Shown one piece after another: positions 1-46,660 of a DNA stretch of 46,660 nt. Within the stretch, counting starts at the first letter, position 1. The number at the start of each line of letters is the position of its first letter. The notes under the pieces were generated by a model, which saw nothing but the letters and a program-made list of their open reading frames with translations, was not told the origin of the DNA and did no database searches. The DNA is from Actinomyces oris. Lineage in GTDB: Bacteria > Actinomycetota > Actinomycetes > Actinomycetales > Actinomycetaceae. The position numbers were made by a program, and so were the translations under genes. The DNA lies in assembly GCF_001929375.1 (NCBI RefSeq), contig NZ_MSGO01000013.1:1-46660 (forward strand), given 5' to 3'.

Positions 1-59
1 GGTGGCGGCACCGCCGTCGTCAGATGCTGTTCAGCAGGCCATCGGCCCACTGATACGTG

Positions 60-440
60 TCAGGCCTTGGGGGCGTTGACGTCCTCGGGGAGGGCCTTGC
101 GGGCCACCTCCACAAGGGCCTTGAAGCCCGCGGGCTCGTTGACGGCCAGCTCGGCGAGCATGCGGCGGTCGATCTCCACGCCGGCCAGGCCAAGACCCTG
201 GATGAAGCGGTTGTAGGTCAGGCCCTCGGCGCGGGCGGCAGCATTGATGCGCTGGATCCACAGGCGACGGAAGTCGCCCTTACGGGCGCGACGGTCACGG
301 AACGCGTAGACGCCGGAGTGGGTGACCTGCTCCTTGGCCTTGCGGTAGAGGCGCGAGCGCTGGCCGCGGTAGCCCGAGGCCTTCTCGAGAACGGAACGAC
401 GCTTCTTCTGGGCGTTAACAGCCCGCTTCACACGTGCCAT
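60..440 (-). CDS. rplT: 50S ribosomal protein L20
   Basis: Structural protein of the large ribosomal subunit that binds 23S rRNA early in assembly. The 126-residue product has the normal family length. It shows the basic N-terminal helix beginning [10 protein letters not shown] and the conserved stretch around [20 protein letters not shown] near residues 50-65. It is the last gene of the infC-rpmI-rplT cluster and starts 27 nt downstream of rpmI on the same strand. In many bacteria L20 represses its own operon by binding the leader or rpmI region. No classical L20 leader motif could be confirmed by eye here. Confidence 0.98.
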
Positions 441-467
441 GGTGAGACTCCTTGGTGGGTTGGGCGG

Positions 468-662
468 TCAGCGACCGAGCAGCTTCTTGACCTGGCGGAC
501 GTCGGCCGGGGCGACCGGCTGGTCCTGGGACAGCTTGCGCTTGCGGCGGGAGGACTTGACCTCCAGCAGGTGGCGCTTGTTGGCCTGCTCGCGCATGAGC
601 TTGCCGCTGCCGGTGACCCGGAAGCGCTTCTTGGCACCGGAGTGCGTCTTGTTCTTCGGCAT
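468..662 (-). CDS. rpmI: 50S ribosomal protein L35
   Basis: Small basic protein of the large ribosomal subunit, 64 residues, which is the standard length. It begins [21 protein letters not shown], the conserved L35 start, and contains the [12 protein letters not shown] segment. A GAGGAAA Shine-Dalgarno lies 7 nt before the ATG. It sits between infC (about 120 nt upstream) and rplT (27 nt downstream), the usual bacterial order, so the three are very probably co-transcribed. Confidence 0.97.
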
Positions 663-785
663 GGGTAATTTCCTCTTCTCGGTCCCTGGCAGACCAGTGG
701 TCGCCGGGACTGCGGACCCCGCTCACGGTGGCGAGGGGGTGGGTCGGTGGTGTCAGGTGAGTGTCGAGTGCGCCCTCGGGCGCTC

Positions 786-1427
786 TCAGGCGTTCTCGCT
801 GGCAGGTCCCCCGTCCGAGGGCTTGGCGCCCTTGGGTGCTCGGCCCGCGTGCTTCTCGGCACGGCGGGCGGCGCGGGCCTCCTCGCGACGGCGCCGCTGG
901 TCGGACTTGACCTCGGCCTTCTTACGGACCGGAGCCAGGACCATGACCATGTTGCGGCCGTCCTGACGGGGGTGGGACTCGATGGTGCCCAGCTCGGCCA
1001 TCTCCTCGGCCAGGCCCTGCAGGAGCCTGATCCCGAGCTCGGGCCGGGACTGCTCGCGGCCACGGAAGCGGACGATGCACTTGACCTTGTCCCCGCCCTT
1101 GAGGAATCGCTCGACGTGACCGCGCTTGGTGGCGTAGTCGTGCTCATCGATCTTGGGGCGGAACTGGATCTCCTTGAGCTGGGTGTTTGCCTGGTTGCGT
1201 CGCGCGTCGCGCGCCTTCATGGCCGACTCGTACTTGAACTTGCCGTAGTCCATGAGCTTGCACACCGGGGGGCGGGCGTCGGGGGCCACCTCGACCAGGT
1301 CGAGATCGGCCTCCTCAGCCAGACGCAGGGCGTCCTCCACGCGGACAACGCCGACCTGCTCTCCGCTGGGGCCGACGAGACGCACTTCGGGAACGCGGAT
1401 CCGTTCGTTGATACGGGGCTCGCTGAT
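786..1427 (-). CDS. infC: Translation initiation factor IF-3 (AUC start)
   Basis: IF-3 binds the 30S subunit, prevents premature 50S joining and discriminates against non-canonical start codons. The product has 213 residues when started at ATC (1427-1425). It begins [19 protein letters not shown], the typical actinobacterial N terminus, followed by the linker and the C-terminal domain with [11 protein letters not shown] and [12 protein letters not shown]. The reading frame is closed upstream by TGA at 1439-1437. The only start that keeps the conserved N terminus is therefore the ATC, with GAGGA six nt before it. A GTG at 1385 would remove 14 conserved residues. Rare AUU/AUC starts are a known IF-3 autoregulatory device. 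The tail after about residue 165 is a long Arg/Ala-rich extension. Confidence 0.95.
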
Positions 1428-1471
1428 GTCGGTTCCTCACTCTGAGTCACGGATGGTTGCGGAACGAGGAA

Positions 1472-1505
1472 AGGCCCCCGTTCCTGCCGCGCAGGTCGGA
1501 GGCCT
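1472..1505 (-). promoter_or_regulatory. Hairpin in the infC 5' leader
   Basis: Read on the minus strand, AGGCCTCC (1505-1498) can pair with GGGGGCCT (1479-1472), allowing one G-U pair. Inside it CCTGC and GCAGG form a second perfect stem around a GCG loop. The structure ends 45 nt before the infC AUC codon and is followed by a short pyrimidine-rich stretch. It could be an attenuator or a translational control element. The function is inferred from position only. Confidence 0.4.
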
Positions 1506-1619
1506 CGTGATGAGCGCGTTCTCCGCGCGGCCGTGGCCGAGCAGGGACCGCGAAGGGCTTGTCACCCTCGCATGAACCCGATTCCCGAAAGGAACCCAGG
1601 TGGGATCGCTCCGCTTGCG

Positions 1620-1640
1620 CACCGGGGCGAACCCCGGGTG
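1620..1640 (-). terminator. GC-rich hairpin with UUCG loop upstream of infC
   Basis: On the minus strand this reads CACC-C-GGGG, TTCG, CCCC-GGTG: an eight-pair stem with one bulged C and a stable UUCG tetraloop. It lies in the 321-nt gene-free stretch between the broken ABC permease and infC. It could end transcription from the ABC genes or form part of the infC leader. No U-tract follows. Apart from this and the hairpin at 1472-1505, no coding signal was seen in 1428-1748. Confidence 0.35.
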
Positions 1641-1748
1641 GTCAGTGAGAAATGCTACCAGCACACGGGCTCACTCTCCCACTGCACCCTCGCCCTATTG
1701 GCGTGAATCCTCCCACGTATGAGGCGGATTCTGAGGCGAGGCAGGCCG

Positions 1749-3181
1749 TCAGGAGGCCCGGCGGTTCGTGCGGGCTCCCCACACGACGGCGACGATGCCG
1801 GCGGCGGCCTGGATCCCGAGCAGCGCCGCCCCGGCCCAGGCCCAGCCGCTCACCAGGGCCAGGGCGACCACGATTGCCAGCCCCTTCCAGGCGGCCGCAG
1901 CCCCGAGGGCCGCCATGGCCGGGACCAGGCTCAGCAGGGACCACGTGCTCATGAGAACGGCCGGCACCAGCAGGTGCCCCATGCGCACTACCCAGGACGC
2001 CACCGGCCAGGAGGCGTCAGGACCGCCGTCGAACCAGGCCTGGCGCGCAGGCTCGGCAACGACCAGGGTCGCGATCCAGCCTCCGATGAGATAGCCGACG
2101 GCGCGCAGGGGGTCGCCGACGGCCCCGGACAGGAGCGGCAGCACCGCGACGGCCAGCCCGGCCCCCATCTGAAGCAGGCGCCGGCGCTGGCGGCGCAGCA
2201 GGAGCCAGTCCGCCTGAGCCACTCCTATCAGCACCCCGAGGGGGCGGGGCAGTCGGCTCCCGATCCACGCCGCCCACAGCGGTGAAGGTCTCACGGGCCG
2301 GGTGGGATCCGGGGAGAGCAGCCGTCCCAGGACCCTGGTGTCCAGCGACAGCAGTGAGACGTGCGCGCCGAAGGACCGCGCGACAACGGCCAGCAGTGCG
2401 GCATCATGCACCTGCCCCAGGCTGCCCCTGGCCCGCCTCCATTCCATGACGGCCAGGGCGGCCAGCACCCCGGCCAGGAGGGCGACCGCCGTGTTCCCGA
2501 GCAGGGAGCGCGGGAAGGGAAGCGCCGCACCGGCCAGGCATGCAGCGACCCCCGCCAGGATGAGACGGCGCCGCAGCGGATCGACACCGCGGCCAAGGAT
2601 CTGGGCCTTGATGAGCTCGGTGAGCACCAGGCAGGTCCCGGCCGACATCAGGACCGGCCACGCCGCGGCGGCGCCCCACAGCCGCCTCCGGCCGCCAACG
2701 CCGGGAGCACGCCCGCCGTGGCTCCCACGGTGGCCGCGATGAGGTACTCGACGCGGGCCACCGGCGCCAGGAGACTGGCCCGGTCCCCGGGTATGGGCAG
2801 CCACCAGGCGGCCTCGTGAGGGCGCAGGAAGAGCGGGCCGAGCCGGCCGAGTGAACCGACGCCGACCGCCGCCAGCAGCATGAGCAGCGCCAGGACCTGC
2901 CACCCGAGATCGAGACCCGCTGTTGCGAAGCCGCCGAGCGCACCGGTCCCAACTGAGCCAGGCTGGGCCACGACCAGCCGGCGCAGGTAGGGGGCCAGGA
3001 TCGTCCCGGCGATGATGATCGTCAGGAGCGTGGAGTAGACGTCCCCCACGAGCGCCCAGACACCGCGGCGGTGCCGTCGGGTACGGCGCCTCACCCAGCT
3101 GCGCAGCGCAGCCCCGTCAGGAAACACCGTCTTGTCCGGGGTCGTGGACAGGGGCTGCTCCTCCCGGCCGCCCGGCAGCAT
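1749..3181 (-). pseudogene. ABC-2-like membrane permease, frameshifted
   Basis: Predicted multi-pass inner-membrane partner of the ATPase encoded just upstream. The N-terminal part (3181 to about 2690) starts MLPGGREEQ and runs through several hydrophobic segments to GVLPALAAGG. The same protein then continues in the next frame, from RRRLWGAAAAWPVLMSAG to the stop at 1749, with many more membrane segments. The shift is near 2685-2700 and corresponds to one missing base in a GC-rich run. Restored, the protein would have roughly 475 residues. The ATG overlaps the ATPase stop (TGATG), so the two genes were translationally coupled. It resembles the uncharacterised permeases found beside such ATPases in Actinobacteria; the substrate is unknown. 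A sequencing error cannot be excluded. Confidence 0.75.
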
Positions 3182-3967
3182 CACCTCAGCCCCTCCTCAA
3201 TGGCGCGCACGCCGTCATCCACACTGAGCACTCGGGTGTCGCGTCCGACGAGGAGCACGTCGGTGGCCGCCTCCTCAACGATCTCCGGGTCGTGGGAGAC
3301 CATGAGCACTCCCCCACCGGCCTCACGCTCCTCGACGAGCATGTCGGCCAGGAGCAGGCGGGTCACCCGGTCCAGGCGCTGCTCGGGCTCGTCGAGGACC
3401 AGCAGCCTGCGGGGCCGGACCAGGACCGATGCCAGTGCCAGTCGGCGCCGTTGTCCCGAGGAGAGCTCCTCGGGCAGGTGCCCCGCGAGCCGTCGCAGCT
3501 CCAGGTCCTCCAGCAGGTCCCTGACCCGGTCGTCGGCCTCGACGACGCCGTGCCCGAAGCAGACCATCCGCAGGTGCTCGGCGACGGTCAGGGTGGGGAA
3601 GAAGGACTCCTGCCCCAGGTCCGTGGCGAGGGCGGCGCGCTGGGCGCCTGAGCGGGGGTCCGGGACGTGTCCGGGTACGTGGACCCGCCCCGCCAGCGGG
3701 CGCAGCAGCCCGCAGCAGGTACGCAGGATCGTCGACTTGCCGGCCCCGTTGACTCCGACCAGGGCCAGCACCTGGCCGAAGCAGGTCGAAGGTCGCCGGG
3801 GCGCAGACCGGCTGGTCGCTGTATCCGACACTGAGGTCGCGGGCGCTCACCAGTGGCTCTCGGCTCGCCACCGGGGGCAGGGTGCCACCGGTGAAATCAT
3901 GCCGGTTACCGGGCATTGGTTCAGGGCCCGACTGAGATGCGGCTGAGGTGGTCGACATCGCGCTCAT
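3181..3967 (-). pseudogene. ABC transporter ATP-binding protein, frameshifted
   Basis: ATPase subunit that would energise the neighbouring permease. The first frame (3967 to about 3780) carries the N terminus with PLVSARDLSVGYSDQPV. The next frame carries Walker A GVNGAGKST, the signature LSSGQ, a Walker B region ending LLVLDEPEQRLD and the switch histidine in MVSHD. The two parts join near 3775-3785 at FDLL/GQVLALVG, where one base has been gained (or two lost). All ATPase motifs lie in the downstream part, which has no obvious good start of its own. The gene overlaps the permease start. With the second frameshift next door, this suggests that the transporter has been inactivated recently. 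Confidence 0.8.
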
Positions 3968-4033
3968 CGGTACTATTCCAGCACACGTTTTCTCAGTGGC
4001 CTGGTCGAATCGGAGGGCTTACGCTCGGCAGTC

Positions 4034-4351
4034 ATGGATTGGAACAGCGTGAGGACCCCGGACCCGAATGACGCATCCGACGGCGATTCCACTCTCTCCC
4101 GTGAGGCCGGAACCGACTGGAGCACCACGAGGGATCCGGGCCCCGGCCGGGTGACGGTCTCGACCCGGGATCTCGCCCAGATCCGTGCGATCACAGAGGC
4201 CTGCGCCCGGATCGCCCAGAGAGACGAACGCCCCCAGGACGCCCAGGCCCTGCGCGCGGTCGTTGCCCGCTTCGACCAGGTGGCCGGGCCGTTGGAGGAC
4301 CACTACGGACAGGTCGGGCAGTGGGAGGCCCTGATCCTGGGGCGCCCCTGA
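4034..4351 (+). CDS. Small hypothetical protein
   Basis: 105-residue product of unknown function. The N-terminal 40 residues are polar and probably disordered. From about residue 40 (RVTVSTRDLAQIRAITEAC) to the end the protein looks helical and amphipathic, with GPLEDHYGQVGQWEALILGRP at the C terminus. There is no signal peptide or membrane segment. It is divergent from the ABC genes and convergent with the SseB-family gene, whose end is 22 nt away. A competing minus-strand frame (4019-4528) overlaps sseB and lacks recognisable features. The call rests on codon bias and position only. Confidence 0.5.
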   Translation: MDWNSVRTPDPNDASDGDSTLSREAGTDWSTTRDPGPGRVTVSTRDLAQIRAITEACARIAQRDERPQDAQALRAVVARFDQVAGPLEDHYGQVGQWEALILGRP

Positions 4352-4373
4352 GACCGGGTTCCGGCTGCTCGGA

Positions 4374-5231
4374 TCAGGCGGGAAGCGGGCACAGCTCCAC
4401 GGTGTCGATGAGGTCGCCCCAGGCCGGGTTGACCATGACGTGCTGGCAGCCCTCCAGGCTCCGGGCCACGGCGGCGCGACCGCCTGCGGCGTCGATGCGG
4501 ATGAAGACCCGCAGCTCGGCTCCCTCACCGGGTCCGAAGGCCACGCCGGTGACGCCGTCGACCTCCTGGAGCTGGGCGCGCACCTCGGCCTGAACCGGCT
4601 CGTTGCGCCATGAGGGCACCCATGCCTCTCCCCCGCTCAGGGCCACGACGGCGGGGCGCGGCAGGCGCAGGTCCCGGCTACCGGGGTCGAGCACCCACAG
4701 ATGGTCGGTGGTCAGGCAGGCGACCTGGGCCGCTCGCTGGGGCGAGACGGGCACGGGGCGCACGTCACTGCGCCACCGGCTCATCGCCTCGGCGCTGGTG
4801 AACACCGGCAGGGCGATGTGCCCGTCGGGCAGGCTCACCGCCAGGGTCGCCGCGTCCTGGCAGGCGTCGGCGGTATGCACCTCGTGAGCCGGAGCCTGCG
4901 GTGCACCATCGCCCGACGGGCCCTGCGGCAGGCTCACGGACTGCGCTCGGCTCCCCTCCGGGCGTCCGGGAAGGGCGTGGGCGGCCACGGGAACGATCAG
5001 CCGGCCACCGACGAGGACCGCCCACAGCTCATCGAGGTACTGATGACGCGGCAGGTCCACGGCCTCCAGCGCCTTGCGCACCTCCGGACTGATCGAGCCG
5101 TCGTCGTCGGCGAAGGGGGCCGGCGCTGCCAGAAGACGCTCCAGCTTGGCCCTCGCGGCCATGGCAGCAGCCACCTGGGGCGCCGCCTCGGGCCGCGGAC
5201 TCGGCAGCGGGTGATCCGAAGACGTGCTCAT
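4374..5231 (-). CDS. SseB family protein
   Basis: 285-residue cytoplasmic protein with an SseB-type N-terminal region (ELWAVLVGGRLIVPVAAHA, then LPDGHIALPVFTSAEAMSRW, about residues 65-170) and an SseB C-terminal-like region (EAWVPSWRNEPVQAEVRAQLQ to the end). Enterobacterial SseB is known for enhanced serine sensitivity, but the biochemical role of the family is not established. An insert rich in Pro, Ser and Gly separates the two halves of the first domain. The start was set at ATG 5231, which has GGTGAG four nt upstream; a GTG at 5240 is possible. It is divergent from the lipid operon, with a palindrome in the shared intergenic region. Confidence 0.75.
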   Translation of the reverse strand: MSTSSDHPLPSPRPEAAPQVAAAMAARAKLERLLAAPAPFADDDGSISPEVRKALEAVDLPRHQYLDELWAVLVGGRLIVPVAAHALPGRPEGSRAQSVSLPQGPSGDGAPQAPAHEVHTADACQDAATLAVSLPDGHIALPVFTSAEAMSRWRSDVRPVPVSPQRAAQVACLTTDHLWVLDPGSRDLRLPRPAVVALSGGEAWVPSWRNEPVQAEVRAQLQEVDGVTGVAFGPGEGAELRVFIRIDAAGGRAAVARSLEGCQHVMVNPAWGDLIDTVELCPLPA

Positions 5232-5257
5232 AGCACTCACCGTAGCGCGTCCGAGTC

Positions 5258-5275
5258 CTGGGGATTACTCCCCAG
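5258..5275. promoter_or_regulatory. Perfect palindrome between sseB-like gene and lipid operon
   Basis: CTGGGGA and TCCCCAG form a perfect 7-bp inverted repeat around a TTAC spacer. It lies in the roughly 100-nt divergent intergenic region, 27 nt from the SseB-family start and 55 nt from the phosphatidyltransferase start. This is a plausible operator for a dimeric repressor or an mRNA hairpin. No regulator gene is adjacent, so the role is inferred. Confidence 0.35.
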
Positions 5276-5329
5276 AACCTTCCGGACCAATCACTCACCT
5301 TCGAGAACTCGGCTCGATAACCTGTTGCG

Positions 5330-6028
5330 GTGGTATCGCTCTACTCGTTGAAGTACTGGTACACCCGCCGGTTGGGGGTCATCATCCAGGCGTCAGTGCG
5401 CCGTGGCATCTCCCCGGACGTGTGGACCGCCGTCGGCGTCATCGCCGCCGCGCTGGGCTGCGGGGCACTGGTCATGGGCTGGTGGCTTCTGGCATTCATC
5501 CTGCTGGCCGCCCGGCTCGGGGGCGCGAACCTGGACGGTGCAGTGGCTAGGGCGCGAGGCGTATCGAGACCTTTCGGCTTCGTCCTCAACGAGATCGGGG
5601 ACCGGCTCTCCGACCTGTTCATCATGGCCGGCCTGGTGGGCCTCGCCCTGCGCACCGGTTCATCGACCACCACGGTCTACCTGACCCTGATCGCTCTGGC
5701 GGCGGCAACGCTACCGACCTTCATCTCCCTGGCCGCCGCCGGTGCTGGCGCCGCGAGGCTCAACGGTGGTCCGTTCGGTAAGACCGAGCGGTGCCTGGCG
5801 GCGGTCGTGGCGGCTGCCCTCCCCCAGTACCTGGCGATCATCGCCTGGATCATCATCATGGGCTCTGCGGTGACGGCCTGCGTACGGCTGGCGCGCACCG
5901 CCACCGCGCTCGCCGGACGCACCGGCCCGGCCATGGCCGACACCATGGCCCCGCCGCCACCGCAGGACATCAGCCGTATAGGCCGCAGTGTCCGTGAGGA
6001 CGAGGCCGCCCCGGGGGCCCAGTCGTGA
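5330..6028 (+). CDS. CDP-alcohol phosphatidyltransferase family protein (divergent active site)
   Basis: 232-residue integral membrane protein of the family that transfers a phosphatidyl group from CDP-diacylglycerol to an alcohol. The family motif Dxx-DGxxAR-x8-GxxxDxxxD is recognisable at about residues 68-96 as ANLDGAVAR...GFVLNEIGDRLSD. The first Asp is Ala and the third is Asn; the second and fourth are kept. Hydrophobic helices cover most of the rest. The GTG start has no strong ribosome-binding site. The stop overlaps the next gene's start (GTGA), so it is coupled to the CdsA-like protein. The head-group substrate cannot be predicted, and the two substitutions suggest altered metal binding or a changed reaction. 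Confidence 0.8.
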   Translation: MVSLYSLKYWYTRRLGVIIQASVRRGISPDVWTAVGVIAAALGCGALVMGWWLLAFILLAARLGGANLDGAVARARGVSRPFGFVLNEIGDRLSDLFIMAGLVGLALRTGSSTTTVYLTLIALAAATLPTFISLAAAGAGAARLNGGPFGKTERCLAAVVAAALPQYLAIIAWIIIMGSAVTACVRLARTATALAGRTGPAMADTMAPPPPQDISRIGRSVREDEAAPGAQS

Positions 6029-6960
6029 CCACCGGGATCAGCGCCTGGGCGGGTCATGAGGCGGACGGCGGAGTGATCGACTGGATCGTGGGCGGCAGCC
6101 GCTCGTGGACCGTGACCGTTCCCGGGCCGGGGTGGGTCCTCACGGGTCGAGCAGTGTTCCTCGCGGCCACGGCCGTGGCGATCCTGCTCCTGGCCGGTAT
6201 CGGTGTGGCTCTGTCCCGTAAGGCGGAGCTGCACCGCCGCTGGACCACGTGGGCCATCATCATCCCGGCGGTCGGTATCCCTATCTGGGTCGGACGGGGG
6301 ACGACGGCGCTGCTCGCCACCGCCCTCGGGCTGCAGTCGGTTCGTGAGCTCTCCCGGCTCACTCGGCTGCCCAGGGCGGAGACCCTGATGCTGGCGTCAC
6401 TGGCGGTGATCTATCCGTTGGCCGCCTGGCTGCGACCGGACCTCATGGCGCTCGCTCCGCTCACGGTGCTCGTGTGCGCCGTGCCCGCCGTCCTGTCCGG
6501 CGACGTCGAGCACGGTCTGAGAAGGGCGACGATCGCCGGTTTCGCCTCGATCTGGATTCCCTGGTCCCTGGCGCACCTCGTGGTGCTGTGGCACGACGCG
6601 TTCCTCATCGCCTTCGCGGCCGCGGCCGCCGATGTGGCCGCGTGGGCCGGCGGGACCTTCCTGCGCCCAATGGCCTGGGCGCGACGTCCACTGTCCCCCT
6701 TGTCCCCGAACAAGACGCTCGGTGGACTGGCGGGGGCCGTCATCGGGGCCGCCCTCATTCTCACCCTGCTGGGCCACATCACGCCCGGTCTGGTGATCGC
6801 CGTCGGTCTGGGCGGCGTCCTGGGAGACCTGCTGGAGTCTCTCGTCAAGCGCACCGCCGGAGTCAAGGACGCCGGTGCCTGGCTGCCCGGGTTCGGGGGT
6901 CTCCTGGACCGCGTCGACTCCCTGCTCCTGGTCCTGCCTCTGGCCGCCGTCCTGGGGTGA
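6025..6960 (+). CDS. CdsA-like phosphatidate cytidylyltransferase
   Basis: 311-residue polytopic membrane protein expected to make CDP-diacylglycerol from phosphatidate and CTP. The C-terminal CDP-DAG synthase signature is nearly complete at about residues 272-302: SLVKRTAGVKD followed by GAWLPGFGGLLDRVD. The one deviation is Phe for the usual His in the PGHGG segment. Eight or so hydrophobic helices precede it, and the charged loop near SPLSPNKTLGG is also typical. It overlaps the upstream phosphatidyltransferase by 4 nt and is followed 97 nt later by an acyltransferase. The three genes cover successive steps of phospholipid synthesis and resemble the ynbABC arrangement of E. coli. This may be an accessory enzyme rather than the housekeeping cdsA. 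Confidence 0.88.
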   Translation: MTTGISAWAGHEADGGVIDWIVGGSRSWTVTVPGPGWVLTGRAVFLAATAVAILLLAGIGVALSRKAELHRRWTTWAIIIPAVGIPIWVGRGTTALLATALGLQSVRELSRLTRLPRAETLMLASLAVIYPLAAWLRPDLMALAPLTVLVCAVPAVLSGDVEHGLRRATIAGFASIWIPWSLAHLVVLWHDAFLIAFAAAAADVAAWAGGTFLRPMAWARRPLSPLSPNKTLGGLAGAVIGAALILTLLGHITPGLVIAVGLGGVLGDLLESLVKRTAGVKDAGAWLPGFGGLLDRVDSLLLVLPLAAVLG

Positions 6961-7057
6961 GTGGGCCGGCTCTCCGACGTCCCGCCCCAGCGCCCCCGTC
7001 CCTCCGACTCCGAGTCGTCTCCTCCATCGCCTGCACAGCCCACGGAAAGGTAGCCCG

Positions 7058-8350
7058 ATGCCCCTTCAGATCCCCTCGGTTCCAGGTCCGGCCGAGATCG
7101 CCTCGGCGGGACGCCGCCTGCGATCGATTGTGCGAACGCCCCAGAAGGTCACCTGGCGCGCGGTACTGCGTCAGCGTTTCTGGTCCGCCGTCATCGCTCC
7201 GTTCGGGGGCGTGCGGGTCGAGGGCGAGTTCGAGGCCGACGGCCCCTACGTCGTCGTCGCCAACCATGGCTCCCATGCGGACACGATCGCGATGATGAGC
7301 GCCTCCCCGACCCTCATGCGGGTGGTCACGGTCGCTGCCCAGGACTACTGGTTCACCCGTCGCTCTCGTCGCCTCGTGGCCAGGGGGCTGCTGGGTGCCT
7401 ACCCGGTGCGGCGCGACGGCGAGGGCGCCTATGAGGAGCTGCGGGGAACGCTGGCCAACCGGGTGGCCGAGTCGATGAGCATTCTCATCTTCCCCGAGGG
7501 CACCCGCTCCACTGACGGCAGGATGAGCCGTTTCCACTCCGGGGCCGCCAGGCTCGCACGAGACTTCGGGATCCCCGTGCTACCGGTCGCGCTGGTGGGG
7601 ACGCGAGAGATGATGCCGAAGAAGGGCGGCCTGCCCCGTTACTCCCCCGTCGAGGTCCGTGTCGGCGAGCCGATCGCCCCCAGCGACGACGTGGAGGGCG
7701 TCAGCGACCTGGCCCGCGAGCAGATCGAGGAGATGCTCCAGCGCCCCCGCAGACCCGCGCCGGTCTCAGACGTCTTCACCGTCCTGCACACCGCGATGGA
7801 GGGCGGCCGCGGAGACGCCGTGATGTTCGTCTGGGGCATGGCCGAGGCCATCTCCTTCCCGATCATGGCGGAGATGAGCCAGGTGTGGCTGGGGCTGACC
7901 CACCCTGAGCGGATGTGGCGTCGGGCGGCGATGGTCGTGGCGGGCTCGGTCACCGGAGTGGCGGTCACGCACCTGCTGACCCGGGGCGGACACCAGCCTC
8001 CCGCGCCGTGGACCACACCGCGGATGAGGACGGCGACATCCCGTTACCTGAGCCAGGGCCCCCGCGGGTACTGGAAGCAGGCACTGACCGGGATCCCGGT
8101 GAAGCTCTTCGCCGCCGAGTCCGGGCGCCGCGACCTGCCTCTGCCCTCAGTCGTCATTCACGCGGCCGGCGAGCGTGCCGCGCGCATGGCGGCCTCCACC
8201 GCCATCGTCAAGACACTGAGCAAGCCACTGGGACCGATCACCCGGCAGCACTACGGCCCTTACCTGGCGGCCACCGGCGTCGTCTTCGCCACCGCGCTTC
8301 GAGGCGTCATCAGGCACTGGCAGCGCCCGAAGCGTCCTGGACGTCCATAG
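7058..8350 (+). CDS. PlsC-like acyltransferase with C-terminal membrane domain
   Basis: 430-residue protein. Residues 40-225 form a 1-acyl-glycerol-3-phosphate-type acyltransferase domain with the catalytic NHGSHAD (69-75) and the FPEGTRS block (145-151), which bind the acyl donor and phosphate. Residues from about 238 to the end form an unusual extra domain with hydrophobic segments (AVMFVWGMAEAISFPIMAEM, later MVVAGSVTGVAVTHLL and a GIPVKLF motif). Its pattern recalls YqaA-like small membrane proteins, which is an inference. The ATG at 7058 has GGAAAGG seven nt upstream; the frame is open further upstream but only inside the CdsA-like gene. It is the last gene of the lipid operon. It probably esterifies a lysophosphatidate or related lipid at the membrane. 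Confidence 0.85.
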   Translation: MPLQIPSVPGPAEIASAGRRLRSIVRTPQKVTWRAVLRQRFWSAVIAPFGGVRVEGEFEADGPYVVVANHGSHADTIAMMSASPTLMRVVTVAAQDYWFTRRSRRLVARGLLGAYPVRRDGEGAYEELRGTLANRVAESMSILIFPEGTRSTDGRMSRFHSGAARLARDFGIPVLPVALVGTREMMPKKGGLPRYSPVEVRVGEPIAPSDDVEGVSDLAREQIEEMLQRPRRPAPVSDVFTVLHTAMEGGRGDAVMFVWGMAEAISFPIMAEMSQVWLGLTHPERMWRRAAMVVAGSVTGVAVTHLLTRGGHQPPAPWTTPRMRTATSRYLSQGPRGYWKQALTGIPVKLFAAESGRRDLPLPSVVIHAAGERAARMAASTAIVKTLSKPLGPITRQHYGPYLAATGVVFATALRGVIRHWQRPKRPGRP

Positions 8351-8397
8351 TCACCCGCGTAGCAGCCGCCGAGCGGTCGGGCGACGTCGGGCAGAGG

Positions 8398-9150
8398 TCA
8401 GGAACGAGCCTGCGAGGGCTCGCGCCTCTCCTCGTCACCGGCCACGACCAGGGCATCCTGAAGAGTGAAGTTACCGTTGTAGAGCGCCTTGCCGACAATC
8501 GCGCCCTCCAGTCCCAACGGCACCAGACGGCGCAGCGCGACCAGGTCGTCGAGGTGGGCGATACCGCCGGAGGCGACCACCGGCGCCGCGGTGCGCTGAC
8601 AGACCTCGGTGAGCAGAGCGGTGTTGGGGCCGCTCAGCGTGCCGTCCCGGGTCACGTCAGTGACGACGTAGCGCGCGCACCCTGCGGTATTGAGCCGCTC
8701 GAGGGTCTCCCACAGGTCTCCGCCCTCCTTGGTCCAGCCGCGGGCCGCCAAGGTGGAGCCGCGCACGTCGAGGCCAACGGCGATCTTCTCCCCGTGCTCG
8801 GCGATGACCCGTTCGGTCCACTCGGGATCCTCCAGAGCAGCCGTCCCCAGGTTGACCCGGGCGGCTCCGGCGGACAGGGCGCGGGCCAGTGAGGCGTCGT
8901 CACGGATGCCTCCGGAGAGCTCCACCTTGATGCCGACCTCGCCGACGATGCGCGCGAGCAGCTCATGGTTGGAGCCACGTCCGAAGGCGGCGTCGAGGTC
9001 CACCAGGTGGATCCACTCGGCCCCGGCACGCACCCAGTCCCGGGCGGCGTCGACGGGGCTGCCGTAGTCCGTCTCTGAGCCGACCTCTCCCTGAAGGAGC
9101 CGGACGGCCTTGCCATCGGCGACGTCGACGGCGGGAAGTAGAGTGAGCAT
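8398..9150 (-). CDS. hisA: Phosphoribosyl isomerase HisA/PriA
   Basis: (Beta/alpha)8-barrel isomerase converting ProFAR to PRFAR in histidine synthesis. In many Actinobacteria the single enzyme PriA also does the TrpF step of tryptophan synthesis. The 250-residue product shows the N-terminal catalytic Asp in [13 protein letters not shown], the phosphate-binding SGGIRDD and SGGIAHL loops, and the second catalytic Asp in [12 protein letters not shown]. An AGGAG site lies six nt before the ATG. It lies 40 nt downstream of hisH on the same strand. Whether it is bifunctional depends on whether another trpF exists elsewhere in the genome. Confidence 0.95.
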
Positions 9151-9190
9151 GCGTTTCTCCTGCTGTGGTCGTGGGCTGGCTCGGGTGGGG

Positions 9191-9829
9191 TCAGAGGGTC
9201 GTCAACCAGTTGCGCAGCAGCTGAGCCCCTGCGTCACCGGACTTCTCAGGGTGGAACTGCGTGGCGCACAGGGAGCCGTTCTCGACGGCGGCGATGAAGT
9301 CGTGCCCGTGAGTCGCCCAGGTGGCCTGTGGCGGACGGGTGGGACCGGGGCCGAGCAGCTCGGCAGGGTCCTGGGTGGCCGCATAGGAGTGGACGAAGTA
9401 GAAGCGCTCGTCGGCAACGCCGTCGAACAGGACGGAGCCCGAGGGAGGACGGACCAGGCTCCACCCCATGTGCGGAACGACGTCGGCACTCAAGCGGGAC
9501 ACGGTGCCGGGCCACTGTCCCAGCCCTTCCTCAGCGGTCCCATGCTCCTGGGAGCGCTCGAACATGACCTGCATGCCCACGCAGATTCCCAGGACCGGCC
9601 GTCCACCGGCCAGGCGCTGCTCAATGAGACGAGGTGCGTCGACCGCCCGCAGCTGCTCCATGACCGCGCCGAAGGCGCCCACCCCGGGGACCACGAGCCC
9701 GTCGGCCTCGGCGACCTCGTGCGGGTCACTGGTGAGGGTCACCTGCGCTCCGACTCGTTCCAGAGCGCGCACCGCCGAGCGGACATTGCCGGATCCGTAG
9801 GACAGGACGGTGACGCGGGGCGCTTGCAT
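9191..9829 (-). CDS. hisH: Imidazole glycerol phosphate synthase, glutaminase subunit HisH
   Basis: Class I glutamine amidotransferase that supplies ammonia to HisF. The 212-residue product carries the oxyanion-loop region PGVGAFG (about 45-51), the nucleophile Cys in GICVGMQ, and the His-Glu of the triad in QFHPEKS near the C terminus. The start was set at ATG 9829 ([15 protein letters not shown]), with AGGG eight nt upstream. An upstream extension to 9877 has no conservation. hisF is not in this window. hisA follows, and a plus-strand kinase gene lies upstream. Confidence 0.95.
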
Positions 9830-10080
9830 GTGACACACCCTACCGTCCCTGCAGATCATTCTGAGTATCCTCCACACTCTGAAACGCCCTGTGACGTGCG
9901 CAGAACCGGAACCGGCAGCGCCGGCTCAACAGCCTTGGGGCGGCGGTTCGAGTGGTGCGTCGAGCTGGTCGCGGCCTTGCACAGGCACGGCGCGAAGACA
10001 CGGGAGGAATGTGCGATCTGAATCCGGGTAGTCGCTTCCTTTCACGAATCCCCAAGATGGGCGAGTATTCGTCTGTGAGC

Positions 10081-11838
10081 ATGCAGCCCCCCTCCGGCCA
10101 GGCCCCTCCACCGCCTTGGCCGGCGCCCCCGCCTCCACCGCCTTCGCAGGCCTCCTCGAGCCACTCCGCCGCAGCGGCCGGCACGGGGTCGGGCGGGTCC
10201 AACGGGTCGCGCAGCGCTGCACCCTTCTCCATTCCCGGAGTGCGGATCACCTCGGTGCTGGGACGCGGTGGCTTCGCCACGGTCTACGCCGGTGTGCAGG
10301 ACTCCCTGGAGCGTCCGATCGCCGTCAAGGTGGACTCCCGTCCCTTGGATGATCCCCGCAATGAGCGGCGCTTCATGCGCGAGGTGCAGGCGGCCTCGAG
10401 GATCTCGGGGCATCCTCACGTGGTCTCGCTGGTCGACACGGGCAAGCTGCCCGACCTGCGCCCCTACCTGGTCATGGAGCTGTGCGCGGGCGGCAGCCTC
10501 TACGACCTCGTCTCACGCGGCCCGACTCCCGCCTCCGACGCCGTGGCCCTGGTGGAGGCCGCGGCCTCGGCCCTGGGGGCCGCCCATGCGGCCGGCGTCA
10601 TGCACCGGGACGTCAAGCCCGCCAACATCCTTCTGGACTCCTACGGCTCTCCCCGACTGTCGGACTTCGGTATCGCCGCTGTCCAGCGCGAGGGTCAGGA
10701 CCCCACCGTGACCCTGGAGTGCCTCACCCCCGACTTCGCCGCGCCGGAGGCCTTCATGCTGGCCGGCCCCGGCCCCGAGGGGGATGTGTGGTCCATGGGT
10801 GCGGTGCTCTTCGCCCTGCTGACGGGCCGAGGCCCCCGGCGTGGTCCCGACGGCGTGCAGCGCAGCCTGCCGGAGATCGTCCGGTCCCTCGACGCCCCCC
10901 TGAACCTCACCGACCCGAACGTCCCTGAGATCCTGCTACCGATCCTGAGCAAGGCGATGGCCCCGGATCCCAAGCACCGCTACCGCAACGGCACTGAGCT
11001 CACGGGGGCCCTGGGGCAGATCCGTGAGCATCTGGGGACGGGACACCTGGCCGTCGGCGGGCCGGTGACCTCACTGCGGCTGGTTGAGGCCGGACTGGCG
11101 CCGCCTCCGCCCGACGAAGAGGCGAGCTCACCCGACTCCTCCGCTCCCAGCAGTGCATCGCAGCGGGCATCATCGGACTCCGTCTTCCCGGTCCGCCCCA
11201 CCGGCTCCTCGGGGCCCGCCGCCTCACCGTCCTCAATCGTCGCAGGTGGACCGGAGCGCTCCGAGAAGGCGCCCCTGAATGCCCCCGTCTCCGCCCAGCT
11301 GAGTCAGTCGATGAGACTCTCCGGCCGAGAACGCAGGCAGATCGGTCTGCGCTCCGCGGCGATCGGCGCGATTGTCGGACTGGTCGTCGGTCTGAGCGCA
11401 GGATGGGTCGCGGGCGCCCGGCTGGCTCCTGCGGCCAACGCCACCAGAGCATCGGGGGCCGTGTCCCAGCCCTCGTCGTCGAGTCAGGACAACGCCTCGA
11501 CCCCGCCGCACCCAGTGGGGACCTGCCTGGCGGGCACCACCTCGATCTCGGGTCAGACCACGGCCAGGAAGGTCAGCTGCAACGATCCCCACTCCTGGGA
11601 GGTCTACCAGGTGGGGACCCTTGCGGAGAGCACCTCGGGATCCAGTGATGACGACCTGGCGGCCGATCCCAACGTACAGGCCACCTGCACCGTACAGGCC
11701 GCCCAGCAGTACGGGGCCGGCGATCCGAACACATCGGTGCTGGGCCCGGGGGAGGCCGGGTGGAACACCGGGAAGCGGGGCTTCTCCTGCATCGCCTCCG
11801 ACAAGGGCGGGCAGCGGACGAGCTCCTACGCCGGCTAG
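10081..11838 (+). CDS. Membrane Ser/Thr protein kinase with Septum_form-like sensor
   Basis: 585-residue PknB-type (Hanks) kinase. A Pro-rich N terminus is followed by the kinase domain (about 55-330): glycine loop LGRGGFATVYAG, lysine in IAVKV (K83), catalytic loop HRDVKPAN (175-182), DFG (195-197) and APE (221-223). A long Ser/Pro linker leads to one membrane helix (about 420-440) and an extracellular C-terminal domain with four cysteines. That domain resembles the Septum_form domain of actinobacterial proteins; there are no PASTA repeats. The start is uncertain: ATG 10081, GTG 10075 and ATG 10057 are all in frame. The gene is inserted in opposite orientation between two his blocks, and a hairpin six nt after the stop probably ends both convergent transcripts. 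Confidence 0.9.
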   Translation: MQPPSGQAPPPPWPAPPPPPPSQASSSHSAAAAGTGSGGSNGSRSAAPFSIPGVRITSVLGRGGFATVYAGVQDSLERPIAVKVDSRPLDDPRNERRFMREVQAASRISGHPHVVSLVDTGKLPDLRPYLVMELCAGGSLYDLVSRGPTPASDAVALVEAAASALGAAHAAGVMHRDVKPANILLDSYGSPRLSDFGIAAVQREGQDPTVTLECLTPDFAAPEAFMLAGPGPEGDVWSMGAVLFALLTGRGPRRGPDGVQRSLPEIVRSLDAPLNLTDPNVPEILLPILSKAMAPDPKHRYRNGTELTGALGQIREHLGTGHLAVGGPVTSLRLVEAGLAPPPPDEEASSPDSSAPSSASQRASSDSVFPVRPTGSSGPAASPSSIVAGGPERSEKAPLNAPVSAQLSQSMRLSGRERRQIGLRSAAIGAIVGLVVGLSAGWVAGARLAPAANATRASGAVSQPSSSSQDNASTPPHPVGTCLAGTTSISGQTTARKVSCNDPHSWEVYQVGTLAESTSGSSDDDLAADPNVQATCTVQAAQQYGAGDPNTSVLGPGEAGWNTGKRGFSCIASDKGGQRTSSYAG

Positions 11839-11843
11839 AAGCC

Positions 11844-11870
11844 GCCGCCCACTGGCCGGCAGCGGGCGGC
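11844..11870. terminator. Bidirectional hairpin terminator between kinase and his-linked gene
   Basis: GCCGCCC (11844-11850) and GGGCGGC (11864-11870) form a 7-bp perfect stem five nt after the kinase stop codon and 14 nt from the end of the convergent gene. There is no U-tract, as is common for high-GC actinobacterial terminators. Confidence 0.5.
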
Positions 11871-11884
11871 GCGTGCCGGTGAGG

Positions 11885-12799
11885 TCACTGCGGGGGACGG
11901 CGCAGGCCGCGTCCGAACCAGCGCATCGCCCGAGGCGCCTGGATCTCGGAGGACTTCACCGCTCCGGGGACGTCATCGGCGTCGATGACTCCCAGGAGGA
12001 CGTCCTCGACGACCTGGTCCATGGAGGCCAGCAGGAGCCCCGCCGAGGCCTCCTCACCGGGCTGGCCGTTGGTGAAGTGACGGGCGGTGATCGTCCCGGA
12101 CAGGCCGGACTCGATACCGACGTCGGTGGCCAGGTCGGCGGTCATGAGAACCGCCCCGGCCCGTGACAGGCGGGAGAGCTGGGCGGCCAGCTCCGCGGCC
12201 TCAGCGGGCTCGGAGTCAGAGCCGCCGAGCAGCTCGGCCACGTCCCAGTCCGAGTGGGCGGAGACGAACTGCTTGACCGCGAAGGCCCCGCTGGAGGAGG
12301 GCACCACGGTGCAGTCGAGGTCCAGCAGGGAGCACATTCCGGCCAAGCCGTCGGCCCGGTTCAGCGGCGTCATGACAACGGCGACCTTGACCGCCCGGGG
12401 AGCCTGGTCGTCGGACTGACCGGGCACGTAGGAGCTCAGGGAGTCGGCCGCGGCGGCGATCTGCGCCTCCTGGGCATCGGTGAGCCGGGACAGGCCCTCG
12501 GTGTCCTTCGCTCCGCCCTGTCCCCCGTCCAGGGGATGGTAGGTGTTGTGTGGGACGGCGTCGGGACTCACGTCCGCCGGACCATTCTCCCCCTGGGCGC
12601 CGGCCGATACGGAGCCGTCCTCCACCGGGGTCTGCCGGCCCGGTTCGCTGCCGGACTCCTGCACAGCCCCCAGGCCTTCGACCGAGAGGTCGTCGGGGAT
12701 CTCCACGTCGCCCATGAGGGCGGCGAACTCTGCGTCCAGGTCGCGCTGGTGGTCCTGGTGGTCGTCGCGGCTCTCGTCGGGCCGGGGGGGCTGGTCCAT
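11885..12799 (-). CDS. Hypothetical protein downstream of hisB
   Basis: 304-residue protein of unknown function. The first 115 residues are acidic, polar and probably disordered (DAEFAALMGDVEIPDDLSVE, then Pro/Gly/Ser-rich). The rest, from VKVAVVMTPLNRADGLAG, looks like a folded alpha/beta domain with DLDCTVVPSSSGAFAVKQF and ASMDQVVEDVLLGVIDADD. There is no signal peptide. The ATG overlaps the hisB stop by one base (TGATG) with GGGAAG upstream, so it is co-translated with hisB. This placement suggests a link to the his operon by expression only; no catalytic motif is recognised. Confidence 0.7.
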   Translation of the reverse strand: MDQPPRPDESRDDHQDHQRDLDAEFAALMGDVEIPDDLSVEGLGAVQESGSEPGRQTPVEDGSVSAGAQGENGPADVSPDAVPHNTYHPLDGGQGGAKDTEGLSRLTDAQEAQIAAAADSLSSYVPGQSDDQAPRAVKVAVVMTPLNRADGLAGMCSLLDLDCTVVPSSSGAFAVKQFVSAHSDWDVAELLGGSDSEPAEAAELAAQLSRLSRAGAVLMTADLATDVGIESGLSGTITARHFTNGQPGEEASAGLLLASMDQVVEDVLLGVIDADDVPGAVKSSEIQAPRAMRWFGRGLRRPPQ

Positions 12800-13398
12800 C
12801 ACAGGCTTCCCTTCGTGGATGGGATGGTCTCGACACGGGGGTCGTCCTCCACGGCTGCGCGCAGTGCGCGCGCCAGGGCCTTGAACTCGGCCTCGGCGAT
12901 GTGGTGGGGATCGCGCCCGGCCAGGACCCGCACGTGCAGGCAGATGCCGGCGTGGTAGGCGATGGCCTCCAGCACGTGACGCACCATGGAACCGGTGAAG
13001 TGACCGCCGATGAGGTGGTGGACGAAGGCCTCTGACTCCCCCTCGTGCACCAGGTAGGGGCGCCCGGAGATGTCGACGACGGCATGAGCCAGGGCCTCGT
13101 CCAGTGGAACACTGGCCTCGCCGAAGCGGCGGATACCGCGTTTGTCCCCCAGGGCCACGCGCAGGGCCTCACCGATGCAGATGGCGGTGTCCTCCACGGT
13201 GTGGTGCACGTCGATCTCGGTGTCACCGGTGGCGCGCACTGTCAGATCGATGAGCGAGTGGCGCCCCAGCGCGGTGAGCATGTGGTCGTAGAAGGGAACG
13301 GTGGTGGAGATGTCGGTCTGGCCCGTGCCATCGAGGTTGATCTCGACGACGACGCTTGACTCGCTCGTGGCTCGCTCAATACGCGCAATACGACTCAT
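12799..13398 (-). CDS. hisB: Imidazoleglycerol-phosphate dehydratase HisB
   Basis: Metal-dependent dehydratase converting imidazole glycerol phosphate to imidazole acetol phosphate. The 199-residue, monofunctional form is typical of Actinobacteria. The two metal-binding motifs are clear: [11 protein letters not shown] (about residues 63-73) and a second histidine group in the C-terminal half ([15 protein letters not shown]). VPFYDHML is also conserved. GAGGAAG lies five nt before the ATG. It is 111 nt downstream of hisC and overlaps the following unknown gene. Confidence 0.96.
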
Positions 13399-13509
13399 GG
13401 GTGCTTCCTCAGCATCGGGTGTCGTGCTTTTTCAGCACAGTGGTTCATCGGTGACTCAATCGATAGCAACCCTACCGGTCCTAGGCGCCGATCGCTGCCG
13501 GCATCCTTG

Positions 13510-14652
13510 TCATCTGCCGATGGCTGCGGTCAGGGCGGTGCGCAGGCGCGCCATCTCGTCCGGTGTGCCGATGCTGGCACGCAGGAAGCCCTCGGGACCG
13601 ACGACGCGGATGAGGACCCCGGCGTCGAGCAGAGCCCGCCAGACGGCCTCGCGGTCGGGGAACGGGCCGAACAGGACGAAGTTGGCGTCCGATTCGTGCG
13701 CGCTCAGTCCCTGGGCCCGCAGCCACTCCACGAAGGCGTCGCGCTCATCGCGCAGGGAGGCCACCTGAGCCATGAGCTCGGCGCGGTGGGACAGGGCGGC
13801 CAGGGCCGCGGCCTGGGTGACGGCGGAGAGGTGATAGGGCAGGCGCACGACGCGCAGGGCGTCTACCAGGGCGCGGTCGGCGGCCAGGTAGCCCAGGCGC
13901 AGACCGGCCGCACCGAAGGCCTTGGACATGGTGCGGGTGACGGCCAGGTGCGGGTGGGCCGGCCCCACCAGCTCCAGGGCGCTGGGCACGCCCGGACGGC
14001 GGAACTCGGCGTAGGCCTCATCGATGACGACGACGCAGTCGCTGACCCGGGCGGGCGATCCGATCTCGGCTTCGAGGACGGGACCGTGGCCGCGGGCCGC
14101 CTCAAGGATCCGCTTGATGTCCTCCAGCGGCAGGGCGGTTCCGGTCGGGTTGTTGGGGCTGGCCAGGACGACGACGGCCGGCCGAAGCTCGTTGATCGCG
14201 CTCACCGCGGCGTCGACGTCGAGGGTGAAGTCCTTGCGGCGCGGTCGCGTCTCGTAGTCGGTCAGGGTGTCGCGGGCGTACTCGGGGTACATCGAGTAGG
14301 TGGGGGTGAAGGTCAGGCAGGTGCGCCCGGGACCGCCGAAGGCCTGGAGCACGTGGAGCATGACCTCGTTGGAGCCGTTGGCCGCCCAGATCTGCTCAGG
14401 GGTCGCATGCGCACCGGACTCGGTCGCGAGATAGTCCGCGAGCGCGGCCCGCAGCCGGGGGAAGTCCCGCTCCGGGTAGCGGTTGAGCCCCTGGGCGGCC
14501 TGAGCCACGGCGGTGGCGATCGACTCGATGACCGCGGCCGAGGGCGGGTAGGGGTTCTCGTTGACGTTCAGCCGCACGGGGACGTCGATCTCGGGGGCCC
14601 CGTAGGGGCTCTCGCCCTCCAGGTCCGGTCTCAGGGGCAGGTTCGCGTTCAC
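13510..14652 (-). CDS. hisC: Histidinol-phosphate aminotransferase HisC
   Basis: PLP-dependent fold-type I transaminase making histidinol phosphate from imidazole acetol phosphate and glutamate. The 380-residue product has the N-terminal LNVNENPYPPS, the substrate/PLP region ASPNNPTGTALP, the Asp of VVVIDEAYAEF and the PLP lysine in TRTMSKAFGAAGLRLGYL. The GTG start at 14652 lacks a strong ribosome-binding site. It is followed by hisB. In the usual actinobacterial order hisD lies directly upstream, but here the antiporter gene does. Confidence 0.95.
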   Translation of the reverse strand: MNANLPLRPDLEGESPYGAPEIDVPVRLNVNENPYPPSAAVIESIATAVAQAAQGLNRYPERDFPRLRAALADYLATESGAHATPEQIWAANGSNEVMLHVLQAFGGPGRTCLTFTPTYSMYPEYARDTLTDYETRPRRKDFTLDVDAAVSAINELRPAVVVLASPNNPTGTALPLEDIKRILEAARGHGPVLEAEIGSPARVSDCVVVIDEAYAEFRRPGVPSALELVGPAHPHLAVTRTMSKAFGAAGLRLGYLAADRALVDALRVVRLPYHLSAVTQAAALAALSHRAELMAQVASLRDERDAFVEWLRAQGLSAHESDANFVLFGPFPDREAVWRALLDAGVLIRVVGPEGFLRASIGTPDEMARLRTALTAAIGR

Positions 14653-14755
14653 GCCAGGAGTCTACGGCTCAGTCCGCTCCAGCGGTTGGGCCGCCCATCC
14701 GGTGGTGCGCGCGGCGCCGAGGGCGGCGGTCGCGGTGTCCTGCTTGGGGTCGTTG

Positions 14756-16618
14756 TCAGTGCGGCTCGCTGGTGAGCATGATCTCCTGGAAGTCGAGGCG
14801 GTTCAGGGCGTGCTCCAGGGAGTCGGCCGAGTAGAGGCCCTCGTCGCCGGCGTCAAGAAGGGCCTCGCGCTGGGCTCGGATCATGTCCAGGGCTCGTTCT
14901 CGCACGGGGGCGAGGTCGTCGTGGCGCCAGGTGGGGTCGGCCCAGGCCTTGGCAACGGCTGCTGGCGAGACGACGATGTCGTTGCCCTGCCTGCGTACGA
15001 GGCCGTGCTGCTCAGCGGTCGGGCTGAGGCTCTCGTTGTTCTCGGGGTCTGCGGCACCGGTGGGTGCTGCGGGTGCGGCGTGCTGGGAGGCACCGTGAGT
15101 ACCGACGCAGGCGACGTCGCGGGCGGCGTTGACCAGCAGCGAGATGACGGCGGCCTTCTCCTCGTCGTCGGCGGGGCCGGCCATGGCGGGTCTGACGACG
15201 CGGACCAGTGCGGACAGCGAAAGTCCTTGGATCGTCAGTGAGCCGGCGGCCACGAGCATGGCCACCAGGAGGAGGAAGGGGTGGTGAGGTGCTGTGGTCG
15301 GCAGGGTCTGGGCGGCTGCCAGGGTGATGGCGCCGCGCATGCCCGCCCAGACGATGACGGCGCCCTCGCGTGTGCCCAGGGGCTCGGCTGCGAAGTAGTC
15401 CAGGTCGGCGCCCCGGCGTCTGACTCGGCTGGAGAGGCTGCGTGCGCGCCGGGCGATGCTCTCGTGGTTGGTCTCCCGACGGAGTCTGCGCTGGACCTGT
15501 GCGAAGCGGCGCCGGTCCCAGGGAACCGGGGGCATCTCGGCCTCTCCGCGCACGATGGCCGAGCAGCGATTCTGGAACTGGTGGATGGCCTCCTCGTTCT
15601 CCTGCCAGTGGGTCGCCCAGCGCGCGGTCCGGTGGCTGAGGAGCTTGAGCATTGGTGCCACCACGAGTGCCCGGATGACGATGGTGAGGAAGCCTGCGAC
15701 GACGGCGATCGCCAGCGCCCGTCGAGCCCCGAGGTCCGAGGCGTCCACCTTCTCCACGATGCCGAAGAACTCCAGCCCCATGACCAGGAAGATGAGTCCT
15801 TCCAGGGTGAGCTCGACGGTGTGCCAGTTGGTGCGCGAGGCCACTCGGTGGGCCGGCGGCAGCATGCGCGGGCCGCGGTGGCCGGTGATGAGCCCGGCGA
15901 CGACGGCTGCCACGAGGCCTGAGCCGTGCATGTGCTCGGCCGGGATCGCCGCGAGGAAGGGGACGGTGAAGGACACGACCGTGTCCACGGTGGGGTCGGT
16001 GATGTGGGAGCGCACCCGCAGACTCGCCTCACCGACGAGCCAGCCCACCCCCAGGGCCACGAGGACCGCCAGGGCGAAGCCGCCCAGCACGCCGCCTACG
16101 CTGACGCCGCCCGATGTGGCGGCCGAGACGGCTGAGGACAGGACTACGAGTGCCGTGGCGTCGTTGAGCAGTCCCTCCCCCTCCAGGACGGTGATGATGC
16201 GTTGGGAGACTCCCAGCCGCCGGGCGATGGAGATGGCCACGGCGTCGGTGGGGCTGAGGATCGCCCCCATGGCGATGGCCCAGGCCAGGGAGAGTCCCGG
16301 TACCAGGAGGGTGAGGACCGCGCCGATCGCTGCGGCGGACAGGGCCACCAGCAGGATGGCCAGCACCGCCACCGGGGCGAGCTCACGGCGGAAGTTGATG
16401 GTGGAGATGCTCACCGCCGTGGAGAACAGCAGCGGGGGGAGGATTCCTTCCAGGACCACCTGGGGGTCCAGCTCGATCGCCGGGATGAAGGGCAGGAAGC
16501 CCACCGCCGTGCCACCCGCCAGGAGGATCAGCGCCGGGGCGACGCCGATGCGGTCGCTGAGCTGAGAGGCCGCAGCGATGGCCAGAGTGCCCAGCACGGC
16601 GATGATGAGGAGGTCCAT
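14756..16618 (-). CDS. CPA1-family Na+/H+ antiporter
   Basis: 620-residue membrane protein expected to exchange Na+ (or K+) for H+ across the cytoplasmic membrane. About 12 hydrophobic helices fill residues 1-430, with the family hallmark ILSPTDAVA, the conserved EGEGLLNDATALVV segment and MRGAITLAAAQTLP late in the membrane region. A hydrophilic loop near 330-400 and a cytoplasmic tail of about 130 residues follow. The start was set at ATG 16618 (MDLLIIAVLG), immediately at the first helix. The frame stays open 67 codons upstream into the MarR gene. It lies 43 nt downstream of the marR-like gene and is probably controlled with it. Confidence 0.9.
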   Translation of the reverse strand: MDLLIIAVLGTLAIAAASQLSDRIGVAPALILLAGGTAVGFLPFIPAIELDPQVVLEGILPPLLFSTAVSISTINFRRELAPVAVLAILLVALSAAAIGAVLTLLVPGLSLAWAIAMGAILSPTDAVAISIARRLGVSQRIITVLEGEGLLNDATALVVLSSAVSAATSGGVSVGGVLGGFALAVLVALGVGWLVGEASLRVRSHITDPTVDTVVSFTVPFLAAIPAEHMHGSGLVAAVVAGLITGHRGPRMLPPAHRVASRTNWHTVELTLEGLIFLVMGLEFFGIVEKVDASDLGARRALAIAVVAGFLTIVIRALVVAPMLKLLSHRTARWATHWQENEEAIHQFQNRCSAIVRGEAEMPPVPWDRRRFAQVQRRLRRETNHESIARRARSLSSRVRRRGADLDYFAAEPLGTREGAVIVWAGMRGAITLAAAQTLPTTAPHHPFLLLVAMLVAAGSLTIQGLSLSALVRVVRPAMAGPADDEEKAAVISLLVNAARDVACVGTHGASQHAAPAAPTGAADPENNESLSPTAEQHGLVRRQGNDIVVSPAAVAKAWADPTWRHDDLAPVRERALDMIRAQREALLDAGDEGLYSADSLEHALNRLDFQEIMLTSEPH

Positions 16619-16661
16619 GGGCCAAGGGTATCCAAGTGCATCGGCGGATAATGCTGGGGCT

Positions 16662-17612
16662 TCAGCAGTCGTGGCCGGTGACGTGGGGGAAGGCCATGCC
16701 GGCCCCAGGGGTGCGCTGTGCCCGACCTGCTCTGTACCTGCGGTCCCCGCGCTCGGGAAAGCCCTCTCCAGGTAGAGCGTCGCCGCCTTGACAGGGACGT
16801 CCTCCTCGGCGCGGACCACCGTGGCCCGCCCGCCTGCGTCGCCTGCCGCCGTCCTCTGACGGGTCGGCGTCGGCCGCCTCCGGGCCGGAACCGGGGCCGT
16901 AGCCCGGAGCGAAGACAGGGCCGGGGCCGAAGGGGCCGAAACCGTGCTCGCGCATGCGCATCATGGCCTCGAAGCGCTCCTCGCCCATGCGACGACGGGC
17001 GCCGGCGAAACGCGGCCCGCGCTCACCGTCCTCATCGGGCCCGAGCTGAGACTCCAGGGAGTCGATGATCTTGTCGAGAAGCCGAGCCAAGGTGGAGGTC
17101 TCCTCATCAGTCAGAGACTCGAGGTAGTCGGCTCTGGGCCCGCTCAGCGGCGTACTGCGGCCGGCCTCGGTGAGGTGGACGACCATGACTCGACGATCCT
17201 CCTGACTGGGCCTGCGCTCGATAAGACCGTCGGCCTGGAGCTTCTTGAGAAGCTCATTGAGGGACTGTTGGCGGATATCGAGGAGGAAAGCCAGGTCACG
17301 GGTGGGGATCGGGCTCTGCATGCGCAGGGCGGCCAGTACCCGGCCGCGGCCGCGCGTGATGTCGGCGAAGGGTCCGTCGTGATGCGCCGTCATGCGGCTG
17401 TGGCGCATGAGGTGCTGCAAGCGCCGGAATCGTTCGTGGAGGGAGGCTCGCTGCGGGTGCTGCGCCAAGGCCGCGCCGTCGGCGTCCTTGGAAACATGGG
17501 GGTGGGGGCTGTTCGTCATATCGGTTTCCGTCCCAGCGCCTTGATAGGCGCTGTGTTGAGTGTCGGGTGGGGTGGTGCTCGGATCGGTGTTCCTGATGCT
17601 CTCGGGATTCAT
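16662..17612 (-). CDS. MarR-family transcriptional regulator
   Basis: 316-residue regulator with a winged-helix domain at about residues 85-160 (GRGRVLAALRMQSPIPTRDL, then NELLKKLQADGLIERRP, DRRVMVVHLTEAG), the MarR recognition helix and wing. The dimerisation helices flank it. The C-terminal part is Gly/Pro-rich (HGFGPFGPGPVFAPGYGPG). The start at ATG 17612 has AGGAG six nt upstream. The last 70 residues have poor codon bias for part of their length, while the frame used by the antiporter looks more coding-like there, so the true C terminus may be different. It is divergent from recQ, with a likely operator between them, and is followed by the antiporter gene. Confidence 0.85.
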   Translation of the reverse strand: MNPESIRNTDPSTTPPDTQHSAYQGAGTETDMTNSPHPHVSKDADGAALAQHPQRASLHERFRRLQHLMRHSRMTAHHDGPFADITRGRGRVLAALRMQSPIPTRDLAFLLDIRQQSLNELLKKLQADGLIERRPSQEDRRVMVVHLTEAGRSTPLSGPRADYLESLTDEETSTLARLLDKIIDSLESQLGPDEDGERGPRFAGARRRMGEERFEAMMRMREHGFGPFGPGPVFAPGYGPGSGPEAADADPSEDGGRRRRRAGHGGPRRGGRPCQGGDALPGEGFPERGDRRYRAGRAQRTPGAGMAFPHVTGHDC

Positions 17613-17712
17613 GAGCTTCTCCTGACTCGTGAAGGCACCCGTGCGCTCTGCCTGCGTTCCCGTCGACACCGGTTCTCGCGGTCGTCGCGGACAGCTGCGG
17701 CACCGCACTTCA

Positions 17713-17793
17713 GAAGGTGCCTGTTGTATCTTGACGACGCCAAAACTACAGGCACCTTCCAATTTCGGTCAAGGAGTTACGACTGGTACCTGT
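17713..17793. promoter_or_regulatory. Inverted repeat and third half-site between marR-like gene and recQ
   Basis: GAAGGTGCCTGT (17713-17724) is repeated in perfect inverted orientation as ACAGGCACCTTC (17748-17759), separated by 23 nt. A related forward copy, GGTACCTGT, follows at 17785-17793. These sites fill the 328-nt gene-free stretch between the divergent genes and are the natural candidates for autoregulatory MarR binding. A TTGACC hexamer on the minus strand lies beside the inner repeat. The binding protein is inferred. Nothing else gene-like was seen in 17613-17940. Confidence 0.45.
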
Positions 17794-17940
17794 ATGTTGT
17801 GACTCACTCTTCACCCGGTGTCTGGCCGCACCGGTCCCGGAACCGGTATCAACGACCGCAGCCGCACAGACACGTCGATGGACGTCAGTGGATTCCGGTA
17901 GCCGGCGGTGGAAGTCAGCGGCCGGCGTTAGCGTTGCAGC

Positions 17941-20247
17941 ATGTCTCAGACGACCATGACATCGGGCTCCCCAGGGACGGCCGGCCCTGTTCGTGAGCGC
18001 GCCGAGGCCGTCCTGCGCGAGCTCGTGGGTCGCAGCGACGTGCACCTGCGTGAGGACCAGTGGCGGGCGATCGAGGCGCTTGTCATCGCACGCCGCCGCG
18101 CGCTGGTGGTCCAGCGCACCGGGTGGGGCAAGTCGGCGGTGTACTTCGTGGCGACGGTCCTGCTGCGAGAGGGCTGGGGAGGCTGGCGGCCGGGAGTCCC
18201 GCCGCCCTCCCCCGGCGCGCGCGGCGGCGCCGGGGCCGGCGTCATCGTCTCGCCGCTGCTGGCCCTCATGCGTGACCAGGTCACCGCCGCAGGCCGCGCC
18301 GGGCTCCGGGCCGTGACCATGAACTCGGCCAATGTCACCCAGTGGGATGAGATTCAGGCCCAGGTGGCCGCCGGTGAGGTCGATGTCCTGCTGGTCTCCC
18401 CGGAGCGCCTCAACAACCCGGTCTTCCGCGATGAGGTGCTCCCCCATCTGGCCGCGAGCGCCGCGCTGGTCGTCATTGATGAGGCCCACTGCATCTCGGA
18501 CTGGGGCCATGACTTCCGGCCCGACTACCGGCGCATCGGCACCCTGCTGGCGGGGCTGCCGCCGCGCACCCCGGTCCTGGCGACGACGGCGACCGCGAAC
18601 CGCAGAGTCAGCGCCGACGTCGCTGAGCAGCTGGGGGCGTCCCTGGAGGAAGGCGGGGAGGGCGGCGAGCAGGTCCTGGTGCTGCGGGGGACCTTGGAGC
18701 GAGGCTCTCTCCATTTGGGGGTCAGGATGCTGCCGGATGCCGCTTCCCGCCTGGCCTGGCTGGCCGCCTACATCGGCCGTACTCCCGGCAGCGGCATCGT
18801 CTACTGCCTGACGGTCTCGGCGGCGCAGGAGATCGCCGAGTACCTGCGCTCAGCCGGCGTGGAGGTGGCCGCTTACACAGGGCAGACCGACGCCGCCGAG
18901 CGCGAGCGCCTGGAGGAGGACCTCAAGGCCAACCGGGTCAGGGCGCTGGTGGCCACCTCCGCTCTGGGAATGGGCTTCGACAAGCCGGACCTGGCCTTCG
19001 TGGTGCACGTGGGGGCTCCGTCCTCACCGGTGAGCTACTACCAGCAGGTGGGGCGCGCCGGTCGTGGTGTGGAGCGGGCCGAGGTGGTCCTGCTGCCCGG
19101 CTCGGAGGACCGGGCCATCTGGGAATGGTTCGGCTCGCAGGGCTTCCCGCCCGAGGAGCAGGTTCGCGTGGTCCTGGACGCCTTGGAGGAGCGCAGGGCC
19201 GCGGGCGGCGGGGCGGCGTCCACAGCGGTCCTGGAGACGGTGACCTCGTTGCGACGCAGCCGGCTGGAGTCCATGCTCAAGGTCCTTGACGTCGACGGCG
19301 CCGTGCGCCGGGTTCGTGGCGGCTGGGAGTCCACTGGCCAGCCCTGGTCCTATGACGCCCAGCGCTATGCGCGAGTTGATGCCGCGCGCCGGGCCGAGCA
19401 GGAGTCGATGGTCGCCTACGAGCGTCTCGGGACCGCTCCTGCCCCCGGGCAGGGATCGGTCCCCTGCCGGATGGCCTTTCTGAGGTCGGTGCTCGATGAC
19501 CCTCTTCTTGAGAGGGGGTGGCGCTGCGGGGCCTGTGACCTGTGCGGGGGCCTGGACCTGCCTGACGCCCCCGACCAGGAGCAGGTCGGTGTCGCCCGAG
19601 CGGCGCTGGGGCGCGCAGGGGTTGAGCTGCGGGCACGCCGCCAGTGGCCCACCGGGATGGAGCGGCTGGGCCTGGGCCACCTCAAGGGCCGCATCGGAGC
19701 CGACCGTCAGGCGGCGACCGGGCTGGCCGTGGGAAGACTGGATGGGCTGGGGACCTCGGTGGCGCTGCGTGAGCTGGTGGCCTCCGCCACCGACGGCGAG
19801 GTCCCGGTGTCAGTCAGACCGCAGGTGCTTGAGACGGTGGACCGGCTCGCTGAGATCATCCGCGATGAGCAGGACACCGCCGGGGAGGGCCGTCCGAGCA
19901 GGCCACCGGCCGTCGTCGTCGTGGACTCCCGCACCCGCCCCCGCATGGTCCGCCAGCTGGGGCACGCCGTGGCCACACGGCTGGGCGCGCGGGCGTTGGG
20001 CGTCGTGGGCCTGGCCGGTCAGGATCCGCCGCAGCACGATGTGGGCTCTGCATTTCGCCTGGCACAAGTGGCCCGTAGCCTGACGCTCCAGGAATGGCCG
20101 ACTCAGACCCTTGAAGAGCTGCGCGAGCGCGACGTGGTCCTCGTGGACGACTGGAGTGACTCCGGCTGGACGCTCACGACGGCGGCCTTCCTCCTGCGCG
20201 AGGCGGGGGCGGCGGCGGTCCACCCCTTCGTCCTGGCACAGAGGTAG
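17941..20247 (+). CDS. recQ: RecQ-family DNA helicase with phosphoribosyltransferase-like tail
   Basis: 768-residue ATP-dependent 3'-5' helicase for recombination and repair. Helicase domain 1 has Walker A GWGKS (61-65) and DEAH (180-183) followed by CISDWGHDFRPDY. Domain 2 has ATSALGMGFDKPD and QQVGRAGRG. A four-cysteine zinc region follows (CRMAFLRSVL, then WRCGACDLCGG). Instead of an HRDC domain, the C terminus (about 650-768) resembles a ComF/purine-type phosphoribosyltransferase fold, with VVLVDDWSDSGWTL at 732-745 matching the PRPP loop pattern. Similar fusions are remembered from other Actinobacteria. A strong hairpin overlaps its stop. Confidence 0.9.
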   Translation: MSQTTMTSGSPGTAGPVRERAEAVLRELVGRSDVHLREDQWRAIEALVIARRRALVVQRTGWGKSAVYFVATVLLREGWGGWRPGVPPPSPGARGGAGAGVIVSPLLALMRDQVTAAGRAGLRAVTMNSANVTQWDEIQAQVAAGEVDVLLVSPERLNNPVFRDEVLPHLAASAALVVIDEAHCISDWGHDFRPDYRRIGTLLAGLPPRTPVLATTATANRRVSADVAEQLGASLEEGGEGGEQVLVLRGTLERGSLHLGVRMLPDAASRLAWLAAYIGRTPGSGIVYCLTVSAAQEIAEYLRSAGVEVAAYTGQTDAAERERLEEDLKANRVRALVATSALGMGFDKPDLAFVVHVGAPSSPVSYYQQVGRAGRGVERAEVVLLPGSEDRAIWEWFGSQGFPPEEQVRVVLDALEERRAAGGGAASTAVLETVTSLRRSRLESMLKVLDVDGAVRRVRGGWESTGQPWSYDAQRYARVDAARRAEQESMVAYERLGTAPAPGQGSVPCRMAFLRSVLDDPLLERGWRCGACDLCGGLDLPDAPDQEQVGVARAALGRAGVELRARRQWPTGMERLGLGHLKGRIGADRQAATGLAVGRLDGLGTSVALRELVASATDGEVPVSVRPQVLETVDRLAEIIRDEQDTAGEGRPSRPPAVVVVDSRTRPRMVRQLGHAVATRLGARALGVVGLAGQDPPQHDVGSAFRLAQVARSLTLQEWPTQTLEELRERDVVLVDDWSDSGWTLTTAAFLLREAGAAAVHPFVLAQR

Positions 20248-20290
20248 GGGCCGGTGGGCACTGCCTCACCAGGCATCGCCCACCGGCCCC
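20247..20290. terminator. Bidirectional hairpin terminator between recQ and the glycosidase-like gene
   Basis: A 13-bp perfect stem, GGGGCCGGTGGGC (20247-20259) with GCCCACCGGCCCC (20278-20290), encloses a second 5-bp stem (TGCCT and AGGCA). It occupies nearly the whole space between two convergent stop codons and should act in both directions. Confidence 0.75.
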
Positions 20291-20296
20291 GGCGTT

Positions 20297-21790
20297 CTAG
20301 AGACCAGTGGCGACGGCGGCCAGCGACGGAGCCACCTGGCCCCCAGGGGTTCCGACCTGATCCTCGAGGTAATACCACCAGAAGGGGGCCCCCCAGGCGT
20401 CGGACCGCCCCAGCGCCGCGCCGGTGACGTGCTCGGCGACGGCGGTGCGGGCCACCACGGGGTCGGAGGCCGAGCCGAACCACCAGGGGCCGGCGTTGAG
20501 GTCCGCTCCCCCGTACCCGAGCTCGGTCACGGCGATCCGGGAGGAGGAGAAGACGGACTCCAGGGTGCTCAGGACCCGGTCAGCGGCTGTGCCCAGCGGA
20601 TGGAGCTGGGGGTAGACGGACAGTCCCACGACGTCGACCAGCTCCCTGACCGACGCGGGGATCTCCCTGGCGGCATAGCTGAACAGGGAGTACGTCGGGT
20701 CCGCCTGCCCGAACTGGTAGTACAGGGTCAGCACGGTCGTCGCGCTGGTGCGCTCGCGCACCGCCTTAGCCGCTCGCTGGGCCTTGGCCACCGGCCCGGT
20801 GCCCAGCCAGTCCCCACCGATCTCGTTACCGACCTCCCAGGCATCGACGTTGGGAAGCGCCTTGATGAGGGCGTCGACCCGCGTGTCCCAGGCGGAGTCG
20901 GTCAGGGCTGCCAGGTCGTGGGAGTCGCAGATCTGAGCCAGGGCCTGACCGCCCTGCGCGTGCAGGGCCTCCATCGTGCTGCGCCAGCCGGCCATCTCCT
21001 CGGCGTCATCGGGGTCACCGATCACCAGACGGGCCGAAACCTTCCGCTTGCCGCCTCCGGGGCCGCTGGGGGCCAGTGCGGCGGCGACCTCCGCGGACGT
21101 GGGCACCCGGGTGAAGGTCACCCCGATGACGGCGTCCTTCGGCGCCTGAGCGGCCAGCGCCCGGTCCAGGGAGAGCTGAGCCCCGGCGGCCGCCTCCAGG
21201 GCGGAGTTCGCCAGGCGACCCCGCTCCGTCCAGGACTGGGCCTTGGAGCAGGCATCCAGGGACTGCTGGGCGGAGGCGTGCAGCTTTCCCGCCTCGTCAG
21301 CGCCCTTGAAGCCCTTCGCAGTGGCCTGCTGGAGGCGCTCGGGCTGCCTCTCGTGGAGGGTTCGGGCCGCCAGCTCCAGGAGATCGTGCTCGCCGGAGGC
21401 CGGCAGATCCGCCATGAGTGCCGAGTACCCGTGGCTGGTCGGCCACGACATGGTCAGAGTGCACTCACGCCCGGAAGGCACATCGATGCCGATGGCACCG
21501 CCCTCGTCCTGGTAGAGGGGGCCGACGGCGATGACCTCCAGGGTCTTGGCATCCAGCAGCGCGTCGTCATAGCCGACCTCGCCCTTGCCGTTGGACTGAA
21601 TGCGTCGCAGCGCCTCGAGGTTGAGGGCGTTGCCCTGAGCATCACTGATGTGAAGACTCAGGTGGCTGGTCGCCCCGTCCCCCATGGCCGGCGGGGTCAT
21701 GTTCGCGTGCCCGCAGGAGGACACTGACGCTCCCAGAATGCCAGTACCCAGAAGCGCCAGCATCCTCCTACGGTTGGTCTCGAATGTCAT
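20297..21790 (-). CDS. Secreted glycosidase-like lipoprotein (clan GH-A-like)
   Basis: 497-residue exported protein. The N terminus combines a Tat-like NRRRMLALLG with a lipobox SVSSC (lipid-modified Cys26), so it is probably anchored outside the membrane. Residues 30-220 form an N-terminal region without recognised motifs. The C-terminal 280 residues look like a TIM-barrel glycoside hydrolase: WEVGNE (Glu323 as acid/base) and IAVTELGYGG (Glu423 as nucleophile), spaced as in clan GH-A. It lies 94 nt after the exopolysaccharide operon, beyond a hairpin, and probably has its own promoter. It may trim or release the polymer made by that operon. Family and substrate are unassigned. Confidence 0.7.
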   Translation of the reverse strand: MTFETNRRRMLALLGTGILGASVSSCGHANMTPPAMGDGATSHLSLHISDAQGNALNLEALRRIQSNGKGEVGYDDALLDAKTLEVIAVGPLYQDEGGAIGIDVPSGRECTLTMSWPTSHGYSALMADLPASGEHDLLELAARTLHERQPERLQQATAKGFKGADEAGKLHASAQQSLDACSKAQSWTERGRLANSALEAAAGAQLSLDRALAAQAPKDAVIGVTFTRVPTSAEVAAALAPSGPGGGKRKVSARLVIGDPDDAEEMAGWRSTMEALHAQGGQALAQICDSHDLAALTDSAWDTRVDALIKALPNVDAWEVGNEIGGDWLGTGPVAKAQRAAKAVRERTSATTVLTLYYQFGQADPTYSLFSYAAREIPASVRELVDVVGLSVYPQLHPLGTAADRVLSTLESVFSSSRIAVTELGYGGADLNAGPWWFGSASDPVVARTAVAEHVTGAALGRSDAWGAPFWWYYLEDQVGTPGGQVAPSLAAVATGL

Positions 21791-21867
21791 GGAAGCAGTA
21801 TTCCAGTTTTCGGGGAGACATTCCGACCGAATGGTCCTCTTTTCGTGATTCCGGAGACGTTAAATCT

Positions 21868-21883
21868 CACAGTCGGCACTGTG
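21868..21883 (-). terminator. Hairpin closing the exopolysaccharide operon
   Basis: On the minus strand CACAGT-GCCG-ACTGTG forms a perfect 6-bp stem with a 4-nt loop, beginning two nt after the DUF2334 gene stop and followed by AGATTTAA. It separates the five-gene operon from the glycosidase-like gene downstream. Confidence 0.5.
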
Positions 21884-21884
21884 G

Positions 21885-23840
21885 TCATCTCAGCTCCGAG
21901 GCCGGCACGAAGGTGTACCCCTCGGCCTTGATGCCGGCGACAATCTTCTTCAGCTCGGCCAGCGGGTAGTAGGGGTGGAAGAAGAAGCTGGCGGTGGCGT
22001 GAGTGTTGACCAGGTTGAGCTTGGCGGCGTCGATGATCTCCTGGGCCAGGCGCGGCGGGTGCTGGTTGATCTCGTTGGGCTCGAAGTTGCCCAGGTTCTC
22101 AGGCAGGACGTGGGTCCCGTAGGGGTCGTTGACCGCGTAGGGGAAGAACTGCCCGTAGTAGTCGAACGGACCGGCCTGAGTGCTGGTCAGGGTACCGGCG
22201 TAGAGGAGCTCGCGCTCGTAGCGCACCGAGTAGTGCTCGCCCATGCCGTAGTAGGCCTCACGGGTGGCCGAGTAGTGCGGGGTCTCGAAGATCTCCGGAG
22301 TCGGCAGACCGACCTCCCCGAAGATCTGGCGTCCCTGATCCACGCGGTCGGCTGCCCATGCCTGGGAGGTACCCGGCAGGGCTCCTCCGATCTGGACGAA
22401 GGACTTGTCCTGGCAGTCGACGGCCGGGGCCTTGGTGTCGTTGGTGGTCGAGCACCACGAGCGGATGAACTCGAAGTCGTCGGCGGAGACGGCGTTGTAC
22501 GGGTTGTCCAGTTTGCCGAACTGGTGGGTGGTGCCGTGCTGGACGATCGTTCCGCCCTTCTTCACGGCGTCCTTGAGGACGGCCACCAGCTCCGGGGAGT
22601 CCTCAAGGGTGAGGTCCTTGCGCTGGCCGTTGTTCTCGGTGCCCTTGGGGTCGGTGTAAATGGGCACCACCGCCATCTGGAAGGGCACCTTCTGGCTGTA
22701 GAAGTAGTCGACGATCGCCTGCAGCTCCTCGGGGTCGCTGTCCGGGGTCACGTCCTCCAGGCGCACAGCGGCCTGACGGTACTGCTCAGCACTGGGCTGA
22801 AGCACGTCCAGGAGGATGTCGGCAGCAGCGATGTAGCGGTCCTGCTCACCCAGGTAGGTCAGGGGGATCTCGCCGATGAAAGTCAGTCCGGAGGAGCTGA
22901 CCGCCCAGGGGAAGGAGCTGGTGCCGGACTGGGCGATGGAGGCGCAGGGGGTGGCCGCGCCGTCGGGCTTGGAGCACTCGGCGCGCCCCAGGACCTTGAC
23001 GTCCTTCTCGCGGGTGATGTGCGGGGCGATGATCCCACCGGTGTTGAGCTCGTTGCGCTTCAGGGAGGCGCCGTTGTAGCTGATCTTGGTGACCCGGTCG
23101 GTGGAGTCGATGTAGGAGGTGGCGGCGTCCCAGCCGTAGCGCTGGGTGAAGGCGGCGCGGTCGGCGTCGGTCTTGGTCAGCTGCCAGATGTTGAAGCCGG
23201 ACCACATGACCGGGATGTTGCCGGTGAGGGCGTCGTCGATGAAGGCCCGGGGCAACGGCTCGTCGTAGGTGGAGCCGATGTAGACCACGTTGGTGAAACG
23301 TCCGGCGAGGCCCGCCACGTAGTCCTTGACGGGAAGGGTGGTGACGGTTCCGGAGTGGCTGGCCAGGGTGCCCATGCTCAGGGCGTAGTACTCCCCCAGC
23401 TTGGCGTAGGCACCGGTGGTGTCGAACAGGACCAGGGTCGATGCAGGTCCCGCCTCCTGGTTGGAGAAGGTCACCGCGCCGGCAGGAACCTCGGGCGCGT
23501 TCTGCTTCAGGTCACGGATCTTGACCTGTCCTGCGGCGGGCGCGGGCTTGTTGAGGTCGACGTCGGCCTGCTTGTCCTCCTTGAGGGGGAGCTCCTTCTT
23601 GGCCGCTGCGGCAGGCTCGGGCGGAGCCGGAAGCGGCTTCTTGGCCGGGTCGGCGTCGTTGACCTGGGCTCCGTCGGCGGGCTTGGCCGCGGCGGCCTGG
23701 ACCGCGACGGGAGGCTGCACGCCGGCGGTGGGCGCGGCCTGGGCGGGGCCGACTGCGGCGATGGAGCTGCCCAGGCACACCGCGATGGCGGCCAGTGCGC
23801 AGCGGCGTCGTCGTGCAGACACAAGGGTCGGAAGGTTCAT
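21885..23840 (-). CDS. Secreted DUF2334 / NodB-like polysaccharide deacetylase
   Basis: 651-residue exported protein with an N-terminal signal peptide (RRRRCALAAIAVCLG, cleavage expected after AQA near residue 35), then a Pro/Ala/Lys-rich spacer to about 105. A folded region of unknown type follows (about 130-340). The DUF2334 domain begins near VRLEDVTPDSDPEEL (360-) and carries the HGTTH (435-439) metal-binding type motif of polysaccharide deacetylases, with an Asp in LEDV. ATG 23840 has AGGAG five nt upstream and overlaps the epimerase stop (ATGA). It likely removes acetyl groups from the exported polymer, as IcaB or PgaB do for poly-GlcNAc. The exact reaction is inferred. Confidence 0.82.
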   Translation of the reverse strand: MNLPTLVSARRRRCALAAIAVCLGSSIAAVGPAQAAPTAGVQPPVAVQAAAAKPADGAQVNDADPAKKPLPAPPEPAAAAKKELPLKEDKQADVDLNKPAPAAGQVKIRDLKQNAPEVPAGAVTFSNQEAGPASTLVLFDTTGAYAKLGEYYALSMGTLASHSGTVTTLPVKDYVAGLAGRFTNVVYIGSTYDEPLPRAFIDDALTGNIPVMWSGFNIWQLTKTDADRAAFTQRYGWDAATSYIDSTDRVTKISYNGASLKRNELNTGGIIAPHITREKDVKVLGRAECSKPDGAATPCASIAQSGTSSFPWAVSSSGLTFIGEIPLTYLGEQDRYIAAADILLDVLQPSAEQYRQAAVRLEDVTPDSDPEELQAIVDYFYSQKVPFQMAVVPIYTDPKGTENNGQRKDLTLEDSPELVAVLKDAVKKGGTIVQHGTTHQFGKLDNPYNAVSADDFEFIRSWCSTTNDTKAPAVDCQDKSFVQIGGALPGTSQAWAADRVDQGRQIFGEVGLPTPEIFETPHYSATREAYYGMGEHYSVRYERELLYAGTLTSTQAGPFDYYGQFFPYAVNDPYGTHVLPENLGNFEPNEINQHPPRLAQEIIDAAKLNLVNTHATASFFFHPYYPLAELKKIVAGIKAEGYTFVPASELR

Positions 23841-25039
23841 GAACACTCCTTGGTTGAGGTGGGAACAGGTTCAAACTCGGGAAGGGGGGCACCGCGGCCG
23901 AACAGGGCGGCGGTGGCGGCCAGGATGCGCTTGCACGCATGTCCGTCGCCGTAGGGGTTGGCGGCCTGAGCCATGGCCGTGTAGGCCGCCTCGTCGGTCA
24001 GCAGGGTGGAGACCCTCTCGACGATGCGGTCCTCGTCGGTTCCGACCAGCTCGGCGACCCCGAAGGCGACGGCCTCGGGACGCTCGGTGTTGTCCCGCAT
24101 GACCAGGACGGGCTTGGACAGCGCGGGGGCCTCCTCCTGCACGCCGCCGGAGTCGGTGAGCACGACGTCACAGCGGTCGATGAGCGCGCAGAAGGCGCCG
24201 TACTCCAGCGGGTCGCACCAGATGACGTTGGCGTGGCCCTCGATCTGCGGCAGAAGGTCCTCGCGAACCTTGGGATTGCGGTGGACCGGCAGCACGAAGA
24301 GCACCTCGGGGTGCTTGGCGGCCAGGCGCGCGACGGCGCGGCCGATGGCCTGCATCGGCTCGCCCCAGGACTCACGGCGGTGGGCGGTGACGAGCACGAC
24401 TCGCCGGGAGGAGTCCTTCAGCGCTGCTGCCAGATCCTCATCCGGTGGCGGGACCCGACGGTCGACAGCGACCAGGAGCGCATCGATAACCGTGTTGCCC
24501 GTGACGCTGACGCACTGCGGGTCGGTGCTCTCGCGCAGCAGGTTGTCCCGGCTGGTGGTGGTGGGGCACAGGTGCAGCGTGGTCACCTGGCTGATGAGCC
24601 GCCGGTTGGCCTCCTCGGGGAAGGGTGAGGAGATGTCCCCGGTGCGCAGACCGGCCTCGACGTGGAGGACTGGCACCTCGTGGTAGAAGGCCGCCAGCGC
24701 GGCGGCGAAGGCGGAGGTGGTGTCCCCCTGGACGACGACGGCGTCGGGGCGATGGGCCTCGATCGCCTGCCCCACCCCTTGCAGGCAGCGGTTGGTGATC
24801 TGGGTGAGGGTCTGCCCCGGCGAGTGGATGTCGAGGTCGTCGTCGGGCACGATGCCGAAGAACTCGTGCACCTGGTCGAGCATCTCACGGTGCTGTCCGG
24901 TGACGACGACGATGGGGGCGAAGCGCTGGTCGTCGCGCATGGCGGCCACCAGGGGGGCGAGCTTGATCGCCTCCGGGCGGGTGCCGTAAACGAGCATGAC
25001 CCTTAAGGGGCCGCCCGTTTGCGTGGAGTCGGTGGTCAT
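23837..25039 (-). CDS. wecB: UDP-N-acetylglucosamine 2-epimerase (non-hydrolysing)
   Basis: 400-residue cytoplasmic enzyme interconverting UDP-GlcNAc and UDP-ManNAc. Diagnostic segments are GTRPEAIK (19-26), the QGDTTSAFAAAL region, the UDP-binding TDSGGVQEEAP (about residue 300) and NPYGDGHACKRI near the C terminus. AGGAG lies six nt before the ATG. It overlaps the start of the deacetylase gene by 4 nt and follows the lectin-like gene after 84 nt. Inside this operon it probably supplies UDP-ManNAc to the synthase. A role in another cell-wall glycan is also possible. Confidence 0.93.
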   Translation of the reverse strand: MTTDSTQTGGPLRVMLVYGTRPEAIKLAPLVAAMRDDQRFAPIVVVTGQHREMLDQVHEFFGIVPDDDLDIHSPGQTLTQITNRCLQGVGQAIEAHRPDAVVVQGDTTSAFAAALAAFYHEVPVLHVEAGLRTGDISSPFPEEANRRLISQVTTLHLCPTTTSRDNLLRESTDPQCVSVTGNTVIDALLVAVDRRVPPPDEDLAAALKDSSRRVVLVTAHRRESWGEPMQAIGRAVARLAAKHPEVLFVLPVHRNPKVREDLLPQIEGHANVIWCDPLEYGAFCALIDRCDVVLTDSGGVQEEAPALSKPVLVMRDNTERPEAVAFGVAELVGTDEDRIVERVSTLLTDEAAYTAMAQAANPYGDGHACKRILAATAALFGRGAPLPEFEPVPTSTKECS

Positions 25040-25123
25040 GGGGTTCTCCTGGTCGTGTGTCGGGAGTGGGACGAGATGGGCCTCAGTGGTGGTCGAGTCC
25101 AGCGCCGTCGAGGAGGACAGGCC

Positions 25124-25849
25124 TTACTTGTCCTCGATGATCGGGGTGAAGGTGACGTCGGAGTCCTCGCAGTAGGCCGCCACCTTGCCGGAGCGGTAGG
25201 GGGACTGCTTGTCGGCGACGGTTCCGAGCCCCTGCCCGTCCACGGTGATGGTGAAGGTGGCCTCTGAGGGCTTGGTTGTATCAATGGTGACGGTGACGTC
25301 GTGGCTCTCCCCGGGTGGGTAGACGGGTGTATTGCCGGATGACAGGAATCGCTGGTACCCCGGGTAGGCGGTGTCCTGCTTGGAGACCTCCCAGCCGTTG
25401 GGCTTGAGGGCAAGGGCGTAGAAGTGGTTGTTGTCGGTGTAGTTCCACAGGAGCCAGGCGACCTCCCACGCATTGGGCTCGCCGTCCTCTCGCAGCTGCC
25501 TGACAGTGGTCATCGTGGTGTGGATGGTCTGAACGCCTCCGGCCTCGATCTCGACCGTGGTGGAGGTGGCCAGACCGGCGTGGGTCGTGTCATGGGAATT
25601 GGCCGACGTCGGCTTGAGGCGCAGCAGGCCATCGGAGCACGAGGCCTCGCCATAACCGTCGAAGATGATCTCCCACTGGGAGCAGTCCGGGGTCTCTGTC
25701 TCTGTCTCTGTCTCTCGGGCGTGGCAGTACACGGTGACTCCTAGGACCAGTGCCAGGACGCAGCCCGTCAGAAGGGCACGACGCAGAATCCTGCCGCGAC
25801 GAGATCCGTCGATAACTCCTGCGTGCTGAGGCGCGTTGGCAACTGTCAT
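25124..25849 (-). CDS. Membrane-anchored lectin/laminin-G-like protein
   Basis: 241-residue protein with a short cytoplasmic N terminus, one membrane helix (about residues 24-43, RRALLTGCVLALVLGVTVYC) and an extracytoplasmic domain. That domain (about 55-241) has the alternating pattern of a concanavalin A-like beta-sandwich, with WLLWNYTDNNHFYALALKPNGWE and TVTIDTTKPSEATFTITVDGQG resembling LamG or DUF1080-type folds. Two cysteines (DCSQWE and ASCSDG) could pair. A run of Glu-Thr dipeptides encoded by a hexanucleotide repeat joins helix and domain. Its start overlaps the synthase stop. It may bind the nascent polymer. No catalytic residues were identified. Confidence 0.65.
   Translation of the reverse strand: MTVANAPQHAGVIDGSRRGRILRRALLTGCVLALVLGVTVYCHARETETETETPDCSQWEIIFDGYGEASCSDGLLRLKPTSANSHDTTHAGLATSTTVEIEAGGVQTIHTTMTTVRQLREDGEPNAWEVAWLLWNYTDNNHFYALALKPNGWEVSKQDTAYPGYQRFLSSGNTPVYPPGESHDVTVTIDTTKPSEATFTITVDGQGLGTVADKQSPYRSGKVAAYCEDSDVTFTPIIEDK
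25692..25715. repeat. Hexanucleotide microsatellite (GTCTCT)x4
   Basis: Four perfect tandem copies of GTCTCT on the plus strand, read as GAGACA on the coding strand, encode four Glu-Thr pairs just after the membrane helix of the lectin-like protein. A change in copy number would alter linker length without shifting frame. Confidence 0.9.
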
Positions 25850-27411
25850 CTCATCTCCTCATTGGTCAGGTTGCTGGCTGTGGGACGGGGACGGCGCACG
25901 ATCACGGCAGTGGGGTTCAACAGGGGGCGGGCCGGGACGGCCGGAACAGCCGGGACAGCACTGCCTGGACCTGCGGCCCGGGGGGCGGCGAGGGGCTCCA
26001 CCCTCGCCGGTCCGCTGGGCGGCCGCTGCTTGATCGGTACCGATGAGCCCACGGCTGCTGATCCGTTGGAGCCGGCAGTCGGCCTGCTGGGCGCGCCCTG
26101 CTGATCCGGCTCCGCCTCCCGAGCGGTCTTGGCCCACCCGGTGCGTCCGGTCAGCTCCCGAGCGACTGCTCGCCAGCCGTAGAGACTGGGAAGGAGGCCG
26201 TAGAGGACGAACAGGTGCGCGTAGCCCACGGCCTTGAGCAGGTTCAGACCCTCGCTGCGCTCGATGCGCCAGTAGATCCAGGCGTAGATGAGTGCCGGAC
26301 CGAAGGCGATGACGTAGGCCCCCACGAGCCATGCCCATGACTGATCCCACCTCAGGACCACGGCCACACCGGCGGTCACCATGGTGATGAGGAAGGACAG
26401 GGTCAGCAGGGACCCGGTCAGGAGCAGATAGGGAGTGAGGATCTGCCAGAGCGTGTCGGCGCGCCCCAGGCCATGCTGCTCTCGGGCGACGGAGCGCAGC
26501 AGGTGCAGTGCCTGGAGGTTTCCCTGGAACCAGCGGGTGCGCTGACGCATGAGGCGGCGCATGTTGGTCACACCCTGCTGGTGAACGGAGGCCGCGGGCC
26601 AGAACTCGTTGGTCCAGCTGGTGGCGTTGAGCCGGATACCCAGGTCGAAGTCCTCGGTCAGCGACCGGGTCCAGGGCCGGGGCCCCAGGGCGTCGAGAGC
26701 GCTGAGGCGGACGAACTGGGCGTTGCCGCCCATGCCGACGCTGCGGACTCGGCGCCGTCCTCGCTGAAAGACCTCGGTGAAGATCACGAACTCCATGTCC
26801 TGCATACGGGCGAGCAGGGAGCCGAAGCGGTTGTTGATGCGCACCCCCATCTGGACGGCGCCGACCTCCTGCGGGGCGAATGCCTTGCGCACCTCCGCGA
26901 TGGCGTGGGGGTCGAGCCTGCCGTCGGCGTCCATGACTCCCACGACGACTCGCGAGGAGGACACCGTGGTGCATCGGGAGCGCACGATTGACAGCGCGTC
27001 ATTGAGGGCCTCCCCCTTGCCCAGGCGGGCGCGAGGCGGACGACGGCGAACCACCTCGACACGCTCATCGCCGGCCTGAGCGGCCATCTGGGCGGTGTCG
27101 TCGTCGGAGCCGTCGTCGATGACCATGATGCGCAGGCCCGGGTCCGGGATCGAGGTGAGCCGTCTGACACTGGCGCCAATGACCTCCGCCTCATTGAGGC
27201 AGGGCATGAGGATGACGACGAGCAGCGGCGCATCCGGGTGCGAGGGCCCGCTGTGCCGTGGGGCGCCGCGCGAAGCGATGAGCATGAAGAGGGTGTAGGC
27301 GAGAGCGACTGCGATCATCCCCAGGGCGCCCCACCAACCGATGCGGTCGAGGATTCCCAGGAGGCTCGAGGAATCGAAGCTCATAGGCAGGAACAGGGAC
27401 TGCGTCCTCAT
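25846..27411 (-). CDS. Processive family-2 glycosyltransferase (exopolysaccharide synthase)
   Basis: 521-residue membrane synthase. One N-terminal helix (about 27-47) is followed by a GT-A domain with DDGSDDD (about 99-105), a DADG metal site (about 160), TEDFDLG catalytic acid region and QRTRWFQGN, the QxxRW motif of processive synthases such as PgaC/IcaA, cellulose and hyaluronan synthases. Three or four C-terminal helices probably form the export pore. A Pro/Ala/Gly-rich cytoplasmic tail of about 80 residues ends the protein. ATG 27411 overlaps the preceding gene's stop by one base. With the adjacent epimerase and deacetylase, the product is probably an N-acetylhexosamine polymer; sugar and linkage are not determined. 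Confidence 0.9.
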   Translation of the reverse strand: MRTQSLFLPMSFDSSSLLGILDRIGWWGALGMIAVALAYTLFMLIASRGAPRHSGPSHPDAPLLVVILMPCLNEAEVIGASVRRLTSIPDPGLRIMVIDDGSDDDTAQMAAQAGDERVEVVRRRPPRARLGKGEALNDALSIVRSRCTTVSSSRVVVGVMDADGRLDPHAIAEVRKAFAPQEVGAVQMGVRINNRFGSLLARMQDMEFVIFTEVFQRGRRRVRSVGMGGNAQFVRLSALDALGPRPWTRSLTEDFDLGIRLNATSWTNEFWPAASVHQQGVTNMRRLMRQRTRWFQGNLQALHLLRSVAREQHGLGRADTLWQILTPYLLLTGSLLTLSFLITMVTAGVAVVLRWDQSWAWLVGAYVIAFGPALIYAWIYWRIERSEGLNLLKAVGYAHLFVLYGLLPSLYGWRAVARELTGRTGWAKTAREAEPDQQGAPSRPTAGSNGSAAVGSSVPIKQRPPSGPARVEPLAAPRAAGPGSAVPAVPAVPARPLLNPTAVIVRRPRPTASNLTNEEMR

Positions 27412-27806
27412 CACGCTCGCAGACTCATCAGGCCGCTGCGCTGCTGGACGTGACGTCCAGCGGTGCGCCTGGGGTGCGGGAGCAGGGCGCGAGCCGCACC
27501 ATAGAGATTGGTCAGCAGGAAGAAGACCAGGATGGCGACGAACACCAAGCCGGCGCAGTCAATGAGGAAACGAGCGACGAGAGCGGGAGGGGAACCTGCC
27601 GGGGCGACGTACCACACGACGAACAGTCCGGTTCCGGCAGCGAATGGGGAGTAGTGCATGAGGCCATCCATCTGGATCCAAGGGGTAGGGCCGGCTCCGA
27701 CCGTCATCACCGCATGCGCGAGCAGTTCCAGTCGGCGCCAACGCCTCGGTGCGACGCGCCCGGGGATGACGGGATGTGGGAACTCAGCCCGTCGGGCACG
27801 GCGCAC
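27411..27806 (-). CDS. Small two-helix membrane protein (PgaD-like by context)
   Basis: 131-residue protein with two predicted membrane helices (about 50-68, PFAAGTGLFVVWYVA, and 80-103, LIDCAGLVFVAILVFFLLTNLY) and Arg-rich ends. Size, topology and position directly before the processive glycosyltransferase match PgaD/IcaD-type auxiliary subunits, although no sequence motif proves this. The GTG at 27806 lies only about 10 nt from the predicted transcription start, so translation may begin near the mRNA 5' end or at an internal ATG such as MTVGAGPTPW. The stop overlaps the synthase start (TGATG). It is the first gene of the exopolysaccharide operon. Confidence 0.65.
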   Translation of the reverse strand: MRRARRAEFPHPVIPGRVAPRRWRRLELLAHAVMTVGAGPTPWIQMDGLMHYSPFAAGTGLFVVWYVAPAGSPPALVARFLIDCAGLVFVAILVFFLLTNLYGAARALLPHPRRTAGRHVQQRSGLMSLRA

Positions 27807-27821
27807 CGTGCGTCATCGCCA

Positions 27822-27849
27822 AATATAACAATAGAGTAACGCTTTGCAA
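27822..27849 (-). promoter_or_regulatory. Sigma-A-like promoter of the exopolysaccharide operon
   Basis: On the minus strand TTGCAA (27849-27844) and TATATT (27827-27822) are separated by 16 nt, close to the -35 and -10 consensus. They lie in the most AT-rich stretch of the region, just upstream of the first operon gene. Transcription would start near 27814-27816. The remaining intergenic DNA to 28036 shows no clear gene. Confidence 0.5.
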
Positions 27850-28036
27850 CACTGTGTCATTCGACCATGCAATGCGCACCCTCTTGGAGATGGCTCACAA
27901 GAGCTGAAGGCGGCGGGATTCCACCAATCGAACCGCCAATGAACCCGGGGGTCGCAGCACCCCATCCCCTGACGCATCAGGAGATGGTCACGAGCAGGTC
28001 ACAGAACGGTCTCAACAGGTCTGTTCAGCAGCCTTT

Positions 28037-29377
28037 TCACCGCCTTCGGGCGCGGGCCGCCTCACCATGGGCGGGCAGATCCTCGCAGCTCGCCAGGACC
28101 TCCAGCGCAGGTGTCATGGCCTCCAGGGCGCTCGCACTGTACTCGATGAGCTGGACCGGTTTGAGGAAGGACATCACGCTCAGTCCGGCCGCGAACCTGG
28201 CGGTCCCACCGGTGGGCAGGACATGGTTGGAGCCGGCCAGGTAGTCCCCCAGGGGCACAGGACTGTAGGGCCCGACGAAGATGGCTCCGGCGTTACGGAT
28301 CCGACGCGCGACCTGCGGGGCGTCGGAGGTGTGGATCTCCAGGTGCTCAGCCGCGTAGGCGTCGGCGACCTCGATGGCCTGCGTGAGGTCGCTCACCAGG
28401 ACGGTTCCCGACTGCGGACCCCTCAATGCGGTCGATGCCCGCTCCCGGTGCCGGGTCGCGCTGAGTCTGCGCTCGAGCGCCGCATCGACGGCGTCGGCCA
28501 GCTCCGGGGAGTCGGTGATGAGGACACTGCCGGCATTGGGATCGTGCTCCGCCTGGGAGAGCAGGTCGGCGGCCACGTACTCGGGGTCGGCCCCGGCGTC
28601 GGCCAGGACGGCGATCTCGGTAGGACCCGCCTCGGCATCGATACCGACCGTCCCCATGACGGCTCGCTTGGCGGCCGCCACGTAGACGTTGCCGGGACCG
28701 GTGATGACGTCCACGCCCCGGCACAGGACCTCTCCCCCGGCATCCGCACGATCGGTGTCGTCCTGGGCGTCGGCGCCGTAGGCGAGCATCGCGATGGCCT
28801 GGGCGCCGCCGACGGCGTAGACCTCGGTGATCCCCAGCAGCGCGCACGCCGCCAGGATCGTGGGGTGGGGCAGACCGGCGAACTCGGCCTGAGGCGGGCT
28901 GGCCAGGGCGATCTGCTCGACGCCGGCGACCTGGGCGGCCACCGCGTTCATCACCACGCTGGAGGGGTAGACGGCCAGCCCTCCGGGAACGTAGAGCCCG
29001 ACCCGTTCGACGGGGATCCAGCGCTGGGTGACGGTGCCTCCGGGGACCACCTCCGCGGTGCGCTCGGTGGGAACCTGGGCGGTGTGCCCGGCCCGGTTGT
29101 GGGCGATGGACATCTCGAGGGCCTCGCGCACCGAGGGGTCCAGGTCGTTGAGCGCCTGGGCGATGGCAGCAGCGGGAACACGCAGGTGAACGGGTCGCAC
29201 GCCGTCGAAGCGCTCGGCGGCGTCGCGCAGTGCGGCCGCGCCACGGGATCGGACGTCCTCGATCAGTGGAGCCACTGCGGCCTGGGCGGAGGTGACGTCG
29301 AGGGCGGCCCGGGGCAGGGCCTGAGCCAGCTGGCGTGCAGAGAGTCGGGTGCGGCGCAGATCAGTGCGGGTGAGCAT
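28037..29377 (-). CDS. hisD: Histidinol dehydrogenase HisD
   Basis: Zinc- and NAD-dependent enzyme oxidising histidinol to histidine in two steps. The 446-residue product has GLYVPGGLAVYPSSVVMNA, the substrate/zinc residues in GPGNVYVAAAKR, LLSQAEHDPNAGS and AEHLEIHT, and the C-terminal SNHVLPTGGTARF. Start taken at ATG 29377 (MLTRTDLRRT). It shares strand and orientation with hisC, hisB, hisH and hisA, but is separated from hisC by 13.4 kb holding the exopolysaccharide locus, recQ and the antiporter. A strong hairpin separates it from metE upstream, so it probably has its own promoter. Confidence 0.95.
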   Translation of the reverse strand: MLTRTDLRRTRLSARQLAQALPRAALDVTSAQAAVAPLIEDVRSRGAAALRDAAERFDGVRPVHLRVPAAAIAQALNDLDPSVREALEMSIAHNRAGHTAQVPTERTAEVVPGGTVTQRWIPVERVGLYVPGGLAVYPSSVVMNAVAAQVAGVEQIALASPPQAEFAGLPHPTILAACALLGITEVYAVGGAQAIAMLAYGADAQDDTDRADAGGEVLCRGVDVITGPGNVYVAAAKRAVMGTVGIDAEAGPTEIAVLADAGADPEYVAADLLSQAEHDPNAGSVLITDSPELADAVDAALERRLSATRHRERASTALRGPQSGTVLVSDLTQAIEVADAYAAEHLEIHTSDAPQVARRIRNAGAIFVGPYSPVPLGDYLAGSNHVLPTGGTARFAAGLSVMSFLKPVQLIEYSASALEAMTPALEVLASCEDLPAHGEAARARRR

Positions 29378-29400
29378 GCCCGTAAGCCTACCGGCCACGT

Positions 29401-29444
29401 GTGAGGCGGCCCAGGAGAGCTCGTCGTCCCCTGGGCCGCCTCAC
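29401..29444 (-). terminator. Hairpin terminator after metE
   Basis: A 15-bp perfect stem, GTGAGGCGGCCCAGG (29401-29415) with CCTGGGCCGCCTCAC (29430-29444) and a 14-nt loop, lies 22 nt after the metE stop and before hisD. It has no U-run, as is usual in this GC range. Confidence 0.72.
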
Positions 29445-29466
29445 GCACCTGCGGATGGTCAGAGGC

Positions 29467-31860
29467 TCATCGGGCCTCGCGCACGGAGCGGGCGGCGCCG
29501 ACCAGGCTGGTCAGGCTCGCCTCGGTCTCGGCGTAGGCGCGGGTCTTGAGACCGCAGTCGGGGTTGACCCAGACCTTCTCTGCGCCCAGGGCCTCGACGG
29601 CCCGCTGGAGCAGCTCGGTGCACTCGGCCTGGCTGGGCACGCGCGGGGAGTGGATGTCCCACACCCCCGGGCCGAGCTGGCGCTCGAAGCCGTGCTCGGC
29701 CACCGCGGGGAGGATATCCATGCGCGAACGGGAGGCCTCGATGGAGGTCACGTCGGCGTCGAGGTGGTCGACCGCGTCGATGACGACGTCGAACTCCGAG
29801 TAGCACAGGTGGGTGTGGATCTGGGTGGCGGGTGCGGCGCCCCCGGTGGCCAGGCGGAAGGAGCCGACGGACCACTCCAGATAGGCGGGGCGGTCGGCGC
29901 GCCGCAGTGGGAGGGTCTCGCGGATGGCGGGCTCATCGACCTGGATGACGCCGATGCCCGCGGCCTCGAGGTCCGCCACCTCCTCGCGCAGGGCCAGGCC
30001 CAGCTGGTCGGCGACCTGGGCGCGCGGGATGTCGTCGCGCACGAAGGACCAGGCCATGATCGTCACCGGGCCGGTGAGCATGCCCTTGAGGGGCTTGTCG
30101 GTCAGGGACTGGGCGTAGGCCGACCAGGCGACCGTCATGGGCTCGGGGCGGGCGACGTCACCCCACAGGATGGAGGGGCGGGTGCAGCGCGAGCCGTAGG
30201 ACTGGACCCAGCCGTGCTCCGTGGTCACGAAGCCGTAGAGCAGCTCGGCGAAGTACTGGACCATGTCGTTGCGCTCGGCCTCGCCGTGAACCAGGACATC
30301 CAGGCCGAGGCGCTCCTGAAGGGCGACGACGCTGGCGATCTCGGCGCGCATGGCGGCGTCGTAGGCGGCGTCGTCGATCTCGCCCTTGCGCCAGGCGGCC
30401 CGGGCCTTACGGATCTCAGCGGTCTGGGGGAAGGAACCGATGGTGGTGGTGGGAAGCTCGGGAAGGCCGAGGCGCTCGTCCTGGGCCGCCTTGCGCTCGG
30501 CATAGGGGGCGCGGGTGCGGTCGGCGTCCGTGACGGCCTCGACGGCGGCGCGGACCTCGTCGCGGTGCACGCCCGGGTGGGCGGCACGCTGCTTGCGCAG
30601 GTCGGCGTCCTGGGCCAGTTCTGCGGCAATGGCGTCACGGCCCTGCTCCAGGCCCTTGGCCAGGGTGATGACCTCGCCGACCTTCTGATCGGCGAAGGCG
30701 AGCCAGGAGCGGATCTCCGGGTCGATGGCGGTCTCGCGCTCGACATCGTGCGGCACGTGCTGCAAGGAGGTGGAGGTCGCCACGGTGATGGGGGTGCCCT
30801 CGGGAAGGCGCTCGCGCAGCTGCTCGAGCACATCCATGGCCCGGTTCAGGTCGGTGCGCCAGATGTTGCGTCCTGAGACGACACCGGCGACGACGGTCTT
30901 GCCCTCCAGGGCGGCCAGGTCGCCGGCCTCGGGCAGGGCGCCGGCCACGAGGTCGAGGCCCACGGCCTCGATCGGGGCCTGAGCGAGCACGGGCAGGGCG
31001 TCGCCCAGGGAGCCGTAGGTTCCGGCCACCAGGATCTGGGGGCGCTCCACGATGGCCCCCAGCCAGGTATAGGCGTCGCGCACGGCGTCGAGGACCCGCT
31101 GACGCCCCACGTTCCAGGAGTCGGAGACCAGGGCGGGCTCGTCGAGCTGGACCCAGGTGGCACCGGCCTCGTACAGGTCCATGAGGAGGTGGCCATAGGC
31201 GTGCAGGACGTCGCTGAGACGGTCCAGGGGGTGGAAGTCCTCGGCCGCCTCGTCGGAGGGCTTGGCCATGAACAGGTAGCTCACCGGTCCCACGACGACC
31301 GGGCGCACCTCGGTCCCGGTGGCCTTGGCCTCGCGGACCTGGTCGGCGATGGCGGTGTCGACGTAGTCGATGGGGGTGGAGGCGTCGATCTCGGGGACCA
31401 GGTAGTGGTAGTTGGAGTCCAGCCACTTGGTCATCTCCATGGCCGGGCGGGCTCCCTCACCGCGGGCCAGCGTGAAGTAGCCCTCGACGTCGAGGGCGCC
31501 ATCGGCGTTCAGCAGGTCGCGGAAGCGGGCGGGCGCGGCCCCCAGGGTGGCGGTCACCTGAAGAACCTGGTCGTAGAGAGTGAAGTCCGCCGGCACCGAG
31601 GCGGGCTGAGTCAGTCCCAGGTCCGTCAGGCGCGAGCGGGTCGCCCCGCGCAGCTCGGCAGCGGCGTGCCTGAGCTCATCGGCGCTCAGGTCCCCCTTCC
31701 AGAAGGACTCCACGGCGCGTTTGAGCTCGCGGTCCCTTCCGATTCGGGGGTACCCCAGAATGGTGGCCCCCGGCAGGGGGGTGGAGGGGACCTGCGACTC
31801 GGTCACGGCGATCTCAGCCGGTGAGGCGGGGGCGACGACCGACTCAGGGGTGGCGCTCAT
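29467..31860 (-). CDS. metE: Cobalamin-independent methionine synthase MetE
   Basis: Transfers the methyl group of 5-methyl-tetrahydropteroyl-glutamate to homocysteine without B12. The 797-residue product has the two-barrel layout. The N-terminal folate domain has ATILGYPRIGRDRELKRAVE. The catalytic C-terminal half has LPTTTIGSFPQT, zinc ligands His and Cys in IHTHLCYSEF, and Cys in VNPDCGLKTR. Its ATG overlaps the metF stop by 4 nt, so the two methyl-cycle genes are coupled and both lie under the SAM riboswitch upstream of metF. The 28-residue N-terminal extension is Pro/Ser/Thr-rich. Confidence 0.97.
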   Translation of the reverse strand: MSATPESVVAPASPAEIAVTESQVPSTPLPGATILGYPRIGRDRELKRAVESFWKGDLSADELRHAAAELRGATRSRLTDLGLTQPASVPADFTLYDQVLQVTATLGAAPARFRDLLNADGALDVEGYFTLARGEGARPAMEMTKWLDSNYHYLVPEIDASTPIDYVDTAIADQVREAKATGTEVRPVVVGPVSYLFMAKPSDEAAEDFHPLDRLSDVLHAYGHLLMDLYEAGATWVQLDEPALVSDSWNVGRQRVLDAVRDAYTWLGAIVERPQILVAGTYGSLGDALPVLAQAPIEAVGLDLVAGALPEAGDLAALEGKTVVAGVVSGRNIWRTDLNRAMDVLEQLRERLPEGTPITVATSTSLQHVPHDVERETAIDPEIRSWLAFADQKVGEVITLAKGLEQGRDAIAAELAQDADLRKQRAAHPGVHRDEVRAAVEAVTDADRTRAPYAERKAAQDERLGLPELPTTTIGSFPQTAEIRKARAAWRKGEIDDAAYDAAMRAEIASVVALQERLGLDVLVHGEAERNDMVQYFAELLYGFVTTEHGWVQSYGSRCTRPSILWGDVARPEPMTVAWSAYAQSLTDKPLKGMLTGPVTIMAWSFVRDDIPRAQVADQLGLALREEVADLEAAGIGVIQVDEPAIRETLPLRRADRPAYLEWSVGSFRLATGGAAPATQIHTHLCYSEFDVVIDAVDHLDADVTSIEASRSRMDILPAVAEHGFERQLGPGVWDIHSPRVPSQAECTELLQRAVEALGAEKVWVNPDCGLKTRAYAETEASLTSLVGAARSVREAR

Positions 31861-33038
31861 GCGTTCTCCTTGGTGATGGTGGTGTGGGGCTGGACGGGGT
31901 GGCGGGAAGACAGTGCTGCACCGGGAGATCCGCAGCGCAGGAAGGAGGGGCCTCGGCCGGGGGTGGCCTGGAGGTATCCGCGATCGACGGCGTCGCGCAC
32001 CTCCCGGTCGGGCGCGGCTCCGGCCAGGATGCCACCCAGACGCAGGTGGCTGATGACGTCGAGGGCCGGACGGGTGCGGTTGAAGGTGTACAGGTGCAGT
32101 CCGGGGGCCCCGGCGCGCAGCAGCGCGGTGGCCAGGTCGAGTGTCGCACCGATGCCGCGTTCCACAAGGGTGGCGCCGCTGGCCGATCCCAGCGTGGAAC
32201 GCAGGCCGGCGGGCACACGCACTCCGGTGAGCGCCTCAAGGCGGGTGAGCCGACGCAGGTCGGTCAGCGGGATCACCCCGGGAAGGATCGGGATGCTCAC
32301 CCCCGCGTAGGAGGCCGCGTTGGTCAGCGCCACGTAGTCGGCCGCGTCGTAGAACACCTGGGTGATCGCCATATCGGCTCCGGCGGCCTGCTTGGCGGCC
32401 AGGACCTCGATGGCCTCGATGTGGTCGCTGGTGGCCGGGTAGGCGGCCACGGCGATCGTGACGTGGCGTCTGCTGTCACCGAAGAAGTCGGTCTCAACCT
32501 CCCGGATGACCCGGACGAGGTCGTCGGCGTGGCGCAGCTCTCCGGCGACGTCGTCGGCCCGGGTACCGGCCGGCGGGTCACCGCGTAGAGCGAGGAAGCG
32601 CCGTACTCCCATCCGAAGGAAGCGGGTGACGATGTCGACGGCCTCCTGCTTGCGGTAGCCGATGCAGGTCAGGTGCGCCATGAGGGGAATGGTGCTGGAC
32701 TCCAGCACGTGGGCGAGCACGCACTCGGAGGGATTGGTCTGCTCCTGGACCGCCCGTACACGGGGCGCGATGCCGCACCGGTTCCCCTCATATTCATCGC
32801 CGCTGTCCCCGCCTGCGGGGTCGGTGACGAAGGTGGGCCGGTAGGTCACCGAGACGAAGTCCGGTCCGGTGGCCAGGAGCCTGTCAATGCGGCCCCAGGT
32901 GGCGGAGGCGGCCTTACCCGGACGCGGAGGGAAGAGCTCCAGGCTGACGGTGGGCAGTCGCCGGGCGCTTCCGGTCTCGGTGCTGCTCAAGGCGTCGCCG
33001 CGACTCCCTGCCGCAGCGGTGGGCTCATTGTCTCGCAC
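31857..33038 (-). CDS. metF: 5,10-methylenetetrahydrofolate reductase MetF
   Basis: Flavoprotein that reduces methylene-THF to methyl-THF, the methyl donor for MetE. The 393-residue product has the barrel motifs SLELFPPRPGKA (N-terminal Glu), FVSVTYRP, MAHLTCIGYRK, RRFLALRGDPP, AAYPATSDH and ITQVFYDAADY. It is longer than the roughly 300-residue family norm because of an N-terminal extension, an insert near DPAGGDSGDEYEG and a C-terminal tail. The GTG at 33038 was chosen because GGAG lies five nt upstream and the riboswitch aptamer ends there. The frame is open to 33137, but that part is riboswitch RNA. It overlaps metE. Confidence 0.93.
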   Translation of the reverse strand: MRDNEPTAAAGSRGDALSSTETGSARRLPTVSLELFPPRPGKAASATWGRIDRLLATGPDFVSVTYRPTFVTDPAGGDSGDEYEGNRCGIAPRVRAVQEQTNPSECVLAHVLESSTIPLMAHLTCIGYRKQEAVDIVTRFLRMGVRRFLALRGDPPAGTRADDVAGELRHADDLVRVIREVETDFFGDSRRHVTIAVAAYPATSDHIEAIEVLAAKQAAGADMAITQVFYDAADYVALTNAASYAGVSIPILPGVIPLTDLRRLTRLEALTGVRVPAGLRSTLGSASGATLVERGIGATLDLATALLRAGAPGLHLYTFNRTRPALDVISHLRLGGILAGAAPDREVRDAVDRGYLQATPGRGPSFLRCGSPGAALSSRHPVQPHTTITKENA

Positions 33039-33043
33039 ATCGT

Positions 33044-33124
33044 CTCCATCGATCCTGGCTGAAGCACCCGTGTACCGGGTTGCTGCGGCGTCATGGAACC
33101 AGGTCTCTCGGCCGCTCTGGATGG
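33044..33124 (-). promoter_or_regulatory. SAM (S-box, SAM-I clan) riboswitch controlling metFE
   Basis: On the minus strand the aptamer opens with CCATC (P1), then CAGAG, the CGGC...GCCG P2 stem with GA-rich kink-turn nucleotides (CGAGAGAC and ATGAC), a CCTGG loop that can pair with CCAGG downstream as the S-box pseudoknot, the invariant GCAACC, a CCCG/CGGG P3 hairpin and GGTGC. P1 closes with GATGG at 33050-33046. The P4 arm is very short, so it may be a SAM-I/IV variant. The closing strand runs into the metF ribosome-binding site GGAG (33047-33044), which implies translational repression when SAM is bound. Confidence 0.87.
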
Positions 33125-33191
33125 TCGAGCGTATCAAACCACGACTGTTTCCCAGCCCCGCCGCCGTCCCACATAGCGAGAGCTGCTCCGT

Positions 33192-33506
33192 TCAGTCGTC
33201 GGCCTGGTTCCCACCCCATGCCGCCCAGCAGGCGAGCCGCTGCGGCGGGGCCCAGCTCGAGTCCCTGGTGCTGACCTCTCCGGTGGCTGACGAGACCACG
33301 AGGGAGGCCAGACTCGGTTCACCGCGAGCAGCGCAGTCGTGGCCGATCATGGAGAGCAACGGTCCCATATGACGCGGCAGCACGCTCCGTCCGATCGAGT
33401 CGCTGAGCTCGCCGTAGGTGATGACCTCACGGTGCTGAGCGACCTCTATCAGAACGGAGCGTGCTGCGTTGGTGGCCTGGGCCAGCCTCGGGGTGAGTCG
33501 GCGCAT
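33192..33506 (-). CDS. Small hypothetical protein with ITYGELS motif
   Basis: 104-residue protein of unknown function, starting MRRLTPRLAQATNAARSVL with GGGGGA four nt before the ATG. An in-frame GTG at 33593 would add 29 less typical residues. The segment EVITYGELSDSIGRSVLPRHMG resembles the winged-helix part of alkyltransferase-like proteins, but the PCHR active-site motif is absent. The remainder includes HDCAARGEPSLASLVVSS, and the C terminus is Trp/Ala-rich. It lies between the beta-helix surface gene and the metF riboswitch on the same strand. It may be a nucleic-acid-binding protein; this is a guess from one short motif. Confidence 0.55.
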   Translation of the reverse strand: MRRLTPRLAQATNAARSVLIEVAQHREVITYGELSDSIGRSVLPRHMGPLLSMIGHDCAARGEPSLASLVVSSATGEVSTRDSSWAPPQRLACWAAWGGNQADD

Positions 33507-33635
33507 CCTGTCCCCCACTGGGAAGCGGTCACCGACGGTGATGGCGAGCGATTGAGACACGATGTGATGATCCGGGTTGTCCGGGCTCTTCACAAGCTCG
33601 TCCTCGCTGCGCCTCCGCCCCGAGGCCGGCGCTGA

Positions 33636-36041
33636 TCAGTCGGCCAGGCGACGGCGCACCAGGATGAATCCGCCGCCTAGGGCGATGGCGGCCACCGCCA
33701 GGACGATGCCGGTCACGCTGGCACCGGTGAGCGGAAGACGGTTACCGCCGGTAGCCGCTGCAGCCGCAGCAGCCTGGCCCTGACCGTCCTGAGCCTTACC
33801 GCCGGGCTTGGCGATGCTGGAGTTCTTCTGTCCGGCCCCCGCCTTGGAGTCAGCGGGGCCGGCGCTCTGCGTCTTCTGAGCGTCGGTGCTGGCAGCCCCG
33901 TCAGCGACGGTGGAGCCGTTGTTGTTCGGGGAGCTGGTGGCGGAGGGCTGGTTGCCGGCCTTGCTGCCGTTGTTGGCGTTGCTACCGTTGCCAGTCTTGC
34001 CGCCGTTGCCAGTCTTACCGCCGTTGTCAGCGGGGGCGTCCCCGGCACCGGGGACGGCGCCGCCGCCCCAGGCGACGTTGACCAGCGCACCGCGATCCAC
34101 GGCGACGTTGGCGCTGACACCGAGGGTCTTGGCGATGTCCTCGGGCAGGGCGTGGCCGTTACCGGAGGCGGGGCTTCCCTCCTTGAGGTGGAAGTCCGAG
34201 GTCTTGTCCATCGGGTTGGCGGACTCCTTGACGAAGAACGGGTTGTTCTCCGGGGAGCCGTGCAGGTCCAGACCGTTGGTCTCCTTACCGTTGGTCTGGA
34301 CACTCGAGCTGGCGGTGAAGTCGGCGAGCTTCTCAGCGTTGACCGACTGGTTCATACGGTCGGCGCCCCAGTTCCACAGGACCGTGGTCGACAGGGTCTG
34401 GGGGTTCTCGTGGCGGTAGTAGACGTCGTAGTCGATGCTGGTGACCATCTCATTGGCGTAGACCGCACCGGAACCGTCATCGTTGGCCGCACCGAGGACC
34501 TGGACCATGGCCGAGTAGCGCCACGGGTCATCGGGCATGGGGGTGGTCTGCTCGGAGGAGAAGATGTTGTTCATCACCTGGGTGTTGGTGGTGTCCCAGC
34601 TCAGTCCGTGCTCGGCGCTCCACTTCTGCACCTGGGTGCACACACCCTGGGCGTTGCGGGCGTTGCAGCCGTTGGAACGGGTGTCCTCCTGGATCCACAG
34701 GCTGGTGAGCGCGTGGGAGACGGTGTTGTTCCACACGCGGGTGTCGTTGGACCCGGAGACGTGGATGCCGACACCGGCTCCGGCCACGATGTTGGAGGCG
34801 ATGAGGTTGTTGGAGGAGACCTCGTTGAAGATCGCCACCGGGACGTTGACGAAGTAGTTGCCAACGATCTCGGAGTCCATCACGCCCTCGTCGAACCAGA
34901 CGCCCACGGCCCGGTTCTGGTCATAGGCCGCGGGGTCGGAGATGTCCGTGCCGGTGGCCGAGTAGTCCACGGTGTTGTTGGCGAAGCGGATGTTCTTGGC
35001 GTGGGTGATCTTGGTGTCGGCCAGGGTGCAGTAGGCGCCGCAGTCCTTCGTGATGAAGCCGGAGGTGTTGTTGTTCCTCCACAGGTTGTTCTCCACCTTG
35101 GCACCGCTGGAGTCATTGATGCCGAAGGCGTTGGAGCCGTTGTTCTCGAACAGGTTGTTCGACACGACCGCGTTGGTCGAGTCGATGACCTGCAGCGCAC
35201 CGGCCGTCGAGGAGTAGCGGAAGGTGGAGTTCTCGATGCGAGGAGCACCGTGAGCGGCCACGACCATTCCGCCACCGGAGATGGTGCCGATCTCGGGGTC
35301 CGGGTAGTCCCAGCGCTGCACCGCGGAGTACTTCTCCACCGTCAGCCCCGACAGGGTGATGTTGTCGGTGTTGAAGGACAGGGCGCGGGAGTGCTGGACC
35401 ACCTCGACCTGGTGCTGGTTGGGGTCGACGCCGATGACGTAGGAGGTGCCCCGGTGCGGCTTGACGTTGTAGCCGGCCTGGTTGTTGTTCGGGTTCTTCA
35501 GGGTGACCGGGTCGGGGTCATCGACGAAGAAGGTGGACTCGGTGACCTCGGCACGGCTGAGTACCTGGGTCAGGGGCTTGCCGTCGACGAACACCTGCTC
35601 GGGGTGGGCGGCGATCCCTTCCTTGGCGGGGTCGGCGTTGATGGTGCAGACCGTGCAGAAGCGGACCATGTCCTTGCCCGTGGACCACTTCCCGTCGCCA
35701 CCGGCGTTCCAGCTCGTGGGGACCTCGGCGCCGGTGAGGACCGGCTTGGCGCCCTCGGCCGCCTTGATGGTCACGCCCTTGTCGACGGCGAGCTCACCTT
35801 CACGGTAGGTGCCGTTGGCCAGCTCGATGGTGTCTCCGTTGCCGGCCTTCTTCAGGGCTGCTCCAAGGGTCTGGAGGGGCTTGGCAGCGGTTCCGTCTCC
35901 CGCGTCCGAGCCACCCTCGGCCGAGACATGAATGATGTTGCCGTCAGCTGCGGCGGCTTCTGGTGCATGAGTCACAGCCAGAACAGGCGCCGACAGCGAT
36001 AGAGCGAGTATCGCCATCTGGGCGACAATTCGACGCTTCAT
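33636..36041 (-). CDS. LPXTG-anchored right-handed beta-helix surface protein
   Basis: 801-residue cell-wall protein. A signal peptide (about 1-32, IVAQMAILALSLSAPVLAV) precedes IIHVSAEGGSDAGDGTAAKPLQTLGAALKKA, the usual start of pectate-lyase-like and NosD-type beta-helices. Residues about 230-520 hold many Asn-rich coils (NNLFENNGSNAFGI, NNTVDYSATG, SNNLIASNIVAGAGVGI). A spacer of Gly/Asn/Lys/Ala repeats (about 660-765) leads to the sorting signal LPLTG (769-773), a hydrophobic helix and RRR. It is probably anchored to peptidoglycan by a sortase not present in this window. It may bind, cleave or epimerise a polysaccharide. GGAG lies five nt before the ATG, and upstream DNA is AT-rich. Confidence 0.88.
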   Translation of the reverse strand: MKRRIVAQMAILALSLSAPVLAVTHAPEAAAADGNIIHVSAEGGSDAGDGTAAKPLQTLGAALKKAGNGDTIELANGTYREGELAVDKGVTIKAAEGAKPVLTGAEVPTSWNAGGDGKWSTGKDMVRFCTVCTINADPAKEGIAAHPEQVFVDGKPLTQVLSRAEVTESTFFVDDPDPVTLKNPNNNQAGYNVKPHRGTSYVIGVDPNQHQVEVVQHSRALSFNTDNITLSGLTVEKYSAVQRWDYPDPEIGTISGGGMVVAAHGAPRIENSTFRYSSTAGALQVIDSTNAVVSNNLFENNGSNAFGINDSSGAKVENNLWRNNNTSGFITKDCGAYCTLADTKITHAKNIRFANNTVDYSATGTDISDPAAYDQNRAVGVWFDEGVMDSEIVGNYFVNVPVAIFNEVSSNNLIASNIVAGAGVGIHVSGSNDTRVWNNTVSHALTSLWIQEDTRSNGCNARNAQGVCTQVQKWSAEHGLSWDTTNTQVMNNIFSSEQTTPMPDDPWRYSAMVQVLGAANDDGSGAVYANEMVTSIDYDVYYRHENPQTLSTTVLWNWGADRMNQSVNAEKLADFTASSSVQTNGKETNGLDLHGSPENNPFFVKESANPMDKTSDFHLKEGSPASGNGHALPEDIAKTLGVSANVAVDRGALVNVAWGGGAVPGAGDAPADNGGKTGNGGKTGNGSNANNGSKAGNQPSATSSPNNNGSTVADGAASTDAQKTQSAGPADSKAGAGQKNSSIAKPGGKAQDGQGQAAAAAAATGGNRLPLTGASVTGIVLAVAAIALGGGFILVRRRLAD

Positions 36042-36227
36042 GGTGTCTCCGTCTCCGTAGTGTGATCAGAACGCCGTTACCCTACCGTGATAAATTTTGT
36101 TTGGCATCCGTTATATCCGCATAGTTCTGAGAGATGCTTCTCTCACTCACGGTGCTGCCGGCCGCTCTAGCGGGGTGCTACCTGCTCCAACGTGCGCAAC
36201 TCGCGCCCCGTCTGCAAGGATCCGGCT

Positions 36228-36494
36228 ATGACACACGCAACATCTCAGCAGGGCTCCCAGTACCCGGTCGTCTCAGTGTCCGGAAGCATCAGGCTCGGGC
36301 AGTTCCTCAAGCTGGCGGGCCTGGTGGAGGACGGCGCGCAGGCGCGCATCGCCATCCAGTCCGGAGACGTCTCTGTCGACGGCGCCGTTGAGACCCGTCG
36401 CGGGCACCACCTGACTGGTGGTGAGGTCGTTGTCGTTGATCACCCCGCAGGCCAGGTGGGCGCCGTCGTCGAGCAGCTGGGGCCCGGCCAATGA
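36228..36494 (+). CDS. S4-domain RNA-binding protein (YaaA/YbcJ-like)
   Basis: 88-residue protein consisting almost wholly of an S4 fold: IRLGQFLKLAGLVEDGAQARIAI, then GDVSVDGAVETRRGHHLTGGEVVVV. This is the RNA-binding motif of ribosomal S4 and pseudouridine synthases, and the single-domain form is found in the YaaA/YbcJ group. AGGA lies seven nt before ATG 36228. It is divergent from the surface protein and convergent with the BCCT transporter. Likely a cytoplasmic RNA- or ribosome-associated protein; the specific target is unknown. Confidence 0.85.
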   Translation: MTHATSQQGSQYPVVSVSGSIRLGQFLKLAGLVEDGAQARIAIQSGDVSVDGAVETRRGHHLTGGEVVVVDHPAGQVGAVVEQLGPGQ

Positions 36495-36520
36495 GCCCGA
36501 CCCCCCGGGATCAAGAGCAG

Positions 36521-36552
36521 CCGACCGGCCTAGCCCTCCTGCCTCTGGTCGG
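36521..36552. terminator. Possible weak terminator between S4 gene and BCCT gene
   Basis: CCGACC (36521-36526) and GGTCGG (36547-36552) form a perfect 6-bp stem with a 20-nt loop in the 106-nt space between convergent genes. The stem is short and no U-run follows, so the call is weak. Confidence 0.25.
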
Positions 36553-36600
36553 ATCCTGCCGGTGAGTCATCCGCGTCGTCGACGGCGCGGACGTCGACCC

Positions 36601-38565
36601 TCAGTCCTTGGCGATCTCGTCGATAGCGTCCTCGGCACCCTCACCGTCTCCTTCGTCACCGTCGGTGATCGACGACAGGGTCGACGACAGCCTGGTGTGC
36701 AGCTCGATGGTCTCGACCTCGTGCGGTTCGTTGGCGGTCGTGACCGCGGTGGTGACTGAGTCGACCAGGACCTGGTTGGCCAACGAGTGCCGCAGCAGCA
36801 TGGGGTCGTTGTTCAGATCCTTGTAGAGCGAGACGCACAGCAGCAGCATGACGAAGACGAAGGGCAGGGCCGAGACGATCGTGATGTCCCGCAGACCGGT
36901 GAGGACCTCGCGCGGATCGTCCCCTCCGGCGAGCAGCATGGCTGAGGCCACTCCGCCGGTGGACACGCCCCAGAAGACGACTGTGAAACGGCTCGGATCG
37001 GTCGCGCCGTTCTCCGAGAGCCCTCCCATGACGATGGAGGCCGAGTCAGCACCGGTGACGAAGAAGATCGCCACCAGGACGACTGCCAGCGCCATGAGGA
37101 CGATGAGGACCACCTTGTGGACGGGCATGGCGTTGAGCAGGTCGAACAGGATGGTGTCGAAGTTCAGGTCGGGTGTGCCATCGGCCTTGAGATGGACGAG
37201 GGCATCCGCTGCATGGCCGGCGCGCTCGGCGCGTTCCTGAAGCCCGATGGCGCCACCGCCGAAGATGGCGAACCAGATGAGGGAGACGACTGAGGGGACG
37301 AGCATGACCCCGGTGACGAACTGCCGGATGGTACGACCGCGCGAGATGCGGGCGATGAACATTCCCACGAAGGGCGTCCAGGAGATCCACCAGGCCCAGT
37401 AGAAGATCGTCCAGGAGGACAGCCACTGGGCCATGTCCTGATTCCCCACGGCCGCCGTGCGCGAGGCCATGGCGGGCAGCTCGTCGACGAAGTTGCCGAT
37501 CGCCGAGGGGATGATGTTGAGGATGAACAGGGTGGGTCCACCGATGAAGACGATGATCGCCAGCAGCACAGCCAGCACCATGTTGATGTTCGACAGCCAC
37601 TGGATGCCCTTCTCGATGCCGGAGATGGCGGAGGCCACGAAGCAGGCCGTCAGGATCGCGATGATCCCGACCATCATCGCGGGTGTGGACTTGGTGACGA
37701 GATTGGTCGACACCATGCCTCCACCGATCTGCAGGGCCCCCAGCCCCAGTGAGCAGGCCGATCCGAACAGGGTGGCGACGATCGCCAGGATGTTGATGAT
37801 GCGCCCGCCGATCCCGTCGATGGCCTGGCGCCCGAACAGGGAGGTGAACATGGCCGAGAAGAGCTGGGAGCGTCCCAGGCGGTAGGTTCCGTAGGCCATT
37901 CCGAGCCCAACCAGGGCGTACATCGCCCACGGGTAGATGGTCCAGTGGAACATGGCCGTGCCCAGGGCTGTGCTGGCGGCCCGGGCCGTCTGAGGGTCGA
38001 CGGTGTCCGGCGGGGGCGACACGTAGAAGTAGAGAGGTTCACCGACACCGTAAAAAATCAGTCCGATGCCCATTCCCGTGGCGAACATCATGGAGACCCA
38101 GGAACCGGTGGAGTACTCGGGCTCCTCGGCGTCCCCGCCCAAGGGGATCTTGCCGAACCGGGAGGCCGCCACGAAGATGACGAAGACGACGAACAGGGTC
38201 GAGGACAGGACGAACAGCCAGCCGAAGTTGCTGATCGTTCCCCCCAGGGCCCACTTGGAGACCCGCCCCAACCCGTGCGGGGAGATGAAGCCCCACGCCA
38301 CGAACGCGATGGTCGCGGTCGCGGCGACACCGAAGACCACCCTGTCCATTCCCTCACCGACGTCGTGGGGCTGGCGGGAGACCGATCTCCTCAGACGGTC
38401 GAGCAGATGGCGCTGCCGCCGTTTCACGGTTGCCGGGGAGGTCTGGAAGGCCGGCGTGGCGGCCGCCGCACTCTGGAGGGCCTCCCCCGCCTGCTCCGTC
38501 TGCAAGCCGGCGTCTGACTCCTCTTGCTGCGTCATCGTTGGAGGGTTCAGGTCCTCGTCACTCAT
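36601..38565 (-). CDS. BCCT-family betaine/choline/carnitine transporter
   Basis: 654-residue secondary transporter with about 12 membrane helices, likely importing a compatible solute such as glycine betaine with Na+ or H+. Diagnostic segments are MGIGLIFYGVGEPLYFY, GIEKGIQWLSNINM and the family signature WAWWISWTPFVGMFIARISRGRTIRQFV. An N-terminal region of about 80 hydrophilic residues and an acidic C-terminal tail (DGDEGDGEGAEDAIDEI) may sense osmolarity, as terminal domains do in BetP. ATG 38565 has AGGA six nt upstream. It is apparently a single-gene unit. Confidence 0.93.
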   Translation of the reverse strand: MSDEDLNPPTMTQQEESDAGLQTEQAGEALQSAAAATPAFQTSPATVKRRQRHLLDRLRRSVSRQPHDVGEGMDRVVFGVAATATIAFVAWGFISPHGLGRVSKWALGGTISNFGWLFVLSSTLFVVFVIFVAASRFGKIPLGGDAEEPEYSTGSWVSMMFATGMGIGLIFYGVGEPLYFYVSPPPDTVDPQTARAASTALGTAMFHWTIYPWAMYALVGLGMAYGTYRLGRSQLFSAMFTSLFGRQAIDGIGGRIINILAIVATLFGSACSLGLGALQIGGGMVSTNLVTKSTPAMMVGIIAILTACFVASAISGIEKGIQWLSNINMVLAVLLAIIVFIGGPTLFILNIIPSAIGNFVDELPAMASRTAAVGNQDMAQWLSSWTIFYWAWWISWTPFVGMFIARISRGRTIRQFVTGVMLVPSVVSLIWFAIFGGGAIGLQERAERAGHAADALVHLKADGTPDLNFDTILFDLLNAMPVHKVVLIVLMALAVVLVAIFFVTGADSASIVMGGLSENGATDPSRFTVVFWGVSTGGVASAMLLAGGDDPREVLTGLRDITIVSALPFVFVMLLLCVSLYKDLNNDPMLLRHSLANQVLVDSVTTAVTTANEPHEVETIELHTRLSSTLSSITDGDEGDGEGAEDAIDEIAKD

Positions 38566-38707
38566 CAAATATCCTCATAGACAATACAGTCACCGCCTGC
38601 TTGCGGACATGACGAGAGTATCAAGATGACGACGGGGCTCCGTCTGAGAGCGAGCCGTCACGGAACTGGTGGGGTCGGGTGAATGTCACTCATCCGGAGA
38701 CGGCCTG

Positions 38708-41700
38708 CTAGTGGCGCAGGCACCCCGGGCCGAGGAGGGCCTTGATGTCGGAGTAGAAGGCGGGCGAGGCCTCCACCCGTAGCGAGGCGTCCAGCTGGGT
38801 ACGCACCTCGCGCCCCGGGCTGGTCAGTGTCAGACGGACCGTGGATCCGCCCGGGTGCTTGGTGAGCACGTCCTTGAACTGCTCCACCAGCGGCCCGGTG
38901 CACCGGTTGGTGGGCAGGGTGATGAGAACCGCCTCGTGGGCGGCGCTGGAGATGTCCGGGATCGTCATCTCCTGGGCGTACAGGGCGACCTGCCCGTCAC
39001 GCCGGTTGAGACGTCCCCGCACTGTGACCACCGTGTCCGGGGCCAGCATGGTGGAGACGGTCTGATAGGTCTGGGGGAAGAAGAGCACCTCGATGCTTCC
39101 GGCCAGGTCCTCGACCTGGGCGATGGCCCACAGGTTGCCCTGCTTGGTGGTCTTGCGGGTCAGCGAGGTGATGAGCCCGGCGATGGTGACCATGGCGCCG
39201 TCGGGCAGCTCGTCATTCTCGTGGAGCTCGGAGATCTCCTTGTCCGCGAGCTTGCCGAGCAGTCCCTCCAGTCCCATGAGGGGGTGATCGGAGACGTAGA
39301 GCCCCAGCATGTCGCGCTCGTAGGCGAGCTTGTCCTTCTTGTCCCACTCGGGCAGGTTGGGAACGTCGGAGGAGAAGACCGGGCCGTTGCCGAAGGGCGA
39401 GTCGTCGACGTCGTCGGGCCCGCCCATGAGGGAGGCGAACAGGTCGAACTGGCCGGCGGCCTCGTTGCGCTTGACACCGATGATCTCGTCGACGAAGTCC
39501 TCGTGACAGGCCTGCAGGGAACGACGGGTGTGCCCCAGGGAGTCGAAGGCTCCGGCCTTGATGAGCGAGTCGATGGTGCGCTTGTTGCACACGACCGCGG
39601 GAACCTTGTCGAGGAAGTCCTCGAAGGAGGTGAACTCGCCCTTGTCCTCCCTGGCGGCCACGATCGCGTCGACGACGTTGATGCCGACGTTGCGCACCGC
39701 GGACAGCCCGAAGCGCACGTCCTCGCCGACCGCGGAGAACTGGGCCCGCGAGGCGTTGACGTCCGGGGGCAGCACCGTGATGCCCATGTGGCGGCACTCC
39801 CCCAGGTAGACGGCCAGCTTGTCCTTGTTGTCCTTCTGACTGGTGAGCAGGGCGGCCATGTACTCGGTGGGGTAGTGCGCCTTGAGGTAGGCCGTCCAGT
39901 AGGACACGACGCCGTAGGCGGCCGAGTGGGCCTTGTTGAAGGCGTACTTGGCGAAGGGGACGACGACGTCCCACAGGGTCTTGACGCTCTCCTTGGAGAA
40001 ACCGGCCTGGACCATCCCGGCCTCGAACTCGACGAACATCTTGGCCAGGATGTCCATCTTCTTCTTACCCATGGCCTTGCGCAGCGCGTCGGCCTTGCCC
40101 ATGGAGAATCCCGCCAGGTCGGTGGCGATCTTCATGACCTGCTCCTGGTACACGATGAGACCGTGCGTGGTCCCCAGGATCGGGTCGAGGGCCTCCTTGA
40201 GCTCGGGGTGGATCGGGATGACCTCCTGCAGGCCGTTCTTGCGCAGCGCGTAGTTGGTGTGGGACTCCGCCCCCATGGGGCCGGGCCGGTAGAGGGCGCC
40301 GACGGCGGAGATGTCCTCGAAGTTGTCGGGCTTCATCAGGCGCAGCAGTGTGCGCATCCCCCCGCCGTCGAGCTGGAAGACGCCCAGGGTCTCACCGCGT
40401 GAGAGCAGCTCGTAGGTGGCGCGGTCGTCGAGCTCGACGTGGTCGATGTCCAGGGCCGGTTTGCCGTTGGCGACGATGTTCTCCAGGGCGTCGGAGATGA
40501 CCGTGAGGTTGCGCAGTCCCAGGAAGTCCATCTTGAGCAGGCCCAGGTGCTCGCAGGTGGGGTAGTCGAACTGGGTGATGACGGCGCCGTCCTGCAGGCG
40601 CTGCATCATGGGGATGATGTCGGTCAGGGTGGCCGAGGACATGATGACGGCGCAGGCGTGGACGCCCCACTGCCGGGTCATGCCCTCCAGCCCCTTGGCC
40701 AGCTCGACGATCCTCTGGGCGTCGGGGTCCTCGGCGTGCAGCTTGCGGAACTCCTCGGCCTCGCTATAGCGCTCGTCGTCGGGGTTGAAGATGCCCTTGA
40801 TGGAGATGTCCTTGCCCTGGACGGAGGGGGGCATGGCCTTGGTGAGGCGGTCGCCGACGGCGTAGGGGTAGCCCATGACGCGGCTGGAGTCCTTCAGGGA
40901 CTGCTTGGCCTTGATGACACCGTAGGTGACCACCTGGCTGATGCGGTCGGCGCCGTACTTCTCACGCACGTACTCGATGACCTCGTCGCGCCGGCGCTCG
41001 TCGAAGTCGACGTCGATATCGGGCATGGAGATGCGCTCGGGGTTGAGGAAGCGCTCGAAGATGAGTCCGTGGCGCAGCGGGTTGAGCTCGGTGATGCCCA
41101 TGGCGTAGGCGACCATGGAGCCGGCTCCCGATCCACGCCCCGGCCCGACCCGGATGCCGTGGGACTTGGCCCAGTTGATGTAGTCGGCCACGACGAGGAA
41201 GTAGCCGGGGAACCCCATCTGGGTGATGACGTTGATCTCGTACTCGGCCTGCTTGCGGCAGTCCTCGGGGATGTCGCCGTTGAACCGGCGGTCCATGCCG
41301 CGCCAGCACTCCTTGACGAACCAGGACTCGTCGGTCTCCCCCTCGGGGACGGGGAAGGCCGGCATGTATGAGGCGCCCTCGTCCACGGTGCGGAAGTGCA
41401 CGTCGCACTGCTCGGCCACGAGCAGGGTGTTGTCGCAGGCCTGAGGCATCTCAGAGAAGAGGCGGCGCATCTCGGCGCCGGGACGCAGGTAGTAGGTGTC
41501 GCCGTCGAACTTGAAGCGGTCGGGATCGGAGAGCACGGATCCGGAGTTGATGCACAGCATCGCGTCCTGGATGGTGCGGTCCTCGGGGCGCACGTAGTGG
41601 GAGTCGTTGGTGGCCAGCAGCGGGGCCCCGAGCTCCTGGGCGATGCGCAGCAGGTCCTTGGTGACGCGCCGTTCGATCTCCAGGCCGTGGTCCATGAGCT

Positions 41701-42301
41701 CGACGTAGAAGAACTCCTTGCCGAAGATGTCCTGCAGCTCCCCGGCAGCGCGCAGGGCCTCGTCCCACTGGCCCAGGCGCAGGCGGGTCTGGACCTCCGA
41801 GGAGGGGCAGCCGGTGGAGCCGATGAGGCCGCCCGAGTAGCGCGAGAGCAGCTCGCGGTCGATGCGGGGGGCCTTGCCCCACTGGCCCTCCAGGGAGGCG
41901 AAGGAGTCCATGCGCATGAGGTTGTGCAGGCCCTCGTTGTTGTGTGAGAGCAGCGTCATGTGCGTGTAGGAGCCGCGGGCCGAGACGTCGTCGCTCCTCT
42001 GGGACTCATCGCCCCAGAAGACACGGGTCTTGTCAAAGCGGGAGGTGCCCGGCGTCATGTACGCCTCGACCCCGATGATCGGCTTGATGCCGGCGGCCTT
42101 GGCGGCCGCGTAGAACTCGTAGGCGCCGAACATGTAGCCGTGGTCGGTGATCGCCAGGGCGGGCTGGCCCAGCCGCTTGGCCTCGGCCACGTAGTCCTTG
42201 ATCTTCCCGGCGCCGTCCAGCATGGAGTAGTCGGTGTGGACGTGGAGGTGGACGAAGTCGTCCCTGGGGGCTGCATCTTCCTGACTGCTCTTCTCCGCCA
42301 T
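38708..42301 (-). CDS. dnaE: DNA polymerase III subunit alpha DnaE
   Basis: Replicative DNA polymerase catalytic subunit. The 1197-residue product has the N-terminal PHP domain (FVHLHVHTDYSMLDGAGK, about residues 16-33), the polymerase core with VGPGRGSGAGSMVAYAMG and the metal-binding Asp cluster in MPDIDVDFDERRRDEV, helix-hairpin-helix elements, and a C-terminal OB-fold (GAMVTIAGLITSLTRKTTKQG). Several PHP histidines are kept, so a proofreading exonuclease activity like that of mycobacterial DnaE1 is possible. It lies downstream of a panE-like gene and the lspA-rluD-acetyltransferase block, all on one strand. Confidence 0.97.
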   Translation of the reverse strand: MAEKSSQEDAAPRDDFVHLHVHTDYSMLDGAGKIKDYVAEAKRLGQPALAITDHGYMFGAYEFYAAAKAAGIKPIIGVEAYMTPGTSRFDKTRVFWGDESQRSDDVSARGSYTHMTLLSHNNEGLHNLMRMDSFASLEGQWGKAPRIDRELLSRYSGGLIGSTGCPSSEVQTRLRLGQWDEALRAAGELQDIFGKEFFYVELMDHGLEIERRVTKDLLRIAQELGAPLLATNDSHYVRPEDRTIQDAMLCINSGSVLSDPDRFKFDGDTYYLRPGAEMRRLFSEMPQACDNTLLVAEQCDVHFRTVDEGASYMPAFPVPEGETDESWFVKECWRGMDRRFNGDIPEDCRKQAEYEINVITQMGFPGYFLVVADYINWAKSHGIRVGPGRGSGAGSMVAYAMGITELNPLRHGLIFERFLNPERISMPDIDVDFDERRRDEVIEYVREKYGADRISQVVTYGVIKAKQSLKDSSRVMGYPYAVGDRLTKAMPPSVQGKDISIKGIFNPDDERYSEAEEFRKLHAEDPDAQRIVELAKGLEGMTRQWGVHACAVIMSSATLTDIIPMMQRLQDGAVITQFDYPTCEHLGLLKMDFLGLRNLTVISDALENIVANGKPALDIDHVELDDRATYELLSRGETLGVFQLDGGGMRTLLRLMKPDNFEDISAVGALYRPGPMGAESHTNYALRKNGLQEVIPIHPELKEALDPILGTTHGLIVYQEQVMKIATDLAGFSMGKADALRKAMGKKKMDILAKMFVEFEAGMVQAGFSKESVKTLWDVVVPFAKYAFNKAHSAAYGVVSYWTAYLKAHYPTEYMAALLTSQKDNKDKLAVYLGECRHMGITVLPPDVNASRAQFSAVGEDVRFGLSAVRNVGINVVDAIVAAREDKGEFTSFEDFLDKVPAVVCNKRTIDSLIKAGAFDSLGHTRRSLQACHEDFVDEIIGVKRNEAAGQFDLFASLMGGPDDVDDSPFGNGPVFSSDVPNLPEWDKKDKLAYERDMLGLYVSDHPLMGLEGLLGKLADKEISELHENDELPDGAMVTIAGLITSLTRKTTKQGNLWAIAQVEDLAGSIEVLFFPQTYQTVSTMLAPDTVVTVRGRLNRRDGQVALYAQEMTIPDISSAAHEAVLITLPTNRCTGPLVEQFKDVLTKHPGGSTVRLTLTSPGREVRTQLDASLRVEASPAFYSDIKALLGPGCLRH

Positions 42302-42481
42302 GGCCCCATCCTAGGCCCGCCCGGCGCCCTGTCTCCTGGAGGGGCCGAGCGCGCCGTGCAGTGGGAAGCCGGCTCCTCCCCAGCCATGACGGGCCATGCC
42401 CGAGGTGGCGGGTCAGCCGGGCGAGAAATCCGCCGTCGGGCGGCGGAGCGCTTCCCGCCGCGTCCGTAAGGCGTTGTGGGC

Positions 42482-43435
42482 TCAGGCGCGCGCCCGGGCG
42501 ATTGCCTCTCGCGGAGCCAGGACGCTGTGCGCGAGGTCGAGCACGGGGGTGGGTACACCCGCCTCGTCGCCGGCGCGGCACAGGGCGCCGAGCTGGGCGT
42601 CGAGCTCGCTGGGCAGGCCTGAGGCGATGTCCCGCTGCATCGATGTGGTGGCGTCGGCCATGCGCAGGGCCGCGGCGACCGGGTCGGGGGCGTCGTCGGT
42701 GGCCAGGTCGTGCCCCAGTGCCGTGGCCACGGCGACGACCTCGCTCACGGCCCGGGTGAAGGCGTCTCTCAGGTCCGTGCGCAGGACGCCGATGGGGGCG
42801 TCGGTGGCGGCGCCGAGGGAACCCTGGACGACGACGAAGGAGACCTTGCGCCACAGCTCGGCCCAGATGGAGCCTGGGACCCAGGCTCGGATTCCGGCTG
42901 CCTCGAGGGCCTGGACGGCGGCGCGGCTGCGAGCGGTGGCGCTGCCGTCCCACTCCCCCAGGGCCAGGGAGCCGGCGCTGCCAATGGTGCGGACCTCCCC
43001 GGGTGAGGCGATGGCGGAGTAGACGCGGGCGACTCCGGGCAGGACATGCGCCTTGCCGACGGCATCGGCGAGCAGTCCGGGCGCGCTGATCCCGTTCTGG
43101 GTCGAGACGACACCGGTGTCGGGGCCGGTCAGGCGCCTGAGCGCAGGGGCCAGCGGCGGCAGCGCATCGACCTTCGTGGTGACCAGGACCAGATCCGGCC
43201 GGCCTCCCAGGGCGTCGGTGAGAGCCTGCGGGTCATCACTGGCCAGTGGAGTCTCGATGCGGGCGGTCACGGTACCGGGCTCGCCACCGGAGCAGTCGCG
43301 CAGCATCAGCCCGCCCGAGCGCAGGGCCTCCAGGGTGCGGCCGTGAACGAGGAACCCGACCTGCTGGCCGCTCGCGGCCAGGCGGGCGCCGAGCCATCCT
43401 CCGATGCCCCCGGCGCCGATGACAACAATCCTCAC
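42482..43435 (-). CDS. 2-dehydropantoate 2-reductase-like (PanE/ApbA family)
   Basis: 317-residue NADPH-dependent reductase, expected to convert ketopantoate to pantoate in coenzyme A synthesis. The Rossmann motif GAGGIGGWLGARLAASG is at residues 7-23, followed by FLVHGRTLEALRSGGL. The C-terminal ApbA helical domain shows ISAPGLLADAVGK, WAELWRKVSFVVVQGSLGA and LPSELDAQLGALCRAG, where the catalytic Lys (WRKVSF) and Glu/Ser region lie. Many paralogues of this family act on other 2-ketoacids, so the pathway assignment is tentative. The decayed IS982 element lies immediately upstream and may separate it from the promoter it once shared. Confidence 0.82.
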   Translation of the reverse strand: MRIVVIGAGGIGGWLGARLAASGQQVGFLVHGRTLEALRSGGLMLRDCSGGEPGTVTARIETPLASDDPQALTDALGGRPDLVLVTTKVDALPPLAPALRRLTGPDTGVVSTQNGISAPGLLADAVGKAHVLPGVARVYSAIASPGEVRTIGSAGSLALGEWDGSATARSRAAVQALEAAGIRAWVPGSIWAELWRKVSFVVVQGSLGAATDAPIGVLRTDLRDAFTRAVSEVVAVATALGHDLATDDAPDPVAAALRMADATTSMQRDIASGLPSELDAQLGALCRAGDEAGVPTPVLDLAHSVLAPREAIARARA

Positions 43436-43506
43436 GAGTGTCTCCTCTCAGTCCCGCTGCTGTCCGCACGAGCACGTACGCCCAGATGTCAGTGACCGGC
43501 CCTAGA

Positions 43507-43531
43507 TGATTGATTCCAGGGGGTGTGGGTC
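43507..43531 (+). repeat. Left terminal inverted repeat of IS982 remnant
   Basis: ATGATTGATTCCAGGGGGTG continuing to GGGT. It matches the complement of 44208-44233 except for one missing A in the AG run. Confidence 0.88.
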
Positions 43532-43614
43532 GGTGTGGGGGCTTGGGGTAGGGGCGAGGATCTCGCAGGATCGGTGCTGCTAGAACCGTTTCCTCGCGCT
43601 GGGAGCTTGAGAAA

Positions 43615-44205
43615 GTGGACACCGACCTGGAGACCCTCGCCACCGCACTGTACGTCACTGCTGATGACCTGCTGAAGACCCACCGTGATGCGCTCAGCCC
43701 TGGCGGGATGGGCCGGCTACGGGTGACCAGCGCCTCGCACTCACGCTTCTTCTGAGGCCTGCGCCTGCACCTGGTGTGCACCGTTCACGGTCTTGCGGTG
43801 GCCTGGGCAGTCACCAGTCCCAGCCAGGACGAGCGCGAGGTCCTGCGCAGCATGCTCGAGCACCTGGCGCCCACCAGCGCCCACACGATCATCGCCGACA
43901 AGGGCTACCGCTCCAAGGACCTGGAGGACGACCCGAACCAGGCAGGGCTGACCCTGCTGCGCCCAGCCGCACGCAACCAGACCCCACGGCCCGGCGCCGG
44001 TCTCCTGCGCCCGTTACGCCAGAGGATCGAGTCCGTCTTCGACACCCTCACCGACCAGCTCGGGCTCGAGCGGCACAACGGGCGCACCCCCACCGCAGTC
44101 ACCGCACGCGTCGCTCAACGCATCCTGGCCCTGACGGCCGCCATCTGGCACAACGACAAAACCGGCAACCCCCACCTACGCTCCCTGACCCCCTACGACC
44201 ACTAA
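43615..44205 (+). pseudogene. IS982-family transposase, internally deleted with premature stop
   Basis: The frame opens at GTG 43615 with DTDLETLATALYVTADDLLKT, the usual IS982 N terminus. About 95 residues are then missing, and sequence resumes near SASHSRFF. A TGA at 43753-43755 replaces the conserved Trp of HSRFFWGLRLHLV. The C-terminal part (43774-44205) is well kept, with IIADKGYRSKD and RIESVFDTL carrying the second and third catalytic acids and ending RSLTPYDH. The first catalytic Asp (VVDSTPVE region) lies in the deletion, so the enzyme must be inactive. The element could still be moved by a related transposase elsewhere. Confidence 0.9.
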
Positions 44206-44207
44206 CC

Positions 44208-44233
44208 ACCCACACCCCCTTGGAATCAATCAT
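44208..44233 (-). repeat. Right terminal inverted repeat of IS982 remnant
   Basis: ACCCACACCCCCTTGGAATC continuing to AATCAT, three nt after the transposase stop. It is the complement of the left repeat with one extra base. Confidence 0.88.
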
Positions 44234-44872
44234 CTAGGCGGTACGGCCGGAACTGTCCTCGACGCTGACGCTGTTGACGATGCGGGCCATGTCCTGGTGC
44301 CAGATACCGGCGTCGAGGTAGCGGTGTCCGTCCAGAACCCAGTATCCGCAGCGCTTGTAGAAGCCCATGGCCTGCTCCTGAGCTGAGAGAACCACCTCCA
44401 CGCGGGGCCGGCCGGAGTGGCTCAGTGCAGTCTGCTCGAGGGCAGCGACGATGCGGGCACCAAGCCCCGTACCGCGCACGATGCTCCGTACAGCCAAGCG
44501 GCCCAGATGGACCCGACCGGGGTGTTCGGGCTCCATCAGGAGACGTCCGGCGCCCAGGGGTGTTCCGTCAGCTCCACTGGCCAGGAGATGGATCGTGGTC
44601 GGCTCATCGTCGCGGGCGTCGATCTCCTGGACGAGGGGAACCGCCTGCTCAACAACGAAGACCTCAAGACGAACATCGGCAACGGACCTGCGGAGCCGGT
44701 CGGCCTCGGGGCCAGTCTCATCGCCACAGGCGGTTGCGAAGCCAATGGGTTCGTGGACGGCGGTGGCCGGGCGGATCTCGAGGGTGGGAGTCTCCGAGAC
44801 CGCCTCGTCAGCGCTCGGCCTCGTCGTCGGGGCCATGGTCGAGCGACGCAGGCGATCAGTCACTGTTCTCAT
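44234..44872 (-). CDS. GNAT-family N-acetyltransferase (ElaA-like)
   Basis: 212-residue acetyl-CoA-dependent acetyltransferase. The segment VRLEVFVVEQAVPLVQEIDARDDEP matches the ElaA-type GNAT subgroup. The acetyl-CoA loop is LGRLAVRSIVRGTGLGARIV, and the C-terminal motif is AQEQAMGFYKRCGYWVLDGHRYLDAGIWHQDM. The N-terminal 35 residues are a variable extension. The ATG at 44872 has GGAGG only three nt away; GTG 44863 or ATG 44836 could be the true start. It lies 21 nt after rluD. Its TAG stop lies inside the CTAG at the boundary of the IS982 remnant. The substrate is unknown. Confidence 0.88.
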   Translation of the reverse strand: MRTVTDRLRRSTMAPTTRPSADEAVSETPTLEIRPATAVHEPIGFATACGDETGPEADRLRRSVADVRLEVFVVEQAVPLVQEIDARDDEPTTIHLLASGADGTPLGAGRLLMEPEHPGRVHLGRLAVRSIVRGTGLGARIVAALEQTALSHSGRPRVEVVLSAQEQAMGFYKRCGYWVLDGHRYLDAGIWHQDMARIVNSVSVEDSSGRTA

Positions 44873-44893
44873 TCACCTCCACGGAGAGCCTGT

Positions 44894-45814
44894 TCACGGC
44901 AGGCGCAGGACATTGAGGGCGTGGACGAGGTCGGCGGGGTAGTCGGAGGTGAAGACCATGTGCTCGCCGGTGACGGGGTGGGCGATACCGAGCTCGCGGG
45001 CGTGGAGCCACTGGCGGATCAGACCGGTGCGCGCACTCATGGCCGGGTCGGCGCCGTAGGTGGCGTCTCCGACGCAGGGGTGGCCGACGGCCGCCATGTG
45101 GACACGGATCTGGTGGGTGCGCCCGGTCTCCAGGTGGATCTCGGCCAGGCAGGCCCCGGGCATCGCCTCGATGACGTCGTAGTGGGTGATGGACTCGCGC
45201 CCGCCCTCGATGATGGCCATCCTCCACTCCCGGCCGGGGTGGCGGCCGACGGGGGCGTCGATGGTGCCGCTGGAGGGATCGAGGTGGCCCTGCACCAGGG
45301 CGTGGTACACCTTGTCCACCGTGTGCTCCCGGAAGGCGCGTTTGAGCACCGAGTAGGCCCGCTCCCCCTTGGCCACGATCATGACGCCCGAGGTGCCCAC
45401 GTCCAGGCGCGAGACGATGCCCTGACGCTCGGCGGCACCGGAGGTGGCCACCCGCACGTGCATGGCCTTGAGAGCGCCGAGGACGTCGGGGCCGTCCCAC
45501 CCCATGGAGGGGTGCGCGGCCACGCCTGCGGGCTTGTCGACGACGACGATGTCCTCGTCCTCGTAGAGCAGCTCCATCCCGTCCACGGGAGTGGCGACCG
45601 GCTCGGTGGGACGCGGGTCGGGCAGGTAGACCTCGAGGAGCTCGCCCGCGCGCAGACGAGCGGACTTGGCCAGCACCTCGCCGTTGCGGCGCACCTCACC
45701 GGCCTCGCACAGGTCCTCGACCCGACTGCGGGACAGGCCCGTCATCCGGGCCAGCGCGGCATCGACCCGTTCGCCGTCGAAACCGTCGGGGACGGGCAGC
45801 AGGCGCACGCTCAT
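44894..45814 (-). CDS. rluD: RluD-family 23S rRNA pseudouridine synthase
   Basis: 306-residue enzyme that converts specific uridines in 23S rRNA (helix 69 for E. coli RluD) to pseudouridine. An N-terminal S4 RNA-binding domain (about 15-75, [21 protein letters not shown]) precedes the catalytic domain with [12 protein letters not shown] and [15 protein letters not shown], in which the Asp is the nucleophile. [20 protein letters not shown] follows near the end. Its start overlaps the lspA stop by 4 nt. The lspA-rluD pair is common in bacteria. Confidence 0.95.
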
Positions 45815-46602
45815 TGCGGCTCCCCGGAGGCCGTCCGCGCTGATGCCTCGGAGGACTCCTCCGGCTCTGAGGGCTCCTCAGCGCGATCCTTCCGGCGAGC
45901 TCGGGCTCCTCGGCGGGTTGAGGAGGGCGATCCGTCTGATCCTTCCGCCTCGGGCTTGTCTGGGGCGCCGGCGCGCGTGCCGTCGATCTCCCAGCCTCCC
46001 AGGGACAGGATGATGATGCCCACGGCGGCCGCCACGATGGCGATGTCGGCGACATTTCCCACGAAGTAGCCGCCGTAGTCGATGAAGTCGATGACGTGGC
46101 CGCGCAGGAAACCGGGCTCGCGCAGAAGGCGGTCGATGAGGTTGCCGACCGCACCACCGAGGACCAGGCCGAGGGCCACCGCCCAGGAACGGGACGCCAG
46201 GTTCCGGGAGACACGGATGATGACGGCCACGACGAAGGAGGCGATGAGCGCGAAGATCCACGTCTGCCCGGTGGCGAAGGAGAAGGCGGCGCCCGGGTTG
46301 CGCACCAGGACCAGTCCCAGCGCTCGACCGAGCAGCGCCGTGTGCCGGCCGTCGGACAGCGCTGAGAGCGCCCACTGCTTGGTGGCCTGGTCCACGACGA
46401 TGACGATGACCGCCACCAGCCACAGCACGATCACCGGGAGGCGTTTGGATCGGCTCCCACCCGCCGCCTGCGACGTCATGGCTTCGTCCATGGCGCTGAA
46501 GGGATTGTCTGTGGGCAGTGGGACAACGTTGTCGGCGTTGCCAGCGGTCTCCTCCACGGAGGAGGCGGGATCGACGTGGTCAGGCATGGGGCTTTCTCGC
46601 AT
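45811..46602 (-). CDS. lspA: Lipoprotein signal peptidase LspA (signal peptidase II)
   Basis: Membrane aspartyl protease that removes the signal peptide of diacylglyceryl-modified lipoproteins. The 263-residue product holds the four-helix core at about residues 53-205, with [20 protein letters not shown] and the two catalytic Asp motifs GNLIDRL and GNVADIAIV. It is longer than the roughly 160-residue norm: a 50-residue acidic N-terminal extension and a 55-residue charged tail ([20 protein letters not shown]) flank the core. The start may be ATG 46602 or 46587. It overlaps rluD by 4 nt. A likely client in this window is the glycosidase-like lipoprotein. Confidence 0.95.
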
Positions 46603-46660
46603 TGCACTCAGAGGAGAACGGGTGACGATGGGCTGTGTACCCGACGAAGGGCGGCGACCC

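Follow-up and report, generated by a model that had tools for sequence, protein, structure and literature searches.

In the Pga/Ica systems a GT2 synthase is combined with a small membrane partner and an extracellular deacetylase, and PgaB is annotated both as a deacetylase and as a glycoside hydrolase. In Listeria, the Pss polysaccharide is reported to be a beta-1,4-ManNAc chain with galactose (PMC11439720), and the system is reported to have a BcsB-like protein, PssD, and a GGDEF-type receptor, PssE (PMC4125290). For the E. coli Nfr/NGR system (NfrB, NfrA, YbcH and WecB), which is described as dependent on WecB (PMC8669472), a ManNAc polymer made by NfrB has been proposed (PMC8669472, PMC8669469). 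Streptomyces MatAB, in which MatB carries a CE4 domain, is reported to make PNAG by means of a GT2-deacetylase fusion (PMC5972031).

Here an operon of Actinomyces oris is analysed that, judging from its protein sequences, probably encodes a synthase-dependent exopolysaccharide machine, one that would be fed with UDP-ManNAc and would deacetylate, bind and trim its product. The operon resembles Pga/Ica, Pss and Nfr in its workings, yet tests of membership place it in none of the three, which upholds the view of a first-pass annotation that this set of parts matches no nameable system; the interpretation offered there holds in part.

Operon organization and comparison with described systems

The five genes that had been annotated are confirmed at their positions, but that set was incomplete, a hydrolase gene having been overlooked: the operon comprises six genes, all on the reverse strand (Table 1; positions refer to the window, that is, to the whole 46,660-nucleotide stretch of DNA that was analysed).

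Table 1. Predicted features of the A. oris operon, in window coordinates
Feature	Position	Strand	Basis or remark
Small membrane protein, likely synthase partner	27411..27659	(-)	82 aa from ATG at 27659; ORF open from GTG 27806
GT2 processive-type glycosyltransferase, predicted polymer synthase	25846..27414	(-)	Pfam/NCBIfam, motif conservation, tree
Membrane-anchored CBM66-fold carbohydrate-binding-like protein ('lectin')	25124..25849	(-)	Predicted fold
Non-hydrolysing UDP-GlcNAc 2-epimerase, WecB type, predicted UDP-ManNAc supply	23837..25039	(-)	TIGR00236
Exported DUF2334 polysaccharide deacetylase, predicted	21885..23846	(-)	PF10096 and hydrophobic N-terminus
Exported clan GH-A glycosidase-like protein	20297..21790	(-)	Predicted model and conservation; lipobox read by eye
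Promoter-like site TTGCAA-16-TATATT with TG extension	27822..27849	(-)	Between hisD and operon; weak evidence

The promoter-like site is the only one between positions 20150 and 28200, where shuffled sequence yields a mean of 0.4. Regulation by a known riboswitch is ruled out by an Rfam search of the window, in which the sole match is a SAM riboswitch at 33034-33127; so is regulation by a GGDEF protein, GGDEF being matched neither in the six operon proteins nor in the genome assembly. A known defence role is likewise excluded, PADLOC giving no match for the five non-epimerase proteins.

The parallel with Ica/Pga that had been drawn from synthase, partner and deacetylase holds for the synthase and deacetylase and, as far as position and size go, for the putative partner, and extends to the hydrolase annotated in PgaB. 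It does not hold for the families concerned: the operon GT2 falls below the PgaC_IcaA cut-off, its closest curated family being XrtP-associated rather than IcaA, and the deacetylase, although exported and deacetylase-like as claimed, is of DUF2334 type in place of the CE4 type (IcaB/PgaB). The operon, moreover, adds an epimerase and a CBM66-fold protein. The parallel with Listeria Pss proves to be a loose one: shared are a Gram-positive host, a GT2 synthase and a ManNAc product (predicted here), but the operon has no BcsB-like or GGDEF partner, the BcsB families giving no match in the six proteins at E-values up to 1.

Nfr/NGR is similar in that a processive GT2 works with WecB, an epimerase that is available here within the operon; in that its accessory protein YbcH belongs to DUF4434, a family of TIM barrels; and in that, in Methylocystis and Gemmatimonas, members of the operon's lectin family lie near NfrB-like synthases, mostly with WecB. 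It is different in that NfrB shares only 22% identity over 246 aa with the operon GT2 (E 0.007) and carries MshEN, which no operon protein matches; in that it includes an outer-membrane protein; and in that the annotated nfrBA-ybcH operon has neither a deacetylase nor an epimerase. MatAB, which also pairs an actinobacterial GT2 with a deacetylase and resembles the GT2-DUF2334 fusions of operon relatives, has GT2 and CE4 in one protein, whereas here GT2 and DUF2334 are separate; neither an epimerase nor a lectin-like gene is mentioned in the accessible part of the MatAB report (PMC5972031).

Conservation of the gene set

Beyond the genus, the conserved core consists of the GT2, the CBM66-fold lectin-like protein, the WecB-type epimerase and the DUF2334 deacetylase. 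Among the 80 lectin loci counted (of 134 lectin relatives), where the lectin is present by construction, this four-gene core is complete in 48, with a median span of 5.7 kb and in nine gene arrangements (a count that leaves out L109, which has two tandem copies). Absences at some loci are not real losses, because those loci are short contigs. The synteny that the first-pass annotation had put forward as a check is found in many other actinobacterial families and in one Chloroflexota genome. Within the genus, a close ortholog of the GT2 is missing from 15 of the 37 sampled genomes. With frames overlapping core genes set aside, no other family recurs in more than four of 25 hand-picked representative loci. 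DUF2334 is absent in one species, A. gerencseriae (L042 and L101), and one further locus (L106) has neither epimerase nor DUF2334 within its stretch. Fusions also occur: of deacetylase with lectin at two loci of the same phylum (L078 and L080), and of deacetylase with synthase in four genomes, three of which have a WecB-type gene nearby; one of these fusions is confirmed by Pfam.

The small membrane partner that had been proposed, which matches nothing in Pfam or NCBIfam, is supported by its position: of 55 testable loci from several genera (excluding L123, at a contig end), 51 have a small transmembrane ORF that ends just upstream of the GT2, as against 3/65, 0/59 and 0/18 in controls and 22/2200 (1%) at random positions. 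Twenty-two of the small membrane proteins were aligned.

The lectin-like protein

A CBM66 fold is tentatively predicted for the lectin-like protein from modelling. No substrate is read from the fold-search ranks, because the scores of many concanavalin-fold proteins and barrels differ little; nor does absence from those listings argue against a family. A sequence-profile search of solved structures with the deacetylase, the glycosidase-like protein and the lectin gave no relevant match. Homology to E. coli YbcH, NfrA or PgaC is ruled out (best E 0.35). Where the lectin occurs without an operon-type GT2 (24 loci), it lies in 13 cases near NfrB-like synthases, and 11 of these 13 loci have an epimerase.

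Rather than binding the polymer, this protein might act on it as an enzyme--that is, as a lyase or hydrolase of concanavalin fold--with the remainder of the main reading left as it is. Relatives in two genomes exceed the Pfam 3keto-disac_hyd cut-off of 26.8 bits (49.9 and 30.1 bits), and the many invariant polar residues (R120, N126, E129, K149, E154, Q166, E228 and D229) suggest a demanding site; even so, an enzymatic role seems rather unlikely, and a carbohydrate-binding role is preferred here.

Predicted supply of UDP-ManNAc

The in-operon epimerase passes TIGR00236 (462.7 bits versus a cut-off of 210.15), and an epimerase is present in 62 of the 80 lectin loci. That it points to ManNAc, as the first-pass annotation had held, gains an independent line of support from the lectin relatives found near NfrB-like synthases, mostly with WecB. 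The A. oris genome encodes a second WecB (at C37), so that the in-operon copy is not the sole source of UDP-ManNAc. Of 56 GT2 loci, five lack an epimerase in the surrounding stretch, and all five genomes have WecB elsewhere; this is a weak test, because 33 of 37 genomes sampled in the genus carry one. Nor is epimerase clustering unique to the operon type, since, of two XrtP-type GT2s, one (L053) has a WecB-type frame no more than about 3 kb away.

The five loci without an epimerase would also suit a GlcNAc homopolymer (PNAG-like), with the epimerase mainly serving another pathway or balancing UDP-sugars, as would the PNAG reported from the Streptomyces MatAB fusion (PMC5972031) and the fact that, among characterised synthases, PgaC/IcaA gives the best score. 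Such a product is nonetheless improbable, given that most lectin loci have an epimerase, that the lectin is found beside NfrB-like synthases together with WecB as well, and that the GT2 stays well short of the PgaC_IcaA cut-off.

The predicted synthase

The D, D, TED and QxxRW motifs of the GT2 are invariant across 19 aligned rows. Its earlier assignment to the polymer synthases, as opposed to the ceramide or dolichol glycosyltransferases, is borne out by scores of 89.4 bits against PgaC/IcaA (TIGR03937, cut-off 422.3), 12.5 bits against HpnI and 13.3 bits against dolichyl-phosphate hexose transferase. The closest curated family, the XrtP-associated glycosyltransferases (NF053846), is matched at 281.2 bits, below its cut-off of 520. 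Two loci of true members of that family (L053, with its nearby epimerase frame, and L054) have no match to the lectin, DUF2334 or glycosidase-like queries, and no mention of XrtP was found in the literature text searched. In a tree of 41 hand-picked GT2 rows, the two XrtP GT2s group with two GT2s of operon type (support 92/88); long branches make the position of the E. coli references uncertain, as the tree program warned. That the GT2 adds sugar to a carrier, lipid or protein, and makes no long polymer, as XrtP-associated enzymes may do, would agree with the NF053846 match, this grouping and the epimerase frame at L053, but is very improbable in view of the sub-threshold score, the invariant QxxRW and TED motifs, and a deacetylase, CBM-like protein and small partner that suit a polymer. 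Nor was an exosortase noticed in passing among the operon's genes.

The predicted deacetylase and the glycosidase-like protein

The deacetylase, whose N-terminus is hydrophobic, matches DUF2334 (PF10096, 4e-48) and no other Pfam family. Among 27 hand-picked aligned sequences, E364, D365 and H441 occur in all 27 and H437 and H624 in 25, the pattern E364-D365, H437xxxH441, H624 thus being complete in 25; two catalytic histidines are missing from the deacetylases of L159 and L160. Compared by sequence, the conserved residues resemble the base, metal and acid pattern reported for Agd3 (PMC7229062) and would have the same order as in Agd3 (CE18) and PelADA (PMC7229062, PMC13254593), with Glu364 replacing the base Asp of that type. 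A further likeness would be an N-terminal extra domain, which in the operon protein may be Rossmann-like; the operon synthase, by contrast, is not of Pel type. In the literature searched, DUF2334 was not found linked to exopolysaccharide.

The sixth protein has, by its predicted model and by conservation, the barrel of clan GH-A, in which a Glu that follows Asn stands at the end of strand 4 and another Glu at the end of strand 7; it is therefore described as GH-A glycosidase-like, with no GH family assigned (best Pfam match GH53, E 0.09). All 21 loci of the same genus retain the gene, even where hisD has moved, which rules out an unrelated downstream gene, and its presence in 18 of the 80 lectin loci rules out a core component everywhere. 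It is also found near DUF2334 and/or lectin genes in three genomes from other families of the same order. A weak match (48 bits) also turns up at L082, in a different genus of the family, where the stretch contains none of the other operon genes.

Proposed mechanism and implications

In the mechanism proposed here, the epimerase would convert UDP-GlcNAc to UDP-ManNAc; the GT2, with the small membrane protein, would join ManNAc (alone or with GlcNAc) by beta linkages and move the chain across the membrane; the DUF2334 enzyme, once exported, would strip some of the acetyl groups and so expose amines with a positive charge; at the cell surface the CBM66-fold protein, anchored in the membrane, would grip the chain, either offering it to the deacetylase or keeping it as a coat; and the GH-A enzyme, a lineage accessory, would cut or release chains. 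Beta linkages are indicated both by the inverting chemistry of GT2 enzymes and by the GH-A fold.

A broader proposal, which may be right but is held only tentatively, is that Actinobacteria and at least one Chloroflexota outlier carry a machine, undescribed in the literature searched, for partly deacetylated poly-ManNAc (a cationic, polymannosamine-type coat), and that a shared CBM66-fold adaptor marks ManNAc polymers in both Gram-positive (operon-type) and Gram-negative (Nfr-type) bacteria, so that the lectin family could be used as a signature for finding them. If true, an unrecognised matrix-polymer system would be common to Actinomyces (early tooth colonisers), Kocuria, Corynebacterium, Streptomyces and others, with the enzymes that supply the precursor and make, deacetylate, bind and, in some, cut the polymer packed into about 5-8 kb; the uncharacterised DUF2334 family would gain a role; the lectin-like family would be tied to polymers of ManNAc in Gram-positive and Gram-negative bacteria alike; and it would become possible to test by genetics what the Actinomyces biofilm matrix is made of.

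Counting against the proposed mechanism is the single analysis of A. oris exopolysaccharide that was found in the literature searched (PMC3557718). In its accessible part, strain ATCC 27044 is reported to yield no substantial viscous material, and for strain K20 the sugar table, from which amino sugars are absent, gives mannose as 77.5% of the neutral sugars.

The operon and its relation to known systems

The existence of the six-gene operon and of its conserved core is beyond serious doubt, and the operon very probably serves the synthesis and deacetylation of an exopolysaccharide, each step of which we infer. The poly-GlcNAc systems Pga/Ica, the Listeria Pss system and the Escherichia coli Nfr system would all work in a similar manner, yet the operon lacks some defining features of each of them; hence it is classed as a variant of the synthase-dependent exopolysaccharide systems. 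No description of this gene set was recognised among the listed titles and abstract openings of open-access literature on DUF2334 with or without exopolysaccharide, on polysaccharides of Actinomyces, A. viscosus or A. oris, on ManNAc, epimerase or deacetylase systems, and on Streptomyces EPS.

Features of the operon and its surroundings (names ending in '-like' of hisD, helicase, metF and metE genes were read from the sequence)
Feature	Coordinates	Strand	Remark
Small membrane protein	27806-27411	minus	likely start 27659
GT2 (predicted synthase)	27414-25846	minus
Lectin-like protein	25849-25124	minus
WecB-type epimerase	25039-23837	minus
DUF2334 protein	23846-21885	minus
GH-like protein	21790-20297	minus
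Promoter-like site	27849-27822	minus	weak evidence
hisD-like gene		minus	upstream of operon
Helicase-like gene			downstream of operon, convergent
SAM riboswitch (RF00162)	33034-33127	minus	46.0 bits; at start of metF-like ORF
metF-like ORF	31857-33137
metE-like gene	29467-31860		after riboswitch and metF-like ORF

The GT2 is 93-94% identical to those of two compared genomes (G009 and G003). GGDEF-domain proteins were not detected in the assembly (G000).

A conserved core of four genes

Searching genome contigs with a profile built on the lectin-like protein (A5) gave 134 relatives; the counts below cover the best 80 loci. The complete core (GT2, lectin, epimerase and DUF2334, the lectin being present by construction) occurs in 48 of these 80; separately, the GT2 family (at least 150 bits) occurs in 56, the epimerase in 62, DUF2334 in 52 and the GH-like protein in 18. 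By a rough estimate, one or two WecB genes per 4-Mb genome would place one in a given 20-kb stretch in roughly 1% of cases. Nine gene arrangements are seen among the 48 complete loci, with a median span of 5.7 kb; the cluster thus holds together even as its gene order changes. In a set of 25 representative loci picked by the analyst, the core families recur in 21 to 25, and no other family, overlapping frames discounted, recurs in more than four: other clusters of at least six loci consist of frames overlapping core genes, save two frames of one six-locus cluster.

Complete-core hosts include Actinomyces, Actinobaculum, Peptidiphaga, Kocuria, Corynebacterium, Parafrankia, Kutzneria, Streptomyces, Kitasatospora, Actinomadura and Geodermatophilus, as well as a Thermoflexaceae bacterium of the Chloroflexota. 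The lectin is rare in the phylum, with A5 matches in five of 396 evenly drawn genomes (one of them weak); DUF2334 occurs in ten of the 396, among which are all four genomes with strong A5 matches, three of these four belonging to one family. Kocuria rosea (L109, 8544-20017) has two complete tandem copies of GT2-lectin-epimerase-DUF2334.

Within the genus, a GT2 match of at least 57% identity is found in 22 of 37 genomes and DUF2334 in 21. In the comparison set of 21 other same-genus loci, GT2, lectin-like protein, epimerase and GH-like protein each occur in all 21 and DUF2334 in 20; the position of hisD varies (before, between or after the operon genes) and the remaining genes still lie close together. 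The congener G028 (L081, 7754-9283) retains the GH-like gene beside hisD, and searches of this genome for GT2, WecB and DUF2334 were negative. Apparent splits of genes into two frames, which could be assembly errors or decay, affect the GH-like gene of A. ruminis (L099), the GT2 tail in L089, and DUF2334 in L120 and L110.

Gene fusions and a probable shared substrate

In two loci of the same phylum (L078, L080) deacetylase and lectin domain form one open frame of 800-825 aa, and in a third (L079) the lectin directly follows the deacetylase in a different frame. In four other phylum genomes (L170, L171, L172, L173) DUF2334 domain and GT2 form a single protein, as Pfam confirmed for the one fusion checked (L170), and the epimerase occurs in three of the four stretches examined. 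These fusions argue that synthase, deacetylase and lectin act on one substrate. The lectin is likely a binder rather than an enzyme. In two further genomes with DUF2334 (L174, L175), the short stretches examined revealed no member of the other families. The DUF2334 homologs of L159 and L160 have E in place of H437 and D in place of H624, both catalytic-type histidines, and are possibly inactive or altered.

The sugar of the predicted polymer

Three lines point to ManNAc, short of proof. First, the epimerase accompanies the lectin in 62 of the best 80 loci. Second, the five of 56 GT2 loci without an epimerase are all in genomes with WecB elsewhere, a weak line because 33 of 37 genus genomes have WecB anyway. 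Third, the lectin family occurs with NfrB-like synthases, mostly together with the epimerase, and a ManNAc polymer has been proposed as the NfrB product. Specifically, 24 lectin loci are without this GT2, and 13 of them have an NfrB-like synthase (11 at 34-40% identity over 481-527 aa, two as partial hits), with the epimerase also in 11 of the 13; in the remaining 11 of the 24, many of them short contigs, neither was seen. The 13 are from Methylocystis (L111, L113, L114, L118, L119, L122, L125) or of Gemmatimonas type (L134, L142, L146, L150, L152), plus L158, and are probably Nfr-type ManNAc-polymer loci outside enterobacteria; Methylocystis L114, the one locus looked at more closely, also includes a TPR protein with a below-threshold NfrA_C match (18.7 bits, cut-off 25). 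E. coli NfrB is reported to be WecB-dependent and its product, NGR, is a proposed ManNAc polymer (PMC8669472, PMC8669469); the polymer of Listeria Pss consists of a beta-1,4-ManNAc chain with galactose (PMC11439720).

Three observations count against a simple ManNAc story. G000 has a second, lower-scoring WecB-type epimerase (contig 37, 14106-15173, 261 bits), of a type also common in congeners without the operon. In L053 (4674-5429 and 7743-9539) a few kb separate an XrtP-type GT2 from a WecB-type epimerase frame (57% identity over part). Finally, in the single A. oris EPS composition found, mannose makes up most of the neutral sugars of strain K20, and the reference strain ATCC 27044 is reported to form no substantial viscous material (PMC3557718). 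On balance the product may well contain ManNAc. CCUG 34288, which we take to be the same strain as ATCC 27044, carries the operon (L086); if so, its presence alone is insufficient for a viscous culture.

A likely small membrane partner of the synthase

Among the 21 other same-genus loci, tblastn detects the small gene in 11; in roughly half of the genus the protein has diverged beyond what BLAST recognises. Upstream of the GT2, 20 of the 21 have a hydrophobic small ORF, and the exception (L037) is among the 11 tblastn-positive loci. More broadly, 51 of 55 testable loci have a short ORF that encodes a strong TM segment and ends immediately ahead of the synthase gene; many of the 51 are related and hence non-independent, but they come from more than a dozen genera. 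The same test gave 3/65 before epimerases, 0/59 before DUF2334, 0/18 before GH-like genes and 22/2200 at random positions. An alignment of 22 small proteins reveals a common pattern around an A-R...A-G..F core.
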